Part shown: positions 1 through 41,893 of the stretch, in pieces
Layout of the letters: every line of letters begins with the position of its first letter
How positions within the stretch are numbered: position 1 is the first letter of the stretch
Origin: a virus
Direction: 5' to 3' (one strand)
IMG/VR virus record: IMGVR_UViG_3300027806_000011
Coordinates: 1 to 41,893 of that record
DNA length: 41,893 nucleotides
Position numbers and translations under genes: made by a program
Notes under the pieces: model-generated
Seen by the model: the letters and a program-made list of their open reading frames with translations, nothing else
What the model was told of the DNA's origin: nothing
Database searches by the model: none

Positions 1-127
1 ATAGCATAAAGAAACTTCTTAGCCTGCTCTTGGGTTTTGGAAATAACAATGACATTGATGTTTGGATTTTTGACTACGCGGTAGGTCACGTAGTTAATCG
101 TGATGGTCATAGTCTTGGCATGGTTTG
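1..127. repeat. Terminal direct repeat, left copy
   Basis: Bases 1-127 are identical to 41767-41893. An exact 127-base overlap is what an assembler leaves at the ends of a circular or circularly permuted contig. It lies inside the terminase gene, so it is more likely an assembly overlap than a biological terminal repeat. The unique genome length is then 41,766 bases. Confidence 0.95.
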
Positions 128-503
128 GTGGAACATTTACCAAGAGGCGGGATAACCCCGCCGACCCTTTTTCGTATGTCATCGCTGGATGTATCCAACG
201 AGGTTCTTTACCTTCCAACATATCGACCACGTTAAGCATGTGGTCCCATACCTTGGCTCCCAGGTATTTCTCAGAAAACTCTGCAAAGTCAGATAGACCA
301 GACCGAGCTTCATCAGCGAGGTCGGATGTTCTTAACCGAGCGTTATCTATATAGGCAGCGAAGCCTTCAGCTTCGCGCCTCTGGGTGTCATACCAAGAAC
401 GAGAACGACCAATAACTTTTAGGGCATCGGCAATAGTGCGCCCTTGGCGCACCAAGTTGATTAGTTCTTTCCTGGCTTCTTCGGGGGTTAGATTTCTTTC
501 CAA
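1..503 (-). CDS. terL: Terminase large subunit, N-terminal part (gene continues at 41893)
   Basis: Leftward frame that stays open from a stop at 528-530 through position 1 and on, across the circular join, into the gene ending at 40380. I chose the TTG at 501-503 because GGAG lies five bases before it; there is no ATG before the middle of this segment. From that start the whole protein would be about 629 residues. Residues 1-75 hold a helix-turn-helix-like stretch (TIADALKVIGRSRSWYDTQR) like those in small terminase subunits. Residues 125-131 read PPNHAKT, an atypical Walker A loop with Ala where Gly is usual. The protein should drive ATP-powered packaging of DNA into the prohead. The true start is uncertain: the upstream region also has an open frame offset by one base. 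Confidence 0.85.
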   Translation of the reverse strand, partial: MERNLTPEEARKELINLVRQGRTIADALKVIGRSRSWYDTQRREAEGFAAYIDNARLRTSDLADEARSGLSDFAEFSEKYLGAKVWDHMLNVVDMLEGKEPRWIHPAMTYEKGSAGLSRLLVNVPPNHAKTMTITINYVTYRVVKNPNINVIVISKTQEQAKKFLYA

Positions 504-517
504 GTCTTCTCCAGTAG

Positions 518-533
518 CTGTAGGGGTCTACAG
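518..533 (-). promoter_or_regulatory. Hairpin just upstream of the terminase ribosome binding site
   Basis: Perfect 6-bp inverted repeat CTGTAG/CTACAG with a 4-base loop, about six bases upstream of the GGAG that precedes the proposed TTG start. It could tune translation or be part of a leader. A related motif (TAGACCCCTA) recurs near 640. Confidence 0.4.
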
Positions 534-803
534 GGGTATAGACAGAAGTATCCCCACTATATGTTTTTAACCAAGTTAAAGCGGGCGTTAAGCCCGCGTT
601 TACGGCTTCGTGGAACTCAGCCGTTACACTTATATAGGGGTCTAGAGCGTCGGCGTGTTTCAAGGGGCAAATCAAACTTTTTTTCTTGGTATAACAAAAG
701 TCCTGGTCAGAGCTGGTTTTCTGGTGAAAATATTTTTGATGATAGTGGGGGGCGGGCGGGGGGTGGACCTAAAAAACCCTGGGGTCGTCAAGGGCGCGGG
801 CAT
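530..803. other. Intergenic leader before terL
   Basis: About 270 bases between the terminator at 804-826 and terL. It contains a 6-bp GC-rich hairpin (581-597, GCGGGC/GCCCGC) and a G-rich block (747-766) that is C-rich on the leftward transcript. One leftward frame is open from a TTG at 673-675 but is out of frame with terL. I see no convincing sigma-70 promoter. A late promoter or the packaging recognition site next to terL is plausible but unproven. Confidence 0.4.
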
Positions 804-826
804 AAAAAAAGGGGGCAAACGCCCCC
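804..826 (-). terminator. Rho-independent terminator, leftward
   Basis: On the minus strand a 6-bp stem (GGGGGC/GCCCCC, 4-base loop) is followed directly by seven T. It lies downstream of the small leftward gene at 908-1177 and separates it from terL, so terL needs its own promoter. Confidence 0.8.
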
Positions 827-862
827 ATTCTCCCCACAAAAACAGTCGCCCGCACAGGAGAA

Positions 863-893
863 ACCCCTCCCCCACCGTGTGTGAGAGAGGGGT
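863..893 (-). terminator. Possible accessory hairpin downstream of the 908-1177 gene
   Basis: Inverted repeat ACCCCTC/GAGGGGT with a 17-base loop, just past the stop at 908. On the minus strand only a short T run follows, so it is at best a weak terminator before the strong one at 804-826. Confidence 0.3.
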
Positions 894-907
894 GTCCGCT
901 GACTATC

Positions 908-1177
908 CTATAGGGCGATTCGCTTCATTACTACGCGACAAGTAGCGGTGATGATGCTGAACTCCGCGACCCCGCGATTCTCTTCGATGTCATACACAAT
1001 TCCTACGCGACCCTTACCTAGTGGAACTAGGTCACCGATTCGCGCATCCTCAAGCAAGACCAAGTCGCAATCGGGCGCATGGTCGAGAGATGGTATTCCG
1101 TAAGAATGCTTCACCTCTGCGACGTGCGCCTTCAAGTTTACGAGTAGGTCATCGTGTGTCCATGCTGTTGCTGCCAT
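908..1177 (-). CDS. Hypothetical protein, 89 aa, first leftward gene of the divergent region
   Basis: Starts at ATG 1177 with a textbook AAGGAG seven bases upstream; the longer frame to 1348 has no comparable site. The protein is MAATAWTHDDLLVNLKAHVA onward, mixed helix and strand, with a region (DLVPLGKGRVGIVYDIEENR) that looks like a small beta-barrel or SH3-like fold. No family recognised. It has a leftward TTGACA promoter about 50 bases upstream (1228-1257) and is closed off by a terminator at 804-826, so it is a single-gene unit opposite the rightward early operon. That position would suit a regulator or an early host-takeover protein, but nothing in the sequence proves this. Confidence 0.8.
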   Translation of the reverse strand: MAATAWTHDDLLVNLKAHVAEVKHSYGIPSLDHAPDCDLVLLEDARIGDLVPLGKGRVGIVYDIEENRGVAEFSIITATCRVVMKRIAL

Positions 1178-1227
1178 GATTGAACTCCTTGCTAATTCAC
1201 CGAACCCAGCGTTCGGCGATGGAATAC

Positions 1228-1257
1228 AGAATACACGATGAGCCCCACCCCTGTCAA
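1228..1257 (-). promoter_or_regulatory. Leftward sigma-70-type promoter
   Basis: On the minus strand TTGACA (1257-1252), an 18-base spacer, then TATTCT (1233-1228). The perfect -35 and reasonable -10 lie about 50 bases before the start of the 908-1177 gene. Confidence 0.65.
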
Positions 1258-1395
1258 ATCTGGCTGTCTGGCTGAGCGTAAATACGGCGTGTCTAACGTG
1301 ACCCATGGCGTTACACATGACCCGACACACATGGCACATGACATACACGCCACACCCACATCACGCGCCTGTCTACACGCATAGCGTATGTGCTA

Positions 1396-1425
1396 TTGAC
1401 AGCTCGCACGTGCATGGGCTAATCA
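1396..1425 (+). promoter_or_regulatory. Rightward early promoter, sigma-70 type
   Basis: TTGACA at 1396-1401, an 18-base spacer, TAATCA at 1420-1425. It would start transcription near 1432 and so place the first covarying hairpin (1450-1468) close to the 5' end of the early mRNA. It has the same -35 and spacer length as the divergent leftward promoter. The 340 bases between the two start codons hold these promoters, CACATG-like repeats (1310-1350) and no gene. Confidence 0.65.
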
Positions 1426-1441
1426 TTGCGTATACACACAT

Positions 1442-1476
1442 CTCAAGATAGCAGAACGTAGTTCTGCTTATATATG
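1442..1476 (+). repeat. Covarying hairpin element, copy 1
   Basis: CTCAAGAT, then stem AGCAGAAC (1450-1457), loop GTA, stem GTTCTGCT (1461-1468), then TTATATATG. One of four copies in which flanks and the outer stem are conserved while the inner stem changes on both sides together. It sits in the 5' leader of the early operon; a second 5-bp hairpin (1485-1499) follows before the ribosome binding site. Confidence 0.75.
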
Positions 1477-1516
1477 TCGAGCCAGTCGGAAATCCCGACG
1501 GCAGAAAGGAACCACC

Positions 1517-1762
1517 ATGAGAAAAGTAGCAACCGAAACCCTGAACGGTGTCGTGAAGAACGGCACTGTCCACATCTCCAAGGCAGACGACAAGCGCGTC
1601 TTCGCCAAGGTCCGCATCACCACACCAACCGCCAAATCTTCGAAGAAGATTGAGGCAATCCTCAAGGCGATGGGGCAATACCCAAACTTTGACAAGGTTC
1701 TCGCAGCCGTGCTCAAGGTCGAACCAAACGCATACGTAACACTGAAAGGCGGTGCTCGCTAA
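1517..1762 (+). CDS. Hypothetical protein, 81 aa, first early gene
   Basis: Starts at ATG 1517 after AAAGGA. Small basic protein beginning MRKVATETLNGVVKNGTVHI, with several short strands then a Lys-rich helix (SSKKIEAILKAMG). No family recognised. It is the first gene after the early promoter and the 5' hairpin, a position typical of highly expressed early host-takeover proteins, but no function can be read from the sequence. Its stop overlaps the next start (TAATG). An internal 7-bp hairpin with GAA loop lies at 1635-1651. Confidence 0.8.
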   Translation: MRKVATETLNGVVKNGTVHISKADDKRVFAKVRITTPTAKSSKKIEAILKAMGQYPNFDKVLAAVLKVEPNAYVTLKGGAR

Positions 1763-1938
1763 TGAGTAACGACACAGCACTATCTATCTTGCTTGTTTGC
1801 CTATTGGCAATGACGTTCATGATTGGTGCTCTTATGGGCATGATGCGACGCGACACAGAGTGGCGCAGGCATCTCAAGATAGCAGACCAAAGGTCTGCTG
1901 ATATAGACAACCACTGGGAAACGACAATTCGTGGCTAG
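1762..1938 (+). CDS. Small membrane protein, 58 aa
   Basis: ATG 1762 overlaps the previous stop by one base, so translation is probably coupled. Residues 7-28 (LSILLVCLLAMTFMIGALMG) form one hydrophobic membrane segment, followed by a positively charged Arg-rich stretch and a polar tail, predicting an N-out, C-in topology. No family recognised. The second hairpin element lies inside its 3' coding part (codons for residues 38-48), so the RNA element and the protein share sequence. Confidence 0.75.
   Translation: MSNDTALSILLVCLLAMTFMIGALMGMMRRDTEWRRHLKIADQRSADIDNHWETTIRG
1873..1905 (+). repeat. Covarying hairpin element, copy 2
   Basis: CTCAAGAT, then AGCAGACC (1881-1888), loop AAA, GGTCTGCT (1892-1899), then GATATAG. 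The stem differs from copy 1 at an inner pair with the matching change on the other arm. Unlike the other copies it lies inside a coding region. Confidence 0.75.
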
Positions 1939-2017
1939 TGAATCAACCAACCCGACGGAGGTGGTCATCAAATGCGGTGACTGCCTCCGTCCCGAATGTA
2001 AAGGATGTGAGTACTGA
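1931..2017 (+). CDS. Micro-protein with two CxxC pairs, 28 aa
   Basis: Frame from GTG 1931 to TGA 2015-2017, overlapping the neighbours on both sides (8 bases with the gene before, TGATG with the gene after). The second half reads KCGDCLRPECKGCEY, two CxxC pairs that could hold one zinc ion. The tight overlaps and the cysteine pattern argue for a real gene, but the start is GTG with only a weak GGGA upstream. No family recognised. Confidence 0.5.
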   Translation: MASESTNPTEVVIKCGDCLRPECKGCEY

Positions 2018-2361
2018 TGGAACGCAATTGGTGGGAGATTCCCGCTGTCAAATCAATGAGCGACGTAGTCGCTGAGCAATTCGCAAATGACTGGCTATTG
2101 GTCGTTGAAAACGACCATGAAATGTGGACTCAACTAGTTGACGATGTCAAAGAGTTGGACTGCAACCAAGTAGCGGTGACCGCATACCTGCGCGAAGAGT
2201 GGGATGTACTCATCGACCAAATGGAAACGCAAGTTTCCAAGATTTCTGACGTGGCTGGATTACTGCTACGCCAGATGCTCGTGATGGGCGACCGCCCATT
2301 CGAGTTGATTGCTAATCATGTGATTAGCACTGTCAAAGAAATGGAGGCACACAATGCCTAA
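2017..2361 (+). CDS. Hypothetical acidic helical protein, 114 aa
   Basis: ATG 2017 with GGATG upstream and a one-base overlap with the previous stop. Strongly acidic, Trp-rich at the N-terminus (MERNWWEIPAVK), and mostly helical (VAEQFANDWLLVVENDHEMW, then a long helix to the C-terminus). No family recognised; acidic helical early phage proteins often bind host proteins or mimic DNA, but that is only a class resemblance. The coding region holds four perfect short hairpins (2099-2117, 2222-2239, 2284-2299, 2311-2328). Confidence 0.8.
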   Translation: MERNWWEIPAVKSMSDVVAEQFANDWLLVVENDHEMWTQLVDDVKELDCNQVAVTAYLREEWDVLIDQMETQVSKISDVAGLLLRQMLVMGDRPFELIANHVISTVKEMEAHNA

Positions 2362-2572
2362 GTACCTGGTATGGCAAGAACGCTCGTTCAGTTTCTACCA
2401 AGAGGTAGAAGCACCGAGCCGAGGTGAAGCAATCAACATCGCCGAAGAGCGTGGCGAATGGGAGCGCGACGACTCTCAGTCCGACATCGTGTACCACTAC
2501 GAGGTCGAACTCGTACCTAACCAACCTGAGGTCGATGACCTCATCAAATCAGAGGAGGAAAACAATGGGTAA
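2354..2572 (+). CDS. Hypothetical protein, 72 aa
   Basis: ATG 2354 overlaps the previous gene by eight bases and is preceded by GGAGG. It begins MPKYLVWQERSFSFYQEVEA, a strand-strand-helix start that continues with EAINIAEERGEW, then a strand and an acidic tail (EVDDLIKSEEENNG). This pattern is common in small phage proteins of unknown role; no family can be named. Hairpins at 2393-2410 and 2527-2543. Confidence 0.78.
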   Translation: MPKYLVWQERSFSFYQEVEAPSRGEAINIAEERGEWERDDSQSDIVYHYEVELVPNQPEVDDLIKSEEENNG

Positions 2573-2852
2573 CAACATGTCGCAAGACCTAGCAGAGAAT
2601 GTCATAGACATTCGGCAATCAATCACCATCCAGTTGCGAAGCAACCACTATCCACCAGTACCACTATCCATGGTGGAACCATGCATCGAGGCAATCTATG
2701 CGGTATCAGAAGGCGATACGCAGAGAGCAATCCAACTACCCGACGGCGTAACGTGGCGTGGCTCAGTGACAGCGCCTGCGTATGCGATAGTCGAAGGGCA
2801 TCATCTTGGACCATGGTGTTCATACGATGATAGCGACCACGATGACTACTAA
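2565..2852 (+). CDS. Hypothetical protein, 95 aa
   Basis: I chose ATG 2565 over the longer frame from 2424 because GAGGAGG lies just upstream and the overlap with the previous stop is small. Residues 5-35 form a helix, 36-60 another (MVEPCIEAIYAVSEGDTQRA), followed by a strand-rich part and an Asp/His-rich C-terminus (SYDDSDHDDY) that could bind metal. No family recognised. Hairpins at 2597-2613 and 2669-2683. Confidence 0.78.
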   Translation: MGNNMSQDLAENVIDIRQSITIQLRSNHYPPVPLSMVEPCIEAIYAVSEGDTQRAIQLPDGVTWRGSVTAPAYAIVEGHHLGPWCSYDDSDHDDY

Positions 2853-3027
2853 ACACATCATGGACATGACGCAGGCTGAGCTCGCGCAGATAACCTGCTT
2901 CGGGTACGAGGGACATCCCTGTTCAAATCCAATGGATGAATATGGCTGTCGCAATTCCATGAAAGATAACGAGGCATTCTGTGCAGAATGCTGCGCCGAT
3001 ACTACCGATGGCATGTGCTGCGGGTAG
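2842..3027 (+). CDS. Cysteine-rich small protein, about 61 aa
   Basis: The frame ends at 3027. The start is uncertain: ATG 2806, 2827, 2842 or 2860 are possible and none has a strong ribosome binding site; 2842 overlaps the gene before by 11 bases. The conserved-looking part has seven cysteines (CFGYEGHPC, YGC, FCAECC, MCC), probably a zinc-binding fold. No family recognised. It is followed directly by hairpin element copy 3, and carries a 7-bp hairpin at 2974-2991. Confidence 0.65.
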   Translation: MTTKHIMDMTQAELAQITCFGYEGHPCSNPMDEYGCRNSMKDNEAFCAECCADTTDGMCCG

Positions 3028-3032
3028 TGCGT

Positions 3033-3068
3033 ATCAAGATAGCACATCAAAGATGTGCTTTATATATG
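3033..3068 (+). repeat. Covarying hairpin element, copy 3
   Basis: ATCAAGAT, then AGCACATC (3041-3048), loop AAA, GATGTGCT (3052-3059), then TTATATATGG. It sits in the gap between a stop codon and the ribosome binding site of the next gene. Confidence 0.8.
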
Positions 3069-3093
3069 GCAACCAACCGAAAGGAGCAACACC

Positions 3094-3465
3094 ATGAAAC
3101 TCAAGGCACTCAACGACAACTCAATAGATATCAACGGAACCTCATTACAAGGCTACATCACGATGACCCGACGCTCACTCAACAAGGCGTTCGGTATCGT
3201 CGAGCGCAATGAGTACGCCGACAAGGTCCAGTATCAATGGCTACTTCAGTTCGAAGTATCAGGACATCCCGATGTCATCGCAGACATCTACGATTACAAG
3301 GAGTACCAAGACATTGACCTCGATGCTGTGCATCGATGGCACATCGGTGGCAACTCACCACTGGCTGTTGCCTGTGTCTACGCAGCACTCAACAATCGTG
3401 GCGCACTGACCATAGTGCCAGACGATTTCATCTCATACGACAAGGTATTTGTTACAAACAAATAA
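3094..3465 (+). CDS. Hypothetical protein, 123 aa
   Basis: Starts at ATG 3094 with AAAGGAG upstream; the longer frame from 3055 would begin inside the hairpin element. The protein starts MKLKALNDNSIDINGTSLQG and alternates short strands and helices; it is acidic in the middle (ADIYDYKEYQDIDLDAVHRW). No family recognised. It opens the second segment of the early operon after hairpin element 3 and is followed, 14 bases later, by the GP88 gene, with which it is probably co-translated. Confidence 0.8.
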   Translation: MKLKALNDNSIDINGTSLQGYITMTRRSLNKAFGIVERNEYADKVQYQWLLQFEVSGHPDVIADIYDYKEYQDIDLDAVHRWHIGGNSPLAVACVYAALNNRGALTIVPDDFISYDKVFVTNK

Positions 3466-3479
3466 CGAAAGGAGAAGCA

Positions 3480-4187
3480 ATGCCCAAACTCAAACGGTCT
3501 AATGACCGCAAGGTAACCAACATGGCAACACCGAATGGCAAGCGGTCAGCGCTAGCCAATACGTTCGGTCTGCCTAGTGGTAAGCAGTACTCATGTCCCT
3601 ACGCAACCAGCATCTGCGAGAAGATTTGCTACGCAGGTAAACTGGAAAAGATGTACACCTCGGTTCGTGAAGTGTTACTTCACAACTGGAATGCGTTACG
3701 CAACGCCGACAAGTACGACATGTGGGCAATGCTTGACACCATGATTCTCGATTTCAAATCAGACTGTGACACCAAAGGTGTCAAGAAATTGTTCCGCATC
3801 CACTGGGATGGTGACTTCTTCAATGCCGATTACATCTGGGCGTGGAAGGTAGTCATCGAGAACAACACCGACACTCAGTTCTGGGTGTACACACGCAACC
3901 CTGACGCAGCTCGTGCGTTACGTGACATTCCCAATCTCTCGCTGTATTACTCTGCAGATGCAGAGAACTGGGAATTTGCACCGCAAGGTGTGAAGATTGC
4001 ATACCTTGGTGACACCTTCGGTGCTGCCAAGCAAGCAATGCTAGCCATGACAGGCAAGCCAGGTGCTTCCTGTCCCGAACAACTCAAGCGCATCCCACTC
4101 ATCTCCGAAAAGGGTGGAGCCTGTGCGGTATGCCGTCTATGTATAGACGGTAAGTCCGACATCCGATTCAGTATCAGCAAACGATAG
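3480..4187 (+). CDS. GP88-like phage protein, 235 aa
   Basis: ATG 3480 with AAAGGAG upstream. The protein shows the pattern of the mycobacteriophage gene-product-88 family: a Ser/Asn-rich start, FGLPSG, then CPYATSICEKICYAG with four clustered cysteines near residues 38-51, a conserved helix with Asn (HNWNALRNADKY), FRIHWDGDFFNADYIWAW, a strand with YTRNP, and a final cysteine cluster (CAVCRLC). The cysteines could hold iron-sulfur or zinc. The family's biochemical role is unknown to me. It is common in phages of Actinobacteria, which fits the WhiB gene elsewhere in this genome. Hairpins at 3667-3683, 3767-3783, 3950-3965 and 4133-4150 lie within it. Confidence 0.75.
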   Translation: MPKLKRSNDRKVTNMATPNGKRSALANTFGLPSGKQYSCPYATSICEKICYAGKLEKMYTSVREVLLHNWNALRNADKYDMWAMLDTMILDFKSDCDTKGVKKLFRIHWDGDFFNADYIWAWKVVIENNTDTQFWVYTRNPDAARALRDIPNLSLYYSADAENWEFAPQGVKIAYLGDTFGAAKQAMLAMTGKPGASCPEQLKRIPLISEKGGACAVCRLCIDGKSDIRFSISKR

Positions 4188-4195
4188 GAGCAAAC

Positions 4196-4501
4196 ATGGA
4201 ACCATCATTTCGAATAGCACAAGTAGAAACTCTACTTACCTCATACACAGACGCAGTACATCGCAGTGGCATGGGCGACCTTGCCATATGGCAAAGCCTC
4301 GACTCTATCTATACACGACCAGACAACTACGAACTAGTGCTCACGTCCACACGTGAAGAAGCCTTTGACCGTATGGTCAAGGACAACTGGCACGTATATA
4401 TGGGCGACCACTTCTTCGGCATCGACTATGAAACTGTCGATGAAGAAGTACTGAAGTACCTAGTCGACAACCAACTCGTCACTCGCGTAGACGAATCTTG
4501 A
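4196..4501 (+). CDS. Hypothetical protein, 101 aa
   Basis: ATG 4196, with TAGGAGC between it and the previous stop. The protein begins MEPSFRIAQVETLLTSYTDA and looks helical with a Tyr/Asp-rich second half (DHFFGIDYETVDEEVLKYL). No family recognised. Its stop codon is formed inside hairpin element copy 4, so the end of the gene and the RNA element overlap. Internal hairpins at 4221-4237 and 4341-4356. Confidence 0.78.
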   Translation: MEPSFRIAQVETLLTSYTDAVHRSGMGDLAIWQSLDSIYTRPDNYELVLTSTREEAFDRMVKDNWHVYMGDHFFGIDYETVDEEVLKYLVDNQLVTRVDES

Positions 4502-4532
4502 TAGCACATCAAAGATGTGCTTTATATATAGG
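4495..4532 (+). repeat. Covarying hairpin element, copy 4
   Basis: ATCTTGAT, then AGCACATC (4503-4510), loop AAA, GATGTGCT (4514-4521), then TTATATATAGG. Here the left flank makes TTGATA, 18 bases before TTATAT, so this copy alone also resembles a sigma-70 promoter with the inverted repeat between the two boxes. Confidence 0.8.
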
Positions 4533-4562
4533 AAGCAAGACCCAACCAAAGGAGGCAACACA

Positions 4563-5015
4563 ATGGAAACAATCACAGAAGCAACCGAGTCACCCAAGGT
4601 ATTGGTTGACGAAATCAAGGAACAAATAGCAACACTCGAAGCACAGGTCAACACACTGCGTGACTCACTCTACCGAGAGCGAGCTCATGTACGTGACCTC
4701 TTCACTGCAATCAACGATGACATCGAGTCCAATGATTGGAACGAAGAGGACACGATTACACTCAAGGAAGTCAGCGACTACCTTGAAGCAGCGTTCTCTA
4801 GTCAACTCGTATTCACTAAAGAATACGAAGCGTTTGTTGAGTTCACTGTCAAGACCACCGTCAAGTACAGGTCAGAGAATGCAGAATCTGCACAAGAAAT
4901 TGCCGACTCTATCGGGCTGGACATGGATGACAGTGATGTCAACTACGATGGCGAGGCAGAAGTCAGCGAGTTCTGGGTTGAAAGCACACGAGTCCTATCC
5001 GTAGAAGAACAATAG
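4563..5015 (+). CDS. Hypothetical coiled-coil protein, 150 aa
   Basis: ATG 4563, preceded by AAAGGAGG; the longer frame from 4515 starts in the hairpin. Residues 10-48 (VDEIKEQIATLEAQVNTLRD and on) have heptad spacing of a coiled coil. The rest is acidic, with a strand region (YEAFVEFTVKTTVKYRS) and an Asp-rich stretch (GLDMDDSDVNYDGEAE) that could bind calcium. No family recognised. It lies first after hairpin element 4. An 8-bp hairpin is at 4807-4828. Confidence 0.78.
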   Translation: METITEATESPKVLVDEIKEQIATLEAQVNTLRDSLYRERAHVRDLFTAINDDIESNDWNEEDTITLKEVSDYLEAAFSSQLVFTKEYEAFVEFTVKTTVKYRSENAESAQEIADSIGLDMDDSDVNYDGEAEVSEFWVESTRVLSVEEQ

Positions 5016-5026
5016 AAAGGAAGCAC

Positions 5027-5275
5027 ATGACAACCGACACAATCAAGTCAACACCCAAGCGAGGTGACCGTTGCGCCAATGGTGCAACCATCCTCGATAT
5101 CAAGAAAACTACAGGCGATGGATGGATAGTCCTCTGCCTCTTCCCCGAATCCCAGTACCACCCATTCGTAACATGGTGGGCGTTCTGGTCTGAAACAGGC
5201 GAGCTCCGCACACTAATGGGTCATTACCATGACCAACTTTCCCAGGCAGTTGTTGACTTCGACAACCGCATATGA
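5027..5275 (+). CDS. Hypothetical protein, 82 aa
   Basis: ATG 5027 with AAAGGAAG upstream and an 11-base gap from the previous gene. Strand-rich: a basic GDRCANGATILDIKKTTGDG hairpin-like start, then WIVLCLFPESQYHPFVTWWA, resembling small beta-barrel proteins, and a short C-terminal helix. No family recognised. A hairpin with one G-U pair lies at 5070-5088. Confidence 0.75.
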   Translation: MTTDTIKSTPKRGDRCANGATILDIKKTTGDGWIVLCLFPESQYHPFVTWWAFWSETGELRTLMGHYHDQLSQAVVDFDNRI

Positions 5276-5315
5276 GATACTCTCTCCCAACCAACCAACT
5301 AACGAAAGGAAACAC

Positions 5316-6284
5316 ATGACAACAACACGCAGAATGTCAGCAAGTATTGCTGGCTCAGCAGTAACCGCAACATCCGCACAAGACGCAGCACAACAGGCTG
5401 GTCTTGACTGGCACGTATCGCTGGCTGACCTTGAAGCCCTAGCAGTAAACGATGAGGGTGTCAGCAGACTCCAAGTACCAAGCACATTCGCAACTGTACG
5501 TACCGACAAGGACGGCGGGCAGTCAGTGCTTGGCACTGTAGGTACACGATACCAAGTGTTTCAGAATGGAGATATGTTCTCTGCTCTAGATGCACTGGTT
5601 GATTCAGGTGAAGCACGATATGCAAACGCAGGTGAGCTGCGTGGTGGTGCTCAAGTCTGGATGCTTCTTGAACTTCCAAAGGAAGTCAAGATTGCAGGTG
5701 ACCCACATGCTGCTTACTTACTAGCACGAACCTCACACGATGGTTCATGCTCACTCGGTGTCACGCCAGTTGTGAACCGACTCTTCTGCTCCAACCAAAT
5801 CAGTGGCATCTTCCGTAAGGAATGTAAGTATTCCTTGCACCACACAACCAATGCCAAACTGCAGGTAGAGCAGATGCGTAAGATGCTTGACGTTATCTAC
5901 ACAGGTATCGAAACATATGAGATTGTCGCAGACAAGTTACTCAATGTATCGGTATCAGATACACAGGTGGAAGACATCTTCAAGAAGATGTGGACCATGC
6001 CAGCACTGGTCGAGAAGACACCGTACTTCAAACTCAGCACTGGTGAACGACGTACATACAACCGTATCACTGACGCTCGTAACACAGCGCTCAATATCTA
6101 CCAGCACAGCAGCACACAAGAGAACATCAAAGGTACTGCGTTCGGTGCGTTCCAAGCAATCGTCGAGTACCTTGACTGGAACTCACACAAGTCGGAGGCT
6201 ACTCGTGCAGAACGTGTAATCGCTGGCAAGTATGACCGACTCAAGAGCAAAGCTCTTGACCTAGTAACACAGGAGGTAGCGTGA
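5316..6284 (+). CDS. DUF932 / TIGR03299-type phage-plasmid protein, 322 aa
   Basis: Starts at ATG 5316 after AAAGGAA. The sequence matches the known pattern of the DUF932 family, often called phage/plasmid-like protein TIGR03299: an N-terminal region, VRTDKDGGQSVLGTVGTRYQ near residues 70-90, FSALDALVDSGEARYANAGE, GGAQVWMLLELP, then VVNRLFCSNQISGIFRK and a helical C-terminus. Members are frequent in phages and plasmids; their function is not established, though replication or recombination roles have been suggested. It is the longest early gene. It overlaps the next gene by four bases (GTGA) and carries an 8-bp hairpin with AAA loop at 6241-6259 close to its 3' end. Confidence 0.8.
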   Translation: MTTTRRMSASIAGSAVTATSAQDAAQQAGLDWHVSLADLEALAVNDEGVSRLQVPSTFATVRTDKDGGQSVLGTVGTRYQVFQNGDMFSALDALVDSGEARYANAGELRGGAQVWMLLELPKEVKIAGDPHAAYLLARTSHDGSCSLGVTPVVNRLFCSNQISGIFRKECKYSLHHTTNAKLQVEQMRKMLDVIYTGIETYEIVADKLLNVSVSDTQVEDIFKKMWTMPALVEKTPYFKLSTGERRTYNRITDARNTALNIYQHSSTQENIKGTAFGAFQAIVEYLDWNSHKSEATRAERVIAGKYDRLKSKALDLVTQEVA

Positions 6285-6535
6285 AACAATGGAAAGAACC
6301 AAAGGAATATCCCAATCCTCTACAGAAACATCTAGACCCGCAGTATGTACAGCCACAACTCACACCAAGGGTGGCGCAGTACATACTCAAGGCACTGGAT
6401 TATCTACACATCTATTCACAAAAGCATAACGAACCTGCTCTTATAGAGCAGCCATTGCACGATGATGCCGAGGGGTTCGTTACCGACGTAATCATCTACG
6501 CACCAGAGGAGAATGATGGGCAAACTAAAGAATAA
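6281..6535 (+). CDS. Hypothetical protein, 84 aa
   Basis: GTG start at 6281 with AGGAGG four bases upstream and a four-base overlap with the DUF932 gene. Pro- and Gln-rich start (KEPKEYPNPLQKHLDPQYVQ), a helix (RVAQYILKALDYLHIYSQKH), and an acidic tail. No family recognised. A 7-bp hairpin with TAT loop lies at 6435-6451. Confidence 0.72.
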   Translation: MKQWKEPKEYPNPLQKHLDPQYVQPQLTPRVAQYILKALDYLHIYSQKHNEPALIEQPLHDDAEGFVTDVIIYAPEENDGQTKE

Positions 6536-6743
6536 AAATACGCTGGAAGTCAAAGCCTCCCGACTGAAGATTGTTCCAGTCGGGGGCTGGACTTGGTACT
6601 GTGGGTATCACGATTCCTACGGATTAGGAGATGACGAGGACGAAGTCCTCTTCATGTCTGGTGCTCACATGCATTACCATATAATCGATGGTGATGTGTG
6701 CGAGCTTTACTATAAGGAGCACAAGGAAAGGAAAGAAGCATGA
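6516..6743 (+). CDS. Hypothetical protein, 75 aa
   Basis: Two adjacent ATGs (6513, 6516); the second is better placed behind AGGAG. Strand-rich start with Trp and Gly (VGGWTWYCGYHDSYG), an acidic run (DDEDE), a His-rich part (SGAHMHYHIIDG) and a basic tail. The His/Cys content suggests metal binding. No family recognised. A strong 10-bp hairpin (6557-6566 with 6577-6586) lies near its 5' end, with another at 6636-6650. Confidence 0.72.
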   Translation: MGKLKNKNTLEVKASRLKIVPVGGWTWYCGYHDSYGLGDDEDEVLFMSGAHMHYHIIDGDVCELYYKEHKERKEA

Positions 6744-6871
6744 TACATCTAACTAGCGTCATTCTTATCTGCGGTTACTGCAATGCAGAGATAGAGCGAC
6801 ACACAGAAGACGAAGCACGTGAAGCGCTGGCTGTACACCAGAAGTACGTGCAGTGTATGAAGGAGTACTGA
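6740..6871 (+). CDS. Small zinc-finger-like protein, 43 aa
   Basis: ATG 6740 overlaps the preceding stop (ATGA) and its own stop overlaps the next start (TGATG). AAAGGAAAG lies upstream. The sequence MIHLTSVILICGYCNAEIER contains CxxC, followed by a helix with two His and a later Cys (VHQKYVQC), a likely single zinc finger. No family recognised. Confidence 0.65.
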   Translation: MIHLTSVILICGYCNAEIERHTEDEAREALAVHQKYVQCMKEY

Positions 6872-7194
6872 TGTCACGTCCACGCCCGACGGAAATCAAG
6901 TTGGTTGCAAACCTACTTGACCCTGACAACACTAACTCCGAAAGTGCTGCGGAACTAGCGGTAGAAATCATCGAGGCTCTTGATGAATCAAGAGGTAAAC
7001 GTGATGCCTATGTTCTCGTAGGACAACTAGCACGTTGGGCTCCAGTCCAGGCGTGGGGTGAGTTCAGTACCAAACTACAGGCTGAGAAGTTCGTAAAGAA
7101 CTTATCGGCTGTAGATAAGAACGAACCAGGTAAGGCAGTAGTCTGTCGCTTGGAACTACCAGAAAAATTTTTGGAAAGGATTGGAGGTAAATAA
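6871..7194 (+). CDS. Hypothetical protein, 107 aa
   Basis: I chose ATG 6871 (one-base overlap with the stop before, AAGGAG five bases upstream) over the longer frame from 6853. It begins MSRPRPTEIKLVANLLDPDN; residues 8-45 are helical (ESAAELAVEIIEALDESRGK), then strands and a helix (WGEFSTKLQAEKFVKNLSAV). The layout, a short N-terminal helix then YVLVGQLARWAPVQAWGEFS, is seen in small phage proteins of unknown role. Hairpin at 6977-6994. Confidence 0.75.
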   Translation: MSRPRPTEIKLVANLLDPDNTNSESAAELAVEIIEALDESRGKRDAYVLVGQLARWAPVQAWGEFSTKLQAEKFVKNLSAVDKNEPGKAVVCRLELPEKFLERIGGK

Positions 7195-7337
7195 TGTGGA
7201 CGATTGTATACATTGCCATCGCTGCGTATGTCGCTTATCGTATAGGCAAACGCAAGGGTGAGCAGGAGATGTATCAGTTATGTAAGAACGCTGACCAAGT
7301 TCAGCGTGAGTTCTTCTCACGCATCAGCTTGAACTAG
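7194..7337 (+). CDS. Small single-pass membrane protein, 47 aa, last early gene
   Basis: ATG 7194 overlaps the previous stop by one base and follows TTGGAGG. Residues 3-17 (TIVYIAIAAYVAYRI) form a short membrane segment followed by a basic cluster (GKRKG) and a polar tail. No family recognised. It overlaps the end of the convergent glycosyltransferase gene by 14 bases and is followed at once by the operon terminator. Confidence 0.68.
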   Translation: MWTIVYIAIAAYVAYRIGKRKGEQEMYQLCKNADQVQREFFSRISLN

Positions 7338-8139
7338 AACCATCCGAAGGGGCGGGGGCTTGTGCCTCCGCCTCTTTTTCTTTACGCGCCTGAGCCTGCA
7401 TACTGTTTAGCATCGTAGCCCAATACAATTTATAGAACTCTTCATCGAATGCGAATCTCTTCATATGCTTTACTGTTGCACCAGTATGTGCATGAAGTGG
7501 AATGCCAGCCTCTTTCATCTTCATAAAGAACTGGATGTCCTCACCAATGAACGTATCCTTATCAGCATTAGCCTCGTCCATCGACTCAATAAAGAATGAG
7601 ATGTCACCATGGAACTCACGCATCTTGTCAGCCACTGACCTATGCATCAGAAGGAATCCAAACCCAGCGTAATCAACCTTCAACAACTGGTTGAATGGCA
7701 GAGGGTGGACGTATGACATCAGGTACTTGTCATCCTCATGCGCCATGAATACTGCAGGATATGGCTGCATGATTGAACTCTCCATCTGTTTGGAGATGAA
7801 GTAAGTTCCGCTAACAACAGGTCGCTCAACCTTGTGAGCAGACTTCCATACCAACTGCAAAGCTTCGTTCGTAAGAACGATATCGCTATCGACCCAGAGT
7901 AACCAATCAAAGTTAGTCTGCTTATGCCAGACATCGAATGCAGTCTGACGTTGTCTACCTATCTGATTACCTTGCACACGTTGTGCGCTAGTAATAGGTA
8001 GCCCAGCAGTTAACAGCGTGTACACCACGCCTTCCATAAACTTGCCATCGACTGTTCCATTGTCACACCAACAGACCATTATCTGGTCATTAGGTTCGCT
8101 GGTAACAGCTCGCTTTGCAGGGTTGCCTGACTTACCCAT
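7324..8139 (-). CDS. Glycosyltransferase, GT-A fold, 271 aa
   Basis: I chose ATG 8139 because GGGGAGG lies eight bases upstream; the frame extends further to 8196. A GT-A type enzyme: after a strand (MVCWCDNGTV) and helix come RQRQTAFDVW and the metal-binding DSD at residues 84-86 (LLWVDSDIVL). A later block (FIGEDIQFFMKMKEAGIPLH) has the Glu-Asp expected near the acceptor site, and HTGATVKHM a final metal His. It would transfer a sugar from an activated nucleotide sugar; phage targets can be DNA bases, virion proteins or host surface glycans, and the sequence does not say which. The C-terminus is a low-complexity Ala/Glu/Ser tail that also encodes the opposing operon's terminator. Confidence 0.75.
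   Translation of the reverse strand: MGKSGNPAKRAVTSEPNDQIMVCWCDNGTVDGKFMEGVVYTLLTAGLPITSAQRVQGNQIGRQRQTAFDVWHKQTNFDWLLWVDSDIVLTNEALQLVWKSAHKVERPVVSGTYFISKQMESSIMQPYPAVFMAHEDDKYLMSYVHPLPFNQLLKVDYAGFGFLLMHRSVADKMREFHGDISFFIESMDEANADKDTFIGEDIQFFMKMKEAGIPLHAHTGATVKHMKRFAFDEEFYKLYWATMLNSMQAQARKEKEAEAQAPAPSDGSSSS
7349..7383 (+). terminator. Rho-independent terminator of the rightward early operon
   Basis: An 11-bp stem with two G-U pairs (GGGGCGGGGGC at 7349-7359 with GCCTCCGCCTC at 7364-7374), loop TTGT, then a T-rich tract (TTTTTCTTT). It ends rightward transcription only; the minus strand lacks a T tract. It lies inside the 3' coding end of the convergent glycosyltransferase gene. Confidence 0.85.
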
Positions 8140-8302
8140 TGTGATTTCCTCCCCATCCAGTTCCCTTGAACTGTATACCTGGCGCTGTCCACACACGTGT
8201 CATGGTTCGATGACACTGGTCGCAGTCAGGACCAACTTCGAAATGTATATTGAATTCTTTCTTAAACGAACATTCTCTACATTCGTATTCGTATGTAGGC
8301 AT
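8132..8302 (-). CDS. FmdB-like zinc-ribbon protein, 56 aa
   Basis: Begins MPTYEYECRECSFKKEFNIH, the standard start of the FmdB-family putative regulators: MPxYEYxCxxC, then a second CxxC (C27, C30), and a C-terminal IQFKGTGWGG that matches the family's usual IxFKGSGF. The four cysteines should hold one zinc. In this family the protein is small and of unproven function. The start overlaps the stop of the sigma-like gene (TAATG), and the end overlaps the glycosyltransferase start, so all three are probably co-translated. Confidence 0.85.
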   Translation of the reverse strand: MPTYEYECRECSFKKEFNIHFEVGPDCDQCHRTMTRVWTAPGIQFKGTGWGGNHNG

Positions 8303-8940
8303 TAGTATGGTGTTGCCCCTCCGAGATACTCAGTTATATCTCTTAGTCCCTTGTTGATAATCTGCTCCACTCTTTGTGGAGAGATGTCCCATTCTTTTGC
8401 AATCTCAGCAAGAGGCGCATCAGTTGAGTATTTAGTTTTTAATATCTGATGTGTTCGTAAGTCTAGCTTCTTCATTGCTCTGTCTACATCAGCTAACATA
8501 GCCAAAAGATTATTACCTTCGTTCGGTTGCTTCTTTGCTTTAACGCCATGGATATCTGGGTCCATCACTTGGTTAGTTAAGTGAGCATCATCAGAACCAA
8601 TAACCTTAATAAGAGTTTCAATCATAGCCAAGCGGTAGAAGTATTCATCACCTAACTCATAACCAAGCGCACGAGCTTTCTCTTTGCGAGCGTATCGCTC
8701 GCCTGCTCTGCGTATGAATGTGCTGAATGCTTTGTATCCTTGCTTGCGTTCTATCTCATCCTCACGCATTAGGTATTCGGATACTTTATCTTTACGCTTC
8801 CATGCATATTCATTCATAGCCTGCTTAACATCTTCAAGCTCAACAAACCTGTGATATCTTTTTGCTATACCCCAAGCAATGGTGCTTGTTATGTCATTGA
8901 TTGCAGACCAAATCTCATGGTCTTTATCTAGGTCAGTCAA
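8302..8940 (-). CDS. Sigma-factor-like transcription protein, 212 aa
   Basis: The C-terminal 50 residues (LDLRTHQILKTKYSTDAPLA, then EIAKEWDISPQRVEQIINKG) match region 4 of sigma-70 factors: a helix-turn-helix that binds the -35 box. The N-terminal half is helical and basic, with no clear regions 2.3-2.4 for -10 recognition. It could be a divergent phage sigma factor for late genes, or a region-4-only regulator. It is in the replication operon, so it would be made before late genes, and terL has no obvious host-type promoter. Alternative: a generic HTH DNA-binding protein. Confidence 0.6.
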   Translation of the reverse strand: MTDLDKDHEIWSAINDITSTIAWGIAKRYHRFVELEDVKQAMNEYAWKRKDKVSEYLMREDEIERKQGYKAFSTFIRRAGERYARKEKARALGYELGDEYFYRLAMIETLIKVIGSDDAHLTNQVMDPDIHGVKAKKQPNEGNNLLAMLADVDRAMKKLDLRTHQILKTKYSTDAPLAEIAKEWDISPQRVEQIINKGLRDITEYLGGATPY

Positions 8941-9220
8941 GGGATTTCACCAAGTATTCAACAGACCTAAGCATTAATTTAATATCATCATTGAGTAAAC
9001 CAAGAGCACGATTGTGATTAGAGCAAAGCAAGCCACGCACCTTGCCAGTTGCATGGTCGTGGTCTATATCAAGAGCTCTGCCTTCTGGCTTCTTGCCACA
9101 GATGTGGCAACCACCATCTTGTTCTTCAAGCATACGGTCGTAATCTTCCACGCTAATTCCATACATACGGATACGTGAGATACGTTGCTCTTCGTAAGTC
9201 TTATTCCGATTTCTTGGCAT
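8933..9220 (-). CDS. Recombination endonuclease VII (HNH Holliday-junction resolvase), 95 aa
   Basis: ATG 9220 is used; an in-frame extension to 9238 adds six residues. Residues 38-69 carry the endonuclease VII pattern: CHIC (C38, C41), LDIDHDHATG (D51-H56) and LLCSNHN (C66, H69). Four cysteine/histidine ligands form the structural zinc site, and the DHDH forms the catalytic HNH centre. The T4 homologue cleaves branched DNA before packaging. Here it lies with the Hjc-like resolvase (11458-11811) in one operon, giving the phage two junction-cutting enzymes of unrelated folds. Confidence 0.88.
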   Translation of the reverse strand: MPRNRNKTYEEQRISRIRMYGISVEDYDRMLEEQDGGCHICGKKPEGRALDIDHDHATGKVRGLLCSNHNRALGLLNDDIKLMLRSVEYLVKSLD

Positions 9221-9539
9221 ACTTAGCCCACACCCCACGCTGTACCATTAGTGCGATGATGGCGTAATTAGCCAGGTCAACAAACGAATCTTCAAGAGAT
9301 TCGTTCTTAGGTTTCTCTGACTTGGGACTATAGATAAGATTCTTTAATCTCTCTAGCTTGTCCGACATACGTACCATCAGCCCATTGGTTGCGCCACCTG
9401 GTGCATGCCAGATGTTGTATGGACCGTAATCAATTTGTTTCTTTACTAGAATCGCAAGCAATTCATCGTAGATTTTTTGAGCATCCTCTTCGAATTGCAG
9501 GATGGTGGTATCTTCAGACAACGAGCTCCCTCTATTCAT
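9201..9539 (-). CDS. DUF1599-like nucleotide-modification-associated protein, 112 aa
   Basis: The core (YGPYNIWHAPGGATNGLMVR, MSDKLERLKNLIY, NESLEDSFVDLANYAIIALM) matches DUF1599, also described as nucleotide modification associated domain 1, an all-helical relative of MazG/dUTPase-type pyrophosphatases. Such proteins probably act on nucleotides; the exact substrate is unknown. The listed start is ATG 9539. A TTG six codons later has a better ribosome site (GAGGGAG), so the start may be 9521. It overlaps the neighbours on both sides. Confidence 0.7.
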   Translation of the reverse strand: MNRGSSLSEDTTILQFEEDAQKIYDELLAILVKKQIDYGPYNIWHAPGGATNGLMVRMSDKLERLKNLIYSPKSEKPKNESLEDSFVDLANYAIIALMVQRGVWAKYAKKSE

Positions 9540-10179
9540 CCAGTGCGTTAATCAACTTAGTTAACGCTTGAGCTCCTTGGCTGACAATTATACTATTAAC
9601 GTCACTATCAGGCGGTAGCGACACGCGGATGGCTTGAGGTATTGCATCAGATAAACGGCGGGCTAGTTCTTGTCCTGGGTTGGAACCATCCTCTTTGGCA
9701 TCATTATCGGTGGCTATAACAACGCGCCCAATGCCGTCAAAACAACGGCTAAAGTGAGGCTTCCAAGCATTAACGCCAGCCACAGCGACAGCAGGATGAC
9801 CAGCAAGGGTAGCAGATATCGCATCAATCTCTCCTTCTACAATCAATACTTCATGGACAGCATGAAGGATAGCACTGACATTATATAGGTGGTGCTTCTG
9901 ACCAGTAGGAATCATATACTTTGGGTCGCCGTCATCTATACGGCGGAACTTAAATCCAACCACACCTGACTCTGTTATGTATGGGATAGATAGATGATGC
10001 TTCAACCTATCCTCATGACCAGGTGCAGGGTCAACCACATACCCAAGCTTGAATCGTTCGGCTCCATCAAGGATGCCACGCTTCTCAAGGTATGCCTCGG
10101 CTGGTGAACCAGCAAGGTTGGCATGATATGTGTTGGCTGCTTTAGTCCAAAGGTCTATGAGCTTTTGATTTGGTTTCAC
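9532..10179 (-). CDS. DNA primase catalytic part, TOPRIM domain, 215 aa
   Basis: GTG start at 10179 behind AGGAG. Residues 10-100 match the TOPRIM-N segment of DnaG primases (AYLEKRGILDGAERFKLGYV, LSIPYITESGVVGFKFRRID, KYMIP). Residues 111-170 are the TOPRIM fold: VLIVEGEIDAIS with catalytic Glu115, and VVIATDNDAKEDG with Asp158 and Asp160 for metal. It lacks the N-terminal zinc finger of a full primase; that is encoded separately at 10706-11035. It would make RNA primers for host or helicase-recruited polymerase. The proteasome-like gene sits between the two halves, with four-base overlaps on each side. Confidence 0.85.
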   Translation of the reverse strand: MKPNQKLIDLWTKAANTYHANLAGSPAEAYLEKRGILDGAERFKLGYVVDPAPGHEDRLKHHLSIPYITESGVVGFKFRRIDDGDPKYMIPTGQKHHLYNVSAILHAVHEVLIVEGEIDAISATLAGHPAVAVAGVNAWKPHFSRCFDGIGRVVIATDNDAKEDGSNPGQELARRLSDAIPQAIRVSLPPDSDVNSIIVSQGAQALTKLINALDE

Positions 10180-10709
10180 TTCTTCTCCTGCCTATGCACT
10201 ACGAAAGGAGGAGCAGTATACACATCATTCTTCGCTGCAATCTGCAGCGCTTTCTTCCAGTTAGCACCAGATGCGAGAGCACCTATGGCATAGGAAGACC
10301 CAGAACCTAAGCCATAGATGCCATCGTCGCGTAGGAAGACTGAGTACGTATCATCTACTTCATAGATGGTTCCATTCACAGCCATTAAGAAAAGGAATTC
10401 ATATTCATCTGTCTTCTCATCATGAATGAATCCGTTATCACGTAAGCATTCACGCATATTAGGAATGACGGTTGTAATCATAAAATGATATATGTCTTTT
10501 GTGTTAGCTGGTATGGCTGGTGGTTTCCATATGTGTTGGACTATGTCACATGGTTGAGTTGTGCCAGCACCAGCGATTAGAAACTTACCGCGCTTAGTAA
10601 TCTTAGTTACGATTGGATGTGAGTAAGGGCGACCCTTCTCAGTTGTAGTTCTACTATCGGCTGCAATCAAGCAGCCGTCTGGTTCTTGAATACCAATGAT
10701 TGTTGTCAT
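10176..10709 (-). CDS. Proteasome/HslV-like Ntn peptidase, 177 aa
   Basis: Starts MTTIIGIQEPDGCLIAADSR. Removing Met exposes Thr as N-terminal nucleophile, with Asp18 (Asp17 when Thr is residue 1) and Lys36 placed as in HslV and proteasome beta subunits. Near residue 140 GLGSGSSYAIGALASG matches the family's conserved Gly-Ser-Gly and following helix. These enzymes form ring chambers and degrade unfolded proteins with an ATPase partner; no such ATPase gene is seen here, so it may act alone or use a host AAA partner. The gene is wedged between the two primase parts with ATGA and GTGA overlaps. It has its own GAGGT ribosome site. Confidence 0.8.
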   Translation of the reverse strand: MTTIIGIQEPDGCLIAADSRTTTEKGRPYSHPIVTKITKRGKFLIAGAGTTQPCDIVQHIWKPPAIPANTKDIYHFMITTVIPNMRECLRDNGFIHDEKTDEYEFLFLMAVNGTIYEVDDTYSVFLRDDGIYGLGSGSSYAIGALASGANWKKALQIAAKNDVYTAPPFVVHRQEKK

Positions 10710-11035
10710 CGAACTGACCTCAATCTAGGTGGAGTCCAACGACTACTGGACTTGCGTCCACGTGTCGGAGCTGGGCTCTTCGACTCCTTACCTATGTTCT
10801 TCTCTGCCCATTTACGAGCGTCTGAGTATGTTAAGTTTTCACGAGCCATGACAATCTGTATACCAGCGCCACGTCCGCTGCATGCATAACATACCCAGAC
10901 ACCCTTCTCCGAATTAACCGAAGCAGACTTATGTGAGTCATCATGTACAGGACAAAAGATGGATTTGTCCCCACCTAGCGGTAGGTCTAATCCGTAATGA
11001 CGAAAGACTGCTTCAAGAAATTCGGGTTGGTTCAT
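10706..11035 (-). CDS. DNA primase zinc-finger part, CHC2-type, 109 aa
   Basis: Residues 22-60 carry the DnaG zinc finger: FCPVHDD (C28, H31), SASVNSEKGVWVCYACSGRG (C49, C52) and IQIVM, all in family spacing. In DnaG this domain reads the template and sits N-terminal to the TOPRIM core in one chain. Here the frame stops after a basic tail (PTRGRKSSSRW), and the core is a separate gene 530 bases on. The two proteins probably associate to give one primase. Confidence 0.85.
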   Translation of the reverse strand: MNQPEFLEAVFRHYGLDLPLGGDKSIFCPVHDDSHKSASVNSEKGVWVCYACSGRGAGIQIVMARENLTYSDARKWAEKNIGKESKSPAPTRGRKSSSRWTPPRLRSVR

Positions 11036-11038
11036 GAC

Positions 11039-11419
11039 CTAATACCAATTCCTTTCCTGGTGAAACCTGTACGCTTCGCACCAAGTGTCGTATCGATGTA
11101 GCACATACTTGTGTGCTTCCTGTGTTTGTTTGAGTAATGACCACCCTGGTTTTGCCCAGAGTAATTGCCATACTCCACGTGCTCCACTCGACTTGTTGAG
11201 GGAGTCCACGTTGTATCGGCTCTCCTTGTATGCAATACGAATCGCACACTGAGCCTCGCGTTTGTTGGTTGTGACCTGTGTTAACGCCAACTCCACTCGT
11301 TCCTTTTTGTCCGTGACTACGGACAACTTCTTCTCGAATGTAAGTTCTGGTGATAACGCTTGGGCTGGTGCTGCTATCGGCAGCATCATTCCAAGTATAG
11401 TCACTAGCACTAACCGCAT
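11039..11419 (-). CDS. Secreted lysozyme-like transglycosylase, 126 aa
   Basis: ATG 11419 with AGAGG six bases upstream. Residues 1-22 (MRLVLVTILGMMLPIAAPAQ and AL) form a signal peptide. The mature part has a lysozyme-fold pattern: IRIAYKESRYNVDSLNKSSG with likely catalytic Glu66, then ARGVWQLL and a C-terminal Tyr-rich helix. It would cut peptidoglycan glycan strands outside the membrane. It is unusual for such an enzyme to lie among replication genes rather than with the holin and endolysin at 17-19 kb; early action on the wall is possible. Two cysteines (C58, C114) could form a disulfide. Confidence 0.72.
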   Translation of the reverse strand: MRLVLVTILGMMLPIAAPAQALSPELTFEKKLSVVTDKKERVELALTQVTTNKREAQCAIRIAYKESRYNVDSLNKSSGARGVWQLLWAKPGWSLLKQTQEAHKYVLHRYDTWCEAYRFHQERNWY

Positions 11420-11457
11420 AGTTACCTCTTTTCATTTTGTGAAACTCTGTCACAGCT

Positions 11458-11811
11458 TCACTGATGTCCATTGTAACCTGCCTGTTTTAGCAGATTCACC
11501 CAGAGTTCCGCAGGCATTACTGCATACGACTCTGAGATATTAGATGTGCCACGCTTTTTTATTAGCACAACTCCTGTTTCCGCATCCGCATGAATCATCT
11601 CATCCTCAAGTTCTTTTAGATAACCAGGGATGTTGATGCGTTTTTCATTCTTGCATTCTATAACAACACCATCGATACCATCAATGTCACCCACATCATC
11701 ATGGCGACCAGCACCGTAAGCTCGTTCAGCACATGGGTAGCCCATGCTGATAAGCCATTTGACTACGTCACGTTCGTACTGTGAGCCTTTGCGTTTGGAT
11801 GGTGTAGTCAT
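11458..11811 (-). CDS. Holliday junction resolvase, Hjc-like PD-(D/E)XK, 117 aa
   Basis: Matches the Hjc/archaeal-type resolvase layout: KGSQYERDVVKWL with Glu13, GDIDGIDG with Asp42, VVIECKNEK with Glu52-x-Lys54, then a helix and a strand with ETGVVLIKKR. These residues bind the catalytic metal. It would resolve four-way junctions or trim replication intermediates. Its start overlaps the stop of the 46-aa gene upstream (TAATG). Confidence 0.8.
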   Translation of the reverse strand: MTTPSKRKGSQYERDVVKWLISMGYPCAERAYGAGRHDDVGDIDGIDGVVIECKNEKRINIPGYLKELEDEMIHADAETGVVLIKKRGTSNISESYAVMPAELWVNLLKQAGYNGHQ

Positions 11812-11951
11812 TAGAACTCAATCGAAATCCAAATTGGTCCGATGTCTAAATTAAATCCCCATCTGTCAATACAGATGCCAAGAGCAAACCTTCTAAAATT
11901 AAAACCAATATGGAACCAACGCTTTAATATAGTAAACTCAATCGTCTTCAT
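11811..11951 (-). CDS. Small beta-rich protein between WhiB and resolvase, 46 aa
   Basis: Frame from ATG 11951, overlapping the WhiB stop (ATGA), to TAA overlapping the resolvase start (TAATG). Rich in aromatic and hydrophobic residues in alternating pattern (MKTIEFTILKRWFHIGFNFR, then WGFNLDIGPIWISIEF), suggesting a small beta-sheet protein or membrane-associated strand protein. No family recognised. The double overlap strongly supports that it is translated. Confidence 0.7.
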   Translation of the reverse strand: MKTIEFTILKRWFHIGFNFRRFALGICIDRWGFNLDIGPIWISIEF

Positions 11952-12214
11952 ACATAATCCTTTACTAGTATCTCTTGAATAATTATATTCCTACTGCGCC
12001 TAATCTTCTTGCGCTCCATTGGGGTTGTCCCGCCCCACATGCCATAAGCCTCATGTCTTATAGCCCATTCCAGACATTCATTCTTAACCACGCACTTGCC
12101 ACATATCTTGCGTGAGTATGTATATATATCAGTACCACTTCCTCCTTCTTCTGGAAAGAAGAACTCAATACCAATCTCTCTACACAACCCCCTGGTCAAG
12201 TCTGGAAATTTCAT
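11948..12214 (-). CDS. WhiB-family iron-sulfur transcription regulator, 88 aa
   Basis: Has the WhiB signature: Cys11, then CGKC (C38, C41), Cys47 in KNECLEWAI, and the tight turn GMWGGTTPMERKKIRR after it, which in the family contacts DNA or the sigma factor. The four cysteines hold a 4Fe-4S cluster that senses redox or nitric oxide. WhiB proteins are restricted to Actinobacteria and their phages, so this is the best host clue here. Phage copies can modify host transcription. ATG 12214 is chosen for AAGGGA seven bases upstream; GTG 12220 is possible. Confidence 0.93.
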   Translation of the reverse strand: MKFPDLTRGLCREIGIEFFFPEEGGSGTDIYTYSRKICGKCVVKNECLEWAIRHEAYGMWGGTTPMERKKIRRSRNIIIQEILVKDYV

Positions 12215-12608
12215 CTGCACTTCCCTTTCGTAGTAACTTCATTGCGGACAATAAGTTTTCTATAGTAACCAAGTAACCTTTACTTCGGTTCGGGGGAATC
12301 TCACAAGTAATCTCGTGACCCCAGTTCTTGACTACATATCTTACGTAATCTGTCGGAACCATAATCACGCCTTCTTCTAAGACGAATGCCCAGTAATCAG
12401 CTTGCGTTACTGATAAACCAGATGGTTCCCAAGATTGGGATTTAAGATACCAGCACTCAACCTCAATGTAAACATTGTTTGTCTTGTGCCACTTGCGGTC
12501 ACGCTTTACTTCAACAGTTTTACCATTGGTCAGAAGTTGTTCAACTAGTTTCTCACCTTCACGACCATATGAGAAATCTAAATCGAAACTTGATTTAGTT
12601 ACTTCCAT
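12180..12608 (-). CDS. Probable PD-(D/E)XK-type endonuclease or DNA-binding protein, 142 aa
   Basis: The N-terminal part (SYGREGEKLVEQLL, then TVEVKRDRKWHKTNNVYIEV with Glu33-x-Lys35 and further Glu) looks like a restriction-endonuclease fold: helix, strand, ExK. The middle (LSVTQADYWAFVLEEGVIMV) fits the following helix and strand. I cannot confirm the first catalytic acid, so activity is uncertain. It overlaps WhiB by 35 bases and the upstream ATPase by ten. Other possibility: a small nuclease-related protein without activity. Confidence 0.55.
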   Translation of the reverse strand: MEVTKSSFDLDFSYGREGEKLVEQLLTNGKTVEVKRDRKWHKTNNVYIEVECWYLKSQSWEPSGLSVTQADYWAFVLEEGVIMVPTDYVRYVVKNWGHEITCEIPPNRSKGYLVTIENLLSAMKLLRKGSADEISRLDQGVV

Positions 12609-13432
12609 TGGCTCATCGTCCTTGCTCTAAACAATTCTGTCGATGAGTTATACAGAGTCATCTTGCTAGCTTCTGCTGCCAGTGTTATGTACTCTTCAGC
12701 ATTCGGGTCAGCTTTACCGTGACGATTCTTCACGACAGCCACACGATAAACATTAGATGCGCTATCCAGCGCCACGGATAAGACGAGTTCTGGTAGGGCT
12801 GCAACCTTGCCCATCAGAGCCTTACGTGGCGCTGGGTAGTTTGGCTTAGACATCTTCTCGTTCTCCGACACATGGTGAAGAACGATGAAGGCAGTTTCAT
12901 ATTCACGAGCCATATAGTGGAACGCTGACATTGCATCACGCAATGCAGTCCACTCATTGTCGCTTGATGAAGCGACGTTCATTAAGTTATCAACATACAC
13001 CGCCACAGGTGCAGCACCGTGCAGTTCAATCCACGCTTCGATTTCTTCCTCGATGTCTTGTAACGAGGGCGCTGGGTCGAAGGCAAACCGAACATGTCCT
13101 GCACCTTCAGCCAATGCATCTTCAAGAAGAACACTGGCTTCAGTATCCATGATTCTCTCAACGTCAGACACTTCTCTGTCCATAATGATTGCGCCTGCAC
13201 GAGTCGCTATTGTTCTTGAATCAGAGTCCGCTGAGATATATAACGCTGGAACTTTGGAGGCGATGGCGTACCACAATGCAATCAGTGTCTTACCGCCACC
13301 TGGCTGTCCTGCAATCAAATGCAGTTGAGCCTGACGGAAGGCAACTTGACTTGCGGTAAGAGCAGGGAGCACCTCTGGTAATTGCTTACCAGCAGGTGAC
13401 TCCACACCGACTACTTGTAGTAGTGAACGCAT
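12599..13432 (-). CDS. DnaB/RecA-like replicative helicase ATPase, 277 aa
   Basis: Walker A GQPGGGKT at residues 42-49, Walker B-type strand VAVYVDNLMNV at 143-152, and a sensor-like LHHVSENEK stretch. Order and spacing match the RecA-type core of DnaB and related phage helicases (also RepA). There is no N-terminal primase-binding domain, so it is a core-only helicase of about 277 residues. It would unwind DNA for replication, probably with the split primase (9532-11035) and host polymerase; no phage DNA polymerase gene is present. The C-terminal part (VYRVAVVKNRHGKADP) fits the family's final strands. Confidence 0.78.
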   Translation of the reverse strand: MRSLLQVVGVESPAGKQLPEVLPALTASQVAFRQAQLHLIAGQPGGGKTLIALWYAIASKVPALYISADSDSRTIATRAGAIIMDREVSDVERIMDTEASVLLEDALAEGAGHVRFAFDPAPSLQDIEEEIEAWIELHGAAPVAVYVDNLMNVASSSDNEWTALRDAMSAFHYMAREYETAFIVLHHVSENEKMSKPNYPAPRKALMGKVAALPELVLSVALDSASNVYRVAVVKNRHGKADPNAEEYITLAAEASKMTLYNSSTELFRARTMSQWK

Positions 13433-13434
13433 TG

Positions 13435-13899
13435 TTAGCCTTTAGTCCAGATTGTTTCTGCTTCAGCAACACCTGGCTTAAATGGCTTTGGTCCCTTGGC
13501 TGGGTCAAACCAACCAACGTAAGCCTTACCAGCTTTGGATACGCCCTTCTTCTTGGCGTACTTGCCACGTCCATCTGGTAGGTCTGGGGCATCTGGGTGT
13601 CCGTATGTCCACTCATTGCCGTACTTGTCTTTGACTACCTCAATTGATTGAGGTGATGATGACACTGGCTGAGGATTCATGCCAGCATCTTGGAGTGCTT
13701 GAATAGCTTGCTCCATGTTAGGTGCGTATGCATTACCTGTTGGTCGATTAACCAACACGGCTTGCAGGCTTTGTGCTTCATTGATTGCCTCAATAGCTGC
13801 ATTCAAATTAGCTTTGAATTCGGCAACACTCATACCTCGGACGGTAAATAAGTCCTGCCCATTCAACTTGCCAGTATATGAAAACGTAGATTCAGTCAT
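13435..13899 (-). CDS. Hypothetical protein between helicase and nuclease, 154 aa
   Basis: ATG 13899 directly follows the stop of the nuclease half upstream. The N-terminal 40 residues (FSYTGKLNGQDLFTVRGMSV) resemble an oligonucleotide-binding beta start followed by a helix; the middle is Gln/Ala-rich; the C-terminus has aromatic, Gly and Lys residues (YGNEWTYGHPDAPDLPDGRG, KYAKKKGVSKAGKAYVGWFD). Position between helicase and Fe-S nuclease suggests a recombination or single-strand-binding accessory protein, but this is inference and I do not recognise the family. Confidence 0.7.
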   Translation of the reverse strand: MTESTFSYTGKLNGQDLFTVRGMSVAEFKANLNAAIEAINEAQSLQAVLVNRPTGNAYAPNMEQAIQALQDAGMNPQPVSSSPQSIEVVKDKYGNEWTYGHPDAPDLPDGRGKYAKKKGVSKAGKAYVGWFDPAKGPKPFKPGVAEAETIWTKG

Positions 13900-14568
13900 C
13901 TACTTTTTCCTTTCCTTCCCCTTTGTTGTAGGTATTTGCAGAGGGAAATCTTTTGAGCCCATTGCTGGACACTTCTCTTGGAATGAACACATCTTACAGT
14001 TTTCTCCAACCGATGGTGGGAACCAACCTTTAGACACGGAGTCATTCATTGCACCAAATACATAATCAAAGTAATCAATACTCAAATGCGATAAGTCAAA
14101 CAGGTCATCGAGCTGACCTTGTCTTGTCATAAAGAATGCACCGAACTTTGGGCGAATGCCATATATCTTTTCAATACCGCTGGCATACAAGCCAGCTTGA
14201 ATCATACCGAACGGTGTCCTAGCACCAGTCTTGAAGTCGACTATTACTAAGTCTTCCCCCACTTGGTAAATGACATCAATGACAAAGCGTACAGGTGTGC
14301 CTCCGAAATGCACACTTGCATCCCATTCGATGCCAGGACGACCGTCGGGCAGGGTGGCGATTTTCCACCCAGACTGAGCATACCACTTCTGGTAAGCCTC
14401 AACCTGTTTGAGTCCATCACTCTGCCAGAACGCTAGGTCTTCCCCATCTGGGCGAGCTGCGGTCTTACGACCTGCAGTCTTCCAATCAGAACTAGGAACA
14501 CCTGTTTGTTCTTCGGTAACTCTAACAGATTCATTAAATACTTCAAGCCATTTTTCAGTTAAACTCAT
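13900..14568 (-). CDS. Cas4/RecB-type Fe-S nuclease, C-terminal part, 222 aa
   Basis: I use the third of three ATGs (14568) since GAAGG sits six bases before it. Contains the nuclease core: FVIDVIYQVGEDLVIVDFKT with Asp98 and Asp111-x-Lys113, the metal-binding PD-(D/E)XK signature, a following motif (GMIQAGLYASGI) with Gln, and a C-terminal cysteine cluster CKMCSFQEKC (C191, C194, C200). In the Cas4/AddB group these three cysteines bind a 4Fe-4S cluster with a fourth Cys near the N-terminus, which here is missing from this chain and present in the ORF at 14751-14951 (Cys21). It overlaps the zinc-ribbon ORF by 14 bases. Role: 5'-3' exonuclease in recombination. Confidence 0.85.
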   Translation of the reverse strand: MSLTEKWLEVFNESVRVTEEQTGVPSSDWKTAGRKTAARPDGEDLAFWQSDGLKQVEAYQKWYAQSGWKIATLPDGRPGIEWDASVHFGGTPVRFVIDVIYQVGEDLVIVDFKTGARTPFGMIQAGLYASGIEKIYGIRPKFGAFFMTRQGQLDDLFDLSHLSIDYFDYVFGAMNDSVSKGWFPPSVGENCKMCSFQEKCPAMGSKDFPLQIPTTKGKERKK

Positions 14569-14785
14569 CATCATCCTTCGGAGTGTAGTCTGGGTTATCT
14601 ATGGGGGTAGGGGTAGTCATCGGCGACCCACAGGTCGCACAGAAGGAATCAGTAAACCACATAACAAGCTCATAGTCTTGGAAGATGGCACGGATAATCT
14701 GGATGTTGGAGCCACAGTTGATACACTCATTGCTAGGTATCCCCCGCTGGTCAATTAGATTCTTGTTGGGTTCTGTAGAACTCAT
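14555..14785 (-). CDS. Zinc-ribbon protein lying between the two nuclease parts, 76 aa
   Basis: Two CxxC pairs, ECINCGS (C21, C24) and FCATCGS (C49, C52), give a zinc ribbon with a hydrophobic core between (IQIIRAIFQDYELVMWFTDS). The tail is Pro/Asp-rich. No family recognised. It overlaps the nuclease N-part by 35 bases and the C-part by 14. It might be an inserted gene or a third subunit helping the two parts assemble. Confidence 0.7.
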   Translation of the reverse strand: MSSTEPNKNLIDQRGIPSNECINCGSNIQIIRAIFQDYELVMWFTDSFCATCGSPMTTPTPIDNPDYTPKDDDEFN

Positions 14786-14951
14786 GGTTCAACCATTCCA
14801 GCATCGAGTGGACTGCTGAGCCAGCAGCCAAATAAACAGCTGGTTTCTCTGGGACCATTGCGACTTTGCTGAGGTAGTATTTCTGCGGGCAGGATTGCCA
14901 AGTAGAAAGCTGACTATAGGAACGATGTGGGGGCAGTTGATTCATATGCAT
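14751..14951 (-). CDS. Cas4/RecB-type Fe-S nuclease, N-terminal part, 66 aa
   Basis: ATG 14951 behind GGAG at eight bases; the upstream in-frame extension to 15140 lacks such a site. The short chain has the exact start of RecB/Cas4-type nucleases: SYSQLSTWQSCPQKYYLSKV (with Cys21), VPEKPAVYLAAGSAVHSMLE. In intact enzymes this is the N-terminal helix-Cys-helix and the GSAVH motif. The frame ends at 14751 and the catalytic part follows 180 bases on in a separate ORF. First gene of the leftward replication operon. Confidence 0.85.
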   Translation of the reverse strand: MHMNQLPPHRSYSQLSTWQSCPQKYYLSKVAMVPEKPAVYLAAGSAVHSMLEWLNHEFYRTQQESN

Positions 14952-15272
14952 AGTGTATTCTCCAAGTCGGACAAATCGGGTCCGACACGCCGTTTGTTTT
15001 TTAACCAAGTTCGTGATAAGTTTGAGGGGTGGAGGGCGGGAAAGGCTCGCCTCAGGGCGAGCCGTGAAAAGAATAAGACATGGGATGAATTCTATCCAAG
15101 GTTCAATGAACTCCACGGACACTACATAGCAAGGTTCCACAAGAAGATTGACTACGCAAAGATGGACCCCAACTCCAGAGCTTGTCTACCAGACAAGCGA
15201 TACTGGGAGGGATGGAATGCAGGATTAGATTGGGCTCATCGAATAGTTGATGGGGATAAATCAGCAGATTAA
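14946..15272 (+). CDS. Rightward ORF between the two leftward operons, up to 108 aa
   Basis: The only rightward gene candidate among leftward ones. The frame from ATG 14946 overlaps the start of the nuclease N-part, so the true start may lie further in; no ribosome site settles it. The second half reads like a real protein (KTWDEFYPRFNELHGHYIAR, RYWEGWNAGLDWAHRIVDGD), basic then acidic, helical. A strong 8-bp hairpin (15043-15062) lies within it. No family recognised. It ends at the late-operon terminator. Confidence 0.5.
   Translation: MHSVFSKSDKSGPTRRLFFNQVRDKFEGWRAGKARLRASREKNKTWDEFYPRFNELHGHYIARFHKKIDYAKMDPNSRACLPDKRYWEGWNAGLDWAHRIVDGDKSAD
14966..14986 (-). promoter_or_regulatory. Inverted repeat upstream of the replication operon
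   Basis: Perfect 7-bp inverted repeat GTCGGAC/GTCCGAC with a 7-base spacer, 15 bases before the first start codon (14951). It fits an operator or a 5'-leader hairpin. I see no strong -35/-10 pair nearby. Confidence 0.45.
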
Positions 15273-15307
15273 AAACAAAAAGAAGGGGGAACCGTTTGGT
15301 TCCCCCT
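15270..15307 (-). terminator. Terminator of the leftward late operon
   Basis: A 10-bp stem (AGGGGGAACC at 15284-15293 with GGTTCCCCCT at 15298-15307), loop of four. On the minus strand it is followed by CTTCTTTTTGTTTTT, ending the late operon. The plus strand has only ATCTCTTT after the stem, so it may weakly stop the rightward ORF too. Confidence 0.85.
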
Positions 15308-15321
15308 ATCTCTTTGGCTCC

Positions 15322-15540
15322 CTACCATTCAGGCGGAGCAACTGCGAGCGCATCCAGCGTGGCTAAGTTGATGCACCCGACTGCTGGAATGGAAAGCGTA
15401 TGCTGCAAACCCTTAAGCACTTCAGCCAGGGGAGCATCTAGCACATCATCTCCAGCTATATTCAGCGCCACTCGAACTTTCTCTACTAGTTCGTGACGCT
15501 CACCTGGTGATACCAGGGATATTAGTCTGTTCTGTTCCAC
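15322..15540 (-). CDS. Hypothetical protein, 72 aa, last late gene
   Basis: Helical start (ERHELVEKVRVALNIAGDDV), then EVLKGLQHTLSIPAVGCINL and ATLDAL, which loosely resembles a peptidoglycan-binding repeat (LQ...G...T..AL). The match is too short to be sure. It overlaps the stop of the tail protein upstream by one base. Confidence 0.7.
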   Translation of the reverse strand: MEQNRLISLVSPGERHELVEKVRVALNIAGDDVLDAPLAEVLKGLQHTLSIPAVGCINLATLDALAVAPPEW

Positions 15541-17453
15541 TATGTAATTGGAACTTCTGTATCAATAGTCTGTAGTTGAACCGTAACTATTCCACCAAAT
15601 CCCGACGCAAAAGAGGGAGGTGAAGTTTGCTCGAACTGTAAAGCGCGGATAGTACAGAGTCTTTCTTCTCCTGAAGAAAAGTCCTGGAAGAGTACCGCGC
15701 CTCCATTTTGTTCAATACGTTCCAAATAGTTAATGCGTTCCCATGGGTTGGATACTCTTGTGACTCCATTTGAATCGCGCTCCTCTTCGAAACATAGTAA
15801 CGGAACTGTAATTGTACGAGAACGAAGTGGTGCTGGTAGCGCACGACACTGCCATTCTTCTACCATCGGACCAACTGTTGCATCACTTGTACTTCTAGTT
15901 AAAGTCAGTTGAATCTCGAAGTGGTCAGCTGGTTGAAGACCAGCAGATAACTGGAATTCTGTTGAGCCATTAAGCGGGATAGCATCAATCAATGTTGAGT
16001 TGAGCTCTTGGTCGTAAACAGAAAAACCTACTCGACCACCACCCTCGCAACGTACTGCAATAGATACTGGTTGTTTATTTTCTGCAGTACCCCAACGAAT
16101 CCATCCTGATTTAATAACTCCAGAGGTGGCAAGGTTTGTTGCATGCTCGGTCCATATTCCAGACGCACCAACCATAAACTTCCTGGCTGATACCCCTAGA
16201 AAACAAACACCAATAACATTAGACGAATCTGTTTCTAAGTCTGAAGCATAGGCATAGCCATTATCTATAGGTTGACCAAGGTCAATCTTCCATAGACCTT
16301 TTTTGTTATTAATGGCAAGCGACCTGGTTGCATATACAAACCTTCCTGTAAATGCAATGTCTTGTACATCTCCAGTAATGTTTAATGGTCCGTATGTAAA
16401 CGAAGCTCCATCTGTCGATTGGTTTCCTATGCGTACACCAGCTGTTGTAGCCATAACAACAAATTCGTTTAGGTATGTACGAATCTGATGTATCGTTTCA
16501 CCTCGTGGTAATTCAGCAATAACAATAGGGTCATTGATTGCAGCCAATGGAGATGTATCATTTATAGTAAATGACAATACTCGTGAAATTGCACCAAGTG
16601 TATAGCCAACTATAATTGCACTATTGAGTTCGCCAACAGTATTCCATACCAGAGCTGGGTCTTTGTACGTATAACGCTCTTCAGTATTACCGATAGTTGA
16701 TGGTGCTGAAGAGGGGAATCTTGATATTTCATACACCACACACTGGGTGTTGTTTTCTAATACACCAATAACTATTCTGTCTTTAACAAAACCAATAGCT
16801 TGAACGGTCCAAGTGGTAGCAGTATTTGGTTTGTTCCAAATTTTGGTTACAACCATTGATGTGCTTACTGTATAAATTGCATCCGTTCCGCCAACAATTG
16901 CGTTGTTACCATCACTTGTTAAAACATGTGCTGTTACAGATGTTGCTAACGATGTTGATGTCGCAGTATTAGTGCTAGCGTTATAGTAATAAACATTACC
17001 ACCTTGAATATAAAAAGCTCCATCAGTTACTGTAGCTGGCTTAGCTGTGATAGCTGTTGTAGAAAACTGGGTAGTTGCTGGAAGTAAAGAAATAGAGCCA
17101 GTATCACTAAACACATCTATGTTGTTTGATTCATAGAATCTATAAAGGTCTGATGCGTCAGCGTCATAGTAACGCTCTCCAGCACCATGATGCCAGGATG
17201 TTGCAGACCTAAGCCACCAGTTAGACAAGGAGTTTTCACCAGCAGTCGAGCCTTGGTCAATACGTTCTTTCTGGTATGTCGTAGTGATACGACTAATGCG
17301 GTTCTGGTCAGATGCAGCAGAAAGCCAAGGAGTACTACCAATTGCATAACTAGCAGCAAAGTCTTCTCGCTGGTATTTAACCAGCGCTGTAGGAATAGAC
17401 TGGCTAAGAATTACAGGTAAATCACCAACAAGTTTTTTGTTGTCTGTTGCCAC
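15540..17453 (-). CDS. Large beta-rich tail protein, 637 aa
   Basis: Almost wholly beta-strand, with repeated short blocks of the type seen in beta-propellers (GSISLLPATTQFSTT, AFYIQGGNVYYYNAS, RIVIGVLENNTQCVVYE, FVVMATTAGVRIG, RFVYATRSLAI). The size, late position and lack of tail-tube genes suggest a podoviral tail hub or nozzle similar in role to T7 gp12, or a receptor-contacting tail protein. No catalytic motif seen. The N-terminus (KKLVGDLPVILSQSIPTALV) is a plausible anchor. Sure of structural role, not of the family. Confidence 0.72.
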   Translation of the reverse strand: MATDNKKLVGDLPVILSQSIPTALVKYQREDFAASYAIGSTPWLSAASDQNRISRITTTYQKERIDQGSTAGENSLSNWWLRSATSWHHGAGERYYDADASDLYRFYESNNIDVFSDTGSISLLPATTQFSTTAITAKPATVTDGAFYIQGGNVYYYNASTNTATSTSLATSVTAHVLTSDGNNAIVGGTDAIYTVSTSMVVTKIWNKPNTATTWTVQAIGFVKDRIVIGVLENNTQCVVYEISRFPSSAPSTIGNTEERYTYKDPALVWNTVGELNSAIIVGYTLGAISRVLSFTINDTSPLAAINDPIVIAELPRGETIHQIRTYLNEFVVMATTAGVRIGNQSTDGASFTYGPLNITGDVQDIAFTGRFVYATRSLAINNKKGLWKIDLGQPIDNGYAYASDLETDSSNVIGVCFLGVSARKFMVGASGIWTEHATNLATSGVIKSGWIRWGTAENKQPVSIAVRCEGGGRVGFSVYDQELNSTLIDAIPLNGSTEFQLSAGLQPADHFEIQLTLTRSTSDATVGPMVEEWQCRALPAPLRSRTITVPLLCFEEERDSNGVTRVSNPWERINYLERIEQNGGAVLFQDFSSGEERLCTIRALQFEQTSPPSFASGFGGIVTVQLQTIDTEVPIT

Positions 17454-17463
17454 GGTTTATCCT

Positions 17464-17964
17464 TTACTTCTTAGGGCAGTGCTGACAGCACTTAGATGTG
17501 TCTTCCTTTATTACTTTTTTATCTGGCAATGGTTTGATTACAGCCTTGACTTGATTAATAAGTTTAGGTTGATTCATCCACCAGAACCAAGGACTAGTAT
17601 CGTCACCATGACCATCGTTAATAGAAATGTGTAGATGTTTTGTGTGCGGGTTGCTACCAGTATAAGCGCGATTTCCAAGACGAGCCTTGTCTTTCGACCA
17701 AATCTTCTTGTTGAAAATAAGGTATTTAACTCGCTTATCTTCTTTAAGTTTTTCGAATATGTCACTACAATCGACCCCGCTATCAGGGTCATGGGTGAGG
17801 TCGACTGCTAGCCCAGTATTGTGGTCCGAAGTCGGACTCGCCTTGAGGTGAGCAGCACTGGGCAGGAGCCCATCGCTTGCCTTCTTGCGTTTCGGTGCTA
17901 ACGCCGTCGCTTGACGGAGCACAGCAACAGCAGCAGGTGTGGCTTTCTTGGCTACAGTTTTCAT
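17464..17964 (-). CDS. Endolysin, M15-like peptidase, 166 aa
   Basis: The core SDGLLPSAAHLKASPTSDHN, TGLAVDLTHDP has His48 and Asp55, and KHLHISIND gives His112: the zinc ligands of VanY/L-Ala-D-Glu-type M15 peptidases. Spacing and FxKLKEDKRVKYLIFN match known actinophage endolysins. It cleaves peptide bonds in peptidoglycan during lysis. No signal peptide, so export depends on the holins encoded upstream (18887-19290). The C-terminus ends with SKCCQHCPKK, an unusual cysteine cluster beyond the enzyme core. Confidence 0.9.
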   Translation of the reverse strand: MKTVAKKATPAAVAVLRQATALAPKRKKASDGLLPSAAHLKASPTSDHNTGLAVDLTHDPDSGVDCSDIFEKLKEDKRVKYLIFNKKIWSKDKARLGNRAYTGSNPHTKHLHISINDGHGDDTSPWFWWMNQPKLINQVKAVIKPLPDKKVIKEDTSKCCQHCPKK

Positions 17965-18882
17965 TCATTTCCTTACTCTACTCATAATCAAATCGCTTTT
18001 ATCTCTTAGTTCTATTCCAGTTTTTTTTATCCACTGTAGGTATAAGTCATAATCGCCTATGCCATATATACCAAGGGTTGTATCACCAGTCATAATTTTA
18101 GCTAAACGTTCATATGATTGATAGTTAAGCAGATACCAGTTCGGGTCATCCTCCCAATGCAACTTACGTTTAGGAGTGCTTTCATTCCAAGATGCTTTAT
18201 ATTCGTGGAACATGAAATCAACTGGAGTATTTATTAATTTAATACCACGAGTGTAGAACCGTAATCCTAGAGATGGTTCTTCTCCATGAAAATAAAGCAA
18301 TGAATCATAAGGAACTTCTTCTATTATTTCCTTGAAACAGAATAAAGAATTACCAGACACATAATAGATTTCATCTCCATAGGGATTGAAACTAGCTTCT
18401 TGAAATGATGGTCCAACCATCTTTTCAATTTCATCCCAAACAGGAACTATCTTTAATAAATTACTGCGGTAATGAAACTCATCTTGTTTATTGTCGTTTA
18501 CTTTATATCCTTCTGGGTAGGTAGTAAAGACAATCTTTCCGTAATGTGCATACGATGACAGGTAAGAATTTACAATTGCCCTATCCCATCCTGCTCTAAA
18601 CCTAGAATGAGAATCTGTCTGAAGAAAGAATGTTCCTTTAATATCCCTGGAACCTATTTCCCTAGCCCAACAAACTCCCTTACTTTGACTCCAATGAAAC
18701 TTGTAATAAGTTAACTGTTCTTCTGGAATGAAAGATAGGTCGGGATGTTCGTCATCTTCAGCTTGAGAAACTATAGTAAAATGTAAATTATCAGGGTCTG
18801 AAGAATTATCCCAGGCGGAACGAATGCTTGGTAATAGTTCAATATCCCTATAACTTGCTATAGAAACATTGATACCAGACAT
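17965..18882 (-). CDS. Glycosyltransferase, GlcNAc-type, 305 aa
   Basis: The N-terminus (VSIASYRDIELLPSIRSAWD, LHFTIVSQAEDDEHP) matches the GlcNAc-transferase family (Pfam GlcNAc): strand, SxRD, Q motif. FFLQTDSHSRFRAGWD supplies the DSH in place of the usual DxD metal motif, and YYVSGNSLFCFKEI plus FHGEEPSLGLRFYTRG the later acidic site. Such enzymes modify surface or virion proteins. It abuts the endolysin start and lies four bases from the holin, inside the lysis cassette, which is unusual. It might glycosylate the adjacent adhesins. Confidence 0.8.
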   Translation of the reverse strand: MSGINVSIASYRDIELLPSIRSAWDNSSDPDNLHFTIVSQAEDDEHPDLSFIPEEQLTYYKFHWSQSKGVCWAREIGSRDIKGTFFLQTDSHSRFRAGWDRAIVNSYLSSYAHYGKIVFTTYPEGYKVNDNKQDEFHYRSNLLKIVPVWDEIEKMVGPSFQEASFNPYGDEIYYVSGNSLFCFKEIIEEVPYDSLLYFHGEEPSLGLRFYTRGIKLINTPVDFMFHEYKASWNESTPKRKLHWEDDPNWYLLNYQSYERLAKIMTGDTTLGIYGIGDYDLYLQWIKKTGIELRDKSDLIMSRVRK

Positions 18883-18886
18883 CTAT

Positions 18887-19081
18887 TCACTTTCCCGCTA
18901 TGAGTTCAAATAGACTATCAACACGCTTCTCTAATCTATCGACAGAATCGCGGAGGCTTGTGCCAGAATTTGGCTTGAGTTCAGCAAGGTAGTGCTTGAC
19001 CAACCAACGAACTGAGCCAGCAAAGCTGGCGACTATTGTGGTAACCGCTACCGCGATACCAGCCCATTCGTTGGTGCTCAT
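18887..19081 (-). CDS. Holin-like small membrane protein with coiled coil, 64 aa
   Basis: One membrane segment (residues 6-27, WAGIAVAVTTIVASFAGSVR), then WLVKHYLAELKPNSGTSLRD, a basic-acidic linker and a short coiled coil (DRLEKRVDSLFELI). This pattern is shared by actinophage class-type holins or antiholins next to an endolysin. Its start overlaps the stop of the second holin-like gene by one base (ATGA-type). Confidence 0.75.
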   Translation of the reverse strand: MSTNEWAGIAVAVTTIVASFAGSVRWLVKHYLAELKPNSGTSLRDSVDRLEKRVDSLFELIAGK

Positions 19082-19290
19082 TACTCTGTCTTACCGAACG
19101 CTGAATCAGATGTATCTAAAGCACGGAGCACGACGGGCAGCACTGCCACGACTCCTGCTGTGAAGATAGCCTTGAGTCCCGCTGCATCAAGAGTGAAGAT
19201 ATCCCCACCAGTAGCAGTAAAGGCAGCAAGGCAAGCACCAATAAAATGGCGGACATAGCTTTTAACAGCTGCAAAAGTTTTTTCATTCAT
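19081..19290 (-). CDS. Holin-like protein with two hydrophobic segments, 69 aa
   Basis: Residues 12-27 (VRHFIGACLAAFTATG) and 38-57 (LKAIFTAGVVAVLPVVLRAL) could both span the membrane, with a charged C-terminus; this fits a class II holin. It lies just before the other holin-like gene and the endolysin, so the pair may work as holin and antiholin. No direct motif proves which is which. Confidence 0.72.
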   Translation of the reverse strand: MNEKTFAAVKSYVRHFIGACLAAFTATGGDIFTLDAAGLKAIFTAGVVAVLPVVLRALDTSDSAFGKTE

Positions 19291-19308
19291 TTATTTCTCC
19301 TATATTAG

Positions 19309-20469
19309 TTATCCACTGAATCCAGTTAATGTTCTGGCAGTTCCATTACCACCAGCTCCACCATCTGAATAAAAAGTACCGCTAGTATTAGTTTCGTAGC
19401 CCAAACCTCTAGCACCACCAGTAGCAGAAACTTGAGTTACGGAACCACTGCTACAAAGAATTGTTACAGAGCCAGCGCCAGAACCTCCACCACCACCAAT
19501 AGAAGCACCAGTAACACCTCCGCCTTGTGAACCATTAGACGAAATTGTTCCAGTTCCAGAAAGAGTTCCTGTTACAAAAATAATTAAAGTTCCACCAGTT
19601 CCAAAGTATCCGTCAAGTGTTGAGTTTCCAGTGTATGCACTGTCCCCAGACCTACCTGACCTTCCACCTGGATTTCCAGCACCACCGCCAGAAGCATTAC
19701 CACCACCTACTGAATCACTTCTTCCACCAGCACCACCGTTTGCACCACCAGATGTTGCTGTTCCTGAGTTAGCACCGCCACCGCCAGCACCACCAGAGAA
19801 TGCACTACCTGATGCACCTGCACCGCCAGTTCCTGATGTTACTAAATACTTACCACCTGAGCCACCGCCACCTGTACCACCATTAGAACCATTTGAGCCG
19901 CTGTTTCCAGGACCTGAGCTGCCTGTAAATGCAGCACCTCCAGCACCACCGCCTGATGGAACTTCTGGATTGGTTACAGATGAATATGTTCCAGTGATGA
20001 TACGAATAGTATTGTTTGGATTAGTTAATGAGTTTGTGCTTGCACCACGAGCCGTCATGGTAATTGTTCCATTGACGGTTAAGTTTCCCTGAACCCAAAT
20101 GCAAGTGAAAAGTTTTCTTACACTGGGCTGGAAAGTAACTCCAGCATCAATAGTTAAGTTTCCATTGACAACAATAAGCGCAGCAGCGGAGTCTTCTGTA
20201 TTAGTAAACCATTCTTCTGACGTGAAACTAGAAACTGTTGTGTTGCCTTGTTTAACCACATAATCGTAGTTGTTCAGACCAAGACTATTGACGGTTAATG
20301 CACCTCCAACAGTTGGAACATTTTGTCGATATCCACCATTGATAATTTGTTTCATAACATCATACATGCTTGTTTGAGATACGCTTACTCCAGTAAGCGT
20401 ATTCTTTGCTAGTCCAGATTGTTTCTCTCCAGTAGAAATTGATGAAGATGAAAATATTTTATTAGCCAT
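19309..20469 (-). CDS. Glycine-rich tail adhesin, 386 aa
   Basis: Residues 1-150 are a folded start with strands (LTVNSLGLNNYDYVVKQGNT, LIVVNGNLTIDAGVTFQPSV). Residues 165-365 are over half Gly/Ser with runs like GGGAGGAAFTGSSGPGNSGS, the signature of polyglycine-II helix sandwiches as in T4-type gp38 adhesins. It would be an exposed receptor-binding tip. A partner with the same character is at 20869-21753. Confidence 0.75.
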   Translation of the reverse strand: MANKIFSSSSISTGEKQSGLAKNTLTGVSVSQTSMYDVMKQIINGGYRQNVPTVGGALTVNSLGLNNYDYVVKQGNTTVSSFTSEEWFTNTEDSAAALIVVNGNLTIDAGVTFQPSVRKLFTCIWVQGNLTVNGTITMTARGASTNSLTNPNNTIRIITGTYSSVTNPEVPSGGGAGGAAFTGSSGPGNSGSNGSNGGTGGGGSGGKYLVTSGTGGAGASGSAFSGGAGGGGANSGTATSGGANGGAGGRSDSVGGGNASGGGAGNPGGRSGRSGDSAYTGNSTLDGYFGTGGTLIIFVTGTLSGTGTISSNGSQGGGVTGASIGGGGGSGAGSVTILCSSGSVTQVSATGGARGLGYETNTSGTFYSDGGAGGNGTARTLTGFSG

Positions 20470-20869
20470 TGGTTATACCTACCTCTGGTTTTGTAATTGT
20501 TGTTTCGTCAACCCAAGAAACGGTATTGTCGTCCCATACCCATGGAACTGATTCATTTTCTTTTCCTTGGGGGTAAGGGACAGGTGGCTCCCATTGGTAA
20601 GTAGATTCATTTAGAATCCATGTTGAGTATAGCTTAGGTGCTATAAATGCATCTTTTGAAGAATCATAAGAATCTCCAATCCCAGCATATCTTTTTCTAA
20701 ATGAACCATTGTATGAAGTTTGTTTCCAGTTAGAATATCCATGAAGGTTTGTCAAAAAATCAATGCCAGCCTGTTCGGATTCAATGCCATCAATTGTTAT
20801 GACATCATTGCTAACTACGTGAACAGCTATTACAATATTGTTATCATTTAGTTTTGCAAAATGTGCCAT
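20462..20869 (-). CDS. Fibre-associated structural protein, 135 aa
   Basis: Begins MAHFAKLNDNNIVIAVHVVS, with GIDFLTNLHGYSNWKQTSYN, RKRYAGIGDSYDSSKDAFIA and a Trp-rich end (WEPPVPYP, WVWDDNTVSWV). This full pattern is common in cyanophage and other aquatic phages as an unnamed tail or fibre protein. No enzymatic motif. It overlaps both neighbours and lies between the two glycine-rich adhesins. Confidence 0.72.
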   Translation of the reverse strand: MAHFAKLNDNNIVIAVHVVSNDVITIDGIESEQAGIDFLTNLHGYSNWKQTSYNGSFRKRYAGIGDSYDSSKDAFIAPKLYSTWILNESTYQWEPPVPYPQGKENESVPWVWDDNTVSWVDETTITKPEVGITNG

Positions 20870-21753
20870 TAGAATCTAATACTCCCATCGGCGTTAAATT
20901 GATATATGTAATTAGAACCACTTGTAGTAGCAGTTGGGGAGCCAGTTGTAATTTTTGCAGGTACTGGACTGCTTATGATTACAACACCAGAACCACCATT
21001 ACCGCCAGTACCGTCGCAAGAACCCCCTCCGCCAGAACCTGTATTGGTAGTTCCATTACCACCGTTTCCAGATTCGTTGCTACCTATACCACCTCCGCCA
21101 GAGCCACCTGCGGTATATCTAGCGCCACCACCGCCACCTGCTCTGGTTACAGAAGTTCCAGTAATGCTTGATGCAGAACCGTTACCGCCAGTACCGCCTA
21201 CTGCTGAATTAGCAGCACCAGCACCTCCTGCTGCACCAGCACCACCCCCGCCTCCAGCTCCATAGTATGAAGTTCCACCAGCTCCACCTCCACCATTATT
21301 TCCTTGTGTTTTGTATGAAGCAACATCGGAAGTCAAACCAGAATTACCATAAGAAGTTTGGTCCGCGCTTCCTCCAGCAGAGCCTCCACCACCACCACCA
21401 CCGTTAGAACCGCTCATAGCGCCTCCGCCTCCGCCAAGGGCATATTCACCAAAAACAGTGCTTGCCGAACCAGGGTTTCCAACTGCGCTAGAACTTGATG
21501 TTCCTCCGCCACCGCCCCCGACTACCATCGTATAGGTTCTATTTCTATATATGGTTTTTGAGCCTGTTAAATAACCACCAGCGCCACCGCCACCGCCATT
21601 TCTAGCAATACCTGTTGAACCACCACCACCACCGCCTCCTGCGATTACTAAATAATCAACAGTTATGGGAATAAGGGCTGTATCTTCGGCAGCATTAGTT
21701 TCTTTTATTAGCTCCTGAGCAAAGCTAGATTTAGATAATTTAGATATAGCCAT
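20869..21753 (-). CDS. Glycine-rich tail adhesin, 294 aa
   Basis: Contains TVDYLVIAGGGGGGG near residue 30, a start motif of glycine-rich phage and bacterial adhesin domains, then long GGGGAGG runs, VVGGGGGG and a final GGSGVVIISS. The C-terminus (SNYIYQFNADGSIRF) is a usual closing strand. Likely an exposed tail tip like 19309-20469; the two share composition but not alignable sequence by eye. The opposite strand reads as Pro-rich ORFs, which are shadows. Confidence 0.75.
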   Translation of the reverse strand: MAISKLSKSSFAQELIKETNAAEDTALIPITVDYLVIAGGGGGGGSTGIARNGGGGGAGGYLTGSKTIYRNRTYTMVVGGGGGGTSSSSAVGNPGSASTVFGEYALGGGGGAMSGSNGGGGGGGSAGGSADQTSYGNSGLTSDVASYKTQGNNGGGGAGGTSYYGAGGGGGAGAAGGAGAANSAVGGTGGNGSASSITGTSVTRAGGGGGARYTAGGSGGGGIGSNESGNGGNGTTNTGSGGGGSCDGTGGNGGSGVVIISSPVPAKITTGSPTATTSGSNYIYQFNADGSIRF

Positions 21754-21768
21754 TATATTTCCTTATGT

Positions 21769-22095
21769 TTATAGTTCAGAACCGAAGGCTGTAAAAGTCA
21801 ATGAGCTTGCTGCGGATGCGTAAGTTACAATTACATTTCCTGAAGAAAGTGTTACACCAAGAGTTAGCGCCACCGAATCATTTGCTGCAATTGACACGTC
21901 ATATGCAATGTAGTGTGAGTCAGCTAATGTAGTACCAGTTGTTGGCTTAACAGCCAAACGGTATGTACGTGCAGAAGTTGAACGATTAGCTACAACAATT
22001 GTTGACACAACAGCAGATGAACCAGAAGATACTGTGTAAAGGTTCTCAGCGGTAGTGGCAGCAGCAGCAACTTGACCTAGTATTTTGTATGCCAT
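21769..22095 (-). CDS. Beta-rich structural protein, 108 aa
   Basis: Ala/Thr/Ser-rich with alternating hydrophobic residues (AENLYTVSSGSSAVVSTIVV, NRSTSARTYRLAVKP, YIAYDVSIAANDSVALTLGV), a beta-sandwich-like fold found in fibre or decoration proteins of aquatic phages. No catalytic residues. Position between the adhesins and the fibre suggests a tail fibre attachment or decoration protein. Confidence 0.68.
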   Translation of the reverse strand: MAYKILGQVAAAATTAENLYTVSSGSSAVVSTIVVANRSTSARTYRLAVKPTTGTTLADSHYIAYDVSIAANDSVALTLGVTLSSGNVIVTYASAASSLTFTAFGSEL

Positions 22096-22099
22096 TTAT

Positions 22100-22303
22100 T
22101 TATGCTCCCATCAATAGAAAAGGGTCTAAGCTGGAGGCGGATACCTCCGAAGCTTTTGCTAGTGGGAACCCACCAGCTGTAGAACCATCGTGTACAACGA
22201 TAGTGTCTTTGTCGGTGTCGATTGTTATCTCGCCGAGCAAACCTGTAAATGTCGAGTGTTGTGATGTTGTTCCTCGACGTAGTTGTAATGCAAATGCTGG
22301 CAT
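22100..22303 (-). CDS. Fibre N-terminal-like protein, 67 aa
   Basis: FALQLRRGTTSQHSTFTGLL, GEITIDTDKDTIVVHDGSTA, GGFPLA is the pattern of the N-terminal domain of phage fibres and major tropism determinants. Here it is a stand-alone short gene. Its C-terminus (LDPFLLMGA) resembles that of the neighbouring fibre (TDIFMMMGA). Confidence 0.75.
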   Translation of the reverse strand: MPAFALQLRRGTTSQHSTFTGLLGEITIDTDKDTIVVHDGSTAGGFPLAKASEVSASSLDPFLLMGA

Positions 22304-22305
22304 TG

Positions 22306-23964
22306 TTATGCTCCCATCATCATAAAGATGTCGGTCAATGGGTCAGTAACAATAGTTGCCCATGACGCTGTTGAACCGTTTGTAGTCAAATATTTTCCAC
22401 CATTACCAGATTGAGATGGCAGGGCATCCACAGTTCCCCAACTTGCCGTTGAACCATTGGTGGTTAGGTACTTGCCAGTATGGGTTGCTTGCGCTGGTAG
22501 TACATATACACTTGATGTATCAAGTGATACGGTAACCGCCCCGCTTCCACCACCTCCGCTTAAACCTGTACCAGCGGTAACTGCAGTGATATCACCAGAA
22601 GTTGTTACAACTTCCCACGCAGTTCCGTTATAGACATTCATATTCTTATTGGTTGAGTTCCAATAAAGAGCGCCTTCAAGAAGAGCATCTCCGTCATTGT
22701 CTAGTGTTGGAGCCGATGCTTTAGAGCCAAGATATCTGTCATCAAAGTTGTCGTAACTTGTAGCAGCAGAGCTGGCTGAAGTTGCAGCAGATGACGCACT
22801 TGTAGCAGCAGATGTTGCACTGGTTTGTGCTGATGCTGTTAGGGTTGCAATGTTTAGATAAGTACTAGTTGTTGTATCGGTGTCAGTAATAGAACCAAGG
22901 TCACGTAAGATACCTGAACCAGTAAGACCAGTTACTGCGGTAAAACTATTAGCAGCACTTGTTGCTGATGTAGCAGCACTTGCTGCACTGGTGGCAGCAG
23001 CTGTTGCAGACGCTGCAGCCGAAGTAGCTGAGGTTGCAGCAGCAGTAGCCGAGTTAGCAGCGCTGGTTGCCGAAGTTTGGATAGCAGCAACTGAGGCAGC
23101 AGCGGTTGTTGCACTAGCAGCAGCACTGGTAGCACTGGTCGCTGCAGCGGTTGCTGAAGTTGCAGCAGAAGCTGCCGATGTTGCAGCTGCCGTAGCTGAA
23201 GTGTCTGCAGAAGAAGCAGATGTTGCAGCAGCAGTGGCTGATGTAGCAGCGGATGATGCACTTGTTGCTGCTGCGGTTTGAGATGTTAATGCGCTTGCTG
23301 CAGATGTGGCTGCTGCTGTAGCGCTTGTTGCTGCCGAGCTTGCAGATGTGGCTGCTGCGCTAGCAGAACTAGCAGATGCTGTTGCTGAATTAGATGCTGA
23401 TGTAGCAGAGGTTGCTGCAGATGTAGCACTGGTTGCAGCACTAGCTGCACTAGTTGAAGCAGCTGCTACTTGAGCATCAGCAAAGTCTTTACGTACTGCA
23501 TCAGAAGATGATGTTGGTGTTGCAAGATTAGTAATCTTGTATCCACCAGCATCAAGAATAGAACCAAGGGTTGCCGTGGTTAGGGTCTTACCAGTAAGAG
23601 TTTGCGCTCCGCCAGTTCCAACAATATCTCCAGTTACTCCATGTGCTGAGGTTGCAGCTTCATGGCTGCGAGAATCTGAATAGTCACGACCAGAAACACC
23701 GTGTTCAACAGTAGCACCAACAGAGTGGGACTTGGCGGTTGAGCCATCAACACCGCGAGTTACCGTGTATGCGCTACCAACAAGACCAGTGACATCAATG
23801 ATTTCTTCATTGGCTGTATCTTTTTCAAGGATGAGTGTGAATGGATACTGCGATGGTAAACCAGAAGCAGCAGCCAGTTGCAAGCTTGTAGAGCCTGAAT
23901 CGACAGCGCTAGACAGTGTTGTCTTAGCAGCTGTCGAGCTGTAATAGCGTGTAATTGATGGCAT
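22306..23964 (-). CDS. Tail fibre with Ala/Ser/Thr repeats, 552 aa
   Basis: N-terminal 150 residues are a virion-attachment region (TLSSAVDSGSTSLQLAAASG, then VTRGVDGSTAKSHSVGATVE). Residues about 170-390 are near-exact repeats of SAATSATSA-type units forming a long trimeric stalk. The C-terminus has two copies of GKYLTTNGSTASW. The stop is two bases from the next start, and the final ATGGGAGCATAA also serves as its ribosome site. Receptor binding or stalk function is inferred. Confidence 0.82.
   Translation of the reverse strand: MPSITRYYSSTAAKTTLSSAVDSGSTSLQLAAASGLPSQYPFTLILEKDTANEEIIDVTGLVGSAYTVTRGVDGSTAKSHSVGATVEHGVSGRDYSDSRSHEAATSAHGVTGDIVGTGGAQTLTGKTLTTATLGSILDAGGYKITNLATPTSSSDAVRKDFADAQVAAASTSAASAATSATSAATSATSASNSATASASSASAAATSASSAATSATAAATSAASALTSQTAAATSASSAATSATAAATSASSADTSATAAATSAASAATSATAAATSATSAAASATTAAASVAAIQTSATSAANSATAAATSATSAAASATAAATSAASAATSATSAANSFTAVTGLTGSGILRDLGSITDTDTTTSTYLNIATLTASAQTSATSAATSASSAATSASSAATSYDNFDDRYLGSKASAPTLDNDGDALLEGALYWNSTNKNMNVYNGTAWEVVTTSGDITAVTAGTGLSGGGGSGAVTVSLDTSSVYVLPAQATHTGKYLTTNGSTASWGTVDALPSQSGNGGKYLTTNGSTASWATIVTDPLTDIFMMMGA
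22750..23470 (-). repeat. Tandem repeat encoding the fibre stalk
   Basis: About 700 bases of degenerate short repeats of Ala/Ser/Thr codons (GCA, GCT, ACT, AGC types). Such tracts gain or lose units by slippage, so stalk length may vary between phages. Confidence 0.75.
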
Positions 23965-23967
23965 TTA

Positions 23968-24867
23968 TTACCTCGTATACTGGATTGTGTTTAGGAAGTT
24001 GGCTTGTTGCTTAGCAATCTCTTCTGCTAGGCGAACTGTGTAAAGTTGGAATATGTACTTAGCAGCATTGGTTGATGCTCCAGCTTGTACTGGTTGGTCA
24101 ATAACATCTGCAGATACCGATGTTGCTGTTACCTTTCCTGGGTCTACTGTTGACAGTAAACGATACATAGCACCAAGACGAACTACATCTTCGCATGATG
24201 CTGGAAGCCCGCTAACCGTTAGTTCTTGGTTATCGGTGATTGTTGTTGGAAACTTTGTATATTGAACATTGACTGTGCGACCAGGCATTGGTGATTCTTT
24301 TAGAATCAATGCCTGCTTGATGGTTGAAGTAGTGGTGTCGTAATAGTTTTTATCAACACGGTAGTTCTTAATAATTTGCCATACGCCAGTTGAATCTGGA
24401 ACATCCCATGAGATGCCCACAATATCTTCCATTGCATCTGGCATTAAGTATGAATAATCTGCACCGTTAAAAGTAAATGTATAGTAAGTAATGCAAGGGA
24501 AGTTCATTGCCTTGATTGTTTCAAGGATTGCTCGCTTAACTTGATTACGAGGGAAGATTGGATTGTTTCGTACAACCGAACCAGCTACGTGACTTGTTGC
24601 TGTGGTTCCACGCCAGCCACGACCAATTGGATTTCCAGCCACGCCAAGTGCTTGGATAGTACCGCTAGTCTGAATAGCTTTCTTTACATAAATTAACTCA
24701 TCGTCAATTTCAACGATTCCTCTGCTGATTGCTGATGCGTCATCAACCAACATGGTTAGGTCGCCAGCAGTTGTGGCGCTAGTAATAACCGTAACTGATT
24801 CTTGGTTTTTGACGTAGGAGTTAACTTCGCCAAGGGTCTGTTCGGTCAGCTGGTTTAGTGTTGCCAT
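23968..24867 (-). CDS. Head-tail connector or adaptor protein, 299 aa
   Basis: A helical N-terminus (LNQLTEQTLGEVNSYVKNQE), a strand-rich middle (ISRGIVEIDDELIYVKKAIQ, GRGWRGTTATSHVAGSVVRN) and a helical C-terminus. It lies downstream of the capsid and upstream of the fibres, where podoviruses encode the connector to the tail (the role of T7 gp11). No direct family recognition, so the call is by position and shape. Confidence 0.6.
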   Translation of the reverse strand: MATLNQLTEQTLGEVNSYVKNQESVTVITSATTAGDLTMLVDDASAISRGIVEIDDELIYVKKAIQTSGTIQALGVAGNPIGRGWRGTTATSHVAGSVVRNNPIFPRNQVKRAILETIKAMNFPCITYYTFTFNGADYSYLMPDAMEDIVGISWDVPDSTGVWQIIKNYRVDKNYYDTTTSTIKQALILKESPMPGRTVNVQYTKFPTTITDNQELTVSGLPASCEDVVRLGAMYRLLSTVDPGKVTATSVSADVIDQPVQAGASTNAAKYIFQLYTVRLAEEIAKQQANFLNTIQYTR

Positions 24868-25118
24868 TATGCTTGCGCTGCCCTTCCAATAAGGTCAGAT
24901 GCTCTGACCGCTTTTTGAATGTCTTTCATTTTTGTTGAAGCAGGTTGAATTCCTAGCTTGCGAGCGTCACGATATGCGCTCAATTCTTTATCTGTGTTTT
25001 TAATATCGGCTGATACATGCTCATTGCTAATACTTAGATTAGCTGCACGAAGACAATCTCCCCAAGACTCATGGTCTTGAGTTGTACATCCACTTCTACA
25101 CTTCGACAATGTATTCAC
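24867..25118 (-). CDS. Small conserved structural-region protein, 83 aa
   Basis: Starts with CRSGCTTQDHESWGDCLRAA, a Cys pattern typical of small proteins in the structural block of aquatic phages, then an acidic helix and ending in a basic helix. No named family. Overlaps the connector start by one base. Confidence 0.68.
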   Translation of the reverse strand: MNTLSKCRSGCTTQDHESWGDCLRAANLSISNEHVSADIKNTDKELSAYRDARKLGIQPASTKMKDIQKAVRASDLIGRAAQA

Positions 25119-25350
25119 CGTATCCTGCAGCAGTTAACTCTGCTGCCTCTGCGTCAGTAATTGGGTTGTCATATCCACCACGAAGCACCTTGTCATAATC
25201 AGCCAAACTGCTATCTTGTGGTGAAACTATGGTTGACCAAGTTCCATTCTTCTTAACAACTGTCTTGCCCCATGGGTAAGAAACAAACCAAAGGTCATAT
25301 TGAAGACCAAGCTTGATTGTCATGGTTGGTCCACGAAATATCTTTGCCAT
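25096..25350 (-). CDS. Hypothetical protein, 84 aa
   Basis: ATG 25350 is preferred over a GTG two codons upstream. Strand-rich with aromatic residues (LGLQYDLWFVSYPWGKTVVK), an acidic helix (TDAEAAELTAAGYGEYIVEV) at the end. No family recognised. Overlaps the neighbour on both sides, in the head-completion part of the late operon. Confidence 0.68.
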   Translation of the reverse strand: MAKIFRGPTMTIKLGLQYDLWFVSYPWGKTVVKKNGTWSTIVSPQDSSLADYDKVLRGGYDNPITDAEAAELTAAGYGEYIVEV

Positions 25351-25625
25351 TACCACTTCACCTTGTCTGCCCAGTATGCTGCGGACATAACACCCTTGGC
25401 TATGTTCTTAGAGTGACGAGCCTTGAATGATTGGCGACGTTGGCGGTAAGACCTTGTTTCTCCAGCCTTCTTGGGAGAGCCTGATACACCTTGCTGACCA
25501 AACCTAATTGTCTTTACTTGTGAGCCAGACTTGGCTACGACAACATGGGATTTAGTGGGATGACTGGGTGTGCGCTTGGGTTTATTAAACCCTGCTACTC
25601 CCGCCCTCTTTAGCCTTGGGTCCAT
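25350..25625 (-). CDS. DUF5872-like basic protein, 91 aa
   Basis: Begins MDPRLKRAGVAGFNKPKRTP and ends SFKARHSKNIAKGVMSAAYW, a fully basic protein recognised as a DUF5872-like conserved phage protein in structural blocks. Basic and helical at the C-terminus, so it may bind DNA in the head. Exact function unknown. Confidence 0.72.
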   Translation of the reverse strand: MDPRLKRAGVAGFNKPKRTPSHPTKSHVVVAKSGSQVKTIRFGQQGVSGSPKKAGETRSYRQRRQSFKARHSKNIAKGVMSAAYWADKVKW

Positions 25626-25755
25626 TCTTCTTATACTCCCCGACTTTTCCTAGTATCGATTGAATACGTCCGTCTTTACGAAGACGAACAATCATTCCAT
25701 CTTTAATCTGTATTGGGTTAAAACTATGTTTCGACTTGTACTTACCAGACGACAT
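25585..25755 (-). CDS. Small basic protein, 56 aa
   Basis: ATG 25755 overlaps the stop of the 40-aa gene (TAATG). The sequence (MSSGKYKSKHSFNPIQIKDG, MIVRLRKDGRIQSILGKVGE) has a short beta-hairpin between basic tails; it overlaps the start of the 91-aa gene by 41 bases. No family recognised. Confidence 0.65.
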   Translation of the reverse strand: MSSGKYKSKHSFNPIQIKDGMIVRLRKDGRIQSILGKVGEYKKNGPKAKEGGSSRV

Positions 25756-25877
25756 TACTTTTTCTTTAGCTTAGGCTTCTTTACTGCCATCTTCTTGCCA
25801 GTCTTTTTGGCTTCAGCTTTAGCCATAGCCATTCCTTTAGCAGTATATGCAAATTCTTTCTTTCCTACTTTTGGCAT
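25755..25877 (-). CDS. Lys/Ala-rich micro-protein, 40 aa
   Basis: MPKVGKKEFAYTAKGMAMAK and a Lys-rich tail ending KKPKLKKK. Overlaps both neighbours by one or two bases (TAATG each side). Very basic, likely nucleic-acid binding. Similar short proteins occur in aquatic phages near the capsid. Confidence 0.68.
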   Translation of the reverse strand: MPKVGKKEFAYTAKGMAMAKAEAKKTGKKMAVKKPKLKKK

Positions 25878-26077
25878 TATTCTTCATCCTTGTCTGTAAA
25901 TTCTGGTGACTCTAATTCCCAATCGGGCAGATGACGAACCATTAGTTCCCACGCTTCGCCTTCTGTAAAACCTGCTTGTGCAAAAGAGTTATACAATTCA
26001 TGTGCTTGATGTGCATACTCTTGGAGTGGCGTAAAGAAATCTAACGGTAGTTCTTCAGCCTTTTTCTTTTTAGCCAT
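25877..26077 (-). CDS. Hypothetical protein, 66 aa
   Basis: Lys-rich start then an acidic helical domain (FTPLQEYAHQAHELYNSFAQ, GEAWELMVRHLPDW) and an acidic tail. No family recognised; first gene after the capsid and its trailing hairpin. GGAGAACA precedes its start. Confidence 0.72.
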   Translation of the reverse strand: MAKKKKAEELPLDFFTPLQEYAHQAHELYNSFAQAGFTEGEAWELMVRHLPDWELESPEFTDKDEE

Positions 26078-26094
26078 TGTTCTCCTTGCGTGAA

Positions 26095-26116
26095 GAGGGG
26101 TGGTTGCCCACCCCTC
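26095..26116 (-). promoter_or_regulatory. Hairpin after the capsid gene
   Basis: A 9-bp stem (GAGGGGTGG/CCACCCCTC) with a GCAA tetraloop on the leftward RNA, 12 bases after the capsid stop. No T tract follows, so it is more likely a 3'-end stabiliser or partial stop for the capsid mRNA than a full terminator. Confidence 0.65.
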
Positions 26117-26128
26117 CCACTTTGTAAA

Positions 26129-27106
26129 CTACGCAGTTGCGATGCTTGACTTGGTCTGGATGACGTAACGTGCTTCCTTGCGGAAGATGTTCCATCCGAG
26201 TAGACCCTTCCAACCCGCTGGGCGGAAGCGCATCAACTTATCTGTTACAGGACCGATAACTGTCTTTGGCTCGTAAGAAACAGCCTCAAGAAGAGCCTGC
26301 TTTCCGAGAAGAACAGTTGCGTATACCTTTGAAGTGCCTGAGCCAGAGATTGACTCGCAGCGTGGAGATTCGATATAACGAACTTGGTCGTAGATACCGA
26401 TTTCACCATTCCAAAGGTTGGCAACGCCAGCCTCTGTGTAGGTGTGAGGCAACTGCCATACAGCAGAACCAGATGATTGAGCTTCTGAACGAAGGTCATA
26501 AGATACATCTGGGTGAATTAATGCTGTGTAGAGTCCGCCTTCACGTGGCTGTACGTTTGCGCCACGAAGCTTGGCAACACCCTTACGTGCAAGAGCAGCG
26601 GTTAAGTATGCAGCTGTGGTGCTTGAAGATACGTTCTCACCGTTGATGGTTGATTCATCAGCAGAAGTTGTACCTGTGTAACGCATTGTTGCAAGAGATG
26701 TCAGCTTGTTCCAGACCAAAGAGTCTAGAGAGTCGCGCATGTTGAATGACAACATGTCTGCAACAGCTGGGTCAATTGCTGAAAGTGACTCAAGAGCCAA
26801 GCGCTCAGTTGTGATTACAGCATTGCCGTATTCATCTACTGTAACATTCACCTTGTTGGTGTTGTTAAGTGTTACTGCGTCTGGGTCTTGTGTCTGAGTT
26901 AGTGCAGTAGTTGCACGTGATAGGTCCTGATAGACCTGGAAGACGACGGTGTTACCTGGGTTTGTTACATCGACTGGGCGCTTGTCCGCAAACTTACGGA
27001 ACATTGGCTCAGAGCGAAGGTTAAACTCAATGTACTTGTCATACGCCGTCTGAATCAAGTTCGACATCGTTGATGTCGTTGTTGACGTTGCTGGTGTAGT
27101 AGGCAT
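26129..27106 (-). CDS. Major capsid protein, N4-gp56-like, 325 aa
   Basis: The length and the pattern match the N4-gp56 capsid family: helical N-arm (SNLIQTAYDKYIEFNLRSEP), then NPGNTVVFQVYQDLSRATTA, VTVDEYGNAVITTERLAL, and a long beta-rich P-domain ending in RKEARYVIQTKSSIATA. It forms the icosahedral shell. It is downstream of the scaffold gene, as is usual. Translated from AAGGAAAT upstream. Confidence 0.85.
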   Translation of the reverse strand: MPTTPATSTTTSTMSNLIQTAYDKYIEFNLRSEPMFRKFADKRPVDVTNPGNTVVFQVYQDLSRATTALTQTQDPDAVTLNNTNKVNVTVDEYGNAVITTERLALESLSAIDPAVADMLSFNMRDSLDSLVWNKLTSLATMRYTGTTSADESTINGENVSSSTTAAYLTAALARKGVAKLRGANVQPREGGLYTALIHPDVSYDLRSEAQSSGSAVWQLPHTYTEAGVANLWNGEIGIYDQVRYIESPRCESISGSGTSKVYATVLLGKQALLEAVSYEPKTVIGPVTDKLMRFRPAGWKGLLGWNIFRKEARYVIQTKSSIATA

Positions 27107-27140
27107 GATTTCCTTCTAATTGGGGTTGATTGTGGACGTA

Positions 27141-27590
27141 TCAGCCTTTGAGTAGATTACTTAATTCCTCTGGCGAACTTACGTTCGCAATCCGAGAAGC
27201 TAAGTCCTGACCCACGTATGGGTCAATATCTCCATTGTCAAAGTCTGACATTCGCTCATATGATTGAGCGTCAGGGGACTCAGTCCCCTCTTCAACGGCT
27301 TCGATACCGAATGCATCGCCGTATTCATTTAACCATTGTGCGACAGCATCCTCGTCCGCTTCAACTTCATCTGGGATGAATTTTGCGATTCGTGGATTGA
27401 GTCCGAAACTTTCTAGGATTTCGCCAACGGATGCTTCGTGACTTTGCGTAGTGAACTCTGCAAGGATTTCATCACGTTCTTTGACTTGCTTAGAAAGTGC
27501 GTCAATCTGTTTGCGAAGTTTCTTTACAAGGTCAGTTCCACTGCCATTGTCTTCATCTTCGTAGTCGTACTCTAGGTATTCTTCTGCCAT
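27141..27590 (-). CDS. Scaffolding protein, 149 aa
   Basis: Highly acidic, with a coiled coil (LVKKLRKQIDALSKQVKERD) in the N-terminal third and Glu/Asp-rich helices after it; typical of phage scaffolds that guide capsid assembly and are then lost. Directly upstream of the capsid gene. No protease found beside it. Confidence 0.78.
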   Translation of the reverse strand: MAEEYLEYDYEDEDNGSGTDLVKKLRKQIDALSKQVKERDEILAEFTTQSHEASVGEILESFGLNPRIAKFIPDEVEADEDAVAQWLNEYGDAFGIEAVEEGTESPDAQSYERMSDFDNGDIDPYVGQDLASRIANVSSPEELSNLLKG

Positions 27591-27731
27591 TGTTTTCTCC
27601 CTTTATTAGTAGTTAAACCCTCATCGGGTTCTGCACCACACGTACTCCTCACCAGGGGTAGTGATTCGTAGACGTGATGACTTCCAGACTTATACACATC
27701 ACCAGGGCTGGACGGTCTGGGACGGAATCTA
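27591..27731. other. Intergenic gap before the scaffold-capsid pair
   Basis: About 140 bases between two late genes with no credible ORF. It contains a short stem (AACCC/GGGTT near 27624-27638) and a TATAAG-like box on the leftward strand near 27692 without a clear -35. It could hold a promoter that boosts capsid expression, but I cannot support this further. Confidence 0.35.
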
Positions 27732-29411
27732 TTAAACGTCAGGTGTTCTTAAACGAGAACCTAACGATGCGCGGTCAATTGCTCCACGTTGCTGGAACTT
27801 GGCGCGTTCTTTAGAGGCAAGCTTCTTAGTCTTGATACCAACTTCAGTACCACCTGCAAGACCAAGTGCTTCACGAGTTAAGTCTTCTGTACCAGCGGTT
27901 TCGCCATACAGTGACATTAAGCGTCGGTAATCATCTTGTTCGCGGGCTGCACCTTGGAAGGCACGTTCGGCAGCATCTGCCTTACCTGCCTTGGTAATCT
28001 CTTCAGCAAAGGCTCTAGAGATACCTGTATCAAATCCTGCACGAGCAGCAGCGCCACCAACTTCAGCAGAGGTATACATCAATTTAGCTTGCTCTGTTGA
28101 ATACTGGTAACGAGAGTTGATAGCATCAAATGCCTTCTCGTTATCTAGAAGATAGGCGACCAAGTCGCCAGATGATAAGCCATAGTAATCTTTAAGTGAT
28201 TTAACAATTGCTTGGTCTGCCTTTTGTAGCGCATTCTGTGCAATGTTTACACGTGCTGTAAATTCACCAACGCTGATTGAGTTGGCAATAAGGTTACCTA
28301 AATCTTCTGGTTGGTCGTAGAACATTTCTGGTAATCCTGCTTCTTGCATGATTTCTCTATAGCCATCTTCGGCTGCAATGTATTCTGCAGGAGCTAGAAG
28401 TCTGTCACCAGGGCGACCCTTACCATCTGCTATACGTTTACGAATAGCCTCGTTAGCAGCAAACCGTGTCTTGTATGCATCACTGGTATAGATACTGTTA
28501 AGAACCTGTGCATCGGTAGGCATAATGTTTTCTTCATAGACCTTGTCTATGGTGTCAACTAGTGACTTAATAAATGCATCACCAAGTCCTGTGTTCTCAA
28601 ACATCTTCATGACTGAGTCACGAGCACCAAAGTCCTTGTAAGATTCGATTAACTTACCAAGAGAACCATCGGACATCTGCTCGTATACTTCAACAACGCC
28701 ACCAGTTTTACGAACCGTACGTGTTCCAGTAACCTTTGGCTTAGCAGCATCGGCTGCAGCAGCAGCCTGCATAGCTGCAATCTGTGCAGTTAGCGCAGCA
28801 ATCTGGTCAAGAATTGCACCTGTTGCTGCTGCATCAGGACCTTTACCACCAGCACCAGTATTAGGGTCGCCACCAAAAGATGGACTAGAAGTTGGTGTGG
28901 GTGATGGAGTAGGTGTCGGGGTAGGTGTTGGGGTAGGACTAGGTGTAGGTGAGGGCGTTGGGCTAGGTGAAGGACTTGGGGTAGGACTTGGAGTAGGTGA
29001 AGGACTAGGAGTAGGTGAAGGACTAGGAGTAGGTGAAGGACTAGGAGTTGGCGAAGCAGTTGGTTTCGGTGAAGCAGTTGGTGTTGGTGAAGGGGTTACT
29101 GTTTGATTTTGATATCCAACATTTACTGTAGTTCCAGACCAAATCATGTTTCCACCCTGATACTTAGGGTTAGATTCAAACTTTGGATTTAGCTCTAAAA
29201 TTTCCGCAACTGTTGTATTGTTTCTTGCAGCAATAGATGAAAGAGTGTCACCAGGTTTAACAGTTACCTTAACTGGAACTTGAGTTGTTGTTGCTTGAGA
29301 AGCAGCATTAGCAGCTTGCATTTGAGAAATACGTGCTCGCTCTGCAGCGTCGGCTGCAGCATCATTTCGTACAGCAATTACTGAATCGTAAAAATCGTCA
29401 TATGCTCCCAT
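27732..29411 (-). CDS. LysM virion protein with Ser/Thr-Pro linker, 559 aa
   Basis: Order: a helical N-terminus, a LysM module at about 48-100 ([20 protein letters not shown], then ILELNPKF and [11 protein letters not shown]), a Pro-Thr-Ser repeat linker of about 80 residues, then a helical domain of about 350 residues ending in a basic tail. LysM binds GlcNAc polymers such as peptidoglycan; a linker of this kind spaces it from the body. Encoded between internal protein and scaffold genes, it is likely a virion component that contacts the cell wall. It shares its LysM type with two other late proteins here. Confidence 0.8.
28890..29090 (-). repeat. Tandem repeat encoding the Ser/Thr-Pro linker
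   Basis: Repeats of about 18 bases (GGTGAAGGACTAGGAGTA-like on the plus strand) coding SPTPSP units. Liable to length change by slippage. Confidence 0.8.
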
Positions 29412-29413
29412 GT

Positions 29414-30673
29414 TTACCCCAGGAATCCGAAGTCTTTAAGAATACGTGAAGCAATAGAAGTCTTCTCCTCTTTTGCTGTTTGGGTATCGTCCCACTTGGC
29501 GCTACGTCGTCCAAGTTTCTTTGTGTCATACAAGTTCATTGTGGTGAAGTTGCCGTCTTTATCTTGCATGTTTATAGCTCTTTGTACATAATCATCATTA
29601 AGGTCAACTTGGTCAATATCCATTTCCCAAGTATCTGCAAGGGCTTTAAGCCATGGGTCTGCAGCTTCACGAAGAGTCTGACCTTGGTCAATAAATCTAG
29701 CCAAACCAGGAGCAAATGATTTTGCTCTAGCCTGTAGGTCGTTATCGACATCTTCTGGGTTAAGGGTTCCAGCAACTAGACCTTTCATGCTTGCCTCAAA
29801 CCACTTATCAAAGCTTGCATTAGATGTTGTTTGTTGGAAACCATAATCACGAGCCATGCTATACAACTTGCCAGCCATAGTTTCTAGCTTTCCAGCTAGA
29901 CCAGTGTAAACAACACGACCATCAATAGAGTTTGTCTTAACAAACTTGATTGAGTCAGCCATCAATTTGTTTAGATAGTCTTGGTCAAATCTAACAACTT
30001 TACCATCTTTGATGATGGCTTGCTTCATCATGTTGTTAGCGTATTCAATTGCTTCAGAAGCACTAATAGGTAAACCCATAGAAGCAAATTGTTTTACAAT
30101 ATTGCTTGCATTCTTTTGTAGGTCTGCAGCAAACTGACCTGGGTTGGTTGCTTTAGCAAAATCAAATTGGCGTTGAGTATCTGTCTGGTCACGATACCAA
30201 GATGTACCCTTGACAATAGCCTCTTGTAGCGCTGGGTCAGTAATCATTGGACCGCCATCAGCACCAAGAATTTTGTTAAGAGCAGCCAATAAACTTGGGT
30301 CGTTATTAATAACTGCAGCAGTAATACCATACATCTTTTGAAGCATAGCCATTGACAATTTATCGGCTGCCATGGGTACAGCAGTAGGCGAGTTCTGCGA
30401 TAAACCAAGATTATCTGTAAAAGGATTTGGAGATGATGTAGGTGTTGGGGTCGGTGAAAAAGCTGGTGTTGGAGTTGGGGTTGGGGTTAAAGCAGAACCA
30501 GAACCAGGTATTGTTACCTTAGTTCCTGCAAATATTGTATTACCGTTATTGTATTTAGGGTTTGTTGTAAGTACAGGGTTGGCTTTAAGGATTGCAGAAA
30601 CCGTAGTTCCATTTGCTTTAGCAATAGAGCTAAGTGTTTGACCAGACCTAACTGTTACTTTTGTATCAGCCAT
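29414..30673 (-). CDS. LysM virion protein, 419 aa
   Basis: LysM at residues 5-55 ([45 protein letters not shown]), a short Pro-Thr linker, then a helical body with LGADGGPM-type loops. Nearly the same start plan as the 559-aa protein downstream, so the two are paralogues. Likely also a virion component. No peptidase motif seen. Confidence 0.78.
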
Positions 30674-31485
30674 TACTCAACCACCGTTCCGATAGCATTA
30701 GGGTCCTTAAGAAGACTTTCAATAATCTTCAAGAAGTTCTTTGTTGCAAAAGATTCTGCGAAGTCGGGACGACTTCTAGCAAAGTTCTGTGCATAGATAG
30801 CTGGGTCGAAACCAGTTGTTTGAGTTGCCTTAGTTGTACTGGTTCCAAGAAGTCCACCTTTGCCTGGGGCAGTAGTGGTTGACCCTTCATAGATTGCTGG
30901 TTCCTTTTTGGCAGCAGCATTAACACCTTTAAGGTAGGCATCAATTTCTTCTTTGGTAGCAGTTCTACCAATCTCAGATTCAAATGTCTTAGTTAGATAA
31001 TCTGCAGCATTAGATGGGCTGTACTGTGTTGTGGTTTCAGTACGGCTTTTAGTGGTTCCATACTTCTTTGTACTACCAGTTCCACCTGTATAGCTTGCTG
31101 GATTCCATACGTTGAGGTACATCTTTGGGTCGCCAGTTGCGCCAGACCCAGGAGTTCCTACCCAGTCAACAGCATCATCCCATACGGATTGCCATTTGTT
31201 TTGTGGAATACCAGCTTTCTTAAGAATTGCAATAAAGCTTTCGTAATATTTACGAACTTCGCTACCCTTTTTAGCTGTGGCTGCACTGTACTTAAACCAA
31301 GACTTAGCCTGGACATCATTGATACCAGCCTCTGGGTTAATACCAGGAAGTTTGATAGGAGCAATGTTTAATTTCTTTGCAGCTTCGGCATCTTTGACCG
31401 CTTGTTCGTAAGCAATCTTTGCTTCGTTATACTGCCTATCGCCTATCTTACCTTTTGGGTAATCCGAACGCTTTGGTTTCTTCAC
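30673..31485 (-). CDS. Internal or structural protein, 270 aa
   Basis: Basic start (KKPKRSDYPKGKIGDRQYNE), helical with Ala/Lys-rich stretches, a Gly/Thr-rich middle (WNPASYTGGTGSTKKYGTTK). No family. Overlaps the giant protein by four bases and the LysM gene by one, so it is part of the same internal-protein block. Confidence 0.68.
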   Translation of the reverse strand: MKKPKRSDYPKGKIGDRQYNEAKIAYEQAVKDAEAAKKLNIAPIKLPGINPEAGINDVQAKSWFKYSAATAKKGSEVRKYYESFIAILKKAGIPQNKWQSVWDDAVDWVGTPGSGATGDPKMYLNVWNPASYTGGTGSTKKYGTTKSRTETTTQYSPSNAADYLTKTFESEIGRTATKEEIDAYLKGVNAAAKKEPAIYEGSTTTAPGKGGLLGTSTTKATQTTGFDPAIYAQNFARSRPDFAESFATKNFLKIIESLLKDPNAIGTVVE

Positions 31486-34400
31486 TTTGTCACCACGAAT
31501 TCATTGTCTAGTTCTGGCATGTTGTTTAACCATCTTGTGGCAAATGCATCAAATTCATCAGATGCTGTCTGTAGGAAGTCATAATGGAACTGTGCAAACT
31601 GTTGCTTTAGCATTAGCTTTCTTTCATCGCTATTGTTTGGTCGGTCATACTCGTCCTTAAAGTTACGAGCCTTACCTGCCCAGAAAGCAATTTCTTCCCA
31701 TTTGGTATTGCCAGTCGAGTACGCATACGTTCTCCAATCAAGATTCTTGGAGATAGTTTCAACCGCTGCAATGGTTCCATTCCAGTAGTCTTTACGTTCT
31801 TCGTCGCGTTGCTCTACCCAGCCCTTGTAGTCACTCTCAATGTCATCTACCATGTCGTCAAAGACACGTTTGATGCCAGAGTATTCGTACCTAGCTTCAT
31901 AGGTTGAGGCAATTCCATACTGCTTCATCATGGCGTTGCGCCAATCAACAGCCTTCTGATACTCAGCCCAACCAACACGAGCCTGTGTTGACTTCTTTAG
32001 CTCGTCTTCGTTCTTCTTCTGAGTAATAGGGTTATTAAACCCTCCAGCAAACTTCATTCTTTTATAGATAGAAGCTACTTCTGTTGAGTAATCATTTGGT
32101 CCACTACCAGTACCTGCAATATCACCATAACCAGATGACAACATTCCAGCATACTTTGTATTGGTATTACCAAGTTCTTCTAGCAACTTAGTGCTATTAC
32201 GAAGAACTTTAATATCATTCATTGTTGCAGCTACGCCTGCAACGTTCTTTTGGTTAGACCCAACAAGTGCTAGGGAATCCATTCCCCACTCTTCAATCAT
32301 AACCTTCTGTGCGATGTCATAATCGCCGTTAGCCATCTCGACTAAGTCTGCATAATATGAAGTAGCAGCGCGAGTTACTGGGTCAAATGTTGCTGAGATA
32401 GGTGCGTTGAATTGAACAACAGACCTAATAAATGCCATGTTACCTGCTGCCTTAGCAGCTGATTCCATTGTAGGTGGTTGACCAACACGACCGTTTGCTA
32501 CCCACTCAGAGAAACCTTTACGCCATTGGGCATAAACCTCATCAGTGAATCGCTCACTCTTCTCAAGTCCGATAAGCGAAAACGCTGTGCGGATTGGATA
32601 TGGCAACTTACCTGAGTCAATCAATGACTGAAGGTAGGCTGGAACCATTGTGTTCTTTACCTTCTCGGCAAGATTCTTACCTTCTACTGGATAACCACCA
32701 TATAGAATCGTAGATTCATAAACATCATCACCAAGTGTTTCACGTAGAGATGTTGCTACTTGCTCGCCATAAAGTTTCCATGGACCAACACCGAATCCGT
32801 TATCAATAATTTCAGATAATGTTGCTGTGCCAAACCAGGAGATAGATGGGTCTGCAACCATAAATTCCATTTGCTTGGGGTTGAATTTAATTCCACCACC
32901 ACGAGCATCTGTATATGGCTTTAGCGCAGTCTTAACCCAGTTAGGTAACTTATCTCCATATGGAAGTGGGTACTTAACAGATACTGCCACTCCAGCTGGA
33001 ACATCCTTGATTGAGGAATAAGTGTTTCCATCTTGGTCTTCATAAGCTTGGTAATTATCAAATGCTTGCTGGATGCTGTTGTACCAGTAGGCATTCATTG
33101 GGTTACGAGCCAAGAGCCGTAGTGCCACAGCCTGTGAATTAACAAAAGCTAGGGGGAAGCTAAAGGCATAACGTGCCGTATACATACCATTGGTAAGGCG
33201 ACGTGAAGAATAAAGAGTTTCTTCGACTCGGCTTAGCGCCTTACGATAAGCAATCTGACGAATTTCGTTATTAACTACAGCTTCTGATACATCAATACCA
33301 GACCGTTGCGCTGCGCTAATCAGGGTCTTCATTTCGTCACGTACATAAGACAAGAACAGTGGGTTACGAACTAACCGTGTTTCAGCAAGTGAAAGAACTT
33401 TCCACGCTGCGTTGGTTGCTCCACCTACGCGAGCAAGAACTTGCTCAGCGCCAGTTAAGTCAGAAAGCTTAAGGCTTGGTCCATCAATTTCTTTAAGTAG
33501 GTCTGTTCTGCCATAAAGCATTGCATCTACTTCTTGATAGGTTACTGGACGTTCTGTGATAATCTTGCGTAGGTCAGGGTCTGGATACATCGCATAGAGT
33601 TTTTCTCTTGTCTGTCCTACCCATGCCTGCATATCATCGCCAAAGCGTTCTTCGATACGAAGTCTGTATTCTTTACCAGCTGGGCTATATAGCCATTCTA
33701 CGATTTCAGCGTTGGACTTTTCGCCCCTCATCATCCATCCGACTGGTAACTCAAGTTCGTTGCGAACTTGGCGATTGGCAATATGCGCCAATGCGTTCAT
33801 ATATTCTTCGCGGTTCTTGCGAGGAATCTTTACAAAGCGAGCACCATCGGCGCTCAGTCTTCTTGAGATTTCTGATTGCATTGATGCTGAATAGAAGTTT
33901 GTAGCGGTATCAATCTCTGACATGTATGCGCTAGCACCACGAACATTGGGGTCAGCTAATCCTTGAAGTGTATATGTCTTGCCATCAACTTCAATAATCT
34001 CAGCATCTTGACCAAGAAGTTTCTTTTGTTTCAAATCTCCTTGAGTGTTGGCAAAATCTGCCCAGTCCTTACGTTCACGTTGAATAAGTTTTGCAGTGCC
34101 GTTAATATAATCAGCAAGGCGACTCATTTCATCGAATGAATTATCTACTTTGGTTTGTAGTTCTGTTACCTTGTCCTCAAGTTCATAATACTTATTCTGA
34201 ACTTCGGCATCATTGCTCTTCATTGCTTTGGCTTTAGCCTTATCACGTGCTGCAATAAGTTTTGTCAATGACTTATCTAAGTCATCATATGCAGCTTCAG
34301 CTTTTGCATGTGCTGTAATCTTGGGTTCTAGGTCTGCTCGATACTTTTCTACACGGAACTGTGCAGATTTAGCTTGCTTACGAGCATTGGCAGCAGGACT

Positions 34401-36443
34401 ACCTGGTATCCATTTCTTAGCAGTTTCTTTAAGAAGACCAGTGTTGTAGATAACATTATCTACACCAGGAATTGCATTCTTAACAAGCTCCATCGACTCA
34501 AGAGCCATACTTGCACGAGCAAATGGGTCTACCATTGAGTTTTTTGGTATGTATGCAAGACGAAGTAGGTTCAAGTTGCTGAAGACCATGTTGGCTAAGT
34601 CAAGGAACTGACCAACATTCATAGCAGTTCTAGACGCTACAGCGCCATAGAATTGACCTTGGGTAACCTTTGCACCCTTACCCGCAACGCGACGAGCGTT
34701 GAAGATAACTTCGGTTTCAAGTCTACGGAAGTCAAGCATTGGAAGATTCTGTGCTTCGTTTGATACAGACAAGAAGTTCTGTACGTTGATTCCGCCATTT
34801 TCGTCTGGAACAAAACCATTCTTAACGGCATACTCTTTAATGCTGTCACGACTTTGGTTCATGCGGATGTGCCAATTTTTAATCTGGTCAACAGCATCTT
34901 TGACATTAGCAATATCTTGCATGCCTGTAACGCCATAGTGTTTAGCAAGACGACCCATGACGCTTTCTTCAATGCGACCAAGTGCAATAGCACGTTGGGT
35001 ATCGCTTTGTGCATCAAGGAACATCTCAACCATACGACGCTTGTATTGTGCGCCTTCTACTCCCTTAAGGAACTGAAGACGGTTTAAGTCAGACAATAAA
35101 TCGTTGGCTGCTTCAAACTTACGTGGGTTGGAAATATTAATATACCCTTGTGGGCGACCTGAGCCAGTCCATGCAATAAGGCGTACTGCTCTGTCATAGA
35201 CACCTGTTTGGTAAACCTGAGTTTTCCAACCACCATCGGCATCTTGACCAAACATCTTAAGGTCACCGTATAAAGCCTGTGACTGTATCTTCTTCTTGGC
35301 TAAGCCAATCTGCTCTAGCGCTGCGTAACGACCTGGGCGGTAGCTTTCGATAACACCCATCTGCGCCTTCTCCATGAAGTCATCTAAAGCGCGAGCAAAG
35401 TTAGGGTCTTCTACTTTAACAGCATCAATAATCTTTTGATATCTAGATGTAAGAGCTGGGTCTAGTGCATCTAATCCGATGCTAGCAAAGTTATCAATTG
35501 GTGCTGTAGCAGTAATTCCATAGTTATCAAGGTGGTCTGCTGCAAGCGGATTACGGTCAAAGAATCTTTGGAATGCAGCAGTATCGCCACGTTCTGCAAG
35601 CAAATAATCTGCTACATCTTGGTGGTTATCTAATCTAGATAGAATTGTTGCAGTTCTATAAGGGTTAGATGTTTCAGATACAAGTGGGTTTGATGCAAGC
35701 TTAGTTAAATCTGTTTCATTAACCGCATCATCTACAAGAACTGATAAACCAGTCTTAGTCTGTTGCTCTATAGGCAAAGCCTTCTGTGCAACAATCTCAT
35801 CTAGTTCGCTTCTGAATACATCCATGTCGTCTGTAGTAGCAAGACGCTTTGGACCAACAACTTTCTTTGCAGTACCACGAACGGCAAAACCAGCACCCTT
35901 AGTGCCAAGAGCAGCAAGTGCTAAATCGGTAACGCCAGAGGCTAAGATTCCAGCCCACTCGTCACGGAATGCTTTATCACGTTGACGGTCATCAAATACA
36001 TCAAAGTCTTTATCAAGGAATGTAGCATTAGTTACGTCGCCAAGAACAGGAGATGTAATCTTACCAACAGCGCTAGCTGCTGCCTGTCCCATAGAAATCT
36101 TTTCAGCTTGCTTCTTCGAGAAACGATAGCTTTCAGTTAAGCCACCTTTGCCTTTAGCAATAGCTTGAGGTGTAAGTAATGCAGCAGAAACAGTTTGAGT
36201 TACTGGTTGTACGATTTTCTCGCCAACAAAACTAAGTGCTGACATGGCTGGATTAATAATCCTGCCAAGAATAGGTTTCTTTGACCCTGCTTCAATTGCT
36301 CCCATTACTTTAGGGACAATTGCTTGTTCTGCTTTTCCTACTTTAGTATTATCTTTTTTGAACTTATCGACCTTGGAAAGCTTTGGTTCCTGAGTAGGGT
36401 CTTTGACTATAGAAGGGTCATTCCACCATTCTGTTAGGGACAT
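31482..36443 (-). CDS. Giant internal virion / ejection protein, 1653 aa
   Basis: The longest gene. Largely helical with no membrane signal and no catalytic motif that I can recognise. A long coiled coil lies at about 690-790, and an aromatic-rich region (YTARYAFSFPLAFVNSQAVA near 1090) that could insert in membrane. Position in the podoviral order (after portal, before scaffold and capsid) and size fit an ejection protein like T7 gp16 or other polyvalent internal proteins that enter the cell with DNA. No RNA polymerase motif seen. Confidence 0.7.
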   Translation of the reverse strand: MSLTEWWNDPSIVKDPTQEPKLSKVDKFKKDNTKVGKAEQAIVPKVMGAIEAGSKKPILGRIINPAMSALSFVGEKIVQPVTQTVSAALLTPQAIAKGKGGLTESYRFSKKQAEKISMGQAAASAVGKITSPVLGDVTNATFLDKDFDVFDDRQRDKAFRDEWAGILASGVTDLALAALGTKGAGFAVRGTAKKVVGPKRLATTDDMDVFRSELDEIVAQKALPIEQQTKTGLSVLVDDAVNETDLTKLASNPLVSETSNPYRTATILSRLDNHQDVADYLLAERGDTAAFQRFFDRNPLAADHLDNYGITATAPIDNFASIGLDALDPALTSRYQKIIDAVKVEDPNFARALDDFMEKAQMGVIESYRPGRYAALEQIGLAKKKIQSQALYGDLKMFGQDADGGWKTQVYQTGVYDRAVRLIAWTGSGRPQGYINISNPRKFEAANDLLSDLNRLQFLKGVEGAQYKRRMVEMFLDAQSDTQRAIALGRIEESVMGRLAKHYGVTGMQDIANVKDAVDQIKNWHIRMNQSRDSIKEYAVKNGFVPDENGGINVQNFLSVSNEAQNLPMLDFRRLETEVIFNARRVAGKGAKVTQGQFYGAVASRTAMNVGQFLDLANMVFSNLNLLRLAYIPKNSMVDPFARASMALESMELVKNAIPGVDNVIYNTGLLKETAKKWIPGSPAANARKQAKSAQFRVEKYRADLEPKITAHAKAEAAYDDLDKSLTKLIAARDKAKAKAMKSNDAEVQNKYYELEDKVTELQTKVDNSFDEMSRLADYINGTAKLIQRERKDWADFANTQGDLKQKKLLGQDAEIIEVDGKTYTLQGLADPNVRGASAYMSEIDTATNFYSASMQSEISRRLSADGARFVKIPRKNREEYMNALAHIANRQVRNELELPVGWMMRGEKSNAEIVEWLYSPAGKEYRLRIEERFGDDMQAWVGQTREKLYAMYPDPDLRKIITERPVTYQEVDAMLYGRTDLLKEIDGPSLKLSDLTGAEQVLARVGGATNAAWKVLSLAETRLVRNPLFLSYVRDEMKTLISAAQRSGIDVSEAVVNNEIRQIAYRKALSRVEETLYSSRRLTNGMYTARYAFSFPLAFVNSQAVALRLLARNPMNAYWYNSIQQAFDNYQAYEDQDGNTYSSIKDVPAGVAVSVKYPLPYGDKLPNWVKTALKPYTDARGGGIKFNPKQMEFMVADPSISWFGTATLSEIIDNGFGVGPWKLYGEQVATSLRETLGDDVYESTILYGGYPVEGKNLAEKVKNTMVPAYLQSLIDSGKLPYPIRTAFSLIGLEKSERFTDEVYAQWRKGFSEWVANGRVGQPPTMESAAKAAGNMAFIRSVVQFNAPISATFDPVTRAATSYYADLVEMANGDYDIAQKVMIEEWGMDSLALVGSNQKNVAGVAATMNDIKVLRNSTKLLEELGNTNTKYAGMLSSGYGDIAGTGSGPNDYSTEVASIYKRMKFAGGFNNPITQKKNEDELKKSTQARVGWAEYQKAVDWRNAMMKQYGIASTYEARYEYSGIKRVFDDMVDDIESDYKGWVEQRDEERKDYWNGTIAAVETISKNLDWRTYAYSTGNTKWEEIAFWAGKARNFKDEYDRPNNSDERKLMLKQQFAQFHYDFLQTASDEFDAFATRWLNNMPELDNEFVVTK

Positions 36444-36594
36444 TAGGTGTAGCCTCCTTAGCCGTTAGTTCCTCTAATAATGAAATTCGGTCATCGTCGG
36501 ATTCAAAGGGGAACTTGGCTAAATCCCAAGCAACTGGAGCCATTTCAAATCCAAGATGTTCAAGGTTCTCTTCGAACTTCTTGAGTATCTTCAT
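36418..36594 (-). CDS. Small protein, 58 aa
   Basis: ATG 36594 overlaps the preceding stop (ATGA); it overlaps the giant gene start by 26 bases. Helical and acidic (MKILKKFEENLEHLGFEMAP, then SDDDRISLLEELTAKEA). No family recognised. The overlaps on both sides support a real gene. Confidence 0.65.
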   Translation of the reverse strand: MKILKKFEENLEHLGFEMAPVAWDLAKFPFESDDDRISLLEELTAKEATPNVPNRMVE

Positions 36595-37007
36595 TCTGCT
36601 TGACTCCGTAAATACTTAACAAAAGCTTTCATAGTTCCAGATGATTCTGGAGAATCCGCAAACTGTGCCATCAATGGCATGTATTTAGCCAGCTTTGATA
36701 AATCTTTTAATTGATTATCAATTGGGCTTTTTAATCCCAGTATTTCTCTACCAGGACCAGGACCAACGTCCACACCAGCAGTCACAGGTTCATCTGGACG
36801 CTGGGTGGGCGCTGTCAAAGGTACTACGCCTGCCATTGGATTCATCCGTGGCATTTGCGGTGTAGGTGTTTTTGCCATTGGAGCACCAGCTTGCATATCC
36901 TGAAATTCCTTTTGCTCGCCATAAGCAGCATTAGGAAGTTGTTTTGCGCCCTGGCGGTCAGTTCGCTTAGCGAACTTACCTGGACCCGAAGGTTGCATCA
37001 TTGACAT
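36591..37007 (-). CDS. Structural protein, Pro/Met-rich, 138 aa
   Basis: Low-complexity N-half (KFAKRTDRQGAKQLPNAAYG, then MAKTPTPQMPRMNPMAGVVP) and a helical C-half (LSKLAKYMPLMAQFADSPES). Resembles linker or head-filling proteins of phages. No family. Confidence 0.68.
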   Translation of the reverse strand: MSMMQPSGPGKFAKRTDRQGAKQLPNAAYGEQKEFQDMQAGAPMAKTPTPQMPRMNPMAGVVPLTAPTQRPDEPVTAGVDVGPGPGREILGLKSPIDNQLKDLSKLAKYMPLMAQFADSPESSGTMKAFVKYLRSQAE

Positions 37008-37015
37008 TTACTTAC

Positions 37016-38455
37016 CTACTTCTTCTTTGGAATATTAACCTTTGTTCCTGACCAAATCATATTACCCTGTTTATATTTTTTATTTTTCATAATATAAGGG
37101 TTGGCTGCGCGAAGTTCTTTTGTTGACACTCCTGCAGTCTTAGCAATACCTTCAAAGGTATCACCCTTCTTTACGGTGTATCTGCTGTCAACTTTAGTTG
37201 TTGAGCCACCGCCAGTAGAAGCTACTGTTGGTCTTGTCTTAGAACCAGCCTTGTATGCTGCAGTTCCTGGTACAAGTGATGAGCCGTCCTTGCCATAACG
37301 AAGTTCTTTAGGCTTGTTCTTCTTTTCAGCCTTAGCAATAAGAGCATTAAGTTCGTCCATACGTTGACGACGAGTCTTACCTACAACACCTAAAGTTGCT
37401 AGTGATGCAAGTTGAGATACTTGCTGTTGCATTCCTTGTCGACCCGCAGTTGCCTTGCTCTTACCTTTACCAGTAATTTGAGCAAGCTTGTTTTCAAGAC
37501 GATTAATTTCATCAAAGTCTTTTTTGGTTGAGCCTTTAGCTAAGCTAACTACTTCGCCAGCGACTGCGCCAATAACTCCGCCTTTAGCAGTGCCTTTGAT
37601 TTTTCTAAACTTTGGCTTAGCAGCTTTAGCCTTAGCTTTAGCGCTAGCTTCCGCTTTCATCTTATCTAGGGCTTGTGCTCCAGCAGTTGGTTTAGCTGGT
37701 GCAGATGTTTTTCCATCTACGGTAATTTTAGTACGTGGCTTGGCAGCAGCATTCTTGGCTTCAACGCGCTTCTTAGCTTCTTCAAGACCTTTAGCTTCAT
37801 TCTTCTTTAGGTCTGCAAGTGTTGGACGCTTTGGTGCAGTTGTCTTAGCTGTTGTTTTTGGCTCTGCTTTAGCAGCAGGCTTAGCTTCTGCACTACCTGG
37901 CTTAGTTCCCTTCCAGTTTTTGCGTTCTTCTGGTGTCATCTTTGCCCATGCAGCCTTATTAGCTGCAGACTTTTCTGCACGAGTCATTGTCTTTGAAGGC
38001 GCAGCCTTCTTAACTGGTGCTGATGCAGCTGGTTTAGCAGGTGCTTTCTTAACAGCAGCCTTTTTAACTGCAGCTTTCTTTACTGGTGCTTTCTTTTCGA
38101 GAGCAGCAGCAGGCTTTTTGACAGCAGCTTTTTTCGCTGGGGCTTTCTTAGCAGGTGCTTCCGCTTCTCCTGCTTTCTTGCCACCGTATTCGCCGAACTC
38201 ATCTGCCATAGATTGACGGAACTTCTCAAGTTCCGCATTTCGTGTAGCGTTGTATTCAGCTTTGCTTAGATAAGCATTCTTGCCAAGTTCTTTCTTGGCT
38301 GTATCTGCCATATCCTTAAGCGCTAGTCTATCTTCAGCAGTAATTTTGCCTGTGATGTCTTTGCGTACAGCTTTTACTTTCCCTGGGAAAGCTCTTTTTG
38401 CTGCAGCCTTAGCGTCTTTCTTGGCTTGGCGATACTTATATGGTTTCTTCGCCAT
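37016..38455 (-). CDS. Histone-H1-like LysM virion protein, 479 aa
   Basis: The N-terminal third (about residues 90-180) is a Lys-Ala-Pro-rich, H1-like low-complexity region (KKAPAKKAAVKKPAAALEKK and similar). The C-terminal 50 residues are a full LysM module (YTVKKGDTFEGIAKTAGVST, then [20 protein letters not shown]). So a strongly basic, likely DNA-binding segment is joined to a wall-binding module. It is next to portal and giant protein genes. It might cover the DNA end and anchor the particle on peptidoglycan. This is inference. Confidence 0.78.
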   Translation of the reverse strand: MAKKPYKYRQAKKDAKAAAKRAFPGKVKAVRKDITGKITAEDRLALKDMADTAKKELGKNAYLSKAEYNATRNAELEKFRQSMADEFGEYGGKKAGEAEAPAKKAPAKKAAVKKPAAALEKKAPVKKAAVKKAAVKKAPAKPAASAPVKKAAPSKTMTRAEKSAANKAAWAKMTPEERKNWKGTKPGSAEAKPAAKAEPKTTAKTTAPKRPTLADLKKNEAKGLEEAKKRVEAKNAAAKPRTKITVDGKTSAPAKPTAGAQALDKMKAEASAKAKAKAAKPKFRKIKGTAKGGVIGAVAGEVVSLAKGSTKKDFDEINRLENKLAQITGKGKSKATAGRQGMQQQVSQLASLATLGVVGKTRRQRMDELNALIAKAEKKNKPKELRYGKDGSSLVPGTAAYKAGSKTRPTVASTGGGSTTKVDSRYTVKKGDTFEGIAKTAGVSTKELRAANPYIMKNKKYKQGNMIWSGTKVNIPKKK

Positions 38456-38463
38456 GATTATCC

Positions 38464-38613
38464 TTACTTAAGCTTTGTGTTGTTGCCCTTGATGCCTTTA
38501 GGTGTTGGAGCTTTTGCGACTTGACCTAGTCCTACGCCCTTGCCACCAGACTTCTTGCCTGAGTGTCCTGGGTGAACTGGAGCCTTAGCTGCCTTTCCTT
38601 GCTTTCCAAACAT
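38464..38613 (-). CDS. Very small basic protein, 49 aa
   Basis: MFGKQGKAAKAPVHPGHSGK and so on, Lys/Gly/Pro-rich, with no fold obvious. ATG 38613 is preceded by AAGGAG. Similar basic micro-proteins flank portal genes in aquatic phages. Likely nucleic-acid binding or structural. Confidence 0.7.
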   Translation of the reverse strand: MFGKQGKAAKAPVHPGHSGKKSGGKGVGLGQVAKAPTPKGIKGNNTKLK

Positions 38614-38622
38614 TTTTTCTCC

Positions 38623-40377
38623 TTATGCTGGTATTTGACGAGTTACTCTTGCTGCTAGATTGGGATTTCCCGAACCAGTTAGACCTGCAAGAAGTTCTTG
38701 CATTGGTGGTCTACCTTGTGGCATCTGTGGCATTCCGCCACCCATACCCATTGGTTGTTCTGGTTGCGCCATCTCTGGCGCTTGTGGTGCTTCTGGTGCT
38801 GGTTCTGGCTTGAACGCTTTGGCTACTGCTTCTTCAAGCGGTGTGCCTTTCTTACGTTCATCAATAACTGTCGCCATCTTTTCTACAATCTGCATCGGGT
38901 CTTGTCCTTGCGAAACCATTTGTGGTATCGCAGCAGCAAGTTGAGAGATAGATGCTTTCAATGAATCACGCATCTCTTCGATATCAATTGCTCGCTCTTC
39001 TTCTCCAGCGTTGAGCGAAATTGGTAAATTACGACGTAGCATTCCTCGTGAAATGAGCTTATCGCCACGTGCTTGCAGACCCCATACCAATGCTCGGTTA
39101 GGGTCTAAACCTGCCATCAATCCGTATTCAACCGTTACGCCGTAATTGCCGTTGATGTCGACTGATGGTTTGTATTTTAATTTGTATGGAACTCCATTGG
39201 CTGTTGCAGATACTTCACGAGATAGTGTTGGGAAGTATGCTTCATCAGTAGCAAATGCGATAGAGATTGCTTCGCCAATTGCTTCACCAAGGATTGATTG
39301 AATAACTTTAATCTGTGAATCGAATCCAGCCATAAGTGCCTTGACACCTTGACCAGTAACGATAGAACCTTCTGCTTGTCCTGCACGTGCTTGGGGGAAG
39401 CGGGTTCCTAGTTTCATTTCATCTGCTAGAACATTGTTCTCCGCAAAAGCGAACTGAGGTACGTCCAGATTGATACGACGAATCTTCTCAGGGGAGTTAG
39501 AACGTATAACTGAGTCAGGACCAACGGAAAGCTGAGTAACATCAGTGGGAAGAGCAAGAGGAGCTTCAACAGATTTCTGGACAGCTTCCATAGTAAGAAG
39601 CGCAAGACGCGCCTTTGCTGCATAGACTGGTAGTACGTCGTCGAATGAGCCTCGGACTTCGCCATCAAGCGAAGGACGCTGAGCAATCGCAACTGGGACT
39701 CGACCGATTTTGTTTGGTGTTTCGGCAAGAACTGCACCTCCACGACTTGGGATAAACATTACGGTGCGATTCTTGTCAGTCCATCGTACAACTTCTAGAA
39801 GTTCATTACCATCGGTACGACCGAATGCACTTGTCTGTAGAATCTTGTCTGCTAGTTCTGGAAACTTGGCTGCTAAATCGCCAGCCTTACGATAATAAGA
39901 ACGGCAATAGACAGATACTTCTCCGAACCTGTCCATGTCGTAATAAGCACCCATAGAGTTTTCTACATGGATGTGCGGTCTTTTTTCCTTGAAGTTAGGT
40001 TCGACTCTGAAAATACAGAAGCCGTAAGTTCCTAACTGGTCTGCGCCACGCAGTAGCTCTGTTCCAAGACGAGATGAAGCAACATAATAATTTGCAATCT
40101 TAGTTCTCTTATCAGCCTTGGTACGCTGTGAATCATCAAGGGATGAATCTCCAGCAGCCGTTATGGTAGGTAGTACACCTGCCTGCTCAGAAACATCACG
40201 AGCAACCACGTCAATAAGGTTGGCGATGATAGGTCTAGACCATGTTCCCTCTGGGAACAAACCACGAAATACTTGGTCGGCGTTACCTGAACGGACCAAA
40301 GCAACTTCGCGCATGCGCTTATCGCGCTCAGCATTACGAGTCTTTAATTGCTCGTATGCATGTACAAGTTCTTTCAT
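38623..40377 (-). CDS. Portal protein, 584 aa
   Basis: The size, the order directly after terminase and the pattern (IANLIDVVARDVSEQAGVLP, YGFCIFRVEP, AAKARLALLTMEAVQKSVEA, GQGVKALMAGFDSQIKVIQS, a basic stem helix, and a Gly/Met/Pro-rich C-terminal tail) match podoviral portals. It forms the 12-mer ring through which DNA passes. ATG 40377 is taken; a GTG two codons upstream (40383) is possible and overlaps the terL stop. The tail (QPMGMGGGMPQMPQGRPPMQ) is low-complexity. Confidence 0.88.
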   Translation of the reverse strand: MKELVHAYEQLKTRNAERDKRMREVALVRSGNADQVFRGLFPEGTWSRPIIANLIDVVARDVSEQAGVLPTITAAGDSSLDDSQRTKADKRTKIANYYVASSRLGTELLRGADQLGTYGFCIFRVEPNFKEKRPHIHVENSMGAYYDMDRFGEVSVYCRSYYRKAGDLAAKFPELADKILQTSAFGRTDGNELLEVVRWTDKNRTVMFIPSRGGAVLAETPNKIGRVPVAIAQRPSLDGEVRGSFDDVLPVYAAKARLALLTMEAVQKSVEAPLALPTDVTQLSVGPDSVIRSNSPEKIRRINLDVPQFAFAENNVLADEMKLGTRFPQARAGQAEGSIVTGQGVKALMAGFDSQIKVIQSILGEAIGEAISIAFATDEAYFPTLSREVSATANGVPYKLKYKPSVDINGNYGVTVEYGLMAGLDPNRALVWGLQARGDKLISRGMLRRNLPISLNAGEEERAIDIEEMRDSLKASISQLAAAIPQMVSQGQDPMQIVEKMATVIDERKKGTPLEEAVAKAFKPEPAPEAPQAPEMAQPEQPMGMGGGMPQMPQGRPPMQELLAGLTGSGNPNLAARVTRQIPA

Positions 40378-40379
40378 TA

Positions 40380-41893
40380 TCACAATCTCGCTATTCGCTG
40401 TGCAGCAGCTAAATCATCTAGGTTAACAATGTACCTATCTTCAATTTGCTTCTGAGGTGTAAATTCGTTTTTCAAAAAGTTTGGCACATTTGCTGAAGTT
40501 AATAAAACATCACGGGCTACGATTTCACAGAACCAGAGCGCCATCACAGCGTCCATCTTTAATCTCTTGCCTTGAACTCCTGGTTGCCAAACAACCAATT
40601 GTTCTATTAACTTTTTAATATGTTCATTACGTGAAGCATCTGGTAACTCAATCATGTTATCGCCAGCATGCTTCAAGTTGTTATTGTTACCGTCACGTTT
40701 AATGACGGTTCCAAATAACGGAGCCAGAGAAGCTACACCAAACTCTGGGTCTTGTTTATTATTACCTGTGTAGTGTGGGCGGTAGTTAATACCGCGGGTA
40801 GACAAGAAGTTTCTAATCTCCTCGTCCTGGGTTAAGAAAAGCTGAAATGCGTTGGATTCAACGATGACAGTATGAGGCTTGTAAGCATCCGTCCATTCTC
40901 GAATCAAAGACCGAATCGCTGCAGGTGTGGGGCTGCTCATGACGTGAACGTCCATGACATAGCGCTTGTGTGTTCTGCGGTCGACTGCGTAAGCAACTGC
41001 TGCCGTGTCACCAGACATGGCTGGGTCTATACCAATAATGCGATAGAAGTTCTGTGCATTATCAGGATGACCCGCAGCGCCTGCAACTAACGCACCCGAT
41101 TTTCTCATTCCGTTGACTGCGCCTCTGACGCACATCGGGTCGAAGATTGCATTCTCTGCGATATCGAGGTTCTGGTAAACCAAAGACCATTTGGAGGGAC
41201 CAGCCTCATTGCGGACCGCAGTAAGACGCGGTCCAGTCCATCGGTCAAAGAATCCATTCTCATCTGGGGTATCATCCTCAGTAAGTGGTTGCTCTGACTT
41301 AGCCCAAAGGGTTTTCCAATCCTTTGGATTGTCTGCGTATTCTAATACGGCAGGCATGGACAAATATGACCACGGAACAATTCCGTCCGTGTAATGTTGA
41401 GTGTTGCGAAGTTCTTTATATAGGTCGGTTGCAGATACGCGAGTTCCGACAACAAGAAGCTGACCCCCGCCTGGTGGTAGACGAGAGGCAACTTCTTGTC
41501 GAATCCATTCTTGTTGCTTAGCCCACTCTCCAGCGTTAGAGAGAGTGACCACGTCGTCAAGTACGATTAAGTCGGCGCGAGCGCCGTATACCTGACCGCC
41601 CATACCGATAGCTTCAACGGTAGGGTCTTTAGCATCTGATTCGCGGACATCCGCGCCCAGATAAACTTTGTTAGCCGACCACATGTCGGCGGTAGCTTTG
41701 TAACCATCGGTAGGACCAAAGGCTGCTTGTAGGTCTGCATACCGAGGATGAGTCAGGCGTTGCTTAATAGCATAAAGAAACTTCTTAGCCTGCTCTTGGG
41801 TTTTGGAAATAACAATGACATTGATGTTTGGATTTTTGACTACGCGGTAGGTCACGTAGTTAATCGTGATGGTCATAGTCTTGGCATGGTTTG
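40380..41893 (-). CDS. terL: Terminase large subunit, C-terminal part (starts at 503 across the join)
   Basis: Continues the chain that begins at 503. In full-length numbering: Walker B DLIVLDDV near 233-240, then a coupling region, and the RNase-H-like nuclease: IGIDPA with Asp415, TVIVESNAF with Glu471 and KMDAVMALWF with Asp573. These match the three catalytic acids of large terminases. It cleaves concatemeric DNA and pumps it into the head. The stop overlaps the portal start region. Confidence 0.93.
   Translation of the reverse strand, partial: NHAKTMTITINYVTYRVVKNPNINVIVISKTQEQAKKFLYAIKQRLTHPRYADLQAAFGPTDGYKATADMWSANKVYLGADVRESDAKDPTVEAIGMGGQVYGARADLIVLDDVVTLSNAGEWAKQQEWIRQEVASRLPPGGGQLLVVGTRVSATDLYKELRNTQHYTDGIVPWSYLSMPAVLEYADNPKDWKTLWAKSEQPLTEDDTPDENGFFDRWTGPRLTAVRNEAGPSKWSLVYQNLDIAENAIFDPMCVRGAVNGMRKSGALVAGAAGHPDNAQNFYRIIGIDPAMSGDTAAVAYAVDRRTHKRYVMDVHVMSSPTPAAIRSLIREWTDAYKPHTVIVESNAFQLFLTQDEEIRNFLSTRGINYRPHYTGNNKQDPEFGVASLAPLFGTVIKRDGNNNNLKHAGDNMIELPDASRNEHIKKLIEQLVVWQPGVQGKRLKMDAVMALWFCEIVARDVLLTSANVPNFLKNEFTPQKQIEDRYIVNLDDLAAAQRIARL
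41767..41893. repeat. Terminal direct repeat, right copy
   Basis: Second copy of the 127-base end repeat. Joining the two copies keeps the terminase reading frame open across the junction, which supports circular closure. Confidence 0.95.

Follow-up and report, generated by a model that had tools for sequence, protein, structure and literature searches.

A directional hairpin repeat with strictly conserved pairing precedes operon genes in a phage genome and its relatives

Results

Hairpin modules at the locus

The window, meaning the whole 41,893-base freshwater phage record analyzed, hosts four copies of a hairpin module, all on the plus strand and each located 31-48 nt upstream of a start codon (Table 1). 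The plan is constant, and consists of GAT, an 8-bp stem, a 3-nt loop and an A/T tract. The pattern GATAGCA-N11-TGCT has four forward and no reverse matches in the whole record, and the reversed control pattern has none; by simple arithmetic, the chance expectation with 11 fixed bases is about 0.02. The four hairpins listed in the first-pass annotation, with inner arms GAAC, GACC, CATC and CATC, were all found. Copy 2 sits within an ORF (1762-1938), shortly upstream of a small GTG frame at 1930, and copy 3 precedes a gene at 3094, 439 nt upstream of the GP88 gene. The rightward operon carrying the repeats is presumably early. The product of the first gene was modelled by AlphaFold2 (pLDDT 83) in search of a nucleic-acid-binding fold, and had no PDB fold matches at E <= 0.001. 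In the leader of the same gene, the second hairpin of Table 1 corresponds in relatives to predicted folds with wobble pairs and bulges.

Table 1. Features of the window around the hairpin copies
Feature	Position	Strand	Description
TTGACA-18-TATTCT, leftward promoter-like site	1228..1257	-	divergent region
TTGACA-18-TAATCA, candidate rightward promoter	1396..1425	+	24 nt upstream of copy 1 stem
Copy 1	1447..1475	+	GAT, stem AGCAGAAC/GTTCTGCT (1450-1468), loop GTA, tract TATATAT; precedes first rightward gene
Second hairpin	1481..1502	+	in leader of first gene, after the tract and before the ribosome site
First rightward gene	1517..1762	+	81 aa, conserved, no assigned function
Copy 2	1878..1905	+	GAT, stem AGCAGACC/GGTCTGCT (1881-1899), loop AAA, tract GATATA
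Copy 3	3038..3066	+	GAT, stem AGCACATC/GATGTGCT (3041-3059), loop AAA, tract TTATATA
GP88-family gene	3480..4187	+	element upstream in 60/64 testable loci
Copy 4	4500..4529	+	GAT, stem AGCACATC/GATGTGCT (4503-4521), loop AAA, tract TTATATAT; precedes gene at 4563
DUF932 gene	5316..6284	+	anchor for finding relatives

Distribution among relatives

The module is present in at least 74 of 87 related loci, upstream of the first gene, the GP88 gene and the DUF932 block; no element occurs downstream of the DUF932 gene within the stretches examined. Accepted elements lie on the mRNA-sense strand, 31-60 nt upstream of the start codon, and are followed by an A/C-rich leader and then by a Shine-Dalgarno sequence. 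Because most element lists require ATA[AG]CA, the search itself sets the AT and the bases at stem columns 1, 3 and 4. Ten GP88 loci lack a match to this pattern. In six of them a perfect stem is bordered by TTTT or CTT and not by GAT, and the element was found also in the seventh (L134); a pattern-free recheck revealed no element before GP88 in L068-L070, and in L069 and L070 a TTCG-loop hairpin occupies that place. Given these border variants, element counts per locus are lower bounds, and GAT is the usual, not the universal, border. A scan of genome contigs returned one distant match (24% identity). The cultured Planktophila phage F5 (OX376641) shares homologues of the sigma factor, helicase, capsid and large protein, and no such hairpin was noticed in it. 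Literature searches retrieved no published description of the element.

Pairing conservation

Pairing, not sequence, is what is conserved. Two hundred contexts were picked with no regard to pairing at stem columns 5-8; at these columns 177 of them show Watson-Crick pairs throughout, and the other 23 resemble background. When 40 distinct stem/loop sequences were drawn from contexts already perfect in the inner seven pairs, 62 cells had changed on both sides and none on one side; in 14 of the 40 the outermost partner has no pair. Sixteen different arms were seen. On protein trees the arms changed no fewer than 32 times (14, 14 and 4 or more at the three sites), and some of these changes may represent exchange between sites. 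No G.U pair occurs in accepted elements, either in the 280 inner cells of the perfect set or in the 177 contexts. A search at GP88 starts which dispensed with ATA[AG]CA and allowed G.U pairs yielded six more elements, all with perfect 8-bp stems and arm AGCACATC, and no wobble version. The compensatory change proposed in the first-pass annotation from the four copies is therefore strongly supported by the relatives, in which conserved pairing was looked for and is present.

Before stems and loops were tallied, six matches in coding sequence (AACATCTT) and three on the minus strand, with 5-nt loops, were left out; the 130-context and flank counts also exclude an odd context with the loop GTTA (AGCACCAC). 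Within the stem, conservation is 98% at column 6 and 93% at column 8, and loops vary. On the non-template strand the 130 loops are AAA (57), GAA (29), TTTA (16), GTA (15), TTC (7) and others (6). Loops of 4 nt account for 17 of the 130, GNRA or UUCG loops are missing from accepted elements, and all seven triloop types read purine-N-A on one strand. Folding energy did not help to rank the loops, since almost every triloop is tied. AT content is 85% over the 8 nt following the stem and 75% over the 7 nt preceding it, two of the seven being fixed by the search; genome GC is 45.5%, a figure from an analysis mixing in second-site contexts. The first 8 nt after the stem lack C in 121/130 contexts; five of them are T in 12/130, and six in none.

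Promoters, terminators and polymerases

A consistent host-type rightward promoter before the first gene is absent among relatives. In 42 dereplicated first-site regions a strict scan (TTGACA/TANNNT, 9 of 12) matched 2 regions in the forward direction, where shuffles predict 0.9, and 18 in reverse, versus 6.1 in shuffles; the latter 18 carry leftward sites resembling that at 1228..1257. The rightward TTGACA-18-TAATCA of Table 1 is inconsistent across relatives. A looser forward scan, with one mismatch in TTGACA and TA at 16-19 nt, matched 15/42 regions versus 4.4 in base shuffles, at scattered positions and in part because of an ATGACA repeat. The module itself was rejected as a sigma-70/sigma-A promoter, as TANNNT is found in just 8 of 104 tracts and TTGAT precedes the hairpin in 27 of 130 unique contexts. 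The TTGATA-18-TTATAT earlier noticed at copy 4 is there, but is not a common feature, AAGAT being found in 61/130. TTTT is never found within 10 nt downstream of the stem (0/130), and the combination of GC-rich stem and T-run typical of intrinsic terminators is missing. Rfam 15 gave no hits at gathering thresholds in the window, and none up to E 1 in the region 1380-4600.

No RNA polymerase gene was recognized among the proteins scanned, a set short of every small ORF. The largest protein, of 1653 aa, was checked as a virion RNA polymerase by alignment and PDB sequence search, and has no PDB relative; folding of 1191 of its residues produced a low-confidence, mostly helical model, and no sign of such an enzyme emerged.

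Discussion

The palindrome, repeated before several operon genes, probably marks an unusual site at which gene expression is started or controlled. We tentatively favor the notion that the module is a directional promoter-like repeat, in which a short DNA hairpin serves as the recognition feature. In the model we infer, negative supercoiling would drive the perfect palindrome, AT-rich on both sides, to extrude into a hairpin or cruciform. This structure would be read by the transcription machinery, either the host RNA polymerase with a putative extra factor or an unrecognized phage polymerase, through the conserved bases of the stem and the border, usually GATA; the machinery would then melt the A/T tract and start slightly downstream, and each gene group would gain a short leader. 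We lean to this reading because wobble pairs are missing, bases are conserved in the stem and not in the loop, the flanks are AT-rich, and the evidence for a rightward promoter is weak; the location of copy 2 inside an ORF was counted in its favor as well. Counted against it are the lack of a recognized RNA polymerase and of a -10 box in the tract, the TTGACA-18-TAATCA before copy 1 together with the looser forward matches, loops not conserved as in phage N4, and the wobble-containing stem-loops of phage Manuel. Wobble pairs might also be eliminated by template-switch correction of palindromes. A wider proposition is somewhat less likely: that DNA-hairpin promoters exist in a second class, independent of the first, in freshwater phages, probably of actinobacteria, whose 8-bp supercoil-extruded hairpins would start the gene blocks of the rightward operon and be read by host RNA polymerase plus a putative factor, or by an unrecognized polymerase.

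The repeats may alternatively work as RNA, a possibility which comes a close second to the DNA-hairpin promoter. DNA-hairpin promoters are far rarer than leader hairpins, and this was counted in support of the RNA reading. Hairpins transcribed in the operon mRNA would act after processing or protein binding and mark the starts of mRNA segments, with protected 5' ends, antitermination and translation control as candidate roles. The mRNA-sense orientation, the spacing from the start codon, the Shine-Dalgarno sequence that follows and the strictly kept pairing all fit. The TTGACA-18-TAATCA upstream of copy 1 suggests that its hairpin is transcribed, and looser forward matches exceed shuffles. The TTCG-loop hairpins replacing the element before GP88 in L069 and L070, and the RNA-type stem-loops found in the equivalent position in Manuel, point in the same direction. 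Yet wobble is absent from the elements, though MFE folds show it in 35 of 50 leaders following them (the RNA program used is biased that way), and GNRA or UUCG loops are missing. Mycobacterial RNase E is described as favoring cleavage 5' of C (PMC10641625), whereas the tract is mostly C-free. The RNA structure deduced from compensatory change in the first-pass annotation hence stands as to pairing, while the absence of wobble, of TTTT and, mostly, of C in the tract opposes action as RNA. That a repeated module heads gene groups is backed by its position; RNA action stays a candidate. Our estimates for the DNA-hairpin promoter and for the wider proposition were slightly lowered, and that for the RNA leader slightly raised, by the border variants and by the looser matches to a forward promoter.

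Operators are the commonest palindromes near promoters, which was counted in favor of a dimeric phage or host regulator binding AGCAnAnC half-sites at the four places. Half-site bases are symmetric, and an imperfect operator-like palindrome is present further upstream. However, the variable positions 5 and 7 match their partners in all 40 distinct sequences, as in the 177 contexts, and the simple form of operator, earlier put forward as the alternative, is disfavored accordingly. Loops of 3 or 4 nt would alter the spacing of half-sites, orientation is fixed, three arm types coexist in the window, and general palindrome correction is improbable, given the 14 of 40 sequences with an unpaired outermost partner. 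An operator is on the whole unlikely. An intrinsic terminator or attenuator splitting the operon is very improbable: a loose terminator scan accepts copies 3 and 4, but the stem is never followed by TTTT or by six T in 8 nt, and copy 1 lies upstream of the first rightward gene.

The module is compact, its compensatory evolution is unusually clean, and the group of phage contigs hosting it is widespread. If the DNA-hairpin promoter is true, N4-like phages are not alone in having transcription read from hairpins. If the RNA reading is true, the repeats make up a leader family that Rfam lacks, and the lineage is one in which hardly any experimental work exists.

In the early promoters of N4, used by the virion RNA polymerase, some stem bases are reported to be fixed and others free if paired (PMC4496689). 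The module resembles them in its short stem, in the loop, mostly of 3 nt, and in combining fixed with free-but-paired stem bases. N4 has a conserved G-N-A loop on the template strand, whereas here the loop is variable, mostly purine-N-A, on the non-template strand; the 8-bp stem, the longer AT tract and the lack of a recognized virion RNA polymerase gene are further differences. Promoters of the N4 type start about 11 nt from the hairpin center and depend on supercoiling.

An 8-bp hairpin/cruciform, free in sequence but in need of pairing, and extruded in supercoiled plasmids, is described in the target of the BPP-1 diversity-generating retroelement (PMC3240598). In contrast to the phage module, it has a 4-nt GRNA loop, lies downstream of the variable repeat and has another role. 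Cluster K ESAS precede non-structural genes at their starts and mostly share one orientation, and some contain inverted repeats (PMC3203893). As described, they differ from the phage module in being imperfect repeats of 17 bp, among which the departures give pairing no support, and in having a short start-associated motif at the ribosome-site position. The 17-bp palindrome of cluster O mycobacteriophages (Corndog) has 7-bp arms and a 3-nt center, mostly AAA or TTT (PMC4351075); its arms are invariant at 34 sites, some inside genes, and there is little evidence of orientation, features which distinguish it from the phage module. No sequence common to the module and the stem-loops of the distantly related Streptomyces phage Manuel (Beephvirinae) was noticed. 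The latter differ in being long and interrupted, with wobble pairs and UCCG/UUCG-type loops, but share the position, as they precede ribosome sites in an operon opposite to the structural genes.

Copies of the element and their conservation

The first-pass annotation had placed four copies of a hairpin element in the window, and all four were found where it put them. In each, GAT leads into a stem of 8 perfect base pairs around a 3-nt loop; an A/T tract follows, and a start codon lies downstream. The pattern GATAGCA-N11-TGCT occurs four times on the forward strand of the whole record and never on the reverse; copy 2 lies within an ORF. The search of the window against Rfam gave no match for the element, and no description of it was found in the literature searched, mostly outside subscription journals.

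Coordinates of features in the window
Feature	Position	Strand	Downstream start codon
Terminal direct repeat, left	1-127		
Divergent region	1181-1440		
TTGACA-18-TAATCA	1396-1425		
Element copy 1	1442-1476	+	1517
Second leader hairpin	1481-1502		
First rightward gene	1517-1762	+	
Element copy 2	1873-1905	+	1930 (GTG)
Element copy 3	3033-3068	+	3094
GP88 gene	3480-4187	+	
Element copy 4	4495-4532	+	4563
DUF932 gene	5316-6284	+	
Split primase genes	9532-11035	-	
Terminal direct repeat, right	41767-41893		

Relatives were collected through the DUF932 protein (54 loci) and through its alignment (80 loci), the two sets overlapping. When ATA[AG]CA was required, at least one element was found in 73 of the 87 loci examined, window included; one further locus, L076, gains an element once this requirement is dropped. 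All 37 testable loci have an element ahead of the first gene. Among the 37 loci featuring this gene plus enough upstream sequence, elements before DUF932 number at least four in 21, three in 10, two in 5 and one in 1, and none of the 87 loci has one after DUF932 within the sequence stretch at hand. GP88 is preceded by an element in 54 of 64 loci in the ATA[AG]CA search, and in six more without that requirement; three of the remaining four loci have none, and the fourth, L134, has one by another search.

The claim that compensatory changes preserve pairing rather than sequence is borne out in relatives. Unique contexts (200) were picked by ATA[AG]CA, TG[CT], the AT-rich tract and the ribosome site, the pairing of stem columns 5-8, the inner part of the stem, being left unused. 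These columns are fully paired in 177 contexts; the other 23 have 0-3 pairs, and include all 12 non-Watson-Crick cells listed at column 2. In 40 distinct sequences the structure is kept in 95.6% of cells, versus 76.9% in shuffles, and changes hit both sides in 62 cells and one side in none. Pairing failures all fall at the outermost pair, where the A was fixed by the search and the partner is T in 26/40; a slid partner gave 22-38%. The set includes 16 distinct left arms. On protein trees the minimum number of arm changes is 14 ahead of the first gene (47 loci), 14 for the last site (70 loci) and 4 for the GP88 site (54 loci). Viral contigs were also scanned with only the conserved positions fixed, the results listed covering 69 loci and the phage group being judged by leaders, not proteins. 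Among the matches listed, those that had a tract and leader showed pairing in every one of the seven inner positions; of those lacking this context, 16 rows were incompletely paired, and two (L231, L240) fully paired.

DNA hairpin or RNA hairpin

A non-canonical promoter including a DNA hairpin is the best single reading, held tentatively and hardly above an RNA hairpin residing in the leader. The DNA hairpin is favored because accepted elements have no wobble pairs, even with G.U allowed at GP88 sites; stem columns 6 and 8 are conserved, in a groove easier for proteins to read in B-form DNA than in RNA; every triloop is purine-N-A on one strand, a kind stable in DNA mini-hairpins; flanks are AT-rich, and copy 2 is inside an ORF. 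Triloop pairs such as GAA/TTC and AAA/TTT resemble inversions. The RNA hairpin is in turn supported by the orientation of the elements and their position ahead of ribosome sites, by the possible promoter TTGACA-18-TAATCA ahead of copy 1, and by the RNA-type stem-loops of Streptomyces phage Manuel. It is also supported by two loci missing the element (L069, L070), in both of which a TTCG-loop hairpin of 6 bp takes its usual place, ~60 nt upstream of GP88. Leader hairpins are, moreover, frequent a priori.

Host-type promoters were sought in 42 dereplicated regions before the first gene. TTGACA/TANNNT was found at 10/12 matches 2 times forward and 11 in reverse (0.9 in shuffles), at 9/12 2 and 18 times (6.1), at 8/12 3 and 25 times (14.7). 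Many relatives therefore have a host-type leftward promoter, and no rightward one is consistent. Possible rightward promoters are not absent, TTGACA-18-TAATCA being found in the window; a looser forward scan hit 15/42 regions (base shuffles, 4.4), these hits being scattered and several of them coming from an ATGACA repeat. A classic promoter in the tract was discarded, as TANNNT occurs in only 8/104 tracts.

Passages on N4 early promoters describe fixed plus free-but-paired bases and supercoil-driven extrusion (PMC4496689). The element shares the first of these and would share the second, but has not been filed as an N4 member because its loop is not conserved, its tract is longer, and no RNA polymerase gene was recognized among the proteins scanned. 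Extrusion from supercoiled DNA is also reported as possible for the 8-bp phage palindrome at the BPP-1 retroelement target (PMC3240598). In contrast to the element, Cluster K and Cluster O repeats have arms without covariation, as far as the sections on these repeats go (PMC3203893, PMC4351075); a 2025 survey still calls for experimental proof of the role of the cluster K motif (PMC12699233).

Genome and likely host

The window, an entire IMG/VR virus record, has an identical 127-base direct repeat at its two ends; it is probably a complete assembly, either circular or terminally redundant, the terminase gene spanning the join. The minus strand carries genes for terminase, portal and capsid proteins, for WhiB and endonuclease VII, and for a sigma-like factor that includes region 4; its DnaG-type primase is split into zinc-ribbon and Toprim genes. 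The proteins scanned included no recognizable DNA or RNA polymerase. Rightward genes, including GP88 and DUF932, would be early judging from the layout. The 81-aa first gene product is 47-94% identical in 25 relatives; its predicted fold has pLDDT 83, and no relative was found for it, the PDB giving no match with E <= 0.001. The terminase of Planktophila phage F5 (OX376641), whose isolation has been reported (PMC10202952), shares 48% identity with the terminase portion present in the window; for Streptomyces phages, among them Manuel, assigned to Beephvirinae, the figure is ~44%. These likenesses point to a likely actinobacterial host.

Other structures in leaders and upstream regions

The second hairpin, located between tract and first gene, has wobble pairs and bulges in relatives, and gives a picture of ordinary RNA-hairpin evolution in such leaders. 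It would lie near the 5' end of the transcript if this started just after the tract; a longer leader fits too. On the Manuel minus strand (NC_048685), strong stem-loops were spotted by eye right before the ribosome site at ~11/15 gene starts; their sequence differs from gene to gene, and several loops are UCCG or UUCG. In the divergent region, many relatives carry repeats of an imperfect palindrome like GGCTATTGATAGCTC ahead of element 1, which look like an operator array. In one group, as at 5736-5790 of L082 and at similar sites, the stretch between the second element and the ribosome site holds a GC-rich hairpin with TCTTTT behind it, which resembles an attenuator.

Follow-up and report, generated by a model that had tools for sequence, protein, structure and literature searches.

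Conserved division of a predicted Cas4-like phage exonuclease between two genes

Cas4-like nucleases of the pfam12705 family are known from phages of Mycobacterium and Propionibacterium (PMC5704561). The actinophage exonucleases of this family, which include the mycobacteriophage gp76-type proteins, gp36 of Cutibacterium phage P106A (PHROG 1870) and a RecB-like protein of Rhodococcus phage RER2, are each a single polypeptide encoded a few genes upstream of a DnaB-like helicase. Four cysteines, one of them N-terminal and the other three C-terminal, hold the single cluster of solved Cas4 proteins; its loss inactivates SSO0001 but leaves Pcal_0546 active (PMC4176176). These two CRISPR-associated proteins (4ic1, 4r5q) and ACE1 (9iab) are also single chains. 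A viral Cas4-family gene in two parts has been described in the archaeal virus TTV1, where the first part (TP1) carries the first cysteine and the second (gp7) carries the other three; the N-terminal part of this split Cas4 became a nucleocapsid protein and the nuclease function was lost (PMC4625639). Division of such a gene is therefore no guarantee of an active heterodimer.

Here we describe a locus in which an exonuclease of this family is divided between two genes. The DNA analysed, hereafter the window, is a viral sequence of 41,893 nucleotides (IMG/VR record IMGVR_UViG_3300027806_000011, positions 1 to 41,893) with a WhiB-like gene that marks it as an actinophage. Re-reading of the sequence placed three ORFs on the minus strand at the positions given for them in the preliminary description (Table 1). 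They follow one another in the order N, Z, C with successive overlaps, that between Z and C being 14-20 nt, and lie in three different frames. C has additional in-frame ATGs at 14571 and 14574 and comprises 224 aa if counted from ATG 14574. The best explanation, which we hold with considerable confidence, is a conserved two-gene split of a pfam12705 Cas4-like RecB-fold phage exonuclease whose chains would reassemble into one nuclease. The sequence shows the single-chain gene divided at one site, in the loop after the motif-I helix, giving an N fragment of ~60 aa and a C fragment of ~200-222 aa; the former keeps the motif-I histidine and the first Fe-S cysteine, the latter motifs II and III, QxxxY and cysteines 2-4. 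The preliminary description had assigned the catalytic core and three of the Fe-S cysteines to C. The cysteines are indeed there, but the motif-I histidine (His48), which it omitted, sits on N, and the catalytic residues are therefore divided between the chains, as are the Fe-S ligands.

Table 1 Features of the window (residues of C are numbered from ATG 14574)
Feature	Position	Strand	Details
GP88 family protein (PF17338)	3336-4184	plus	forward-strand gene block
DUF932 protein (PF06067)	5229-6281	plus	forward-strand gene block
Glycosyltransferase-like protein	7327-8196	minus	match below cut-off
Sigma-70 region 4 protein	8305-8940	minus	adjoins glycosyltransferase-like gene
Weak proteasome subunit family match	10179-10709	minus	PF00227 18.1 bits, under cut-off 22.4
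WhiB-like gene	12005-12196	minus	PF02467 E 2.2e-16, 56.1 bits, cut-off 23.6
DnaB-like replicative helicase	12599-13432	minus	phrog_243 E 5.7e-74; two genes downstream of C
154-aa gene between C and DnaB-like helicase	13438-13899	minus	without Pfam or PHROG match
C, C fragment of nuclease	13900-14568	minus	222 aa from ATG 14568; VDFKTG, IQAGLY, CKMCSFQEKC
C motif residues			Asp100 (motif II); Asp113/Lys115 (motif III); Gln126/Tyr130
C Cys193 codon	13996-13998	minus	
C Cys196 codon	13987-13989	minus	
C Cys202 codon	13969-13971	minus	
Shine-Dalgarno-like AAGGA	14574-14578	minus	5 nt upstream of C start ATG 14568
Z, zinc-ribbon-like ORF	14555-14785	minus	76 aa from ATG 14785; ECINCG...CATCGS
N/Z overlap	14751-14785	minus	35 nt
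N stop codon	14751-14753	minus	coincides with Z residues 11-12
N, N fragment of nuclease	14751-14951	minus	66 aa from ATG 14951; contains SYSQLSTWQSCPQKYY and GSAVH
N motif-I His48 codon (in GSAVH)	14808-14810	minus	
N Cys21 codon	14889-14891	minus	first Fe-S ligand by homology

The nuclease of the window belongs to the same family as the single-chain actinophage exonucleases, shares their motifs and four cysteines at about 25-33% identity and likewise lies upstream of a DnaB-like helicase, but what is one polypeptide there is here two with a zinc-ribbon gene between them. With SSO0001, Pcal_0546 and ACE1 it shares a RecB-like fold and structural matches, and with the first two the pattern of one N-terminal and three C-terminal cysteines (PMC4176176). 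Unlike these single chains it is in two parts, and the match of C to PF01930 (CRISPR Cas4) stays under the cut-off (15.8 bits against 22.7). It probably acts in the manner of a Cas4-type nuclease, although made of two chains. A search of the open-access literature, whose coverage is incomplete, returned no description of such a split in phages. The split described below is conserved in two phage clades, cultured phages among them, with catalytic motifs and Fe-S ligands intact; this appears to be new, as does the zinc-ribbon gene at the junction in one of the clades.

As the preliminary description had suggested, N and C tile the single-chain phage Cas4/RecB-like exonucleases. Both match PF12705 above its cut-off of 22 bits (N 31.2, C 26.1), on separate parts of the profile, and both match PHROG 1870, where they occupy adjacent and non-overlapping stretches (positions ~11-68 and ~73-299). 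In Mycobacterium phage PurpleHaze the tblastn matches of N and C lie 3 bases apart within one gene, gp76, which is annotated as a Cas4 exonuclease. Hand comparison suggests that the MSL opening C has its counterpart in an M[ST]L within the single chains. No matches to PF12705 or PHROG 1870 other than N and C were found in the window and six relatives, and the single polypeptide usual for pfam12705 nucleases is absent from every member of the two clades described below, which have separate ORFs in different frames. Among the isolates tested, P106A is the closest family member by profile score, with 649 bits for P106A itself, about 205 for C of the window and about 100 for the mycobacteriophages. 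P106A gp36 (758-1702 of locus L165) also has an extra cysteine pair, CKNMC, downstream of the place where the window is split.

To follow the locus in related phages we scanned IMG/VR, each scan listing the best 80 matches, and reduced 245 pooled loci (many contigs having been fetched repeatedly) to 86 distinct N-Z-C regions. Among the matches listed in scans with C and Z, N-Z-C was the only order seen, bar contigs cut at the edge, and an unsorted scan for the N motif, written as a degenerate DNA pattern, gave, among the matches listed, only split loci and none that were fused. Single-chain forms linking the split clades to the undivided proteins were not found among the best 80 matches per scan, and a bacterial genome collection yielded no relatives. 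The frame offsets were constant, with N to Z and Z to C both +1 in 86/86 regions, all of which also kept Cys21 and GSAVH in N, the three cysteines of C and those of Z, the last in the pattern ECxxCG...CxxCG. Motifs II, III and QxxxY of C were jointly present in 84 of the 86, with one exception each for motif III and QxxxY. Across these regions pN/pS was 0.038 for N, the lowest of the three ORFs, 0.109 for Z and 0.188 for C, compared with 1.6-5.4 when N or Z was read in other frames, which places each of the three under strong purifying selection. One 82,688-base record, IMGVR_UViG_3300027754_000069 (L144 and L372), holds two N-Z-C loci that differ from each other and are separated by about 42 kb; it probably arose when related phage genomes of ~41 kb, two in number, were joined during assembly.

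The phages nearest to the window by terminase and capsid (about 48% identity) are OX376640 and OX376641, the Planktophila phages LanE43AprE7 and F5, whose isolation host was a freshwater strain of Ca. Nanopelagicales (PMC10202952). Here too the nuclease is in two parts, the N stop TAA overlapping the ATG of C with nothing in between, and the two genomes differ here by substitutions, with no indel at the N/C junction. A scan seeded with these phages gave, among the matches listed, a split in 79/79 contigs with a readable N. The 65 distinct regions of this second clade are all split at the same site as the window clade and all lack an insert, C starting 8 nt (36 regions), 11 nt (22) or 14 nt (7) within the end of N. 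All 65 keep GxAFH, which includes the motif-I histidine, along with DxKT and all four cysteines; pN/pS values are 0.113 (N) and 0.199 (C). Related phages thus keep the same split with and without the insert and, taken with the tiling, this conserved layout supports the earlier proposal of one nuclease split into two genes, in the window around a zinc-ribbon ORF. In a phylogenetic tree one change between single and split forms suffices (branch support 84/82, or 92/83 after removal of three long rows), and a single fission event is favoured on these sequences; AU tests did not reject other groupings (p 0.117 and 0.223), and fission may instead have occurred twice, independently, at this site.

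Z itself gave only sub-threshold Pfam and PHROG matches to known zinc-ribbon families and no convincing relative in a search of solved structures. Seven of nine second-clade genomes searched have a weak relative as a free-standing gene (E between about 1e-5 and 1e-7 in each genome); in L443, one of these, it is on the other strand, some 5 kb away from the nuclease. None was found in four single-chain phages tested. Since the second clade is split in 65/65 regions with no Z at the junction, the split does not need Z, which weakens the earlier suggestion of the zinc-ribbon protein as a possible assembly factor, at least as one that the divided enzyme requires. Fission would have come first, and Z is probably a later insertion, in the window clade, of a free-standing phage gene at a pre-existing gene boundary. 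A self-splicing intron was rejected, as positions 13500-15600 have no Rfam match and what is inserted is a conserved ORF in its own right. Z and C resemble each other around their starts, 12 of 15 bases being shared between 14771-14785 (ATGAGTTCTACAGAA) and 14554-14568 (ATGAGTTTAACTGAA) of the window; a simple target-site duplication was rejected because excision between the two would not restore the frame.

An AlphaFold run on the single-chain relative SWU2, with an alignment of 28 rows, gave a model with a pLDDT of 85.9. In this model the split site maps to the loop 57-62, which joins helices 39-56 and 63-83, with N corresponding to the first three helices. Its best matches among solved structures were the Argonaute-associated Cas4-family protein ACE1 (9iab), AdnA, Dna2 and SSO0001. 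Modelled alone, C of the window had a confident core and a pLDDT <50 over residues 185-224, the region that holds its three cysteines; the predicted disorder of this tail fits a missing partner, a shallower alignment being the other possible cause. By analogy with the solved Cas4 proteins it is plausible that Cys21 joins the cysteines of the C fragment in trans. We propose that N and C would be made separately and then reassemble non-covalently into one nuclease fold, in which residues from both chains would hold the active-site metal and an Fe-S cluster would staple N, through its one cysteine, to C, through its three. Placed beside the DnaB-like helicase, the enzyme may process DNA ends in phage replication or recombination. 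More tentatively, the product could be a stable two-chain RecB/Cas4-fold nuclease with a 1+3 division of the staple ligands, in which loading of the cluster could act as an on/off switch for the heterodimer and the zinc-ribbon protein would be a third subunit in one clade.

We think it unlikely that the fragments have parted ways, with N, C or both in new separate roles and no nuclease formed. The TTV1 pair TP1/gp7 is a precedent, being a split Cas4 with the first cysteine on one part and three on the other (PMC4625639). However, that split falls later, within QhxxY, which is broken, and the motif III glutamate has been lost, whereas the split here lies between motif I and the core and leaves the motifs whole. 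The motif-I histidine and four cysteines persist in 86/86 regions, motifs II, III and QxxxY together in 84/86, and GxAFH, DxKT and the four cysteines throughout the second clade; N, moreover, has changed least among the three ORFs (pN/pS 0.038).

The start regions bear on whether the parts that would make up the reassembled nuclease are translated separately. C has an in-frame ATG 6 or 15 nt upstream of its conserved core in 86/86 regions, and its start is preceded by a Shine-Dalgarno match (4 nt or longer) in 92% of them compared with 20% of control positions; we infer that C is initiated independently. Against the proposed reading, the signal of N itself is weak (17%, no better than the 20% of the control), and two regions lack ATG or GTG at the usual start of Z. 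This start is ATG in 77 regions, GTG in 7 and ACG in 2, thus ATG or GTG in 84/86, and the N codon lying over it is CAT (77), CGT (7) or CAC (2), while only 59% of histidine codons in C are CAT. Initiation of Z is less certain than that of C. A single N-C or N-Z-C chain could also arise by recoding, through +1 frameshifts at both junctions or by ribosomes bypassing Z, and the constant offsets (+1 at both junctions in 86/86, and +1 from N to C in 65/65 of the second clade) would suit this, as the window can be read as one chain of 348 aa by two +1 steps. We nevertheless regard recoding as very unlikely. By eye, the variable sequence at the N stop (TGA in 79, TAA in 6 and TAG in 1 of the 86 regions) shows no constant slippery codon. 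C has retained an ATG and a Shine-Dalgarno match of its own, and overlapping ORFs would pass on their frame offsets in any case. In the second clade the C start overlaps the N stop, and a conserved co-located stop and start has been taken as a signature of translational coupling (PMC3711429).

The suggestion, raised in the preliminary description, of a degenerate gene broken by an insertion, or else of an assembly or sequencing error, would account for reading in three frames with an unrelated ORF mid-way, but has a negligible probability, since decay, chance and assembly error are excluded by the layout and frames shared by 86 regions with low pN/pS, and a further 65 regions carry the same split, starts and catalytic residues are conserved, and two independently isolated phage genomes have no junction indels.

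If the fragments do reassemble, phages of freshwater actinobacteria and their relatives carry a natural split nuclease with a metal site and an Fe-S staple divided over two chains. The role of the staple in Cas4-like enzymes, for which SSO0001 and Pcal_0546 differ (PMC4176176), could then be tested by adding or withholding the 66-residue chain, and as cultured phages E7 and F5 carry the split it can be examined in real infections. Short N fragments resemble unrelated small ORFs, a warning for annotation. The Planktophila phages E7 and F5 have, like the window, also been described with sigma-70-type and glycosyltransferase-type genes.
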